Source: Plumapathes pennacea (Eukaryota > Cnidaria > Anthozoa > Antipatharia > Myriopathidae). From it: DNA of 64,000 nucleotides. A program made the translations under genes and the position numbers. The DNA is taken from the NCBI GenBank assembly GCA_964036295.1, contig OZ038470.1:14761578-14825577 (forward strand), written 5' to 3'. Positions 1 to 64,000 of this stretch are shown here, in pieces (position 1 is the first letter of the stretch; each line of letters opens with the position of its first letter). The notes beneath the pieces are model-generated. The model did no database searches, had not been told where the DNA came from, and saw only the letters and a list, made by a program, of their open reading frames with translations.

Positions 1-637
1 GGAAGGAGACTCCTCGGTTTGACCTACACTGATGAGAAAATGGCAATTTAGTTAAGTGCCAGGTATTTGGCATTATTATTGGCGGAATTATTATGTTGTT
101 TAGCCTCTCAGCAGAGATGTGTCACACATGATGGGAGAACTTGGCATTTGATAGTCTTGTCAGGTGACAGCTGACTGAACAATTAATTCTCAGTACATCA
201 TTCACATATGCTCTTCTAAATTAGTTGCAAGAATTTATATAATGAGTGCAGGAGAGACTCACAGGGGTTCATGAATCCAGGAGAAAATCTGAGTGGTTTC
301 CAAATGTGCTAACCTTGTTCACAGGCTCTTTCATCTCCCGGATTAAGAGCCTGGGAATGAGCTTGCAAATGTGCAGGGAAAAAAAAATAGAGATTTGGCT
401 CTCCAAAACGCCATTACCAGCACAGCCTAACAGATACACTGATGTAGATTCACAAGCAAAAGAATTTATGTACAAGAAGGGTATATAAAAATACATAGCT
501 TTTAAGAAACCTATGGGAGCAAACAATAAAATTATTCAAATGTCACTTGCATATCTTGGCATCAAACTTGTAAAACAGCACTAGTTAATTCAATGTTAAT
601 CTCTAATCAATCTCTCATCTCGGCTCTCTCTTCTTAC
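1..637. other. no gene recognised
   Basis: Short overlapping ORFs exist on both strands (246-488 plus, 526-269 minus) but none has a recognisable domain. The stretch may be an intron of the putative minus-strand gene whose first exon ends at 638. Confidence 0.4.
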
Positions 638-872
638 CTTCAATTACGGTTAAACAGTTCCAGTTACGGACACTTTCAGATTCCAAAGGGTGCCCGCTTA
701 AGGGAGCTTCAACTGTAGTACAGGCTATACTAAAAAGTACATGACTAGTCAACAAAACTAACCAGATAACACCAGAGATTCCGGTAGACCCGCATATGTC
801 GGTAGTGGTCCCAGGACCTTTCTGTAAATCACTTATGTGAGAAAGCTTCCCTGGTTGTAAAATTAATATCAT
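638..872 (-). CDS. possible first coding exon of a gene running off the left edge
   Basis: An open frame begins with ATG at 872 and runs about 78 codons to a very good splice donor (AAG then GTAAGA) at 638/637. Residues about 33-55 form a hydrophobic stretch (core VIWLVLLTSHVLFSIAC) followed by small residues, so it could be a signal peptide or signal anchor. The rest of the gene would lie left of the window on the same strand. I do not recognise the protein. The stop of the GalNAc-transferase gene (1843) lies 970 bp upstream, so the two would be separate tandem genes. The evidence is one ORF plus one donor, so chance is not excluded. Confidence 0.3.
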
Positions 873-1641
873 TAAAGTTTACCGATAAAGATCGTACTGT
901 ATCGGAAAAAAAAATTGAGGCTGCCGGTATTCCGTACCGGAAAATTATGAAGTACAACATAATTTTCTGATGGCTCTCGGAATCTGCCCAAAGGGAGCCC
1001 ACACTAAAATATTCTACTCATTCTAGCGAAGAAATGCGCCAAAATGGTCAAAAACTTGACGAGATAGATCATCTCGCGTCAAGTTTTGCTGCAGCAGAAG
1101 AAACGGTTATTTGAAATGATGTGATCATCTCACTATCGTCACGGGACTACCGCGGAACTCAAAATATATGGTTTAGGCAGCCAACTAATAGCAGTTTGAG
1201 CAGTTTTTTTAGTTCAACGTTGCAGTGCAAATTTCTGATACACGGCGTCGTGGGATCGACGTTTACTGAGGCTACGTACCCATACTAATGTGTTTCCAAA
1301 AACACGGGTTTTCGACTCGCCCTTCCCCACTTATCATTTCAAAACGCATCCGTTTTCGAAAGGGTCAATAAAAAGGGTGGAGTGAGGAAATAATTTTGGT
1401 ATTTTAAAGGGGTACGAAAAACGCCAGGAAAAACCGGGAAAAAAAAAACGGCGGAAGACCGGAAACTCCGCCTTGTTAAAAGAGGGAAGCACCTCGCCGT
1501 GGAATCGTCTGCCGGACGCATCAAAGGTATAAAAAAAAGGGGAGCATTTGTACTGGAGGTATATAAAAGGGTCCCGATTTTGCACCCAGGATGGTATTTT
1601 AAAGGGTAAGGGGTTGACTGTCCGGGTGGAGCCTTTGAGTA

Positions 1642-1662
1642 CCCCCCCCCCCCCCCTCCCCC
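1642..1662. repeat. C homopolymer at the edge of a degenerate repeat block (about 1555-1662)
   Basis: The block carries phrases such as GGTATTTTAAAGGGTAAGGG and ends in GAGTAC plus a long C run. The same boundary occurs in the fuller block at 4252-4583. It is a decayed member of that family, lying just 3' of the GalNAc-transferase gene. Confidence 0.6.
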
Positions 1663-1842
1663 GGGTGAATCGCGCATTATAAATTCTGCATTATGAAACG
1701 TGCATTGTGATAAGTGAACGAGGAAAACATGTGTAGTTGTCGCGATGTAGGATTGCGTTCATTCTGAGTTGGCCCCAAGTATTGACTGTTACATCACAAT
1801 ATCTACCTGGAGTAAACTTCAATTCAATTGCGGTAACGGACA

Positions 1843-4800
1843 CTATGTCTTCGTATTGTCCCACATGACGTTTTTGCTGTGATAATAGTGAAAGAATCCG
1901 GGAACTTTGAGCCGCTCTGATTCCAGTCCTACTCGAAGCATACGGTCGAGTAAGTCCCAGTCTTCTCCTCCCCATTTTATCTTGAATTCGTCTACATTCA
2001 TTCCTGAAAGATGGACAGGCTATCCGCTGTAAATTTCAGTAACGCATGCGTACCATGGGTACAAAAATGGTGACGGCTGCTAGAGTTGATCTACTCAATA
2101 CAAGAGATCAAAGACTGTAGCAAGGCACATCTCTCAATCAAGAATGTCTCAAAAGGCCTTGCTACAAATGTGATGGGTAATTCGGATCAAAATGACTTAT
2201 GGGTAGCTATCTTTATGGTCCTTGGCATGCGCACACTGCGGAAATAGGTTTTTTTGACGTCATTTTTGTTGGTTTACGTTCGCCGCCTTCACTATGAAAC
2301 TTCGTAACTCGAGGTAAAATTTCATCTCGTGTGCAAGCACCGTTTTTTTTCATGTGCACAACTTATGTTACAGAATCCAAAATGCATTGGTCTAACTTAT
2401 AGTTCAGTATCGAGTCCTACTGTATCAAGCTCGTGATTGGTGCATTTAAATTTCACTCTTGTCTATAATAGGCTAAGCCAACTGTCCAATTTCAAGTGTC
2501 CAAGCAGAAAGCGTCCAATTAAAAGGTGTCCGATTAAAGATCATTGTGTACCAATTTCATTTGAGGGAATTGAAATATTTATGATACTGTAAGGACAAAA
2601 TATGCATTTATAATTTACCGTGAAATCGCTCCCAGTCTGACTTGTAAACAGCCACCAGTCCGCTTCCTAACTCTTCCCACCGTCCTTTAGGATTTGATGG
2701 CGTGTATCCAGGCTCGAGGCGGGCAACAATTGGCAAGAACACCATCTTACGTTGTATTGTGTGCTGTCGGTAAAAGTATATTATTTAAGTGGAAAGTTTT
2801 TGAATTCTCAAACCCGGGATGCGCCTTATACACCAGTGAATCTGTTCACGTATGCTCAACTTCAAATGCAGACAAATTTTGGACAATTTTCTCTCTCGAT
2901 TTTCGCACCACAAATATATGATAAAGTGTGGACAATTTGGTTTTCAATACCTTTCTAACTAGCAAGACACGGTTGATCCACCTTCGCGGACAAAGTGGTC
3001 AGTTGGTCATAATGCAATAACTCACTTTCACAATCATACGCACTAGCAATATAATGTGTATAGGACACAAAACGAAACATACTAGAAGAATTTACTTTAC
3101 AGACACTCGTTCATACGGGAAGTAAAAAGTACTATGTGCTACTGCGCATGCTCATGAAACAAAAAAACAGACAGACAGAAAACGCCTCCTGAATTATTAG
3201 GACGAAATTCTCTTATCGGATTAAGTGCATGGCTTACCTTTCTGATAATGTCTAAAAGTGTGATGGGTATAGTGATGTGTAAATCAAACAAAAACACGAT
3301 GCTGTCAGGGTCACTGATTGTCTTCACCGCATCCTGTATCGCCAGGGTTTTGTGAAACTTTCCTGACTTCTTCAACAGAGTGTACTTCTGAGCAAAAGGG
3401 CTGTTGTTCAGGATTGCATTGATGTCACAATCGTTGCTCTCAAAGTCGACGATAACCAGAAAAAAATTTTCATCCCTGGTGCGTAGATAGAGTTTACTCA
3501 TTTCCTGAACCAAAAATACCACCCACTTAACCTGGTTCTTGACGGGCACGATAAAGTGAATTGTAGCATTTCTTTTCCATGTATGGTTCTTGGGGAACCA
3601 TAAACGACTCTCATTATCTCTAACCACATACTCGGCCAGCCGCATAGACTTATTTTCTTGCGTGTCGTTCAACTTCAGCTCCAGTAAATAACGGGTGCCT
3701 TTTCCTTTGTCTTCTTTCCCTTCGAGACCAACTACTTCCTCCAAGGAGAACCTGCTGTGGGAAAATGAGTGATAACATAGAAGCCCTCTTGCAACGACAG
3801 AGAGGGCTCACGGATGGCCTCCTAATCAGTCAAGACCAGCTTTTAACTTCCTTCAAGGAGAACTTCAGTGCCGAAGGAGCGAGTTTCGAGGTAACTTTGA
3901 GGACATACTCCCCCGCAAACAGTTTGATATTTAGTTTCTCCAAAACGCCATTTCTGGAGGCCTACAACCAAATCTAAAGCAAAGCAACTTCGCCGCTGAA
4001 AACTCACCCATATTTCGTGTGAATTTTATCGCACTTGCCAGAGCGAGTTTAATTTTATTAGTTGAGGGTCAAAATAGGACCCTGCGACAACATTCGAAAC
4101 TCTTCGTTGTCGGAATCTCTAGACCAGAGTTAGAATGTCCTTGCGCCACGAAAAGTTTCTTCATGGCGGAGTCCAATCTCGCACCCAGCCCCATGTGCCG
4201 CAAGACAACGGAAGGGCATGGGTGCTAAGTTTTGAACAGTCCAGATCCCTAGGGGGGGGGGGGGGGGGGGGTACTCCCATATATGAGCCATATAGGTATG
4301 TGCCGCCCCAAAGGGTATCATTTTCAGCATTTTAGTCTGAAATAGGGTATCGATTTTAGCATTTTAGTCTGAAATAGGGTCGGAGTTTTTGATATTTGGT
4401 CTGAAATAGGGTCGAAAATTGCGCATTTCGGTCTGAAAGAGGGCCGAAAATTGCAAATTTTGGTCTGGAATAGGGTCGAAAACCGCAAATTTTGGTCTGA
4501 AATAGGGTAAGGGTTTTCAGTCCCGGGCGGCACACTCCCACTCAAAATTTTGAGGAGTACCCCCCCCCCCCCCCCCCCCGGGCCCAGATCGATCTAATCG
4601 ATTTCTCGACAGCCAATGCCATTTCTGTAACCATTCGAAGCGGAGTGACAACGTTTGCGGTATATGCTCCGTTCGTGAAAGAAAGAACACAGCTGTATGA
4701 TCTGTATGGTGTGACCATGACGTGTTATAGGTATAAAGCATATTCAATTCCGAGTTTCTTGCGTTCGGTGATATGTTTGTTCAAACATGATTTAATGACA

Positions 4801-7800
4801 ATTTACACAACAACTTGAAATATTTTGGCAAGCTATATGTCGATCAGCTTAAAATAATAATTATTATATCAAACTGTCATGTTTGTGCATCTGTGTTTGG
4901 TCATGCATAGTACGTAGCTGGCTTGTGATTATAGTCGATGCCGATAGCAGTTCGAACTCTCACGCTCCTTTGAACACGAACTATCATGCACTATCATAAA
5001 CTAGCAAATAGCTTCAGTCGATCTTCTTAGTGAGAGACGATGAAAGCAACAGAACTTCGGCAAAAACGGATGAACATTTAAAAATAACACGGCGCGCATA
5101 TTTAGTGAGCTTCAACGGCTAATTCAGTTTGTTTTGTATGTGAACCTCAAAACAGGTTAAAATTCTCACCAAATCAAAGCAAAACCTGACGGGTTGCCTT
5201 CAAAGTACCCGGACCTTAGAGCTCATAACCGAGCCATCTCTAATGAAACAATTTAATCAGAGCCTCTTATTATTAATCATTATCGTGTAGCCGAAGTTAA
5301 TTAGGCTAAGTTTACACTATACCGGATAGCTTTCTTTAGCGGGGTGTTACTAAAACGCGAAACAGCGAAACAACGAAACAGCGAAACAACGAAACAACGA
5401 AGCAACGAAACAACGAAACAGCGAAACAGCTAATTATTAACTAAAATTAACGGTAATAACTAATACCGAGATTATTACGGGGAACAACAAATTCTTAACT
5501 AAAATTTACTGCAATAACTATAAATATCTATATATGAAGGATGATTATTGAACCTATTGGTCAAATAAACAAGCCCGTTGTCATCTGTCTTTGAGTTCTG
5601 GTATTTCCGGTATTTCCGGAGTGTTGTAACGCATTCATTCTTTTTAGTTAAAACAGCATCAAAGAACAGAATACTCTAATGATAAAATGGCTCCAGAGAA
5701 ACTCAATCCAGCCCCAGGTATTGTTGTATGAGTGAAATCCATCTGGGATCTTGTCGTGAAACTAAGGGATTTGAACATTCTTGGCCACGGAGTACGGAAA
5801 CCCCTAGCCCACGGAACCGCAACCGTTGGTGATAATTAAACTCTTTTTCAGATAGTGTCACTGTGGGGCGTCATGGTATGATCCCACTTGGAAATGACTC
5901 AGTTAAATAGTCCCTTCATTCTAGTGTTCGTCAAAAGTTTAAGCTATTTTAACATTAGAGTATTCAGTGTGTGTGATTGGAAATCTGTTCTTTGATGCTG
6001 TTACGCATGTTTGACGTGAACGGACGGGAAAGACACGATTCCGATCTCATCTCGCCTCAGGCGAGGAAGATAGGGCGTCTCTTGTCCCGGTAGAACCGTG
6101 AAAAGGCGATCAAAATCCTCTCCTTTGAAGTGCGCCGAGCAAACGCAAGATGATGCTGTGGGCTCCCATTTTGCGCGCTTCGACTTTACGAAGTCAACCC
6201 ATCTTTTTCGTCGTTTCCTCGCCTCTGGCCTTTCATCTCCGGCAAACGGGATCCTGTGCAGGCCTATTCCTTTTTGCACATCGGGAATATTTGAGCAACC
6301 TCCAACAACGCACCGAGTTGGCATGCCGCAATAATAATTTCCCTCCTTGCGACATCAGCAAATGCTTACATCGTCTTACCTACATGACGTCACGATGCTA
6401 GCTTGGCCCCAGGACACTCTCGCTCGGCCGTGACCCAATATGGCGGCCAAAACCGGCATTTTCGTCGCGTTTCAATACAAAATACCAGTGAAGCGGGTGG
6501 TCTTTATCACTTTATTACCAGTTAATTCGAAACAGAATTGTGTCTCGGAATCACAGAAAAATGCTCATTTTGGTGCATATCTGGACTTTAAAAAAAAAAA
6601 TAGCGCGTTACAACACTCCGGAAATACCAGCAAACAATTTACAAACAATTTCCCCTTCGACCCGCCCCTCCCAGTCGTCCTTGTTAATAATTCTCTATAC
6701 CCGCCTCCTAATGGCCAGCGAAAGGTACGCCCTCACAAACCAAAGGTCACTTTACATTTCACGTGGCCACGATTCGACTTCGTTTACAACTGCCTGTCGT
6801 ATTGCAACTCAGTATTTTACTTAGCGTTTGGATGCAGTCCTACCGCATCGATTAATTACTGTTATTGTGTTAACGTCTTCACTAATCCCTTCGTTTTTCA
6901 GTTCTCTGTTTATTGTATTCTCGGTTTTATTCGCTCTTCGCTCCCGTCCCCTTTGTTACCCAACACACGTGTTAACTACCGACCCCAACTACATGTCTCC
7001 CTACCGAAAATGTTCCCTACACAAATACAAGCCCTGACACGGACCTCATTTTAGCGCTGCAGCATATAATCACGTACTAACGCACATCATTTTAATTTAG
7101 ACTTCACTTCGCCACTCGATCACTCCCTTAACCTCATATAACTCATCCACCATTAATCTTAATAAAATAGCACAGGGGTCAAAATACCCGTTACACAATT
7201 CAAACTGCGTTTTAGTAACACCCTCTTTAGCGTCCCAAGAACGTACCGGATAGGCCTTCCGTTTGATACGCTGTTTTCGGAGCGATTTTTGAGACGGAGC
7301 GCTGTTGCTCCGCTCCGCTTCTGAAAGTGGTACGGACCCGTATCGGATAGAAAACCGCTCCGATTTGCATTGATTGATTGTAACAAAGCCGCTCCGGACT
7401 GGCCTTGTGTTTACACTGTACCGCATAGGTTTTTCGGCCAAAGTCGCCCCGGACCGATCTTTTCGTGTTTACACTGTACCGGATAGGTTTTCGCAACGGC
7501 TCAAAATCCTATCCGGTACAGTGTAAGCACAGGACGCTGAGGAGTTCGCTTGCTTTATTATGTAAAACCCTATATATTGACTTACATAAAGGATACCACA
7601 GAACAATTGCATCGCGGGCGATTATTCTTGGTTTGCACTCACGTGGTTTTCACGGGTCACGCGACCGCAGCACCCTCCAAAATAACAGATTGTACCTTTC
7701 TGACTCCAGAACTGAAAAGAGCACACCTGAATTAGTCCAGATGCCAATTTTGGATTGTCCAGGCTTAATTTTGGCGAAGCAGCGGCAATTTGTTTTTTGG

Positions 7801-9624
7801 AGATTTGATAAGAGTTTGTATGCGGCGCCATGTTGGTGGACCAAGGTTGTACACCAACATGGCGGCCAATAACTCGGAACACGAAATGAAGCTGATGTAC
7901 GACTCAGTTTGATTCTATGTTACTTCACATCCTTCGCAGTGCCAATTTTAAAATGTTTCGTGAAGGAAAACTTTATAATTCAGACACAAGCAACGATTTT
8001 AGTCGGCCACGAGCGTGTCACACGGTTTTGTTGTCACGGTATTCAAACGTCCATAGCTCCCGATAGATATTTTGTGTCGACCCAGAATTTTGCAGTAAGT
8101 ATTAAGGCATAACAGTCTTGAACATATTAGTGTATCGGACTTGTAGGGTGCGTTACTTCTGTGATGGCCTTCTTTTGACGTCACATGCAAACCAAGAATA
8201 CTTTGTACGCATCATGTCAGTGTTTAGGCACCCGAAGGCATGAAATCGTCTTGCGCTATCATTCATGCAGGTCATCAGTTATACAGGGTTTTACATAATG
8301 GTAAGCAGTCAATCCCGAAAAGGTTGTCCAGGTGATATATATATTTAGGCAAATAAATCTATCACGTGGCCACTGATATAACTACAAAGAAATACACTCT
8401 ATGAGCATTGTGTATATAATTTAAATGGTAAAACCAAGAGAAACACACTTACTGGTTGTGATGACTCTCAAGTGCTGTCATGAACTGATTCACGACCAGA
8501 TCTGCATCCGCTTTGGGTAGCACTTTATTTGGTAGCCACTCATGAGCCGAATGCAGGAAGCTTCGGCCCTTCTTTATCTCAGTAGTGTCTTTGGGATAAA
8601 CAGAACTGTGATGAAGAATCGCAATGTATATACCTGAGTTCTTTTTAACTTTTCCGTCTTTCACAACGTAGCTTGGTTCATAGGGAAACACTGGCAACAC
8701 ACCTTCCAAATGCTGTCCGTCGAGAGTGGACGTGTTATAATAATATTGAGAGGTTTCTTTCCACTGTTCGGAAGCTCGTTCATAGTGAGTGGGAATACGC
8801 AAATGTTCTCTGCCGTCTTTGCAGATACAAAATGTATTGCCGTCCAAACAAAAGGGACACAAGTACTGTCCTGTGATAATGCTAAATTCTTGTCCTTCCG
8901 GCGGTTTCCACAGCACGGAGACATGACCAACTCCTGCCCCATTCTTGTGCAAAGACTCGATGAAATACTTGGCGTTGCCCTTTAAATTAATTCCTCTTGA
9001 CATCTGTGTGGGATATTTCTTGTAGTCCCCAGGTGTTGTCCAAGCATAAGTATTGTTGTCGTGAACTTCGGCAATCAAGCGGACATTTCTCGGATCTTCG
9101 TTTGTGCTCAGCCATAATTCTGAAGCATCATCGGAAGTGATGGCAAAATAATACTCCCCTGAAAATTGTGGGTTCAAAAATCCAAACACTCGCTCACCTA
9201 TGTCGCTTTGCTGTGTTTCTGTTGTAAACGATGTTACGAAGGTAGTTCGATCGGGGAAACATGGAAACAATGACGACTGCTTCAAAGGACTCACATCGAA
9301 GCCAGTAATATGACTCCATACATGTAGATTCAGCCGACTTTCGCCCAGCTCGCAGATTCCTTTGGCGTTTGATGTTACGGCTGCATAGTCAGCGTTGTAA
9401 ACAACATCGTGTAGCTCATGTGCACGAGACGGAGTAGAAAACTTGTCACCGGCCACAGTGTTGTCAATGTACGTTTTTGTTTTTGCCGTTTTGCGGTTAT
9501 TTCTCCGGGAGAGGACGATCGTGGCAGCGACGAAAATAAGACACCAAGCAATGATGAGAAGAATTAGAGTTTTCCTCGTGTATCTGTGGAAGATACAGCG
9601 ATAAACGTTTGACTTTAAGTCCAT
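1843..9624 (-). CDS. B4GALNT3-like: beta-1,4-N-acetylgalactosaminyltransferase, B4GALNT3/4-like, complete (4 coding exons)
   Basis: Exons are 9624-8453, 3754-3238, 2763-2619 and 2003-1843 (stop TAG 1845-1843), giving 664 aa. All junctions are GT-AG and phases match (2, 0, 1). Residues 20-38 form a membrane anchor after a basic N-terminus, the type II Golgi layout. A PA14 domain covers about 95-255. The catalytic domain of the chondroitin N-acetylgalactosaminyltransferase family covers about 410-664, with the metal-binding DLH in FLFDLHI (548-550) and [11 protein letters not shown] (622-632), followed by FFHYYHSK. Family members transfer GalNAc from UDP-GalNAc to terminal GlcNAc (LacdiNAc) in the Golgi. 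Vertebrate B4GALNT3 is about 1000 aa; this protein lacks most of the linker between PA14 and the catalytic domain. ATG 9624 is preferred over the in-frame 9771 because it leaves a short cytosolic tail before the anchor. The 4.7-kb first intron hosts a THAP element. Confidence 0.93.
4252..4583. repeat. minisatellite block flanked by G20 and C20 homopolymers
   Basis: Twenty Gs at 4252-4271 and twenty Cs at 4560-4579 bracket about six degenerate units of roughly 30-36 bp containing GGTCTGAAATAGGGTCGAAA. Related blocks lie at 17771-18120 and 61250-61560, and fragments at 1555-1662 and 58804-58834. The block is in intron 1 of the GalNAc-transferase gene. The antisense ORFs across it are reading frames of the repeat, not genes. 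Confidence 0.85.
5116..5240 (+). repeat. fragment related to the palindrome arms
   Basis: The phrases TTGTTTTGTATGTGAAC, AATCAAAGCAAAACCTGA and ACTTCAAA-like text follow the same order as in the arms of the large palindrome (about 10858-10700 minus and 13376-13480 plus). It is a decayed extra copy of that dispersed sequence. Confidence 0.5.
5356..5430. repeat. short tandem repeat, unit about GAAACARC
   Basis: About nine copies of an 8-bp unit alternating GAAACAGC and GAAACAAC. It is intronic. Confidence 0.8.
5609..6628. mobile_element. 1.0-kb TIR element carrying a THAP-domain ORF
   Basis: A perfect 24-bp terminal inverted repeat is present at 5609-5632 and 6605-6628 (outer end GGTATTTCCGG, inner end GTAACGC). 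The left end has a 9-bp duplication of TATTTCCGG. Inside are the THAP ORF (6324-6001) and a second imperfect inverted pair (about 5651-5681 against 5948-6005). THAP domains are the DNA-binding module of P-element and some other transposases, so this could be an internally deleted transposon that kept only the binding domain. No catalytic domain is visible. Confidence 0.6.
6001..6324 (-). CDS. THAP zinc-finger protein, 107 aa, single ORF
   Basis: The start [10 protein letters not shown] and the later CSAH give the C2CH ligand set of a THAP finger: Cys5, Cys10, Cys62, His65. Trp42 and a Pro at 87 (TPYLPRLRR) sit at expected positions, though the family AVPTIF box is poorly kept. The protein ends about 20 residues after the domain, so it has DNA-binding capacity only. 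Upstream on the same strand (6360-6450) are a TGACGTCA site and a YY1-like AATATGGCGGC, so it may be transcribed. A weak donor (GC then GTAACA) overlaps the stop, so a spliced longer product is possible. It is not an exon of the surrounding GalNAc-transferase gene, because exons 1 and 2 of that gene join in phase without it. Confidence 0.7.
   Translation of the reverse strand: MPTRCVVGGCSNIPDVQKGIGLHRIPFAGDERPEARKRRKRWVDFVKSKRAKWEPTASSCVCSAHFKGEDFDRLFTVLPGQETPYLPRLRRDEIGIVSFPSVHVKHA
7411..7528. repeat. foldback repeat with TTTACACTGTACCGGATAGG ends
   Basis: The motif occurs at 7411-7434 (one change) and 7467-7491, and inverted at 7503-7527, making a hairpin around an 11-bp loop. A related single end lies at 5310-5333. 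It is a small non-autonomous TIR family. Confidence 0.7.
7622..8200. mobile_element. candidate non-autonomous TIR element
   Basis: TATTCTTGGTTTGCA at about 7624 recurs inverted (TGCAAACCAAGAATA) at about 8186-8200. Inside is a hairpin around CACCAACATGGCGGC (7829-7870). No ORF is supported. It lies in intron 1 of the GalNAc-transferase gene. Confidence 0.4.
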
Positions 9625-9803
9625 GATATGCCAGCGTGCGAGCTCACCGGGCCGAGTCTGACAAGTCTGAGTCTGAGTCAACAACCACGAAAAGTAGTCG
9701 AACGATTGGCCGTTTAAAACAATTAATTCATAAGCAGACTCCGGGGGCTCTGTCTGTCTGTCATGCAGCATGTGACACGACCTTTATTGCGTAACAGAAT
9801 ATT
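9625..9803 (-). promoter_or_regulatory. likely 5' UTR and promoter side of the GalNAc-transferase gene
   Basis: Only about 180 bp separate the chosen ATG (9624) from the outer edge of the large palindrome (9804). The transcription start therefore lies here or inside the left arm. No TATA box is convincing. Confidence 0.3.
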
Positions 9804-10025
9804 ATCCCCGAACGAAGTGAGGGAAATACTCAAGACGCTAATGCAGTAGTATTATCGCCTTATCGGAGACTCCAAGCCTGCCGCCATCTCGAAATCTAAT
9901 GTTCGTCTGTCAGTCTTGCGTGCGACCTCGTCCCCAGTTCCTATCGCGTCGCTGCAGAACCAATAACAAAGGCCGGATCGATCACGTGTGGCCCTGTAGT
10001 TTTACTCGCAGTATAAGAAATTAGA

Positions 10026-10495
10026 TTGAACGAAGCAACTACAGTATATCGTAGCTGTGTTCACGAAAATAGAAAACTTGAAACACAACAGTCTCGCGAA
10101 GCTCGTCTTCAAAAGAGAAGGGAACAGGCACGAGCAAGGCGGAATCGTGAAACGATTAAACAGCGCCAAGTTCGTCTCGACAAAAGACGGAACTATGACC
10201 GAAAAGAAAACAGCGCATGAATGCCGATCGAAAGCGACATGAAGAGAAGCGGGTAACACAGACAACTCCGCAAAGAGAACAGCGCTTGAAAGCGAATCGA
10301 GACCTTCAGGAGAAAGAGCGGGCCGAAGAGAAGACTCCGCAAAGACAACAGCGCATGAATGCCGACCAAAAGCGACATGAACAGAAGCGGGTAACACAGA
10401 AAACTCCGCAAAGGGAACAGCGCTTGAAAGCAAATCGGGAGCTTCAGACGCCGTTTTGTGTTAAACTCAGATACTTATTTAGAAAGGACAAGTAA
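10026..10495 (+). pseudogene. STPR-repeat (23-residue repeat) protein remnant
   Basis: Two frames, 10026-10220 and 10217-10495, encode basic repeats with an exact 23-residue period. Examples are units starting TPQREQRLKANRDLQ and TPQRQQRMNADQKRH, and an earlier one starting SREARLQKRREQARA. This is the score-and-three peptide repeat known from the DNA-binding domain of FMBP-1 and from N-termini of some transposon-encoded (for example Helitron) proteins. The frame changes at about 10200-10217, so the ORF is broken unless spliced. Nothing helicase-like follows. A mirror copy lies at 14060-13795. Confidence 0.6.
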
Positions 10496-10663
10496 AGGTT
10501 AGTCAGTGGAAATCGAACAATCACCGTGACAAATAAATTCTATCCCGTATAGCTTGTAGCTCGATCACTTCAAGAATGTACTAAAATCTGTATGCTGATC
10601 ATTTTCGCCAGTTTCGGCTACCGTATTCGCTCAGAGCAATCGGAACTTGGAGTCTTGAATAAT

Positions 10664-10858
10664 TTAGTCAGATGTCTTATTTTTCTGTAATCTGACATGC
10701 GGTGATTGCAGCGAGAATCGTTCACAAGCACTTAGACGTATTACTGGGTCTGAAGCCCGTGTATAATTTGAAGTAAACTGTTCAAGTTTTGCTTTGATTC
10801 TGGGAGAAATCTTGCTGTTTTGAGTGGGTTGACATACAAAACAATTCGAGCAATTCAA
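10664..10858 (-). pseudogene. small conserved ORF in left arm, unknown family
   Basis: It encodes a 64-residue peptide containing SPRIKAKLEQFTSNYTRA and SACERFSLQSPH. The mirror copy at 13368-13560 (plus) keeps the same words with few changes, and a decayed cousin lies at 5116-5240. It faces the STPR ORF tail to tail in both arms. Function unknown; it may be part of the same mobile element. Confidence 0.35.
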
Positions 10859-11290
10859 TTAAATATGCATGCCTGAGTCTGGAGCATGCAATCCAGAGTA
10901 AAAACAAATCGCACAGGAAGCCTATTTAATTGTACTGCCTATGAATTCAAAATTGGAAAATCAGTGTTCCTTTTTTCCCGTACTACGACGGCCGACCAAC
11001 TTCAAAATTTGAGTATTAAATTTTGAGAACGTGCTTGGAAGACTGTATGAATTAATTTGACGTGCCGACCGTGGGAAATACGTACTTCGTCACGCAATCG
11101 ATTCTTTTTTCAACGCAAAAGTATAACACACACCATTCTTTTTCTCCTTCCTTTGCGTGTAGCACTTGAGTTCGAAGAAAAGATTGAGTCAACATTTCGG
11201 TAAAACAAAGGCTACTCTTGTTGGGAGTACCAAAGTAAAAGTCCCATCAATGGCAGAGCGAGGGGGTATCTGCGATTATCGTATTTCTAG

Positions 11291-12959
11291 TAAGGAAATG
11301 TATGGGGAAATGTATGGGGAAAAGCAACGATGCGGATACATCGTAAGATTTTGAATGAATTACATCGCCAGAAATTTCAGACATCCGGTTGCGCCATCTC
11401 GGAAGAGGCATCAGGTTTCACGCTGACAGCCGCTCAAGAAATAACAAAGAAATGTATGGGATCTGATTTCGCTTAACTGAAGCGCGTTCGTAATAATGTC
11501 TGGGCAGCATTCGGAAGAGGAAAGCTTCCTAAACACAACAGTACAAAAAATATTTATCTCCGGTAAAATTCGATGTGTACTTTTTTGAATTTAAAATTTC
11601 GGCCGACGTAAGAAGGGATTGATAGCAGAATACGCTCAAAACCGGCTACTGTCACTTTTTAAGCTGCATTTAATACAAGAACCTTGGGTACAACGCAAAA
11701 TGTCTACCCCGTACCTGATTGTCGAAGGATTGAACATCTCCTGTGAAGCCTCAGTCAGTCCCCTGGAGCAAATTCGATGTGTACTTTTTGTGTTTGAATT
11801 TGCAGTTCACAGCCAGCCATGGCGAATACCTCCCGTGAAATACGCTGACTTCGGATGTTGATATTTTGGGCTGGGAAGCTCCAAATCGCATGAAAATTGC
11901 ACCAAACGAAAGCTAATTCAGCGGCACGTCTCCTAAACGTAGCAGTCTCTTTTTGAACCGGAGAAACCCATCCCTCCCCCACCCCACTGAGGCAAAGTAC
12001 GTAACAATGTTGAATGTATGAATGGCGCATGTTCATACCGCACGCCGCTGGGAAAGACCGGAAGCAATCGTGGACGCAAAATGTCCGAAATTTCTGGCGA
12101 TGAAAATAAAAGCTGGTGTAACTGTTATTTGTGGTCTCTTGAGTCCCTTGTGTTGATTTCAAGCTGCTACGGACACTATTAGTGACCGAAATCCTGCCGA
12201 GGTTTCTGCCCCCAATAAAAATGAGAAGGCTGGTACGGTTAAGAACGAATAAATACTACCAAAAGCCCTGCGATGCCGAAACACCCCCCCAAAAGAGAAA
12301 ACATCGGCGCGAATTTCTACCACTAATACTGGCCGCAGCGGCTCTAAATTAATACAAGGGACACAGGAGACAACTACTAACGGGTAGCGAGCGTTTAGTT
12401 TGAGTTTCATTATCAAATTCTATTATTTTCCGTGATCGGTAAAAGGCCCCGTACATTTTCTTATAATCTTGAGTTGCGCAACATTTCGTCACCGAGCTTG
12501 GGCCGCCTGTGATACGAGCAGTTGATCAATCGCTTTCTTCGGTTCACCTCCGCGAAGTCAACAATTTTCCACCACCGCCGACTCTGCCCTCACAGAAGCA
12601 AATTTAATAAATTTCCACTGGTTTGCCGTGGTGTGGACTCTTATTTACCACGATTTACGTCATCACATGGTCAAAATGTTGTGGACTCACGAGGCGCTTC
12701 GCCGAGTGAGTCGGCAACTAATTTTGACCATGTGATGACGTAAATCGTGGTAAATAAGGCCCGGTTCAGACGCCGCTCCTGACATGCGCCGAACCTAATG
12801 CTTGAATAGTACGGCAGAAGAGCGGCGTCTGAATCAATTAGGTTCGGCATGTTTGAATTAGGTACGGCAGCGGTATTAGGTTCGACTGACGCTGTCGCAT
12901 AATCCGACCTGGGAGCGACGTTGATTCAGACGCCTCTCTTCACATGTGCCGTACCTATA
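11291..12959. other. spacer of the palindrome
   Basis: No gene is supported. A short inverted match (CATCGCCAGAAATTTC at about 11366, reversed at about 12090) suggests the palindrome once ran further in and the right arm was split by insertions. AAATTCGATGTGTACTTTTT occurs twice in direct orientation (about 11566 and 11769). A foldback MITE sits at 12609-12758. Confidence 0.5.
12609..12758. mobile_element. foldback MITE, GGTTTGCCGTGGTGTGG family
   Basis: The element reads inward from AAATTTCCACTGGTTTGCCG to a centre near 12690 and back out through CATGTGATGACGTAAATCG. Other copies are at 14488-14772, about 14868-15020 and 43917-44232. No coding capacity. Confidence 0.8.
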
Positions 12960-13367
12960 CTAGAAATACGATAATCGCAGATACCCCCTCGCTCTGCCAT
13001 TGATGGGACTTTTACTTTGGTACTCCCAACAAGAGTAGCCTTTGTGTTACCGAAATGTTGACTCAATCTTCTCTTTGAAGTCAAGTGCTACACGCAAAGG
13101 AAGGAGAAAAAGAATGGTGTGTGTTATAAGAGTCGATTGCATGACGAAGTACGTATTTCCCACGGTCTGCACGTCAAATTAATTCATACAGTCTGCCAAG
13201 CACGTTCTCAAATTTAATATTCAAATTTTGAAGTTGGTCGGCCGTCGTAGTAAGAAAAAAAGGAACACTGATTTTCCAATTTTGAATTCATAGGCAGTAC
13301 AATTAAATAGGCTTCCTGTGCAGTTTTACTCTGGACTGCATGCACAAGACTCGGGCATACATGTTTA

Positions 13368-13560
13368 ATGAGCTCGAATTGTTTTGTGCGTGAACGCGCT
13401 CAAAACAACATGATTTCTCCCAGAATCAAAGCAAAACTTGAACGGTTTACTTCAAATTATACACGGGCTTCAGACCTAGTCATACTTCTAAGGGCTTGTG
13501 AACGATTCTCGCTGCAATCACCGCATGTCAAATTACGGTATTTGACAGTTTTAGTCTTGA
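13368..13560 (+). pseudogene. small conserved ORF in right arm, unknown family
   Basis: Mirror copy of the ORF at 10858-10664, sharing SPRIKAKLERFTSNYTRA and ACERFSLQSPH. Conservation of the peptide in both arms suggests past coding selection or a recent duplication. Confidence 0.35.
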
Positions 13561-13794
13561 AAGAAATAATAAGACATCTGACTGAATCATTCAAGACTCC
13601 AAGTTCCGATTGCTCTGAGCCAACACGGTAGCCGAAACTGGCGACAGAAGCGTATTAAAACAATACTTCGAGGGAAAATGATCAGCATACAGATTTTAAT
13701 ACATTCTTGAAGTGATCGAGTTACAAGATACGGGTAGAATATATTTGTCACGGTGATTGTTCGCTTTCCACTGACTAACCTTTGTTGCTTGTCC

Positions 13795-14060
13795 TTTCTG
13801 AATAAGGATCTGAGTTTAACACAAGACGGCGTCTGAAGCTCCCGATTTGCTTCCAAGCGCTTTTCCCTTTGCGGAGCCGTTTCTTCGGCACGCTTCCGTT
13901 CATAATGCTGTCGGTTATCAAATGTTTGTCGTCTTTTCTCTAGACGTATGCGCTGTTTGATTGTTTTACGATTTCGCCTTGCCCGTGCTAGTTCCCTTCC
14001 CTTTTGCAGACAAGCTTCGCGAGACCGTGCTGTGTCAAGTTTTCCAGTTTTCAAATTCAT
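13795..14060 (-). pseudogene. STPR-repeat protein remnant, mirror copy
   Basis: It encodes ARSREACLQKGRELARARR, then TAPQREKRLEANRELQTP and VKLRSLFRKDK, matching the left-arm ORF. It has lost about two 23-residue units relative to the left arm. The frame is open through the repeats, unlike the left copy. Confidence 0.55.
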
Positions 14061-14487
14061 TTTCGTGAACGCAGTTACGTACAGTTGTTGCTTCGTTCAA
14101 ACCTTTGTTTGACCTCGCTTTGACGCTAATCGATAATTATTATTACGTCATTGCCTTAGAGGTCGCCCTATGACAGACTGACAGACTGACTGACGAACAT
14201 TAGATTTCGAGATGGCGACTCGATTGGAGTCTCCACACAAAGCGAATTTGCTGCATTAGCGCCGTGATTATTACCCTCACTTCGCTTCGCTTCGCTCGGG
14301 GATCATGAATTATTTTAAATTATTTTGAATTAAAAACATGTATCCTTAAACATAAGCACTATTGTGTATTTGGTGCGGCAGGAAAAGTTCGCCGTTTGAA
14401 TCAACAGTCGCTCCTATGTCGAACCAGGGTCGAATCTATTACTATTAGGTTCGGCGCATGTCAGGAGCGGCGTCTGAACCGGGCCTA

Positions 14488-14772
14488 AGAGTCCACACCA
14501 CGGCAAACCAGTGGAAATTTGTTTTTTACCACAACATTTAGAAATATACAGGAAACTTTCGTTGTATTTCGCTGCAAAACGTGACATGCTGGCGTCAGCA
14601 TCATTGTCTGGACTCTTATTTACCACGGTAAATCGACCAATCAGAGAGCGAGAAACTAGTGTGTTGTGGTAAAAAACTTTTTTTTATTGACGAAGAAAAC
14701 TTTTTTACCACAACACACTAGTTTCTCGCTCTCTGATTGGTCGATTAACCGTGGTAAATAAGAGTCCAGACA
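14488..14772. mobile_element. nested foldback MITEs
   Basis: CCGTGGTAAATCGACCAATC followed by GAGAGCGAGAAACTAGTGTG (14617-14660) is mirrored at about 14713-14755, leaving a loop of about 40 bp. The left part is a copy of the GGTTTGCCGTGGTGTGG family. Confidence 0.75.
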
Positions 14773-14867
14773 ACGATGTGACGCCAGCTGACGCCAGCGT
14801 GTCACGTTTTGCAACGAAATACAGCGAAATTTTCTTGTATATTTCTAAATAGTGTGGTAAAAAACAA

Positions 14868-15020
14868 ATTTCCACTGGTTTGCCGTGGTGTGGACTCTTA
14901 TTTACCACGATTTACGTCATCACATGGTCAAAATGTTGTGGACTCACGAGGCGCTTCGCCGAGTGAGTTCACAACAAATTTTGACCTTGACCTCCACACC
15001 ACGGCAAACCAGTGGAAATT
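14868..15020. mobile_element. foldback MITE, GGTTTGCCGTGGTGTGG family
   Basis: Begins AAATTTCCACTGGTTTGCCG and ends with the inverse at about 15000-15020. The centre contains GAGGCGCTTCGCCGAGTGAG, as in the 12609 copy. Confidence 0.75.
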
Positions 15021-15052
15021 TATTAATTCTTCGTCAATATTCATTGTTGACA

Positions 15053-15188
15053 TAATACACAGGTTGAATCGCTTACTGGACATTGAGTATGAAACGAAGA
15101 ACGTTTCGGCCATAACCCATGGCCTTCTTCAGCTTACTGGTAGTCACGTGACCCTACTGGTCCAGTAAGCAATTCAACCTGTGTATTA
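15053..15188 (-). mobile_element. short TIR element with hammerhead-ribozyme-like core
   Basis: Near-perfect 28-bp inverted ends (outer TAATACACAGGTTGAAT) enclose about 80 bp. On the minus strand the centre reads CTGAAGA, then a 6-bp hairpin GGCCAT/ATGGCC, then GAAACG, with a short ACG/CGT stem after it. That is the order of a hammerhead core. It differs by one extra A before stem II. Penelope-like elements are known to carry hammerhead motifs. Confidence 0.45.
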
Positions 15189-15491
15189 TATAAACCAACT
15201 GGATGGATAACAACATGTTTAATCATTCATTGTTGATGTTCAAGCATCTCTAGCTTCAGTTCCCGTTCAGCACAGCCAGTTTGTCAGTTTCAAACAGCAT
15301 CACAAACGCACACATGGCGAGCAAGGAAGCGATTCCCTCCGTAATTCGATGTTACAACTGTACCAACGTCCAATTTTTCAATAATTTTGGTACATCACCT
15401 TAAGATATTAATACCAGTGGGGTCTGCGGATTATCCGATCAATCGGTAAAAGCGGACTACCTCGCAACCTTCAGACCCAATCTTTGAGAAA

Positions 15492-16061
15492 TTGCAAATC
15501 TTAAAAATAAGTGATATCAATTCCTCACAAAAGGGTATTTTTATGTTCTCTTATTGCAATAATCTGTTGCCAACAAGCTTTGACGATTTCTTTACCTGCG
15601 GTTGCCAAATCCACAACCACAATTCTCGATCAGCTCGAAATCTTCGCTCTCGCAATTGCCGCACGACCCTCAAACAGTTTTCTGTTTCCTATCAAGGTCC
15701 TCTTTTCTGGAATAGATAGTAACATAACAAATTTAAATAATTTGGCCGCATTCAAATCCCGCTTGAAAGAAATTCTCTTACCCTCCTACTCTAGTTAATG
15801 TTATTCCAATTTCCTCTCTTGAAACATTACAATACATTACATATTCTTAGTGACTTTTGTAATGACATATGAGTCTCTAGTTGTAAGTCGCTGTATTTTC
15901 CATTTGCTCTAAATTGTGTTATTATATATTGTAATTAAGAGGAAGCCCGAACCCTATAAGCCGGCCTAAGCTTCCAGCTCGGGCTTCCTCGTCACCCAAT
16001 CTTCTTTTTCCTTTCTCTATCCTGTACATATGACGAATCAAATAAACTACTACTACTACTA
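15492..16061 (+). mobile_element. 3' end of a non-LTR retrotransposon
   Basis: Two broken frames (15492-15719 and 15720-15798) read like the extreme C-terminus of a non-LTR reverse-transcriptase ORF: GPLFWN, then LAAFKSRLKEILLPSY before the stop at 15798. About 140 bp later a 12-bp stem (GAGGAAGCCCGA at 15939-15950, inverse 15979-15990) closes a 28-nt loop. The element ends in AAATAAA plus an (ACT)n tail (16047-16061). The rest is missing, as expected of 5'-truncated copies. Confidence 0.75.
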
Positions 16062-16293
16062 ACTATATTTTCTGTAAACTTCCTCTGAGAGTGTTTGTGC
16101 CGTGTAATTTCCATTCTTCACTCGATTTTTCATGCAGCTATCAGCCCGTTCGCGAAGACGTTGTCATAGTTGCAGTAATCATGTGATTATTGTATTTTTG
16201 GAGCGGAAGTTAAGTCGTCTTCCGGTGTCTTCATTCGCATTTGCATGTGCATTGCAAAATACTGCTGAGTAGTGGAACACTTGGCGCATTTTA

Positions 16294-16374
16294 GGTACGC
16301 GGACCCTTCAGTTTGGCGGGCCGAGACTATCTCCAGAGGTGGTCTCGGCCCGCCTAAAAACAGGTCCGCGTACC
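16294..16374. repeat. 81-bp hairpin with two nested stems
   Basis: GGTACGCGGACC (16294-16305) pairs with 16363-16374, and GGCGGGCCGAGAC (16315-16327) pairs with 16342-16354. GC-rich in an AT-rich setting; probably a tiny foldback element. Confidence 0.8.
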
Positions 16375-16499
16375 GAAAAAAATCGAGGAACGCGACCCCA
16401 CACTTTTCTGTTTACACGACAAAAAAGTGGAGTGCCGTGCCTAAAATAATCGGCCCGCGGGCCAAAATTTAGGAGTGCCGGTGCAAGAGTCTTTTTTAA

Positions 16500-17770
16500 A
16501 GGCTAGTTCACAGTAATAATCAAGTATTGTACTAAACGGATATTCCAAAGATATCTGAGTTGTAACTCAATAGACTGAGACACGCACTGTAACGCAACAT
16601 AGTGATCAGTGATTAAACAAAATAAAAGAACGAACTTTTTAAATAATAGCTTGCCCCGAAAGACTATCAAAACAGCAATTTGAATTTGCTGTCGGAGATG
16701 ACAAAGGCTTTGCCCTCGGAAATGGCTTGTGTATAAATGGGCATGCCAGGACAATTAATGACAAAGAAATCGCAGGCAGCCCACCCTGTAACAACTTATT
16801 AGAGAAAAGTTTCAGAGCAAACCGCAAACCTGAATTTCAAAGTTCTCGAAATGGAAGGGAAAGAAAGGGAAAGAAGAAAAAAGTAAGTGAGGATGGTAGT
16901 ACCCTCCTTCCCCATCTCCCCTGAGTTCCTTTTTTTTTTTTTTTGCGTGTTTTCTTTTGTCTTCATTGGCCCTCCCCTTCTGCTTGAGGAGGTGTTAAAC
17001 AGACGCCGTGGTCAACCTGCACGCTGCCTGTGGAATGAGATAAGAAAGTCCGAAATCGGTGTCACGTTTTGGCTCAACTGAACAATTCTCTTTTATGACG
17101 CCTTAGAAGAGTCCTGGTATTGTGCTAACCTTTTTAAATGTGCCTTTGTTTATATTTAAGTATCCTTGTGTGACTAGAGTTATTTGTAACTATTGAAACG
17201 ACCTTTCTGAACGCCGGGCATTTTAGCCCAGAGGGGAAAACTTTAGCTAGAACATTTTTTGCCTGGGCGGAAATGCCCGGGGAGGCAAAATATTGGGGGG
17301 AGGGGGGGGGGGGCAATTTTGCCCACTACACCGGGCCCAAAACGGTGTGCCGCTTGGTCAAGATGCCTTGAAATTCTACGCTTATGAAAACAAAAGTACA
17401 GTAGAACCAAAGCGCGCCCCAAGAACATTCAAAATGGTATTGGGACTTGTTAAGAAATATTCCGTGTTTTACACGGGACATATTTACCTCGGTGAAAGCT
17501 GCATACGTGTAGACAATTTATGAAACTTTGGTAAATATAGTTCAGAACACTAGAAAGATTACCGTAGTAAATGCCAATTTACATCTTATGCCGTGTACAC
17601 GAGAGACACGGTGAATTGGCATGGTGACTACGGTAAATTTTCTATTGTTGTAAACTACACTTTCCAAGGTTTTGTGAATTGTATAGACGCGTGGTACGTT
17701 TACTGCAATAAAGTAAATGCTTTCACCAAGTAAATGTGTCTTGTGTAAACACAGCAGCAGGGCATGGTAA
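16500..17770. other. no gene recognised
   Basis: Short ORFs only. A G-rich homopolymer tract lies at about 17295-17313. No exon with paired splice signals and a recognisable product was seen. Confidence 0.4.
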
Positions 17771-18120
17771 CCCCCCCGGGGGGGGGGGGGCACTCCCATA
17801 TATGAGCTATACGGCGGATGTGCCGCTCAACAGGGTATACTTTTCGCCTTTCCGACTCTGGAACAGAGTATAAAAATCATCGTTTCTCCCACAGGGTATA
17901 TTTTTCGTTCAGTCTGGCTCTGGAACAGGGTCGATGTTTCTTCATGCCAGAATCCTTGATGATTTATAGTCGAGTCTGTCGCTGCAAAACAGCTCATGCA
18001 CGCCGTTAACGATTTGTAGAGTCGCCGCTAGTCCGGAACAGGGTATCTATTTTCACCATTTTGTCTGGAACAGGGTAGCAACATATCCTATTTTTTTACT
18101 CTGGAACAGGGTCATACATA
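17771..18120. repeat. second G-run minisatellite block
   Basis: Starts with a C7 and G13 junction, then CACTCCCATATATGAGC as at 4275, then units ending CTCTGGAACAGGGT or CTGGAACAGGGTA. It is the same family as 4252-4583 but with a diverged unit. Confidence 0.8.
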
Positions 18121-18129
18121 ATTTAAGGA

Positions 18130-21090
<2,961 letters not shown>

Positions 21091-21096
21091 TTTAAA

Positions 21097-24000
21097 TCAG
21101 CTAGGATTCGATTCTTTGTCATTTTCCATATTTTCTACCAGTTTGTTAATTTGTGCGAGAATCTTCAGAGCTGGTCCGAGTTTTACGGACATTCTGTCCA
21201 GAAGATGCTCCTCTCGAATCAAGACAAGCGAGTGTCCATCAATGTTCTCCTCTCTAAACGCTTGGGATATCTCCACGGACCTAGTAATAGACAACACAAA
21301 GTGACAAACGTCATCGGTATTCCACGAGAGAACGTTATCACTCAGGTCCACATGCAGTCGAGGGACGCGCTTATGAAGAGGCGACTTGAAGTTAGGGTTG
21401 TCTGATAAACTGGGAGAAGACGCTTGAGATTTATGAGTGGTGCTTTCTTGATCACTTTCTTCAGCCCGAACCCTAACCTCGCTGTAAGTCTTCTCAGATA
21501 AAGACCCTTCAACTTTGTTCCTTGACTCCCCTCTCCCCGTTTCTTTGTCCTTCGAGCTCTCCTTCGAAGTAGGACTTCCACAGCGCGATGAGGTCTGACG
21601 AGGCGGAGACGAGTCGACTGACGCGCGCGCTTCTGAATCTGATAACACGTTGGATGCCTGGAAAGTTTGAGTGAGGTTTTGATGCATTGGCGCCATGAGT
21701 CCATAATGCATGTAACTCTGTTGTAGGGACTGCAGACCGGCGCGTTGATACATCTTTGAGGCGTGGGAAGCAAGCACATAAGGGTCTGCTAAGAGTCTTG
21801 GTGAAGTTTGTCCCGGTCTGATTAATGCAGCGGAACTCAAGCACGGTGAAAACTGTGAAGGGAAAAACGTGTGTCCCGGATTCAGCCCGCGAGCCTTCAA
21901 GGTTCGCGCTAAAACTTCCCTCTGCAACGCCTCAGCTTGACTGCATGTCAGCGAGTCTCCTGCGGCCTCGGGATGTGTGGCCGTCATTGTCAGGGATCCA
22001 TCTTAAATAAATCAGTTATAGGGATTATTACCTTGTTCGTCCACTAATCAATTCCTTGTTTATTTATACACTAAGTAAATCAGGAACTCAAAGTAAACCG
22101 CGTTGGGCCCGTTTGAAACGTGTCGAACTAAGATTAACTCTGTTTGGCGATGACACGGGAGTTATAGTTTCAAACTTCGAACTTAATTCAGCAGCAATTA
22201 ATTCAGGGTGTAACGGGCTTAAGACAGACAGACAGACACAATTGTCCTTATTCTTAAGTGACTACACCGTATTTACCTTTGAGAACTGTCCTGAAAGCAC
22301 TGTTGTTCTTCACATGCATGTTCGTAGCTTGGTCACATTCGTCGCCGTTCTGTGAACCTCTTGTTCCTAAATCGTTTTGGATAGATTGGTCAACGGAATC
22401 AATGTCCGCATATGCTCTTCCGTTCCTTTCGAAATGGAACTGTTCCTGCCCTGGTAAAAAAAATATATATCATTTTGTTCACATACTCCTCAGACCATGC
22501 ACTTAGTAGCTTACTGTTTTTTTTTCCGGCGGAGAAATGTCATGTTTTCATTACGTACTCTAAACAGCGATGCACGGAGCAGTTTTCGGATGACTGTCAT
22601 AAACCAAAACCAAAAGTGAGTACACCGCCAATCACAGAAGCTGTAGGAAACACTTTCAACCAATCGGAAGCCAAAGTAATCCACGTTTGGTTTTTCTTTG
22701 AAACATAAACCAACAGCAGTACGAACTAGACACTGCGACATCGCCACTAGATTTCTTGTGTGAGAATATCAGGTTTTGCTTTTGCTCTCGATTGGCCAAT
22801 AATGCTGCTAAAGTTGCTTGCATCAATCTAAAAGCGTAGCAAACGAAAAACCAAAGAAATCACACCATTACTTTTGACAGTACAATACAATACAATGCCT
22901 ATATTTAAACATGATACTGTTAAAGCTTACAGATCAGTCATCAGAAAACGGCTCCATCGTGCACTTTTACTTGCTATGAGACATCAGGGGTAAACGGTTG
23001 CAGCCTGGCAACAATCCGAGTAGTACTAGATGGTTTATTTTCAACTGACACGAAGACATGGCCATGAAGGATAAATCATCTCGTTTTAGAAATTGACGAT
23101 GACGATGTCAACCTTTCACTTGCTGAAATGGAGTGACCATTTTTTTTTTCTCTCTACGTTTCTCACCAGAAATATAGCACACAGTTGATAGTATTTGGTT
23201 TTTGACAGCTTGCTTTGAAGAAAGCTGATTGGGCTAAACACTCATATAGTTTCATTTTTAATGGTTGGAGAATCTGCGTTATGAACTTTGGAGTGAAAGG
23301 TAAGCCAGCCAATCACACGGGCTAAAAAAAAACTGAGCAACCAGAATAGTCATTTTGCTCCTCTTCTTAAAAAGGTTGAGAGCATCTGCATTTTGAATTT
23401 GACTGTGAAAGGGTTAAGTGTATGTGAGAGCGAGACAGATGATATTACTTGCTCGCTTGGGAGTTTAGCTATGTCCAGTTTTTAACGATCCGCACTAAAT
23501 ATAATCTGGACCACATGAGATGGGAAAAAATCGCAGTTGTTTTAGATCTTAGAAAAGAAAGTAAACAAACAGACAGACAGGACATCAGCAGCATATTAAA
23601 GAGAGTGCAGGAATGCGCTTTGAAAAGGCTTATGCAGAAGCAACTAAATGAACATATAGAGGAAGAGCGGCCAATACCATGCTCTTTCAAAACCCTACAC
23701 AATAGACTGATAAAACTACCCCATTATCGATGGTCTTTTTCCGGTGACCCACCTTTGCGATGTACGTTAAGGAGAAACGGAAATTTCTGTCCAATAGCCT
23801 TATGCTGAGTATTGACTTAGGAGCTTGAACTGATCAACGTGTATCGCTATTCCAATACTGCTTCGCTACCCAGCTGTACGGTTAAAATCTAACACTCCGA
23901 TAGGCTTAAAGTAGAAACAAAAACATCCTTGGTTGGCGCAGGCACACGCTATCACGAATTATAATTAATGCGCCAGCCCTGCATAAGATAATGATGTACA

Positions 24001-27000
24001 TGATTTTAATTCTTAAAAATCCGCTATATTGGGAATAGTATCATGTGGCAATTAGTTGGGATGTGCAGGCGCTTAACAGTTGCCAGATTGGAGATGTGGT
24101 CCAACCGCTATTTGTATTTATATTCTTCGTGCCAATTATATATTGTCAAGGTGAGTGACCTGAGTTGGGTGGTAAAGCGATTACGCGACAAAATAAAGAT
24201 ACAAATGAAGAATTAAAGAAGAAAGCGTGTGTGGGTCAGAAAGATATAAATTTATACGAAACAACAAAAGGAGAAAAAGCTCGACAAAAGTTTCTTCGTG
24301 ACGCCTACGCAACGGAGGCCGGAAATCCTTAATGACATTATGCATCCGTAAATTGTTACGGGAGCTTTTTAAACCGATATCTTGAGTCCATTTCTCGCAA
24401 ATTCTTTCACGTACGGTGAGATTGCAAAGTGGACACACACACACACACACAAAGATTCTCAAACGATGCTGCCTGTTCGAAAATTAATGATTTATTCCTG
24501 AGACAGAACATTTGAAGAAAGCTCCTTCTTGCGCTTTTTATCATATTCACAAGTCATTATCGGAAGGAAGCGAAAATCGGTAACCACTGGTATTGCCTAG
24601 TGGCAATTTCGAACACTAGTGTTCGATATGACGAGCGTTCCGCTAAAAAACGATGGAAGACGGTGGGCGCAAAGGGGAGCGAATAAAAAGTGGGGAAATG
24701 TTAATGGAACTCTTCACTGCCAAAGGCAAATTTGAGTAAAACCTCAATTCTTGTCAAAAAGTTGAACATTCGAAGGACAACTTCTAACAGCAACAACTTC
24801 CAACTCCTAAACTACAGTTAAATGAAACCTATAGGTTTTGAACATTCGAAGGACAGCTCTCGATGAGCACAATCCAATTGCAGTGTTCATTTCCAACTCT
24901 TGAAATGCAGTTAAATGAAATCAAAAGTGTGACCACACAAACTAAAGCTCTCGATGGGTACATTCTAACAGCAGTGTTCACTTCCAACTCCTAAACTACA
25001 CTTAAATGAAACTTAAAGGTGTGAACATTCGAAGGACAGCTCTCGATGAGTACATTCTAACAGCAGTGTTCACTTCCAAATCTTGAAATGCAGTTAAGTG
25101 AAACCTAAAAATGTTACAACACAAACGAAAGCTCTCGATGAGTACATTCTAACAGCAGTCAGTGTTCATTTCCAACTCCTAAACAGTAGTTAAATAAAAC
25201 CCAAAAGTGTGACCTCTTAAACGAAGGCTCTCAATGGGCACAATCTAATAGCAGTGTTCACTTCCAATTCCTAAACTGCAGTTAAATGAAACTTAAAGGT
25301 GTTGTTCCTTTTGGTTTGACTCGCCCGTCAAAGAGTTCATTTTAATCTTGAGCGTATATATTTTTTGCATTTAAAAGTTACAGTTTAGACAGGAAAAATG
25401 CGGTAAACTGGACAATAGCGTGAGTCAACAGAAGGAAAAATGTAATCTTTTACAACAATCACGACAGACCTTCCTGCTGTGTTGATAATGTGGTTGATAG
25501 TTATATTCGCGTAGACAGCAGTCGAAACCCCCAGATTCATTTCATTCCTTTGGGAATATGCTTTTCGAGCAAGTTAGTACAACACAGTTAGACATCATAT
25601 CTAAGTTTCAATTGTTTCAAACATCAACATTGTACAAAGCTTTCAACATATCAATCCTAAAACTATAGCAGCCATCCTTGGTGTTTTACAACTTCGTCCT
25701 AAGTACAACCTTGCCTTATCAAGAAAATCAATTTCTGCGACCCACGGTGAGCTCGGTACAGACGTGTCGCACAGGACTTTTCACTCTTACAGGAAGAGGC
25801 AGATGAAAAACACGTGCAGTAGATAAGTTTTAAAGTTACAAATGCTACTCAAGAAGAACATCGACGATGAAGTATGGTGAGTTAGGTCGCGAAATTTGTG
25901 ATTGAATCTGTAAATTGCATTACTTTCGTGCAACTGTTACATTGTATTATCTCATCGTTTCCGCATTTCAGAAGATATCACTAGGCTGTTGAAATACCGA
26001 TAAGAAAGGTGTCCAAATATTACTCCTGTTGGAGGTCACTGCATCCTAAACCCATAGTAGTAAACTTTTAGCCCGAGCTTGACCTTCCATAGCGAGCAAT
26101 GAAATGTGTTTAGGGAGTCTGACTTCTTTCACATCGTTTTGCTTTTTGGCTTTGTCCGCTAAGAGTAGTTGCTTCGCTTACATTCAGACTCTCCAGCGGA
26201 CAGAATGTCCATCTCCAAGATGCAGACATAAACCAAATACAAAACAAATCCACAGCAATATAAGGAAAAAGAAAGTCAAGGTCTTAAAACATTACCAAAA
26301 GTAACATACAGTATTTCATTTTCAGTCCGAAATATATATTGACAGAGATTCTAAATTATTTAACTTATGACGGAAAGACAGATACAAAGCAATCTCCCAG
26401 ATTTAGACAGTAACTACTAAACCAATAATTTGAGCAAATTACGACAGACAAATGCTGCAGGAATATTACAAATATCTCTCCAAGAGTCGTGCTTACACAC
26501 TGCTTGAGTAAACGACGAATCCGATCGGATGTCGTTGTGTGTTAAAATGTCTGGTTTGGTTTCGCATTTACGCTAAAAGAAAATTTAGAGCCTGCTTTAG
26601 AAGATGTTTGCAAGGCTGGACAAACGAAAGAGAATGATTTTAACAAAGAACAACTCCGTTGTGTGTTGAATAATGGCTACCCTTCTTGTCAAAGCGGCTG
26701 TAAATGATCCTTGGTACATAAGAAAGTGGCTACTTTTGATTTAGTACTGTACAGTAGGTCTCCTTACCTGGATAGCAAAGACTTGCTGAATCGCTAGACC
26801 TTCGCTTTTTGCCTCCGGCTCTGTCCATTGTCGGTGGTGTAAGGCTACGTGGTCTTTTTCCCCCTGCAGAGTAGAAAGCACTCTCATCGGCGGAGATCTC
26901 TGAGCACTCCGAGGAGGAGGAGTTTGTATCGCGTTGGTCAATACCGTTGCTCGCAGCAAGCGGACGGCGGTCAAGAGAACGCTTAATATCAGAAGACGAG

Positions 27001-29145
27001 AAATGGCGCGAGCCATGGAGGTGTTCGTCATGCCATGAGGATACTGACGACCTGGAATCTTCTTTCCTTTTTCTTAGCGAGGTGGGAGACAAGCCACACT
27101 TATCCGCTAACCTGCCACGGTTCTGGAAATCACGCGAGAAACTCAGAGTTGGTTAAATTTATAAGAATTTGAAAGCCGTGTTCAATTCATTTCTGCTGCG
27201 TTCATACTAGACACACAAACAATAGATGCTATTCAAGCAGAGTAAAGGCTATAATTATACGTTCTTCAAAGAGAAATGGCGGAGACCTTATACCACGCCT
27301 GTTGTCTGTTTTTTTCTTTGCACGAAATTGCAAATGAAGGAGGCATTTTGGCGTTCTGCGTAACAAATTGAAAGCGATTCATCGAAAGAACTCAGAGGGA
27401 CTGACGCGTTCGTTTTTTGTTTTGTTTTGCTTTGTTCTTAAATCGTGTCGACAACTTCGGCAGCGGTTCTTGACAGTTCTGACGGTATGCAAACTATTGG
27501 ATACGGCAAAAACGGAAATTTCTTGGGGAAGTTTTACGGGGCCCACTTTGCTCACTGAAAGCGCCATTTGTATATTATTAAGCTTAAGAATAAAATTCAA
27601 GAAGTAGCAACGCCATGAGTGCATAAATTTCAGCGCCAGGTGCACTCCATGGTTCTACGTGAGAATATGTGCGGCAGCCGAACAAAGGGCTCTCGACAGA
27701 GCTGATGTTTTGGCGTGACATTTGACCTGTACTTTCTAAGCTCTAAATTAAAAGCCCGTTGTTTGAATATTGGTTGGTGATATCTCAGAATTAGCACAGA
27801 AGACGGCATCTTTAGCAAAGAAAAACCTCTGGCTCTGCCCGAGATACAGCCACGAATTTGCAATATTAACCGAAATTTGGAGCTGAGATTTAATATCGCC
27901 AATATGCTCAGCTTTCTTAGTGTAAACATCAACGTCTGAAACCATCACGAGCAGCTGGGTTACTTTTACGGAATGAAAATGAATGTACAACATGTGCACT
28001 ATATTTTTCCGACTGCTAGTTTTCAAAAACACTGATGCTGTTTTTTGCGGAACACTGTGTCAATCAGTAAATAGTATTTGTGAAGTATGTGTTAATGCAA
28101 CGTCGAAAAGAAAGATAAAATAAAGCCATAGCACTTTTTTAAAGACTCCCGGCCTCGACATTCATGTCCTTCGGATATTTTGATCATAATTTCAACTAAA
28201 ACGAGCATGTCATCGGAGTGGCGTTGTATTCAATGCGAAGCAAGAGACCGTACCAAGCGCGCAAGTCGAGCGTTTGCTAGAAGTGTCATTTTGGTCCGCC
28301 CCTTCCGTTGTTCTGATCGAGCTGGTCGCAGTGCAACGGCCACATGTACATTAGCTTCGCGGGAAACAAAACTAGAGCAACTCTCTTTCTCTTGGGTGCG
28401 AAGTTGGGCCGCAGCTGATCAGCCCCTGGCGTCACAGCAGGCGCGCGTGCGCGCGCGCGTCAAAATATTGCCCTGGCGACAATCTTAAATCGGGCGCAAG
28501 GCACGAACAACGTCTTCCACAAACTTGTGTTTGTCTGGACAGAACTAAAAGGTAAGATAAACCTACCACTGGTGAAGAAATTCGACACCCAAGACAGTCG
28601 CATATTGGGGGGTGAACGCGAATAAGTCCACGGGCGATCAAACTCTTCAAGGATTTTCCTTTGTAGCGTATACTTCGTTTCCAGTCCTTGGCTGTTTCAC
28701 GGCCGCTGATATATTGAAGTTCATTTGGAGTAAGCCACTCGTTCTGGAATAATATGCACGGGCCTTTGCTTCCCTGGCAAAGCTTGGACACATACAGGAG
28801 TGCAGCGTTTTCTCCGCATTGTATTTGAAGGGGCTCCTCAGCTGCGACTCCTCCGCCTTGCTGAGACATATGATTTGGATCAAATCCACCGCATGCGTCA
28901 GGGGGCGGCTTCGTGAGGGTCGCCGGAGCCTCAAGTTTTATAAACGAGACTTCCCCATCGGACCGAGAAATACTTCGATGGACGCTTGTCGAAGTGGACT
29001 CGTTTTGACTGTCAACTCCATGGCCCATGGAATTAACGCTGTCTTGGTTGGCACGAGGTGTTTCACTCAGGTTGCCTGTTAACTGCATGTGAGGGGTTTC
29101 CTCGCGAAAGCTGGACGTATTATCTGATAATCGTGGTTCATCCAT
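21097..29145 (-). CDS. SAMD11-like: SAMD11/SAMD7-like regulator with SAND and SAM domains, complete (3 coding exons)
   Basis: Exons are 29145-28567, 27122-26768 and 22001-21097 (stop included), giving 612 aa. Donors are GTG|GTAGGT and CAG|GTAAGG; acceptors TTTCCAG and TTTATTTAAG; phases 0 and 1 match. A SAND domain covers about 105-185, with the KDWK core at 153-156 (AKDWKRSIRYKGKSL) and a CDCLGC cluster at 182-187. The middle is Ser-rich with basic patches (LRKRKED, GGKRPRS, GGKKRRSS) that look like nuclear signals. A SAM domain covers about 536-602 and keeps the SAMD7/11 signature (IDGHSL, EEHLLDRM, KLGPALKI). SAMD7 and SAMD11 act in Polycomb-linked repression in vertebrates. SAND binds DNA or chromatin; SAM oligomerises. 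Alternative 5' exons cannot be excluded. Confidence 0.88.
22510..22900. repeat. dispersed repeat with CCAATCAGAAAGC / GATTGGCCAA phrases
   Basis: Contains CAGGTTTTGCTTTTGCTCTCGATTGGCCAA and neighbouring text (each quoted part under 20 bases matches). Relatives are at about 50620-50755 and inverted at 63170-63560, with weaker traces at 23190-23430 and 44640-44830. It is an abundant interspersed family in SAMD11-like intron 2 and elsewhere. Confidence 0.55.
23449..23808 (+). other. unrecognised 119-codon ORF inside SAMD11-like intron 2
   Basis: The plus-strand ORF has a fairly polar middle (LKRVQECALKRLMQKQLNEH) that could form a helix. No domain is recognised and no flanking splice signals stand out. 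It lies next to interspersed repeats, so it may be a chance ORF. Confidence 0.15.
24432..24452. repeat. (AC)n microsatellite
   Basis: About ten ACs, intronic. Confidence 0.9.
24710..25310. repeat. minisatellite, about 6.5 units of about 91 bp
   Basis: Units contain CTCTCGATGAGTACATTCTA and GCAGTGTTCACTTCCAACTC. Unit starts alternate between CATTCGAAGGACAG and ACAAACGAAAGC, a two-unit higher-order pattern. Single decayed units occur at about 31035-31130 and 41205-41275 (inside CFAP74). Confidence 0.85.
25311..26767. other. SAMD11-like intron 2, right part
   Basis: No extra exon or named repeat was recognised. Confidence 0.4.
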
Positions 29146-29400
29146 TCTTCACCATGTCCGTGGAGCTAGCTGCCGATATCAGGAAAAGGTATGCTGTATT
29201 TCTCCGGTGTGCGCGACACATTCGCAGCTTTCGTCCGTTCGCCGGAAAATGCGGCGACTCACGCCGTCTCCGCCGGTCATTTCAAAGTGTCGCTCTGCTT
29301 CATTTAATATCGGCCTCCCATTGGTCGGCAGCCTGTCGGAATTTTAGGTAATCGTTAGTTTGACCAATGAGTGGCCTTTAGTTTACAAATACAATGTCTA
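29146..29400 (-). promoter_or_regulatory. likely promoter and 5' UTR of the SAMD11-like gene
   Basis: The 250 bp upstream of the ATG are GC- and CpG-richer than their surroundings and hold CCAAT on the minus strand (ATTGG, about 29311) and on the plus strand (CCAATG, about 29364). No TATA box. Confidence 0.4.
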
Positions 29401-29455
29401 TAATTAACACCAGCGCATTGTCTTGTCACAGACATTCAAACCAGCCTGTCAAAAA

Positions 29456-29480
29456 AGAAAAAAAAAAAAAAAAAAAAAAA
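29456..29480. repeat. A homopolymer
   Basis: About 23 As after GAAA; possibly a retroposed tail, but nothing recognisable precedes it. Confidence 0.8.
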
Positions 29481-29499
29481 CAAATAGAAAAATTTTTTT

Positions 29500-32400
29500 T
29501 TCAGGACAACCGTTGGCTTGCCTGCGAAGAATGGATGACCACGAAACTCGATTTGTAAATGACGGTTTTAAAAATACCAAAAAGACTTAAATTATTGTAA
29601 ACCCGCATGAGTTGATCCACCCTTTGCCGTCACCACACGTGCTCAAACCTTTTTCATCTGAGACAGTGTCTATCGTTCGGCTAACGGGAAAGCAAGAGAA
29701 AAAACGTCTTTTATTTAGGGCATATTGATGCTGTTTTACTCTAGCGAGCCTAAATAATGCATCGCGCACATGCAGAAACGGCAAAACTCACAACCACACA
29801 TCAAGTCTTGAAAGGAAAACAGAATGAATGACGTCATTTCAAACCACGGAACCTCGACACTGCACAAAGCAATCTGTTTCGATCGTCACAACTTTGCCTG
29901 TAGTGAAACATTTCATGCGATGTATAAAATAGAGATTCGATGGAAAAACTGGGTCATCTTGTCCAATGCAGTTTTGTAATTTCCAGTGCAATATATCATT
30001 TCGGCTGAGTGTTTTTGTGAACGATTGATTTCGCAACCATGGTCTTGTCTAGTTTATGATCTCCTTCCCGCTTCTTGTTTTATCAAATAAAATTTTCCAT
30101 TGCACACGGAATAGCTCTGCATCGATGGCGTGCAGTAGAGGTGACTCGATATAACGCACGAACACTTAACAAATATAGGGTGCTAAGGCCAACAGCACGG
30201 CACAGCGGCCGATCTGCATGAATTATATTTCCTGCTCCAGATTCAAAGTGTAGCCATGGTGCGAAGCCCTTTACATAACAGTTTCTTTTGCTTATTCAAG
30301 TTCACCTGGCATACATAACTAGCTATTTCTGTAGTATGCCGTCTTGTCGGAGGAAAAGTCCATAGTCCGTTTATACATTTAACAAGAATAGGACGAGGAT
30401 TTGTTTTCGCTATTCCCACACTAGTAGCGTGCTCTAAAGGTGTCTGTGTTTCCACGGTATAAACCATCCAACCTGGGCTCAAACTCTACTACAAACAGAG
30501 CCGGAAAGGCACAGCCCTATAACTGTTGGATCAACATCGGTCTTCAAACAGTTGGCCACAGGAAGAGAAAATTTGAGTTACTTGGTCGAGGCGAAAAACA
30601 GTTTCTTTGCGGGAAATGTGGATACATAACTTCTTTAATGACGCCTGTTTAATAACTCTGCAGCAACAGACAGATCATGCTACTACAGTGGATGATAAAT
30701 GTCAGCCATAACTGTGAATATTCCGTCGTATGAATAGACATTTGGTATACGCGAGTTAAAGTAAGTCAAATTCTAAAAAGAAAGCGCAATAATAGCCTGT
30801 TTGTCATTTTGTTTTTTTGTCCAACTTTTATACTACAATTATTACAAGCAAGCAAAGTCGTTTCTACGATCTTTGCAAACACGATGAGAGAGCGTCAACC
30901 TACTGTAATCGTCTGTGGTTCACTTGGCACTAAAAGGTAGAGCCATGGCACACAGGACACCTGTTTGAAATGTGGAAAAGTGTACAAGACAAGCCATATA
31001 TTTCTTCCGCCCTTAACCATTCCACTGCAAATTTAGGTAAAAATTGATTCCTTCGAACAGAAACCCAACTCCCCAGTAGTCTGTCAAATGAAATCTAAGG
31101 TGTGACTACTTGAACAAAACCCTCTCAAAGAACAGATTTTTCCAAATCATTGTGAACACAGAAATTTGACAGAGAAAGGGATAAAAAAGCACGTAAGACA
31201 GAGCAGTCAGTTGAATTTTACCTCGCAAATGTAGCACTGTAAAGAAACATGAAATCCAGAGAAGATCCCTCGGTCTCAATGGGCTCAGAGTCCTGGCGTG
31301 TTGTATGGGGACAGTACAAGCAGCGCATAAACGTTCAGCAGGGGATTATGTCATTAACTTTAGAAAACAATCATTCTACCTGTAGCAGGCATATATGCTC
31401 TGACTTATTGTGTTTATCAGTTCAACTCTTACTGAAATGACTAGGTGCACTGTATCTTCACTAAAACCAGGACAATAAATTAATACTGGAACCTCATTCA
31501 AGAAATGGAAAGGTAGGGGAAAAAAAGTAAGTGAGCCAAAGAAAGCGTAGCCAGATGCTTCATAATCATAATATTTTGTCAGCTATCAACTCAACTGAAT
31601 CATTCAGTATATACAGTCGGCAATATATGTCCTCAGTTTGAACTGTGAGCCAAAAAAGTTTACTGAGTCCAGGTTTTTAGATGCAAGCACAACGACACGG
31701 CTGTTAAGTTAAAGAACACGAAACCAGTGAGGCTAACTTTAAGGCCTCCGATAAAAAAAGTGGGACTTATATATGTTGATAATAATAAAGCTATACACCT
31801 AGATAAAGATTCGCTTTGTTTTAGGTACCCCGGCGTTGGTGCAGAGATTTTATGTCGCACAATAAAGCATGCGGGCCATACAGGCGAACAAGGGTCATAG
31901 TAACGCACAAGAGGCATCACTAAACGCAAATTGTAGCCGAGGCAGTTGTGTACTTAACTGAGAGAACCCAGTGAACCATTACAGCAAAGATAACTTATTC
32001 AGTGTTAAGCCTACAACTAATCCAAGCCCCTCAGTGCATACGCAAATACTTCACTTCAAAGTCAGATCCTTCTTGACAAAGGCCCTCGCTTAACTGAATC
32101 ACAACCGTATACCTCACTTAAGGGAAAACCAATTTCGCAGTGTGCCGCACCGTTGGCCTAGACTCACTTGTTTGAACAAATACTACGTTGTTCTCCGAGT
32201 TAAATGAACGATGTTTGTCGGCCGGACAGTGGCGCAAATACTCCTAGAAGCAACATAGCATTTTTGCTTTTATCTACAAGATGGTTTGTCTTGGGTAATT
32301 CTGTGAATGTACTCTTGTAAACTGCAGGCCGCTCAGTGGGCTAATGTCGTGAGCATCGCCTACCTATATGTGTTTGCCTTTTGCAATTATTTCTTGACGA

Positions 32401-34768
32401 AGATTCGAGTGATCAATCTCTGCAAAATCACAGGTATACTCAGCATGTAAATATAGACCCACTGCGACACAGTCAAGCAGACATACAAATCGAACTGTAT
32501 GCCTTGGTTCTCGAATATGATCTAACAAACGCTTGAATCGTATTTTACACTGAACTTTGGTCCATCAGATGCGTGGCGTGGTGTGGTGTGGTGTGGCAGG
32601 ACTCCGAGTGTTTGTTTTTATGCTTGCCAAATATGTCTGCTCTGAAGTATGAACACATGTGGAAATCAAATAAAGGAATCCAAACATTCAGTCAAACCCA
32701 CCGAGTGAACTGTAACACATTGCTAATGACTTTTTTTTTTCTGATTTCTATATAGTTCATGAACGGCCAAAGCATATGTGTCAAATGTATCAATTGCTAG
32801 AACCACAAATCATATTAGACGCAGAATGGATATCCATATTCTGGCTATGTTTATTTTAACACACTCACTCATGTAAAGCTTTATTGCTTGTTGCTTTCTT
32901 TTTACACAGAAACTGGGATATAAAATGGGGTATGTGCGCACTTATACTGGTATAAGTATACTTGTGAGTATGACTTCGTTTAATTCACAACACAATCAAG
33001 TTTCGGAAGCGCTACTATCTCTCCTCTGCTCTTATCGGTTTCACTGGATGCATCTTGCGGCCAAACGTATACATGCAGTACCGCCGAACCGACCATGGTA
33101 TAACACCAGGCATAAATTCGGCTTTTTGGGGCTTGAATACAGCCCATTTCGACCTTCCCAGTCAATTCGCTTGAACCTCTCACCATGAAATTACCATAAA
33201 ATTATGCTGTCGGCAGATTGTATGGGTACATTTTTCAAGAAAAACAGCATATCGGCCACAGGTGCAAGACTCCGTTTGGCAACTAGTCGCATAAATTCAA
33301 ATGAAGAAATGGGAAACTCGTCGGCTACACAGATCATTTTTTAACAAGAACTACTCGAGACGGTCGTCAATAAACATGTCCAAGCTGCCGTTCCGAAAAT
33401 AGAACCGGTGCATCACATAGATCACGTACGAATTTCAAAACTTGAAAAACTTGTCAAATCGACCCGTTTTTGACGTTTTAATGCAGTAGGAAGTGGTTAT
33501 TAGTCAGTGGTTGTGTTATAATCGAGCTGTCGCCGGTCAAACTAGCCAATATATCCTCACCAAACCATGTGCTCATGTGCTCATGTGCAGTACCCAACAA
33601 ACATTATCCTTTCACAAGATTAATAAATTGCTTTCTGTTTTAACATAAGTTAAAAAATAAATTGACCACGTACGAACCTTATGTTGTAGAAATAAGCGTT
33701 TCCCTCCCTCAGTTCTGATGGTGTGAGAAGGCCCCTCGATTGGCAGCCGAGACAACAACGATAGATGTTTGTAGGGTCACCGCAAGCTCAAGATATCTGT
33801 ATTAATCAACATTCATTGTTAATAGTCAGTCATATCTGATTACAACGAAAGCGGGCGGCATTTGACCCAAACCAAGTTTACCCCTATCATTATTGATTCT
33901 TGTCGACTTTGTTTAAAAACTCACTGAGAGCAATCGACAATTCCGCCTACAAAAATCGCTGCATATTGTTGGCGATGTTTTCGTGGTGGTTCTTGTTCAG
34001 CCGTGTGAGCTTGTTAACGAACGCTTAGCTGATATTAGCCTTCAAAGCATCCAATCCGAACGACAAACAACCACGGCGTATTGTATTAACTGTCGATAAT
34101 TGCTTTTGTGTCGTTGTATCTTGGTGTTTTTGTTTTTAAGGTGCAAACATGAACGTCGTCTTGCATGAGTAACAGGCGTGCCTCACGCGCCATTTTTCGC
34201 GCCATTTTCTTTTCGACTCTGGTCGAAAAATTGGTAGCTGTTCGTGCTCAAACAGTTGTAATAAAGTTGCGCCAGGTATTTTAAACCAGTATTTGCCAAG
34301 TTCCAAACGCAAAAAGTGCATTAGACTGGTTACAATTATGCTCTCATTTGTCCGAAATCGTATGCACGAGTGCTATTAATTTAAATACATTGTACAACCA
34401 TTGAAATCAAAACCTTATTGGCTAATCAAACATTAGATACACAAAACTGACCAATGAAAGAGAACCCAAATTTATCGCGGGAAAGTGATACGGCATACGC
34501 ATCCCTAACGCATTTGTTTTTTTGAACATCAGTAAAGTTCATTCACTGTATGAAAAGAAGCCTGCGAAGAAAGACTCTGTCGGGAGGATCAAAAGCTGCC
34601 CGACGGGAGACGGCTGTATTCACAGACTATATGAAAACATAATATACCAACACAACTACGAATAATAATAAATTAGATCTATAAGCCTAAACATACCAAG
34701 ACCATTGTTTATGATGCTTACAAGAAAGAATATTTTTGCTTGTATACATGCATTGAACCTAACATGAC
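29500..34768. other. intergenic between SAMD11-like and CFAP74 genes
   Basis: No exon chain or named domain was found on either strand. One decayed unit of the 91-bp minisatellite family lies at about 31035-31130. Short ORFs present are under 100 codons and featureless. Confidence 0.45.
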
Positions 34769-34771
34769 TTA

Positions 34772-35001
34772 GGGCGCGTTCGATTAGGTCTATTCCGGAA
34801 TAGGAATAGCGATACTGATTGATAAAATATTTTGAATTTGGAGCTAAATTTTGTCGAGATGTATCGGGAGCTGCTCGAAATGTCAGCGTGAAGGTTTTGA
34901 AAATAATCCCGAAAAAAAAAAAAAAAAAATTCCCCAGATCAAGCAAAACTTTGGTTCATTTTAGCTATCCTATTCCGGAATACGGTCAATCGAACGCACC
35001 C
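34772..35001. mobile_element. 230-bp MITE with TTA target duplication
   Basis: Ends GGGCGCGTTCGATT and (inverted) AATCGAACGCACCC, each followed inward by TATTCCGGAATA. The 3-bp direct repeat TTA flanks both sides (34769-34771 and 35002-35004). A 3-bp TTA duplication is typical of PIF/Harbinger elements. An A18 tract lies inside. Confidence 0.75.
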
Positions 35002-35074
35002 TTATATTATACAAGTAGTAAATAAAATAATATTTTGTCAGCATGTTACTTGTGTACGTTGATTCATAACTGCA

Positions 35075-35400
35075 CTTGGCCATTTCCAACACACGTGGCA
35101 AGTTTCAAAGCGAGACCTGGTGCGAAACCTTTCTCAACGAAATGAGTTCGTGCCAGCATGCGAGTAAAACTAATAGACCATTTCCGAGATGTTTCTTGCC
35201 TCTGTTTTAAACCGAGGTCTAGTGCGAAACCTTTATTATGAAGATGAGTTTGATTTGCATGAAAATGACAACTAAATTTTAAGAGAAAGGTTTCGCACTT
35301 GACCTCGTTTTCAAACGGAGGCAACAGGTATATCGGAAGTGGCCTATTCTCGTGAAGGTTTCGCACTAGGCCTCGCTTTAAAACAGAAGCAGTATACGTC
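35075..35400. repeat. repeat built on GTGCGAAACCTTT, direct and inverted
   Basis: GTGCGAAACCTTT appears at about 35121 and 35230 on the plus strand and inverted (AAAGGTTTCGCAC) at about 35284, with a close inverted relative (GAAGGTTTCGCAC) at about 35356, beside AGCGAGACCT or GAGGTCTA-like text. Small foldback or tandem element. Confidence 0.65.
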
Positions 35401-36737
35401 TCAGAAAAAAATCAAAGAAGTGGAGCACAAGTGCGTTGTGTTTAACCCTTTGAGCCCCAACGTTCTGAACACATTTTCTCCCTACTACTTCAGAATAGGA
35501 GCACAGTATGGTGTGGGGAAATCAGTTGTTGATCTCTTGGGGCAGCTGATCAACTATAAATTATCCACTCACTGTTCTTTATGAGTGGCGAGGAAAAATA
35601 TGTATTTCAAATAAAGATTCATGGAGCTCAGTGCTACAGATTTATGTCCATACCAAAGTATACGATGACGAGCCTTACCATCTGTTTGCAGTTTGTAGCT
35701 TTCCTTGGATTAATGCCCTGCACTGTGGCCCTTCAACCAGGTTCCTCTGGATTCAGGGCTGACTTCCGAACCAACCAGTCCTATTGTAATTTGTATAAAA
35801 TGTTAATGAAGATTCAGCCAAGTAAAGGGTTTGTAAAAGTGTGCGAAACAGACTCCTTCCAGGTGACGTGATTGCAGCCAACTCTTTGTTTGCAATCAAG
35901 TCCTAGAGGCTCGGAATACAAAGAAACTGCAGCGGCCACGTTTGAAGATGCTGGTTTCAATACGAGGACAGAACGAGAGTTTCTCCTTCCTAAGAACTGA
36001 TATGTGCTCTCAAGTAAAAACAAAACAAAACAAAACGAACTAGTAGCACAGTTTCCATGACAAAGAAGCGAACATTTTGAGATCATTGACTTACCTTACT
36101 GACTTGTAAAACTCGTGACGTAACCGCATGAGGTAACTTTTCACCGTCCCGTGCTAATCATCCGCTGGTCTGTCCTTCGTGATTTCTGTCAGCTGATGCT
36201 TTGGCCCAAAATTGACTGGGGCCCTTAGTTTAGGCTCTTGTGTCAGATGTAAAATCCCCACAGTTGCCATGAATTATCCTCAGAGTTGCCATTTTATCTC
36301 CGAGCCTAATCGCGAAGCCAGCTCCTTTTTGAAATGTCCGTCAGCAATTTCTCTGCGTCGAGGTATACCTCACTTCAACAGTTTGATCGATTTGTCTTGT
36401 CGAACCAGAATTCGAATATCAAACTGGAAATTCTGCTGTTTCATTGTAGCATTTTTTTGTTTGTTTTTTTCCTACTGTTTGTTTGTTTGTTTGTTTTTTT
36501 GTTCGTGACATCGTGAAGGCATGTCATAGGGAAAATCGAGCAATCGTATATCATATCTGACCACTTGGGCGACAGGAGTTATACGAATATCGTATCTCTA
36601 CTGTAGCAAAGGGGTGGCGGATCGGAGGGATTTTTGCGTCCAAGTTTGAGGAGGGGGTAGAGTGGGGATTAATTGTCAAAATAGATTAAGGAATAGCGAT
36701 TAATCGAAGGAGGGGTTGCTTACTTCACATTTTGTTC

Positions 36738-36758
36738 TGAGGGGGGGGGGGGGGGGGG
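36738..36758. repeat. G homopolymer
   Basis: About 19 Gs just 3' of the CFAP74 gene end. Confidence 0.9.
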
Positions 36759-36784
36759 TCAATCGAGGAAATACAGTATGCACA

Positions 36785-36790
36785 TTTATT
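36785..36790 (-). terminator. AATAAA polyadenylation signal of CFAP74
   Basis: TTTATT on the plus strand reads AATAAA on the gene strand, 175 nt after the CFAP74 stop codon. Confidence 0.6.
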
Positions 36791-36964
36791 ATGAATTTTC
36801 TACTCGCTTCACATCGTCTACAAAATGATGGGAACCTTACAAATCGATGCTCGATGATGACACACAAAACAAACGACTTTCCTTTGTGTCATAAAATGGT
36901 TAAAACTCCCGCAAGAATGGGACACAACACACTAACTTGAAATAAATACTTCGACTCTGGTGCA

Positions 36965-39338
36965 TTACGAGTCTGCCATTTCTCCGTCTTGGTCAGCTGT
37001 CTCGTGAAGATCTGGAGTTCTTTGTTCTGATGTAATGAGTCCTTGGAACAAGATCTTGTATTGGGTTGTGACGTCACCTTTCACGGTGAGCTACGACGAA
37101 AAACAATTAAACAGAGTCAACCAATGGAAAGCCAGTACCTGGGAAAACTAGTTTTGTACTGCGTCGGCGTCGACTAACGGGTCGATGTGTGAAAGCTGGA
37201 GATGTTTGGGCTGACGTTTCGAGTTCGTTAGCTAAACTTCCAATTCTAGAGGCTCTATTCGTTATGACATGAGTTGGTTGATGCGCGCAACAAATAATGG
37301 TTGTAGTAGTCACGGTTGACTGTGGTGAAGCTCTAATGAAACTTCTAGCTTTTCTCGAAGCTCTTTAACGGATAGAAAGACGTCTCACAGCCCTGATTGG
37401 AATGGAAAAAAACTCATCTTCTTTAGTAAAAAAGCCAGAAAGTTGCGTTGGATGGTGGCTTCACCTGTTTTCTAGGGTGCTTCAACAAGATGAATCCGCA
37501 GTCTTCAAGGATAAATTCAGTCACTCAGTCACCAATACATCATCATAAGGATCAGAGATCTTGAAAACGGTCAAAATTCGTAAAATCTTTGAGTACTGTA
37601 ACCAGCATTCATTGTGCGCATGAAGCCAGCTGACGTCATGGTAAGGCCACAGCCAATTTCTTGTTATTTTTTTGTTTGTTTGGTGTTGTAAACTGTGACA
37701 GCAGTGAACTGCGTATCTTTACGTCTTTGATGATCGGATAAATTAATCGAAACGTTTTTGTCTCGCAAGCCTGACACCTACCATAGTGCTGGTATTCACT
37801 GGGACATTGGGCTGTGAAAATAAAAATAGAAATAAAAATCAAAGCGAGTATCAATAATCACAGTCCGAGCGATTTTGTGTGTGTGTGTGTGTGTGTGTTG
37901 CCATTCCCCACTCAAACACAGCATACTTGATACTTGACCAGATACAAAAGGAAATCTAATCGAAGTTGATCCATGTGAGAAACGAAAGAGTCAACACTCA
38001 CGTCATGTCCGGCGGGCGGTTGCCATCGGAATACAATGTTTTTCTTGACACCGATATCAACGCCAGCCTGAGTAAGCAAAAATAAAATGATGGCTTTCAT
38101 TTGACGAAAATGGCTAACCGCTGAACTATATGTCTTACGAATCTGATATTTTTATGTGTGCTAAATTCACTAATCTCCGAGCTCTGCGAGGGTAATACCT
38201 GCGGTCGTGCGCCATCTGATAATAACACTACATGGCGGACAAAAGCAAGAACTGCTTTCTTGATCATATTAATGCAATTATGTAGAAACAACCAAGCTCA
38301 GCAAAGATATTTACTTGGCAGACACTCGTTTGTACAGATAGTAAAGATACTGCGTTGACTGTAAAAGTGACTGATTCAGGAGAGCCTGTTCAAGCTACTC
38401 GTGTAAGTTTGTGAGGCATCAAAAATGAAGACATACCTTCATTGGCTCGAACGTAAAACCCCTCTCATTTGCTTCTTTCGGATTGTCGAAATAAAAGTCG
38501 CAAGACTGCAAAGGGATTAAGCAGACGTCAGCATTATCATAGATGTAACTCTTTTCAGATGACCGTGGGAAATATAGTTAAGTTAAAACCTCCACTAGTT
38601 CTCACCAAAACTTGTGCTTTATCATTAAAATCACGAGGATCAAGATAAGAAGTAAGTTGATTCAGATACCTTCTTCGTCTGAATGCTGGATTTTATGCAG
38701 CCAATCTCCAATGTCCTCTCAGCTTCGTCAAACCCTTCAGGATTTGAGGAACTCTTGAACGTCAGAAGCACAATCTTTTGGAGAGCTTTAGCGTCTGAAA
38801 CAAATCAGGGATTTTAAAGCATGCGACTCAAGTGAAAGACCATGTTTATGTTCTCTTCCTGTGTCAGTCTGTCTGTCAGTCTTAATGCAAGAGACCGATC
38901 AGTTTTACCTTCCTCTTCCTCCTCGTCTCCCTCGGGCACCAAAGACTCCACACATGGCATGAGCTCGTCCCAGCCCCTCAAGAAAACGATGTTCGACCAG
39001 GCCCGGCCTCTAAGACAAAAGGACTGTGGCCTCTCCTGGAAGAAGAACGAAAATTAAATATAAGCTTTAAGCAAGCGTAAGCGGTTTGGGAGAACTTGAT
39101 GACTCATTGCAGCAGCCTCTAAGGCAAATTAAAAGTGAACAGATCAAGTAACGACGGCAATCATGATGGTGATGATGATGATGATGACGATGATGACGAT
39201 GATGATAGTGATGATGATGATGATGATAATGATGACGATGATGATAGTGATGATGATGATGATGATAATGATGACGATGATGACGATGACGATGATGATG
39301 ATGATGATGACGACGACGACGATGATGATGACGACGAC

Positions 39339-39371
<33 letters not shown>

Positions 39372-41162
39372 AATGATGATGATGATAATGATGACGGTGA
39401 TGGTGATGGGGATGCTTATGATGATAATAACGATGATAATGACGGTGATAATGATGACGACAATGAAACTAATGATGATGAGAACAATGCTTGTGCGTCT
39501 TTACATACCCCACTATTGATCTCTACTGACACTTCATCCGCAAAGTGTTCACTCGGGTGATCAGGACTAAACACCACAGTCACTTCCTTTGACTCGCCTA
39601 AAACACAGCACACACACTTGGTATCAACAACGTCTCACACTCAAATCCTGCTGTACAGTATCAAAACATTTTATCACAAGCCAGCAGGTGTCGATTGGTA
39701 GCTAATGTCATTTAAAACATACAGTACGTGTTTCAAAACAACAACGACGATATAAAAGTCAGGGCTCCAAGAATTCGCTAGCCCGACACCCGCGGCTTGC
39801 AAAGTTCGACACCGGGCTTGTAAGAAACGGTCGTTCGGTGCCCAACGGGCTAGCAGACTTTCTCTTTTCTTTAATTTCCTTCTTTTTAGAAGTTTCCTTC
39901 TTTCCTTCTTTGTAAAAGCTTTGTAACATAGACACTCTCTTGCACGATTAGCATACCTGGTCCTATCTGCCCTTGTGAAGGGATGCAGTCGAACACGGTG
40001 GCACCACTGTAATTAGAGGGACCTGTGAAGAGAGGGGCGCGAAACCATTGACGGACCCGTATATTTCTCTCAGCCAGTACTAAACTCAGTCAAACCAAGC
40101 TTTGAGCAGCATGTTCTGGAAAACTAGCCTAAATGAAAAAATTCGGAAGTAGCTTTGTTGGGACATCATCACTTCGGCACTCTACTTGTTTCTGTCTTAG
40201 TATTTCCCACTTATTGGTCTAGTAATTTCAGCGTGGATCAGTAAGATTCGTCACTCACCAACCACGTGCGTCTGATTGTCGGGCAGCTCGTCGAACGGTT
40301 CCAGGAATCTGGGCAGAAACTGGGCACGGCTGTGACGTAATGGCGATAAGCTGTCTAGCTTGAGGGAATATGTGATAGAGAGCTCTGACGTATTGGAGAT
40401 CTGGAGACCAAAGTTGTACTTTAAAAAAAGAGCCTAGAATTATAATGGGGGTTGCTGCTTCACGGTCAGACCTGTCTTACCTTAAACGAGGATTCGATTG
40501 TGTCACCAACGAGCGCGTCACCTAAGTCCAGCACTCCATCCTCCACCGATAAAGAAATGAGAGGCATGACCCCCCTGCCTTTCAAGCGAATATACAGAGT
40601 GTTCCGGGGACACCTGACCTCCAACACCTCGTGAAACTACGGAGATTGAATTGCCAGGATGAGACTACAGAGTATAAGTAGGGTTTACAAAAGTCGCCAA
40701 TGCAGCGAAAGACTTAATGCTTGACATTAGTATTCCTTGAGACTGAGAGACCCCATTATCCAAACATCAGCTTTGAATCAATTAAAATTTTGATGAACTA
40801 ATGACATACACTTTGACACAGAACAAGATACAGAATACTGCCATTTAAATTCCACGTTTAGTTACACAAACCTCTTTGGCGCCATTTGGCCCAAAGGATA
40901 CGACAACTGTGTGTGTCGCACCAGGCTCCAGCATCCGCCAGGCATTCATCACCTGAAATGGTCCGTGAGGGTCTAGTAACGAGGATTTGAGCTGAATGTT
41001 GTCAAGAAAAATGGCAAACGTTCGCTGGAACAACTTTTCTGGGACAATTTTTCTCCACATAAGGGGTGAATCAGTTCCTTACAATAACAGCCGGTTAAAA
41101 GGATACGTCCAGGTATTCATCTGAGATGTTCTGCACAGTGATATTCTTGGCTTGCGATTGTC
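36965..41162 (-). CDS. CFAP74: CFAP74 exons 39-50: C-terminal ASH repeats and tail
   Basis: Exons are 41162-41107, 40952-40872, 40627-40481, 40400-40259, 40022-39957, 39597-39509, 39035-38909, 38794-38670, 38505-38437, 38067-38002, 37811-37782 and 37090-36965, covering residues 1378-1751. Exons 41-42 give the classic pattern DLGDALVGDTIESSFK then ISNTSELSITYSL. Exon 44 ends in a beta-rich segment (HFADEVSVEINSG). Exon 50 encodes LTVKGDVTTQYKILFQG and a short acidic tail ending EMADS. Exon 49 is only 30 nt. Confidence 0.92.
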
Positions 41163-42570
41163 CTGTAATGAGACACAACAAGGGTAAACAACTCTGATTT
41201 TAAAGTTTTCAACTAAAGGTGCAACCACTCAAATGAAAGCTCTCAATGAGTACATTCTAATAGAAGTGTTCACGTTGTTGTCGTGTGGAGTTCATGGTTT
41301 TGTTGTTTGTTTTGTTCTTGTGTTTTAAAGTCTAATTTGACCCAAAAATCATGGATGTGCACTAAACTGTAAGGACACTAACGCTAAACCCAAGATATTC
41401 GAGTGAAACTTCTGTTGTGCTATCACTCACGATTTGAGCAACGGCTGTAATCTCACGAGCAATTTGTATACAACTATTAGCACACTCTTCAACACTTTAC
41501 AACTTTCATTATTCAACCGTTTCTTACCAATGGAGACATTAGCGAAGTCCAATACAGGCCGACCGTGATCTGAGACAAGCATCAACGCAGGTCTGACGGT
41601 TGGACAGTGGACTTCCAGATACAACGTGTTGTGTACACTAGTAATTATCAAATGAAATAGAAAACGAGTAAAATAAGCCAGCAAATCAAAGCAGAGAAAA
41701 ACAAGAACGAAGCACACATCAAACCTAAAGCCACATAAAGCGACGCTGATTCAACTTCCAGGTACACCACAATGTATCGAGCTCAGTGGGGAAAATGAAA
41801 ACAAACAAACAAACAAACAAACAAACAAACAACAACAACAACAACAAACACAAGATAGAACACAATCGGAGACGAGTCTGACTAGTTACCTGCAGCTTAG
41901 AGTGGACGGCTCCGTACATCTGCCAGATGCCACAAAGCAAGGGATGGAGAAACTGGTAAAGGTATCGTGGAACGACCTTAAAAGCGACATGTGTGCTTCT
42001 TCATAATCATTCGACCTACAGAAAGCAAATGAACAACTTTAACTCGTAAAGGGGATAAGCGACCTAATCGACAACACAGTTGCAAACTCGAAAACACTGT
42101 CATACAATGCTAATTGAAACGAGCGACGCAAGCGCATGCACAGGGTCCATATTTCACCGTGAAAAACAGGTTCGACCCTTGTGATTTACACATTCCATGC
42201 CCCATTCGAATCTCAAAACGCTGTACTAAACTGCAGATTGTTGAAGCCCGTAATGCTTTTCCTGAGCTATTCCTGGAACTGCTTTTAACTTAAAAGTTGC
42301 TTCATCATTTTCACTATCATAATGTAGAGTATAAATGGATAATGTGGCCACCCCTTTGGACAGCTAAAGCACATACACAACACATTCAAACCACGAAAAG
42401 ACTGCGATACCATACAGAGGAATACGTACCCCTCCACTACGTCATAGACAGTAAACTCTTTGACAGCAGACTTGGCTCTGGTTGTGTTGCCCGTGTTGCT
42501 TGGCGTGTTGCCTCGTTTTGGAGAACTCTTGGCACTCTTACCGGGTTTAGCCCCTTTCTTTTTCTGAAAA

Positions 42571-42629
<59 letters not shown>

Positions 42630-45600
42630 ATTTTCGTAAACGGAGGATCAGCAATGAAGGCACAGCAGACATAAAGCATGGGTAATTGATGCAGCGGTGA
42701 CAGAGTACTTGCTAACATTGTTGCTGTCGCTACTTTTTACGAGCATTTTACGTGAGCGTACGCTGCTGGCAGCATGAGGGGTTGTCCGTACCTGATTGGT
42801 GGTCTGTTCATGAGGCTTTTCTGGGGGCGACGCAGCCTCCCTTCGTTTCCTCTCCGCCTCCTCCTCTTTCTGCATGATCTTCACCGCTTCTTCTTTCACC
42901 AAGCGCGGATCCAGCAGAGGAGAGAACGTCACGTGTACCATGCATCGCTACACCACCGAAACAAACAAACAAACAAACAACACAATAAACAACAAGTTTT
43001 ATCATCAGGTCGCTCGTCAAAATATCTCAGCTTCGCCAACTGCGCATGACTGTGAAAGTGGTTTATTGGTTTCTAATAAGTCTTGTTGATAGCTTTCAAT
43101 CAAAAAGCCGTCGATCCACGAGACACGCCCGGGAAGGAACAAAAACTAGACAATACAGATAGATTAAAAAAAAAAAAAACAGACGGAAATCCATAATAAA
43201 ATATAAAAAGTAAATACACAATAAGACAAACAGAAGAGAGAGGACGAAAAAAGCAGGAACTTTCACTACGTCTCGGCAAACGCTAGATGTACAAACAAAG
43301 GAAATAGGAAGCCAGGATACAAAAACAAAAACAAACAACAACAACAACAACAACAAAACAAACTACACGTGTATATAGTCACACACCTCTCCTGGGTTCA
43401 CAGTACCAACGGCGGGAGAAACCGTCAGGGGTGCTCCTGGGGGAACCACAAACTCGAACGACGTGGAACCCACCTCTACAATGGGCCCTGAGCCGATCCT
43501 GGGGACCGGGTGTGTGAACTCATTTGCACTTGTGTGACTGTTGATGACCTCAAAATGTGCCGAACTTGTATCACGCAATGCTGTCGCCTTCATCTTGATG
43601 ACGGAGCTGGAGAGTTCTAAAGGCGGCAACACTCCTACTGCTCGGCAGTGCAGCTTGAATTCACGCCCAATACCGGTCTTGCATGTTAGGTTAAACTCGT
43701 ACTCCTGGGTAAAGATTTGTCGACTCATGAATCTACAGTGACAACAACTTTTCAACATGTGTGGAGACTATTTAGCATCTGTAATATATCTGTAATATCT
43801 TTGGACTATTGACGAGTGCTGCGGTAAAGCTGGAGCTATCAGTAAACGGTATGTGTACATACATATATCAAGTACAAGCACAAAACAAAATTATTTTCCA
43901 GTGGAAGTGGGAATTTGATAAATTTCCACTGGTTTGCCGTGGTGTGGACTCTTATTTACCACAATTTACGTCATCACATGGTCAAAATGTCCGCAACTAA
44001 TTTTGACCATGTGATGACGTAAATCGTGGTAAATATGAGTCCACACCACGGCAAACCAGTGGAAATTTGTTTTTTACCACAACATTTAGAAATATACAGG
44101 AAACTTTCGTTGTATTTCGCTGCAAAACGTGACATGCTGGCTTCAGCTGGCATCAGCATCGTTGTCTGGACTCTTATTTGCCACGGTAAATCGACCAATC
44201 AGAGAGCGAGAAACTAGTGTGTTGTGGTAAAATGTCTGTTGTCTGCTGTGTACATTTTTTTCTTATCAAGTGCTATAAAGTGGAGATAAGGTGCGAACAG
44301 CGACCATCTATTGTGAGACCACTTCTAGCAAGTACCGTACAGTGCTAGTGGGGGCTTTCTGTGGGCGAGCTTTTCACAGCAAATAAGCAAGCAAACATAA
44401 AAGGGCACAAAACAAACTTTCGTTGGTTCGTTGGTCAGTTTACACCAAACACAGGATGTTATGTCTTTAAATCGTCGCGCTCACCTTGGCTTTTTTTGCG
44501 TTAAATATGATGTCTACAGCAAGGTTCTCCAGCGGTAGCAGTGTGCCAAAACCATCATTGGGCTGCACGTCTACAGTCTGAAAACAAAACAAACAAAACA
44601 AAAATCTAACGGTAAAAATATGTTGCTTAGAATGATTTTCGATAGACGACCGAAAGTGATTGTGTGATTGCTTTGGTTTTGCGTTTGCTACAATTTGGAT
44701 TGGTTCAAACACGCTTACAGCACAAACAAGAACAAAACTTGAACCCAATTGCACTTGCTGGCATTTTTGTGTGATGCCATTTCCTCGCACTACTAATTGG
44801 GCTCTTCTCCAAAGTAATCGCAAATTACTTTGGTTTTTTGGATCCCTATAGCACATGGCTCGTTTGCAGGTTCCATGCACAGAACTAGTATCTGAGACGA
44901 AAAGAAAGAGCTCTGTTTTTACAGTGAATGTTTCTCAGGTAAACACATGTCGCCTGTTAAGTCTACTGTATACTTACATCTGGTACGCCGCAAAATCCAA
45001 AAGGCTGTGGCACAACCGATTCATTTGTGATGGTGATCGTCTGTCTGACGGACTCAAACACAGTACAGAAGCCAAAGTCGATATCCGTCGCACTGAATTT
45101 GATGTCCGATGACGTCACAATAGCGCGCACAGTAAAAGGCACGGGGCGAGTCTGAAAGAGAGACGTCATGATGACGTAAGGAGATACTACCTTGTGCTTG
45201 CCTACGTCACACCTACACCAGACCCAGACTTCTGCAGAACAATGTTTGGAAGCGTTTTTTTTTTGCTTTTAATCTACCTATTAAAACAGTGCTTTTTGGA
45301 AATTTCACCATATCGCCACATTCCATTCGTTTGAAATCACTCTTATACTTGCATTCATTCTAGCACATCAAAACTCTTTATATACCGCGTCCTAACGTGA
45401 CCACACCATTTGATACCATCTGACATCACTGTACCCACCTGATCTGCCACTCTAATGACCATGGGCGCCTCCAACAGGTTGGTGTCTTTGTCGAAATACG
45501 TCACACAGTCATCCGGCAGCCATTTCCTACAGCGACAGAATAAAAGTCGACCAGCTTGTGTCAGACAGTGCAAAAACAGAGAACTTCGCCCACAGGTGTT

Positions 45601-48600
45601 TAAAAGTCGATTTAAGCTAACCCAGACCTCTTATTTTAAAGCTGCTACCATTACCTCGGCAGAAATTTGAGTTGAGCAGAAAACTTCGACTCCGCCTGGA
45701 TGTAGGCTGTCTTTGGAAGCAACTCCAGATGGTTTCTGAGTTCTTTACAAACTTCAAACTTCAGTCTTAACGCCGATGTGGCCCTATAAGAGCAATCAAC
45801 AATAACGGAATAAGAGAAACCAACATTGACGGTATAAATGAAAACACGCATTAAAGGGGCCAACGTCCTCAAAGGGCCAAAGTTTTTCTTAGAATTTTTC
45901 TCAAAATATTTTTGCTCAGAAATGTTTCAACTTTTGATCCCACAAGTCACTCACCTGTTGTTGACGACAATTGCGTCTTGATATAATCTATCGAACATGC
46001 AAATCTTCAAGTTAACTTCCTGTAAATCAAACAAACAAACAAACAAACAAACAACGTTCAGTACAAAACAAACGAATTTTAAAACAGAAATAATCACCAA
46101 CCTCTCTTTCAACCCAAACAGGCACGTCGATACCAGTCCCTTTGGCTCTGATCATAATCTACCAAACAATGACACAGTAAAATGGAAAAGAAGATTAGTA
46201 ATGGAGCAAAAAAATCACCTTTAAAAATGTCTGTCTGCTGTCTGTGTGCACACCTACAATGTGTAGCTAGGATATGTCTGTGTTTATGCATATTTATTAT
46301 ATAGACACGAGTGTCTTACTGGAAAATATACCGTGCGTAAAATCCATACGAAACTACATCCGGGATCCGAGTGGCGTATTTTCCATATCCTCACTAGTGA
46401 GGATATCGTTGGCATCATTTCCCGCTTTTGCACGGTTGTTTGTGCAATTTCTCGTAAAACACTCGTGTCTAATATAATAAAAAGAACTCGCGAAGCGCTC
46501 GTTCGTAAAATATTGTTTTTACCACTCGAAAATGCCGTGTAATATCCTCTATATACTTGTCCTTGTTTTTGTCGATGTCAATGTCTAAGTTAAGTTAAAG
46601 TCTTTGCTTTCATCTATGTCGACGTCAAAGTCTTACATCGGCGTCCCCCGGTCTTGCCTAAGTTGTCTAAGAAAAAATTATCCACTTACAGGGTCGGAGA
46701 GCGCGTCTTTAAATGAAAGCTCAAAGTCTGACAAAGCACTGCCAGGTTTGATTGGAGCAAAGACCACTTCCACGCTTATACTGGAAAAGGGGCCGATGTG
46801 TCCAGAAACTACCTGTACAAACAAACACGACACAGCTGTGAGCTTAGAACTAATCCAGGATTAGCCTGATCGTGCTCTGAACAACCGGATCCAGTGGTAT
46901 CTGTATCTGCGCGGCCCGTATTGCTGCCTGCGGCTGTCTGTGCCCCTAGTTCTATTTTTCTGTGTCTGTGTTCGGTTGATTTCTACCCACACACATTCGT
47001 GTTAGTGACTGCAGCAACTCAATACATGCCTCAAAAGAGTGCAAACTAAATATTATACATCCAACATTAAAGGTCTATAAAGCCAGGATAAGATCGATCT
47101 ACCAGATAGAAAGAAAAATAGCAGCAAAACGAAATAAGCTTGAAAAACATATACAGAAATGGAAAAAATGTTTGCCTTAGCCAAGATAGTGTTTGAAAAG
47201 GAAGAGTGCGAGGCACTGGGATTGTTGCATTTTACCTTGCCCACTTTTAACCCTTCCATCACAGCAACCTCTGTTGGCACTGGAGACAGTGTTGTGGGAA
47301 CTGGGACACTGGGTGGAACTAACACAAAGATAATACAAAAACAGACAGACAGAGGGCATTGCAAACCAAAACAGACAAACAGAAACAACGGCAGAGAAAG
47401 AGAAAGAGACAAAAAGACGGAGAAAACGAGTCACAGACAGAAACGGTGACAAAGGTGAAGACAGACAGAGTGACAGACAAAAAGAACGTAAGAATACAAG
47501 AGCATAGTTACAGAGAAACAAACGACAAGGTTTTCATTACCCTCCTGTTCTCCATCTCCAGGCTCCTCTGATTCCCCATGGGTCCCTTCTGGCCGCGTTA
47601 CCATCGACTCTGCCCCAAATCGCACACTGCTACGAACATCTTCAGTAGCAGATTTATCTAAGCATTGAAAAGTATAGACAAACTCCATTCTCAGTTGCTC
47701 AACACTTTCCTGCTATCTAACTACAAGAAGTTACTAGATTAAGAGGACCAAAGCTTCAATAAATCGGACGCTATTTCGGTGCTAAGTCCAGAAGAGAGGT
47801 CTGGAACTGAGAGAAAAGATAGCCAGTACTCGGGTAAATACTGGTGTAAATAAATAAATAAATAAATAAAGATTACAGTATATCAACATACTTATGTAGT
47901 ATATTGTCCAGTCCCATGATAATTTCTCTATGGGCTTACTATGGGGTGGGGTGGGGGCGAACATATATTATACTCGCTAAACCCTTCAAGCTTGAAGCAT
48001 ATTCAAGTAGTTTTATCAAACAATGCGTTGAATGACCAGTGAAACGAGCGCAAAGTAAATCACCTTCAACGTCGGCTTCGTTTCCATCTGTTGGCATGCT
48101 TGCCTCTTCACTGGTGTCCTGGGGTCTCTGCTGTTCATTGGACACGTCTGCTACCGGTGCTTCAGTCAGCTCTGTTGTAGTCTGGAGTCAATTCAATAAA
48201 CATTTACAAGTGTATTTTACAAGTTGAGAGCTTTCTTCTAACACAATAAACAAACTTTTATAGCTGGAACAGTTTAATTAGCGTGTGAAAAATTAGCCAA
48301 CTTGTAAATGTGGATGTGCAAGCTGACATTTCGGAGCAACCTCAGTTAAAATATTATACGTTTTGACAGACTGACTATTAGCTAATTGCTCTAATTCCAC
48401 TGAATTATCAGAATCACAAGAACACGATATAATTAAACCTGTAGTTTGTACATTTAGTTACAAATGAACCTACCATTCCGCCAATGGTACTCAGGTCCGA
48501 GGTGGAGTCCGTTTTGGCGAGACCTAAGGAACGAAAAAGAGCCATCGAATAATATCACACTGCAAATTTAAACAAATCTTACTCATTATAAAGGATACGG

Positions 48601-51600
48601 TATCTGCCAACAAATGGGTGGTGCTTTATATTAGTCAATATACGAAAGTGGACATTTATCCTTCAGTTGCGTCACTTGCGAAAAGGAAGTGAGTCTAAAA
48701 TATCTGAAAGATGTAAATATCGAGGGTGGAAAGAGAGGGGTGATACCTTAAACTGGAACAAAATTTTTAGTTGGTTTTGGATTAATCTGCTGCAGTTTTT
48801 GGGCAAGAGAAGGCATCTGGACAATCCTGGATCAGCTACAATCGAACTTTAAATAACCGGACATTCAGCAACAAACACTCGAGCCCGAACCTGTGACTTT
48901 TCGGAAGTCAAAATCTGTTCCTAGTGCGCCGTTATTGGTGACAGTGATCAATTTCCTCCTCGTCTCCCCGAGCACTTGGCTGCCGAACTCAACCTCGGCC
49001 ATGTCCACAGAGATCTGACACTTCTTGGTAACGCACTTCAGTGGAATCGAGAATGGACCGGTCTGCGCCAGGAAGTCAAGCTGTCCTTCCAGGTCTTCAT
49101 TAAGCTGTGGACGAGGACAAGGCTTTAGTATTACGTACAAAACAAGAGGAACGTTTTACACAGGGGAGTCCATGTTCGATACGAGGGGCAAATTACTCAG
49201 GGGAGTCTATTCTGTACACCAAGTCAATCAATTTTGGACATCAGGGGCACATTACTACGAGGAATCTCACTTGGAAATCAGGGCCAAATTTCTGGTAAAG
49301 TCATATTTGACATCCGGGACTTATTACTAGGGAAGTCCATTTTGGACACCAGGGGCACATCATTACATCTTGAGCATAAGGGACGATTACTGGGAAGTTC
49401 ACGTTTGACATTATGGCCATGGGCCTTTCCTTTGCACTGGTGTCATTACTCGCGTCGTGTGCAAAACGTACAACTGAAAATATCCACACACCACTAAACA
49501 AACATCAAAAGTCAACACTTACCATGGGTCGAAACGTTACCACGAAGTCACAGGTTAAGCCTGCCGACATAACCCCCGGAGGATCAAACCTACAAAGAAA
49601 AATATGGGACATGACACAAGTTTCTGCTCCATAACGATCCTATAAAACAAATATTAAAGGATCTGAAGAGCGTACGTACAAGACCTCGATGAAGTCCTTC
49701 AACACGTGAGACATCTGGACGTATTTACAGAAGTTTTGTGTGTAGGATATGTTGGTGAGTACAACTTTCTTGCGATACGTCTTTCCAACATCAAAGTCCT
49801 GAAAAAACAAATAACCATATTACCACCATACCATAGCATATATGAAGGTGTCGAAAAGATTACGTAACTACCAATCAAAAACAGTCAACTCTGAGATCAA
49901 AAAATGAGTTACTGGAGAGTCTGTAATCAAGTTCTACAAGTAATTATTGTACAAACAAAAACAATCCTTCACACTTGGAACACACCCCTTTTGTACATTC
50001 TTATATTGTTTTCAAATCGTAAAATACATTCAAAATATTAGCACAAGATAACGTTATGTATGCCTTGTTGGCAGACGCTGTCTGAAGGCATGTTTTAAGT
50101 CGCAATTCAGATCTCCCATCGCTCCTGTTGCTACTGCTATTGTTTATGATACTTCTGCTGCTTTTCTTTACGGATCCCTTTTTGACTTGTCACCCTGATA
50201 CTTTTATTTCATGCTCACCTTAAAGACAATTACTTCTGGTTTACTGTAGAACGCGCAGCCCTGTAAAACAAGCACAAAAAATATGTAGTCACACAGGAAC
50301 CAATTCACAATAACATAGCAAACTATAAGGCCAAAAGGAATAGATAATGTTTGTAAGTTCTTGGACCTGCGAAAGCCGAGTTGGAAAGTGGTACAAAATT
50401 ATCAGTGCCCAATTTCTAAGACACTCTCTTAACTGTTCGCTTACCTTAAACTCTCTCCCAGCTGCAACCTGCTTTTGGACAATTCCAGCCCTCTGTGTCA
50501 ACATAGCTCGTTCCATCATTTCCTACAACATCAAATACACGCCCGATTTAGCACCAAACCTGATTCATTAACCCCCCCCCCCCCCCCCCCCCCCCTCCCA
50601 GGTTTCGGATGAGTTAGGTTTTGGTTTTGTGCCTGGTTGGCCAAGAATGCTGCCAAACTTGTTTGGGCCCATATGAAAGAGTAGCAAACGTAAAACTAAA
50701 GCAACTACACGTTTACTATCGATTACTTTCGACATTATACGTTGCATGAACAATTAAAAATGGCTCCGTTCGGGTGGGTTGGGTAAACTTCACAGCAAAG
50801 GCTACCGTCGTTCAATACTCTTGATATTTAACCGTCTTTACCTGCTCCATTTTACTTGGCTCATGAGTGGTGAATTTGAGTTTGCTGGTTTTCTTTTGCA
50901 CTTCCTGCAAACAACGAAACAGAGAGAAACCCAGTAAGGAGCTGACAAAATGCAAAGCAGGGAGCAGTAAGTATTCAAAGTGAGTGGTGTTATAACAGAC
51001 AGCGATCTTTGTGATTTCTTTGACTTTACTTGTCCGACTCTATAAAGTTAACACACCACAGTAACACCAGGAGCAGTCGAAATGGAAGATTTCGGGGGTT
51101 TGCTCGCTTGCCCACCAAGATAAGAACATTCTCCCCTGTTTCTAGGCAAGTTTTGGGACACATCTGTTGCGGTAATAAGGTCATTACCCGCTCTGCGTTC
51201 TCTTCCCAGAGGCCTGGAAACTCCGGCCGCGCCAGGTCTTCCCCTTCTGGTTCAGAATCCCTGAGGAAAAGGATAGAAATTTAACAAAACCAGAACAAAA
51301 TCAGAGTGTTAATTGTGTTCCGCTACTTGGACCATACCCTTCCTTGACGTCATCACGGTTCGTTTCTCCGTACGGCGAGAACTCGTCTTCATCTTCATCA
51401 GAGGAGACAACTCCGAGACGGCAGGGGATATGCTGCCCCTGTCGAGTGGAAACGGAAATCCAAAACACTCTGTCAACTGACCCGCACTACGTAAGCCTGG
51501 ACTTTACATTTTTAATATTCGTGCGATGATGCGAGCCAAAACATACCCCTGTGTCTTCCACGTCAGCGCTGTACTCCATCGAAGAGGACCCGCTCGTGGA

Positions 51601-54600
51601 CTTAAAGAACTTAGGTTTGGGGCGCCGTCTATTTACCCTCTGAATAGAAAAATAAGAAAGAGTTATTGATGATGGTGATGATGATGATGATGATGATGAT
51701 AATGATAGTTATTATAATGATGGTGATGATGATGATGATGATGACGATGATGATGGTGATGATGATGATGGTGATGATAATTATGATAATGATGGTGATG
51801 ATGGTGACGATGACGATGACGACGACGACGATGATGATGGTGATAGTCGGTAATGATAGTAACCAGATACTGCCGTAGTGAAACTACGCAAATTCTCGTT
51901 ATTACCTTGTTTCTTTCCTTCTGTTTCTCGGGCCAAAGTTGAGGTTGCTGTTGATAGCGTTTCTTCATTTGCCGTTCTTCTTTAAGGATGTTGTTCGCAA
52001 TGTCAATCTAGAAAGACGAACAGCAATTAAGTGTAACACGAGGAAGGAAAGAAGTTCGAAAAAAAGCGAAAGTATATCGGCTGCCGATCCCAAACTATAT
52101 GTTAGTATTGAGGACTGCCCAACGTACCTGTCTCTCGCGCTGTTTCTTCTCAAACGTCCTGATACAGAAAGAAAGTCAGTTAAAATAAACCAGTGTAAAA
52201 TACAAGAGACTCTTTTATTATATAGACACGAGTGTTTTACTGGAAAATATACGTGCGTAAAATCCATACGAAACTACATCCGGGACCCGAGTGGCGTATT
52301 TTCCATATCCTCACTAATGAGGATATCGTTGGCATCATTTACCGCTTTAGCACGGTTGTTTGTGCAATTTCTCGTAAAACACTCGTGTCTAATATAATAA
52401 AAAGAAAATTACACGGCGGCTTGAAGATATGAATTTTATTTTCTCGAGGCAATAACAACATTTTACTCACTCGCAAAGCGCTCGTTCGTAAAATATTGTT
52501 TTTACCACTCGAAAATAAAATTCATATCTTCGCGTCGCCGTGTAATATCCTCTATATACTGCATAGATAGAAACACGACAGTTTTGGGGCCAAATTCAAG
52601 AAATACATATCATATATTGAATTGAGATCTTGCTAAAAGTTTAAAGTGCTCTTGGAAAATGATTTATATTTTCCACACTATCCCAGACTAAAAAGCAAAG
52701 TGGTACTGGTGTGAGCGATTTTTTGTAGCAAGATGAATCTAAAGTGGAAAGCCGTCACACGTGTCACACATACTCCTTATCTCTCTCAAACTGTTGGAGC
52801 CGTTTTCTTCTCGTCAAAACCTCGTCGGGGTTCAGACCCTGCGCAAGAATCTCCTGTCGTTCAATCTCCTCTTGTTCGTCTTCCTCCCGCTTCACTTTCG
52901 CATCTCGCGCTTGCAAAGCTCGTAGATTTTCCTGTGTACAACAAAAAATGAGGAGCAAGTGTTACAGCTGCAGGCATAGTTTTCCCCTTTCACTCACAAG
53001 GTGATCGGCTATTTCCAGTTTCTTATCAGAAAGTCGATTAAGGTATTCCTGGAAGCTAACATTACTTTGTCCGATTTCCCTATCATTTCTCGCTCATACC
53101 TTGTTGGTCTCTATGTTGTCCTTCAGTCCAATAATGGCCTGCATCCTATCTTCCATGTATTCTCGTGAACGTTCTTCCTCCTCGGCTTCCTTCTGACGAA
53201 CTCTGCAGACAAAATGTGATGACGTAACACACAAGCACTTGTGTTGTGAAAATCTAAGAGGCGGTATATTTTGAGGCCTTTGTAGCCACCCCCTCGTCTG
53301 GCCGTAAAGGACTATTTGTTCTGGCACAGGTCCTCGGGTCGAGTTTGATGCAATAGATCGGATTTTGTATGGCCAAATCGGGAATTGTGCGTCCCAAGAC
53401 GCAATAACGCGCTCTGGAGACTTCGTTAACAAAGATCAACATCTTTGACCATGAAAACAGGTTTTTATCTTACCTGTGGCAACCTTGGTCTGTCCTCACC
53501 CCCACCCCCTTCAGAAAGAGCATTGCTCACCTGGACATGGTTTCCTTCAGGAACTTGGATGCTTGTTCTCGGTTCCTCTTGGCTGCAGCTATGGACTGTC
53601 TGTGCTTCCTCTCTCTTTCTCTCAAAGCAGAAACGTGTTCTCTGTAGAAACATAACCGCGTGTATATGACTTTGAAGTGTATGACGAATACAACGATTAT
53701 AATGAAGAAATGAAGACGATGGTCATAAATGATGAAAATGAAGATATTCATGACGCTGATGACGGCGATGATGACAATGATGGTGTTGCATGATGACGAT
53801 GACAAATATGTTGATGATGGCAAGGATGATGTTGGCGTTGATGATGACGGATGAAGATGATAATGATAATGACGCTGACGACAATATACATGACAATGGA
53901 AATGTTGTTGACGATGAAAATGATTACGATGTGCTGTTGATGATGACGACGGAAGACAATGCTAGCGATGACGAAGAGAGTGCCGAAGACTATGACCGAA
54001 AAGTGACAAAAATGTTGAATAAAATTAAATAAACTAACACAAGCTGCTACTGCAGAAGCCTACTTTTCTCTACATCTTCTCCGTCGTTCCGCCACCATCG
54101 CCATAGCGTTTTCTTTTCTCACTCTTGCTGCCGACTGATCGGCCTTATGTTTGTCGACCATTTTCTCGTCTTTTTCCAACTCCTGACCGGCCAATAGAAA
54201 CTTGCCCTGTTCAACAGTGGCTTGAGCAAGAGCATACCTGAAGAAAGGAAGACGAAGCACAAAAAAAGTCTTACTCAAACATCGAATTTCAGACAAAATT
54301 CTGCGCAGATATTGCATATTATTTAGAGCTGCATTTTACCTACTGTACGCATTTCGTGCAAGTATCATCGTATGCGCACACATTTTGAACGTCCAAAAAT
54401 GTACAAGATGGAGTTTCGGAACTTGGGCACTGATAATTCGCTTGTAAACATTTACACGGTACGAATTTTGCGCCCGACTGTCGTCGGCGACCTTGTTACG
54501 ACAAGCTTACCAGGCGACTCTTATCGTAGGGTTAGGGTAGGACCTAACCCTAACCTAACGAATAGTTGGTGTACCCAGGTTGCCTCGCGGTTACTCGGGA

Positions 54601-57600
54601 CAAGGCCCTTTTATTTTATTTTTTTCTTCGTCCTTTTTTAAGGCCTCCACATACTAAACAGGGCGTAAAAGTAAATCTCTCTCCGAGGTTGAGAAACTAC
54701 GAACTCCATACTTGAACTGGTATTGGTTTGCTTACTCTGCTTGCTCCAGCTTGTGAGAAATGTGTTTATCCACGTCGTGTTCAGCAGTCACCTCCGCGCC
54801 GAGTTTTTTCTGCTGGGACTGCAGCCGATACAACAACGCCCTGCAATGGAAAATAAATGCCCAGTTTGATCCTCCGAATAACTGTTCAATGTACTGAATA
54901 GCAAAATCCCGTCCAATAATGACAACTTAGTGAGCTTTGAGAAACGTTAGACACTGCGAACAGTTCTCCGACGTTATCGAACGTTACCCGAAATGAAAAA
55001 CGCTACCTACCACTTACCGACCAAACGTTTCACTTTACCGACCACGTTACCGACCAGTTCAACTTGTTCACAATTACCGAACAGTTCTCTATCTAAAGAC
55101 ATTTAAAGTATTTCATGTAAAATAATGTATTTTTAGAGTAGACCGCAGGACGCGTTACGTTTTTCCGAACATCTGCGCGCGCCCGCGAAAGCATTTTGAA
55201 ATGTCTGCAAAAATTGCTCAATGATAAATTTTGAACTACTTTCAAAACTCAGATTTCACAAGGGCAAGACAGGCTTAAACTCAACTCAACAGAAAGGTGA
55301 CCACAACTATTATGAATGTACAGTACTCATCAATAGCTGTCATTTGAAATTTGGCATTTGATTTTACACTTCCTTTTCACTAAGAGTTGGGTGTGTCCTC
55401 ATATATTGTCAGTTATTGTGTATCATTAATTTGGCGCACTTGAAGGACAGGAAGAGTCAGTATTTGTTTAGCTCACTTACACGTTATCTTGCACCTGTGC
55501 TTCCTCTATTTGCTTGTCAACACTTCTTTGCTCACATTCGAGGGTTTCCATGCGTTCTTTACATTTTTTTAATTCTTCCCTACAGTGATAAAGGAAGTCA
55601 TTAAAAATATGGTCAGGAACAAATTTACAGGCAGCACGTGAATGCGAAAGTAAAGTTTGCTACTGTCTACATAAGGGCTTACACAGCCTTCTAAGTCCAG
55701 TGCAGGATTGACCTAATTCCTACAAATGGTCAGATATTCTTCTTCTGCAGGTGGATAAAATGTGTTGTCTTGGAGTTCAAGACAACAAACTTTATCTGCA
55801 TTGCACAGTCTAAAACTATTTCTCACAAGTTCATTTCACATTAGCCAATTATTGCAGTTCTATAAGTTATGTGGGAAACATTTTAAAGAATCACACTGTA
55901 AAAGTGTGGATATATATAGTACAACACACTAGAATGAGTGGCCGATCAACTGAAATCAAATGAATTCTTACAAATTATTTTATAAGACAAGCACTTTTTA
56001 TAATACCCTCAGAAAACTCCAGGTAGTTTTTCAACGATATAAAATACAAGTAGCTAATACACAGTAGTTTTACATGACTGTATACAGTTAGTAGTTTATG
56101 TTACCTCAACTGAATGACCAAGTAATCTTTTTCAATCACTTGCTCGCTCAACTGGTCAAGATGACGTCTCAGTGCTAGTCGCCGTAACTTTTCCTGAACG
56201 ATAGGAGCATAATATTATTTCAATAGCACAAATTATAACTGGAAGATTTGGATTTCCTCTGACAAAACATAATTGGGAGAATCTACACAATCTGTGAAGA
56301 TCTCAGGAGTTCATTGCCTCAGGGTGGTTTTGCTGGTTCAGTATAATCTCATAGCAAAGATATTAAAGGGTAAATAAAATAAACTGTGCAAGGGGTGGCA
56401 AATGGTACCAAGAAAATCGTGGGTCTTGGAAAGTTTTGGTCTGATATCAGAATCTCAGCAGCCTTTTTGATGAGTCTCAGTGTCTCATTTTTTTCGTTTC
56501 TTTCCATCTTGGTGGTTAAAGTCTTGTTCTTGGATTTTTTAACAAGGGTCTCAGCGTCTCAGCGAGTCTTGGAATTTACCATTTGCCACCCCTTTGGCTG
56601 TAGCTAATACATCAAACTAACGAATATGACTCTGACCTGACGCGTTTGTTGGGCAATTGGATCTGATGTGTATTCATCCTCACCTCCCCCTTCACCTCTG
56701 TTGATCAGAGAATTAAACGTATATACCAACAAATTAAACAAAGTACCTGTCAACTTATCAACAAATGCACCACGTAAATAAATTATTCACCCCACATAAT
56801 TATATGCGGCTGTGTACACATAGTTATAGGCCCAAGAACCCTCTACTTTGCAGGTTTACACCTGAGTCACCATATTTACACATACTGTAAATAACACCAT
56901 CTGCAGTATCTCCTTACCCTGATAAAGATCCTTCATCACTGAAATAGTTCTTGTCAATATCAGATGAAGGATCACTTTCATATTCAACTTGCCCTGCAAA
57001 AAAAAAAACATTATATAGAAAATGCTTTCGATTAATCATACTCTAAGAGCTACAGTACTACTAAAAATGATAAAATAGGATGATACACATAGCAGCTAAT
57101 AAGCTACTTTATTATATAGACATGAGTGTTTTACTGGAAAATATACCATGCAAAAAATCCATACGAAACTACATCCGGGACCCGAGTGGTATATTTTCCA
57201 TATCCTCACTAGTGAGGATATCGTTGGCATCATTTCCCACTTTTGCATGGCTGTTTGTGCAATTTCTCGTAAAACACTCATGTCTAATATAATAAAAAGA
57301 AAATGTCATCCCATTTTATCATTTTTCTCTTTTATGCATACTATTCCATTGTATAGTCAAGTGTGGCTGATAGCTTGCTTAGAAGAATCATCTGATGAAA
57401 CGACAACTCATATTTACAATCATTGTATTTTCCTTCCCTTTTTCTTGGGAAAATTATTGTATGGGGTTTTGCTTATGAGCTTATATGTAACATGTAGTAG
57501 TAAAAATTATTAAAGTTATAGTTCCATATACAGGTCATATAATGAGCATAAAATAAACAACAACTAAAACAAACAGGTACACAAGAAAATAAAGAACCAC

Positions 57601-57830
57601 TGTCTGTGAGTACCTGCATGCAGTATTTTTACAGGTTTTAATTTCAAATGTTTACCTTCATCTGACTGCCAGTAACTGTGGTTGCTACGGTAAATTGAAT
57701 TTCTCACTGTCGTATCAAGGGGTTCATAATCATCGTCCTCTGTAAGTTCTACTTGGACTGTGTGGCTCTCAGACACTTCAATAACACCATTCTCCAAGAT
57801 AGCTCCTGTGCTGGAATCTGCAAGCTCCAT
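36965..57830 (-). CDS. CFAP74: cilia- and flagella-associated protein 74, complete (50 coding exons, 1751 aa)
   Basis: From ATG 57830 to TAA 36967-36965, 50 exons give 5256 nt with every phase matching. Exon coordinates are in the four entries that follow. The N-terminal third is acidic then coiled-coil, with HLDQLSEQVIEKDYLV, LLYRLQSQQKKL and ASKFLKETMSRVRQKEAEEE, which match CFAP74 as I know it. The C-terminal two thirds hold repeated Ig-like ASH segments (pattern xFGxxxxxxxxxxxITITN). In Chlamydomonas FAP74 belongs to the C1d projection of the axonemal central apparatus and affects beat. Human CFAP74 is about 1580 aa, so this version is longer. Introns are packed with MITEs and microsatellites but the frame is intact. 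HYDIN, CFAP47 and DLEC1 also have ASH repeats, but the long N-terminal coiled coil fits CFAP74. Confidence 0.95.
37875..37899. repeat. (TG)n microsatellite
   Basis: About twelve TGs, in the CFAP74 intron between exons 48 and 49. Confidence 0.9.
39163..39478. repeat. (GAT/GAC)n trinucleotide tract
   Basis: About 315 bp of GAT and GAC triplets, in the CFAP74 intron next to the donor of exon 44. The apparent poly-Asp and poly-Met ORFs across it are repeat frames. Confidence 0.95.
41528..46158 (-). CDS. CFAP74: CFAP74 exons 27-38: central ASH repeats, including a 23-nt microexon
   Basis: Exons are 46158-46102, 46019-45955, 45783-45655, 45526-45439, 45151-44978, 44577-44485, 44358-44336 (microexon), 43732-43387, 42947-42792, 42563-42430, 42015-41890 and 41637-41528, covering residues 878-1377. 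Conserved words include LRLKFEVCKELRNHLELLP and APMVIRVADQ (exons 29-30), and DIDFGFCTVFESVRQTITIT (exon 31). Exon 35 has a charged helix (KEEAVKIMQKEEEAERKRR). The microexon is inferred because exons 32 and 34 are otherwise out of phase; it has a CCCACAG acceptor and a CG|GTACTT donor. Confidence 0.88.
41802..41850. repeat. (CAAA)n then (CAA)n microsatellite
   Basis: Simple repeat in the CFAP74 intron between exons 37 and 38. Confidence 0.9.
42567..42631. repeat. (AAAT)n microsatellite abutting an acceptor
   Basis: About 16 AAAT units. On the gene strand this is (TTTA)n running straight into the AG of exon 36 (start 42563), so the repeat supplies the pyrimidine-rich tract. Confidence 0.9.
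43917..44232. mobile_element. foldback MITE pair inside CFAP74
   Basis: 43920-44070 is a palindromic copy of the GGTTTGCCGTGGTGTGG family. It is followed by the ACGTGACATGCTGG and GAGAGCGAGAAACTAGTGTG module ending at 44232. It lies between exon 34 and the microexon. Confidence 0.8.
46293..46482. mobile_element. 190-bp MITE, copy 1 (AGACACGAGTGTTTTAC ends)
   Basis: Ends TTTATTATATAGACACGAG and the inverse CTCGTGTCTAATATAATAAA. The interior matches copies at 52213-52402 and 57108-57297 almost base for base (for example CCATACGAAACTACATCCGG and GAGGATATCGTTGGCATCAT). A tail shared with copy 2 (GCGCTCGTTCGTAAAATATT) follows at about 46495-46555. Intron of CFAP74. Confidence 0.9.
46690..51639 (-). 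CDS. CFAP74: CFAP74 exons 13-26: linker and first ASH segments
   Basis: Exons are 51639-51547, 51438-51338, 51260-51188, 50904-50842, 50522-50445, 50260-50219, 49798-49680, 49589-49523, 49104-48891, 48523-48474, 48181-48064, 47657-47541, 47318-47236 and 46812-46690, covering residues 431-877. Exon 14 has an acidic run (SSDEDEDEF). Exons 18-21 form the first Ig-like segments (DFDVGKTYRKKVVLTN, VEFGSQVLGETRRK). Exons 22-24 are low-complexity and acidic. Exon 21 has two phase-equivalent donors, 48891 (CAG|GTTCGG) and 48879 (CGA|GTGTTT), differing by four residues; I chose 48891. Confidence 0.9.
50572..50595. repeat. C homopolymer
   Basis: About 23 Cs in the CFAP74 intron upstream of exon 17. 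Confidence 0.9.
50620..50755. repeat. copy of the dispersed GATTGGCCAA family
   Basis: Shares order and wording with 22770-22890 (TTGGCCAAGAATGCTGC and AGAGTAGCAAACGTAAAAC). Confidence 0.5.
51666..51850. repeat. (ATG/ACG)n trinucleotide tract
   Basis: Fills the intron between CFAP74 exons 12 and 13. The ORFs of Met or His across it are repeat frames. Confidence 0.95.
51906..57830 (-). CDS. CFAP74: CFAP74 exons 1-12: acidic N-terminus and coiled coil
   Basis: Exons are 57830-57656, 56993-56918, 56697-56637, 56193-56105, 55579-55481, 54840-54736, 54237-54064, 53641-53531, 53202-53100, 52931-52768, 52158-52128 and 52007-51906, covering residues 1-430. Residues 1-104 are Asp/Glu/Ser-rich (VELTEDDDYEPLD, EYESDPSSDIDKNYF, GEGGGEDEY). 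Residues about 105-430 are Lys/Glu/Arg/Gln-rich heptads. Exon 10 has two GT choices (52769 and 52767); only the second keeps the frame into the 31-nt exon 11. Confidence 0.93.
52213..52402. mobile_element. 190-bp MITE, copy 2
   Basis: Same ends and interior as 46293-46482. It sits in the CFAP74 intron upstream of exon 11. Confidence 0.9.
52403..52560. mobile_element. second TIR element adjoining MITE copy 2
   Basis: GAAGATATGAATTTTATTTT (about 52422) is mirrored by AAAATAAAATTCATATCTTC (about 52513-52532), with TTACACGGC and GCCGTGTAA at the outer ends. About 155 bp; the right half matches the tail after MITE copy 1. Confidence 0.75.
53690..54030. repeat. degenerate GAT/GAC tract
   Basis: Imperfect GATGAC and GATGAT triplets in the CFAP74 intron between exons 7 and 8. 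The apparent acidic ORF 53790-54032 is the repeat, not a gene. Confidence 0.8.
54960..55090. repeat. short degenerate TTACCGACCA repeats
   Basis: TTACCGACC and close variants recur about six times between exons 5 and 6 of CFAP74. Confidence 0.6.
57108..57297. mobile_element. 190-bp MITE, copy 3
   Basis: Same family as 46293-46482; the ends carry a matched change (GACATGAG against CTCATGTC), so the two termini vary together. CFAP74 intron 1. Confidence 0.9.
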
Positions 57831-58400
57831 ACTCTGATCCCTTCTTTTTACTGCAATTCTTGAATGCTATAGAGTTCTTCACTTCTGTAAATTGATCACA
57901 GGAATTATCCATCGATGTTTCTTTCCTGAATCATGATAAGGACTGCACCTGTAGGTTTCAAAAAGGGGATAATCTAAAATGTTGACATAGTTTACCCCAC
58001 AAAACTTCACATTTTCTATTTCCGTTGCTTGATCACTAGAGAAAAAGCAACAGCACTTGAATGAAAAGATGTGAGTGTGCAGTCATATTATGAACTTATG
58101 TTATCTAACACTTACTATTAAACAGGAAGATAACTAAACAGCTGATATTCGCACTGTAATATAAACATAATGACTGGTATTTTACGTAAAATATTCTATC
58201 TAATATAAAATTGTATTTACTCAGATAAAAATAAATAACATACAGTTTGATTTGGTATTTTGTTGTGACATACGTTGTGACAACAACAAAATAACACCGA
58301 CTGGACATCATTTTCCGATTCGATTTGTGAAGCTTGTTGTACATAACTATATGGGATCAAATTCCAAGCCAGTTGTTGTTATTTTCATCCTTCAACTACT
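57831..58400 (-). promoter_or_regulatory. likely 5' UTR and promoter of CFAP74
   Basis: AT-rich with no obvious TATA box or CpG island. No strong RFX X-box was found; the best resemblance (GTTGCTACGGTAAA, about 57676) lies inside exon 1 and is imperfect. Confidence 0.25.
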
Positions 58401-58439
58401 ATGTCAGAAGATTAATGCTTAAGAAGTCTGCAAGCTCCA

Positions 58440-58607
58440 GCGAACCTGTGCATAGTACTGTATGTGATATGGCTATCTGGCTCGATTAGCCCTAATGACC
58501 ATTCCAGATAGCCAGTACCTTAACGCCTGTACCCATTACCTACATGTACATGTCAATATATACTATTATATACCAAGGTACAAATAAAGAACTGTCTGTC
58601 TGTCTGA
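58440..58607 (+). mobile_element. 3' end of a second non-LTR retrotransposon or SINE
   Basis: A 10-bp stem GGCTATCTGG/CCAGATAGCC (58471-58480, 58504-58513), a short spacer, then CAAATAAAGAA and a (CTGT)n tail ending at 58607. The plan matches the element ending at 16061, with a different tail. Confidence 0.65.
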
Positions 58608-58803
58608 TAGAGCAATTCGTCTCCCACGAGCAAACCACAGACTCGGAAAACCTTAATATTTTTTTACCAAAACATTGAGAGATACGTAGAGACACCAAAC
58701 GAAACAAGCATTTGACTACCTTTGTCATTATATACAGTACCCTCTCAGATAAATACCTTTGTAACTGAAACGAGTGTACTGTGCAAATTACCGGGATACT
58801 GTG

Positions 58804-58834
58804 TGGGAGTGTGCCGCCCGGGACTGAAAACCTT
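58804..58834. repeat. fragment of the G-run minisatellite family
   Basis: GTGTGCCGCCCGGGACTGAA matches, inverted, the right edge of the block at 4507-4538. Confidence 0.75.
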
Positions 58835-59119
58835 AGTTCATTAGTCCTCGCGACAAACAAACGGCGGCCATGACAGCAGCGCTCAGCAGCCTCGGCTTCT
58901 AAGCTCATGGAGCCTGGGAGTGAGGCTAACAATGCTTTGCGCGCCCGATAAACCTTACTATGCCATAATAAACGGTTGTGCCTAAATCGTACCAACGGGA
59001 AGGACAGCCGCGCAAGACTGAAAACGAGTTTAGACCCGATCGCCTCACGACCGAGAATCGGACGATGTCGGTAAATCCAAGATGGCTGTCTTCTGTGTAT
59101 TTCATCGAACAATGAAATG

Positions 59120-59856
59120 AACGGGAAGCGAATTCCCACGTAAGGATGGTTACCCCCTCCCGCAGTCTGATTATATTATGTCAGCGGTCGCCCCACTGTA
59201 TTAATAACTAACCAAACGTGAAGCAGCGGTAATTTTCGCGTTGTTATGGTTTCTTTCTAGTTGCCGTTTTCTGTGTTCGTGTTAGGTAGCGTCGCTCCAA
59301 AATGTAAATAAAGGATGATTTGTGAATGACTCGTTACCAGCTTCCCGCAGAGGTTCACCTCAGACCCCTCGGGGGAATGGGGACCAGCAATCTTAAGCCC
59401 CTTGGGGGAATGGGGACCAGCAACCTCAGACCCTTGGGGGAATGGGGACCAGCAACCTCAGACCCTTGGGGGAATGGGGACCAGCAACCTCAGAACTGTC
59501 AACATGTTCTCGAGGCAAACATTAACGGATATAGTGAAATACTATCTGACAATGGCATTCACTGATATAGAGAAAATTAATCCCATTCCGCGCGTAACCT
59601 GGTAACTACCCTCCAGCAAAGAAAATGGCGTCTACAACGGGAAGCGAATTGCGTAAGGATGGTTACCCCCTCCCGCAGTCTGATTATATTATGTCAGCGG
59701 TCGCCCAACTGTATTAATAACGAACCAACCTTGAAGCAGCGGTAATTTTCGCGCTGTTGTGGTTTCTTTCTATTTGCCATTTTCTGTGTTCGTGTTAGGT
59801 AGCATTGCTCCAAAATGTAAATAAAAGAGGATGATCTGTGAATGACTCGTTACCAG
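59120..59856. repeat. composite repeat: two 200-bp direct copies around a minisatellite
   Basis: A segment from GGGAAGCGAATT through GTAAGGATGGTTACCCC to GAATGACTCGTTACCAG occurs at 59120-59341 and 59636-59856. Between them lie four units of about 33 bp (GGGGAATGGGGACCAGCAAC). An inverted copy is at 62385-62865. Small ORFs here are repeat frames. Confidence 0.85.
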
Positions 59857-60261
59857 CGAAACCCCTTGTTACCCTTGACAACAAAAGAGACTTAAGGTGG
59901 TGTTACACTGGTCAATTTGCAACGATGCGATGTTGCGCTAAAAATCGTTGAGGTGTAACACCCCATTGCGAACGGTTTTTTTGCGATGTTTGCAGTGCTG
60001 CAACGCGTTGCAAGTTTTTGAAAGCGATTCAAAAACTTGCAACGCCGTTGCGTGGATTTGGAGCAAATCGGCGTTGCAAATAGCTTTAGGCAAAGCACTA
60101 AACATCCAAGTGAACCATTCCCGGCGATAATTCAGTTGTTGCGACTACTCGAGCCTTGTAAAAGATGAAATCAAGTTCTACAGCAAAACTCGCGCAATGT
60201 CCGCATCGAAAGAGATTTAAGGCTACTGCTTTTTAGATGGGACCACGTTGAACTGTTCATA

Positions 60262-61235
<974 letters not shown>

Positions 61236-61249
61236 CTAGCCGTTAAAGG

Positions 61250-61560
61250 CTCTGCCCCCCAAACCCACTTCTCGGGGGGAGGGGGTGAAAACCTTCATAG
61301 TTTTGAGTCGGAGTGTTCTCAAAACCCTTGCCCTACTTCAAACTAAAACTATACGATTTTTCGACCCTATTAAAAAGATATATTTGAGATTTTTCGACCC
61401 TTTTTCAGACTCTGTATAGCAAAAAAATTTACCCTATTTCAGCAACCAAATACCCAAATATGCAAAATGTACTATTTCAGACCAAAAAGGCAAAATTGAT
61501 CCCCTTTTCCAGCCTCAAAAATGTTAAAAAACGATACTGCCTTTGAGGCGGCGCACTGAG
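61250..61560. repeat. third block of the G-run minisatellite family, decayed
   Basis: CTGCCCCCCAAACCC, then units with TTTTTCGACCCT and ACCCTATTTCAG (the inverse of the CTGAAATAGGGT units at 4360-4500), ending GGCGGCGCACTGAGTATTGA. Inverted orientation relative to 4252-4583. Confidence 0.7.
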
Positions 61561-61919
61561 TATTGATGGGACAGCGGGAAATAACCAGACTATCTTTAAC
61601 CGTATCTTCAGTCGAGGATATACAGAGTAAAATGTACCATCGGAAACTCAAGTAGAATTGCTTGACGAATTATATTTGACACAAAATGAGCCTCACAGTG
61701 AAGCAGAGTATAGTAAAGTGTGGTGTCCTTTCCGCTGGTACGCTGTCTTTGGATCGTACCAGCTGGAAGGACAGAGTGCAATAACTCAATTATTTTAGCT
61801 TAGAAAGTTAAGAGTAAATATATAATCTCTCCTTTAATTGATGTCTCATACTGCTATCAGAAAGACTACTGCAGGAAAAATGCAGACACGTCAGCCCCAA
61901 AAAAAATCCATGCGTGAGA

Positions 61920-62020
61920 TTCAGGCCGAGGACCTGGGTCCCACTCGGCCAAGGGGCCGAGGGCCTGGGTCCCACTCGGCCAAGGGGCCGAGGGGTCTGG
62001 GCCCCACTCGGCCAAGGGGT
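61920..62020. repeat. tandem repeat, three units of CCCACTCGGCCAAGGGGCCG
   Basis: Units of about 35 bp containing CTGGGTCCCACTCGGCCAAG. The 120- and 87-codon ORFs across it are repeat frames. Confidence 0.8.
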
Positions 62021-62384
62021 TGGGTCTTTGTAGAATTTCTGTTCAGCTTTATTTTTATTGCATGCGTGATTTTGAACCTGTCGCTCCACGGAATCGCATA
62101 AAAAGGGTGTCTCAAGATCGATCAGATTGCGGAACTCTCTAACGAGTGCTTTAGCATAATAGTACAACAACGGAATGCATCGGTTTTAGTTGTGTCAGTA
62201 GTTTGGAGCGCCGAATGCGTGAGCTTTCAGGAAACTGTTGGAGTAGTGGGAGCCGCGGTGAGGGGACATGCTCCATAGAAAATCCTGAAATCTAGAGTCC
62301 GTGAAATGGATTTCCTGCGTCTTTTTTAATTAATCCTCACTTTCGTACATCTTCCCTTTGCATACCGCTGACATAATATAATCA

Positions 62385-62865
62385 GAACCCTGCGGGAGGG
62401 GGTAGCCATCCTTACGCAATTCACTTCCCGGAGGGTAGTTACCAGGTTACGCGCGGAATGGGACTAATTTTCTCTATATCAGCGAATGCTATTTTGCATT
62501 GTCAGATAGTATTTCATATCCGTTAATGTTTGCCTCGAGAACATGTTGACAGTTCTGAGGTTGCTGGTCCCCATTCCCCCAAGGGTCCAACCTCGTTCCC
62601 AGGGCCATCCAATGGTCGGGAGCTTCTGCCGCGGATGGCCCTGGGAACGAGGTTGCCAAGGGTCTGAAGTTACTGGTCCCCATTCTCCCAAGGAGCCCGA
62701 GGTTGCTGGTCCCCATTCCCCCAAGGGTCTGAGGTTGCTGGCCCCCATTCCCCCAAGGGGCTAAGGTTGCTGGTCCCCATTCCCCGAGGGGTCTGAGGTG
62801 AACCGCTGCAGGAAGCTGGTAACGAGTCATTCACAAATCATCCTTTTTTTATTTACATTTTGGCA
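62385..62865. repeat. inverted copy of the 59120-59856 composite repeat
   Basis: On the minus strand it follows 59290-59690 closely: GAATGACTCGTTACCAGCTT, about five minisatellite units, GAACATGTTGACAG, then TAACCTGGTAACTACCCTCC. It carries a nested hairpin at 62588-62655. Confidence 0.85.
62588..62655. mobile_element. 68-bp hairpin insertion with 9-bp target duplication
   Basis: Perfect 23-bp stems (62588-62610 and 62633-62655, core CTCGTTCCCAGGGCCATCC) close a 22-nt loop. CCAAGGGTC stands on both sides (62579-62587 and 62656-62664). The uninterrupted units of the same array show only one copy, so the insertion duplicated the target. Confidence 0.8.
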
Positions 62866-63169
62866 TCATTGATCACCATCATTCAGCATTATTTACCATC
62901 ATACTACAGTCAGCAATATTGATCATCTTTCACAATCAATCATGACAACTGAAAGATCTGACAATAATAATAAGTTAATTTTTGTATATTTTATATTCTG
63001 GTACACAAGACTTTTCTATATACATATAAATTGCCACCATTCGCAGAAATTTAGACAGTATAACAATATTGTTGTCAATTTCACAAAATTAAAGTCAATA
63101 ATTACTCAAAAATCTCTAAATGTACAATTTTTCTAACAAAGGAAAATGAAGCAACATCTAGATGATCAT

Positions 63170-63560
63170 TGGCACAGAGCTGTTTTCAGATGACAGAAGA
63201 AAGTAATCGTGTGATTTCTTACATTGGCTTTGTACTTGCTACACTTAACAATAATTTGGTCAAAAAACAAGTTCACTGAACAGCAGCAATCTTGGCCAAT
63301 CAAAAGCAAAACCTGATTACAATATTCGCACACAAGAAAGCAATAATTGTTTTCACATGCTGATTGGTTTCTTCTTCAACATAAAACAACAGATTACCTT
63401 GGCAAACCTGATTGGTTAAAAAACATGTTTCAACCTCTGTGTGTGGTGGGGTACTTGGTTTTTCGACAGTCATAAAAAAAACAGCTCCATAATAATTTGC
63501 AATAATAAAATCCTGGCTTATACATTTTAAGTTTGCTAATACTGTATGATTATATATCAC
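63170..63560. repeat. copy of the dispersed GATTGGCCAA family, inverted
   Basis: TTGGCCAATCAAAAGCAAAA followed by CCTGAT and several CTGATTGGTT phrases mirror 22600-22800. Confidence 0.55.
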
Positions 63561-63641
63561 TAACAGCTCCAACATGCCTATAGGATGTGCCTAGACAGTG
63601 TCAATAATTTAACTGGACACTTGAGTTGGTGAAGCAAGTTC

Positions 63642-63710
63642 TTATCTTCTGGCTGGCTGATTGACTGATGTACACAGACACAATTGTCTTTCCATTCTTG
63701 CATGAAGCTC
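63642..63710 (-). CDS. possible last coding exon of a gene entering from the right edge
   Basis: A strong acceptor (TTTTATTTCAG) at 63711 precedes a frame reading ELHARMERQLCLCTSVNQ, with stop TAA at 63644-63642. A second open frame from the same acceptor runs to about 63578, so the phase is uncertain. The product is not recognised. No upstream exon was identified inside the window. Confidence 0.3.
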   Translation of the reverse strand, partial: ELHARMERQLCLCTSVNQPARR

Positions 63711-64000
63711 CTGAAATAAAAGGGGGTCATTGCATCAAGGCACAACCATGAAACATGAAAACATGCATTTTTAACAAAAACAAAACTGAACCTAAATTTC
63801 TCACTCAGTGTCTCTTTTAGAACTATAATTATAGCAAACAGGCTAACACTATGTTGTTTATGCACAAATGTTTTACATTGCAAATTAAAATAAATGACCA
63901 ACTGGCCATCATTTGCAAATGGGCCTCTCCTCCCTTCCCTGTTTTATCATAAATTTGAACTTATTGTAGGATTTACGGTGTTTGTTTTTTGAATATTTAA

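Follow-up and report, generated by a model that had tools for sequence, protein, structure and literature searches.

The large imperfect palindrome in this DNA very probably consists of two independent insertions, in opposite orientation and 1,669 bp apart, of one high-copy, non-autonomous Helitron-type family. We read the arms as separate insertions because their ends are precise and asymmetric, single units are dispersed through the genome, both arms lie between an A and a T without a duplicated target, they belong to different subfamilies, and paralogous empty sites exist. A striking palindrome of kilobase size can, in other words, be two ordinary transposon insertions. Here, we describe the two arms within the window (the whole stretch of 64,000 nucleotides that was analysed), the dispersal and subfamilies of the element, the nested repeats around it, and the reading frames that it carries.

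The presence of an inverted repeat in the window is confirmed by self-comparison, which returns, for example, a match of 171 nt at 98% identity with 1,665 nt between its two halves. The left arm, X1 (9805-11290, plus strand), is a full-length Helitron-type copy of 1,486 bp belonging to subfamily 1, with TCCCCGAACGAAG at its 5′ end and CTAG at its 3′ end. The right arm, X2 (12960-14302, minus strand), is a full-length Helitron-type copy of 1,343 bp belonging to subfamily 2, with TCCCCGAGCGAAGCGAAG at its 5′ end and again CTAG at its 3′ end. The arms of 1.49 and 1.34 kb and the 1.67-kb spacer reported by the first-pass annotation are real, have approximately the lengths given there, and lie far beyond chance. 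Its notion of a single large palindrome is replaced here by two independent insertions that do not form one structure. Closest to our reading is its suggestion of two head-to-head copies of an undescribed element: two copies are indeed present, but judged by Helitron 3′ ends they lie tail-to-tail, and the element is undescribed only insofar as no family name can be assigned, the kind of element being known.

Both arms start with TCCCCGA and end with GATTATCGTATTTCTAG. Their 3′ termini (11265-11290 on the plus strand in X1, 12960-12985 on the minus strand in X2) are identical in sequence, containing CGATTATCG and the CTAG end. X1 is flanked by ATTA and TAAG and X2, on its own strand, by CATGA and TATAG, so that each copy is inserted between an A and a T, with no duplication of the target. 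Aligned end to end, the arms agree at 1,095 of 1,238 ungapped columns (88.4%), and the difference between them largely consists of indels, including approximately two STPR units that are absent from the right arm.

Searching the genome (290 Mb in 24 contigs) for single-arm copies and exact ends, as the first-pass annotation had suggested, reveals single arms dispersed across the genome, with precise, asymmetric ends (TC...CTAG). For the left arm (query 9812-11291), the best 40 of 4,382 first-look candidates were scored, the window's own place included, and 39 of these 40 match the whole query at 95-100% identity; for the right arm, 40 candidates of 4,320 were scored, again with its own place included (both genome-wide candidate counts are lower bounds). 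The exact 27-bp 3′ end (11265-11291, including the flanking T) has 1,324 matches in the genome, which are split 628 to 696 between the strands, while its reversed control has none.

Ends and flanks were inspected at 60 loci, 30 per arm query and including the window's own two copies. Because TCCCC and CTAG form part of the motifs by which loci were recognised, the terminal counts are partly given by construction. TCCCC, a motif that itself includes TC, is found at the expected 5′ place in 58 of the 60 loci. All 58 loci with a called 3′ end (57 with CTAG and one with TTAG; L040 and L056 uncalled) have a T immediately after the element, and on the 5′ side TC is preceded by A in 40 of 58 called loci, by G in 13 and by T in 5 (L051 and L056 uncalled). 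Only a weak hairpin is predicted at the 3′ end (-4.4 kcal/mol; z -0.80; 41 of 200 shuffles fold as well). Of its pieces, GCAGA/TCTGC is kept in 47 of 60 members and the 9-nt CGATTATCG in 58 of 60. The variable base before TC and the weak hairpin would both suit a rolling-circle element outside the canonical Helitrons, either Helentron-like or of a lineage of its own, whose 5′ target is relaxed. We consider such an assignment improbable, as the CTAG end followed by T in all but one of the called loci fits the Helitron pattern CTRR|T.

The two arms represent different subfamilies. Using both end motifs, a full-length member was obtained from 64 of 70 loci (not from L040, L051, L056, L062, L066 and L070), and 60 members were compared after repeats of the same place (L061, L063, L064 and L065) had been dropped. 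Mean identity within a type is 98.9% for 30 X1-type members, 97.5% for 27 X2-type members and 99.6% for three members of a third type, values that are biased upwards by sampling the best matches to each query. Between types, it is 87.2% for X1-type against X2-type and 96.3% for X2-type against the third type. Measured against the majority of the type to which each belongs, X1 has 98.9% identity and X2 98.6%. Because identity to the own type is far higher than the mutual identity of the arms, we infer that X1 and X2 stem from different source lineages and that neither was copied from the other. The within-type identities (97.5-99.6%) point to recent activity of the family. Members of the third subfamily (L067, L068 and L069) share 99.5-99.7% identity, which suggests a very recent spread.

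This subfamily assignment bears directly on a local inverted duplication of one arm followed by divergence, one of the options listed by the first-pass annotation. Such an event would explain why the arms share their content in mirror order. However, each arm is far closer to its own type's majority than to the other arm, the boundaries of X2 coincide exactly with an empty site in a MITE (described below), and single-arm copies occur elsewhere, leaving a duplication of this kind with next to no probability.

On its right side, the palindrome is part of a nested series of elements. X2 splits a MITE (12758-14485) with a 42-bp TIR, GGCCCGGTTCAGACGCC..., and GGCCCGG...CCGGGCC ends, which is bordered by TAA at 12755-12757 and 14486-14488 and measures 385 bp without X2. 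We take this host element to be a Harbinger-like MITE, putatively of the PIF/Harbinger type, which it resembles in its 42-bp GGCCCGG TIR and TAA duplication. The MITE in turn splits an older inverted-repeat element (12606-14523), with ends AATAAATTTCCACTGG and CCAGTGGAAATTTGTT, which is present at L054 in uninterrupted form, without the MITE and X2 and with a single TAA. The window also contains a near-perfect compact palindrome at 14486-14900 (arms 14486-14599/14787-14900 at 94% and 14599-14684/14693-14778 at 95%), which is part of a dispersed inverted-repeat element with related sequence in L054.

MITEs that lack X2 provide its empty site. The right flank of X2 (184 bp) recurs at 99-100% identity in 39 other scored places, and where a partner end is listed (34 of the 39), the total span is 369-439 bp (mostly 389), compared with 1,730 bp in the window. 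Five MITE copies were read at the junction, four of which (L072-L075) were picked for matching as far as the junction. L071 is a MITE without X2 that agrees with the joined window flanks at 394 of 407 aligned bases, unrelated outer flanks included, and has two differences in the target. L072, L073 and L074 carry the X2 target ACCTATATCATGAATT, and compared with them X2 has no target-site duplication; relative to the joined flanks left of the junction, L073 has one substitution and L074 two, and L072 differs by three. In L075, one base is missing beside the X2 junction. Nested empty sites fix both the element ends and the order of insertion, and on the right side this order runs from the older inverted-repeat element to the GGCCCGG MITE (with its TAA duplication) and then to X2.

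The spacer contains repeats of its own. A dispersed repeat at 11361-12104, with approximate ends CATCGCCAGAAAT and ATTTCTGGCGATG, is itself inserted in an older repeat; it has matches in L029, L048, L055 and L057, and its empty site is found in L023. The copy in L055 carries a further member of the Helitron-type family at the equivalent of window position 11896, making this position in the window the empty site of that insertion, which lacks a target-site duplication.

These nested sites are hard to reconcile with a foldback or long-TIR transposon, 4.5 kb long and with arms of 1.4 kb, that moves as a whole, another option of the first-pass annotation. Long inverted arms of similar lengths would be expected of such an element, and a second, tail-to-tail family copy does occur in the flank of one other locus, L043. 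Yet the spacer contains other repeats with an empty site of their own, X2 sits in a MITE that also exists without X2, single-arm copies are spread genome-wide, and the arms belong to different subfamilies. When 1.5-kb flanks of the 60 loci were inspected (locus orientation taken from BLAST), a second family match of at least 100 bp was found in six loci and none in the other 54, a count that is not decisive alone, since these flanks are too short for a partner at 1,669 bp. Within the six, four neighbours have the same orientation, L045 is inverted the other way, and only in L043 (1502-4218) do two family copies again lie tail-to-tail, separated by approximately 250 bp instead of 1,669. We therefore give the foldback transposon a negligible chance. 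Inverted repeats are also a recognised type of assembly error, but an assembly fold-back should leave arms that are almost the same and would not create a precise empty site, and with 88.4% identity and a clean junction it is hardly credible. The single-arm copies, the subfamily assignment and the empty sites led us to reject the foldback, the local inverted duplication and the assembly fold alike.

With the exact 3′ ends of both strands placed at random, the genome would be expected to contain 2.5 tail-to-tail pairs no more than 1,670 bp apart. In addition, family 3′ ends are mildly clustered on contig C1, where the first 100 listed ends include 3 gaps of at most 2 kb (1.2 expected) and 24 of at most 25 kb (13.9 expected). 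The same contig has two family 3′ ends at 14701472 and 14702823, in the same orientation and 1,351 bp apart, as expected for a direct tandem of two copies. Contig C10 carries a head-to-head pair at 9,711,408-9,714,673. None of the neighbour pairs found (in the flanks of the 60 loci and on C10) repeats the arrangement of the window, and the occurrence of neighbours in both orientations is compatible with random plus clustered insertion. Close neighbours have been reported for Helitrons of bat and maize, according to excerpts of PMC4067079.

Both arms carry reading frames, described in the first-pass annotation as mirror-image, convergent remnants with exact 23-residue STPR repeats. X1 contains 69-bp (23-codon) STPR-type repeats at 10199-10447 on the plus strand (period 69, 3.6 copies). 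In X2, an STPR-type frame of 157 codons (13587-14060, minus strand) has no Pfam family above cut-off and includes only about one repeat unit, and the SPRIKAKLE frame of 87 codons (13368-13631, plus strand), antisense to the element, has no Pfam match at E≤1. The antisense position of SPRIKAKLE relative to STPR is upheld in the right arm and in other copies; on the left, the STPR frame falls into two separate parts, and the right arm is short of approximately two units. The 23-codon period is genuine in the left arm and the exactness is not, its units being 69% and 91% identical to the reference unit.

Across the family, the frames are variably preserved. An STPR frame of at least 118 codons is present in 24 of 27 X2-type members, while in the X1-type it is broken in two in 29 of 30 members and reduced to one short piece in L025. 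A SPRIKAKLE frame of at least 60 codons is missing in 3 of 30 X1-type and 6 of 27 X2-type members, and all three members of the third type have neither frame at this length. Counting differences from the majority, the dN/dS-like ratio is 0.80 for the X2-type (52 synonymous, 105 non-synonymous and 2 stop) and 1.99 for the X1-type (11 synonymous, 59 non-synonymous and 2 stop). Purifying selection on the STPR frames is not clear from these ratios, although the X2-type may be under weak constraint. In the PDB, no match to the X2 STPR frame was found at E≤1. The STPR frame also resembles Viral_Rep below the cut-off (14.7 bits, with 26 required; E 0.038), a hit that we set aside as coincidental similarity of a basic stretch.

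Both frames look like passenger sequence inside the element, broken in many copies. One could speculate that the STPR repeats go back to, or still code for, a DNA-binding component of this Helitron lineage with a role in recognising the single-stranded ends of its elements, and that X2-type copies might supply this component in trans; we hold this to be highly improbable. In titles and abstract openings of the literature, we found no work that combines Helitrons with STPR repeats, and no description of the family.

X1 lies beside the start of a host gene. This reading frame (8449-9771, minus strand) contains a PA14 domain (E 1.7e-05; 25.1 bits, where the cut-off is 24). The distance of 180 bp between the left arm and an ATG, given in the first-pass annotation, is correct for the ATG at 9624. 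X1 also lies upstream of the first ATG in frame (9771), at a distance of only 33 bp. From this position, a regulatory effect of X1 on the PA14-domain gene is conceivable. Elsewhere in the window, a tandem repeat with a period of 92/188 bp occupies 24796-25302, and two 32-bp tandem arrays (59357-59494 and 62656-62799), approximately 3 kb apart, have units that look reverse-complementary.

By analogy with known Helitrons, the family would be mobilised in trans by the RepHel protein (rolling-circle nickase and helicase) of a putative autonomous relative, and transposition would presumably begin with the TC end and stop once the CTAG end is reached. Its putative reading frames invite comparison with STPR proteins such as FMBP-1 (PMC4821344), the likeness being the basic 23-residue repeats. 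With Helentrons and DINE-1 elements, as portrayed in excerpts of PMC4067079, the family shares the rolling-circle type, the non-autonomous nature and tandem repeats inside some copies; those elements are described with subterminal inverted repeats and a T-rich target preference, whereas the family ends in CTAG|T. Canonical Helitrons, in the parts of PMC4067079 and PMC3789558 that treat them, start with TC and end with CTRR, cause no target duplication and have a palindrome of 16-20 nt approximately 11 bp from the 3′ end, and the former source states that they always insert between A and T. The family departs from them in the base before TC, which is not always A, in its weak 3′ hairpin and in its STPR-type repeat frames. 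It resembles canonical non-autonomous Helitrons in its 5′ TC, its 3′ CTRR (here CTAG), the lack of a target duplication, the T after the 3′ end, its high copy number and the close neighbourhood of some of its copies.
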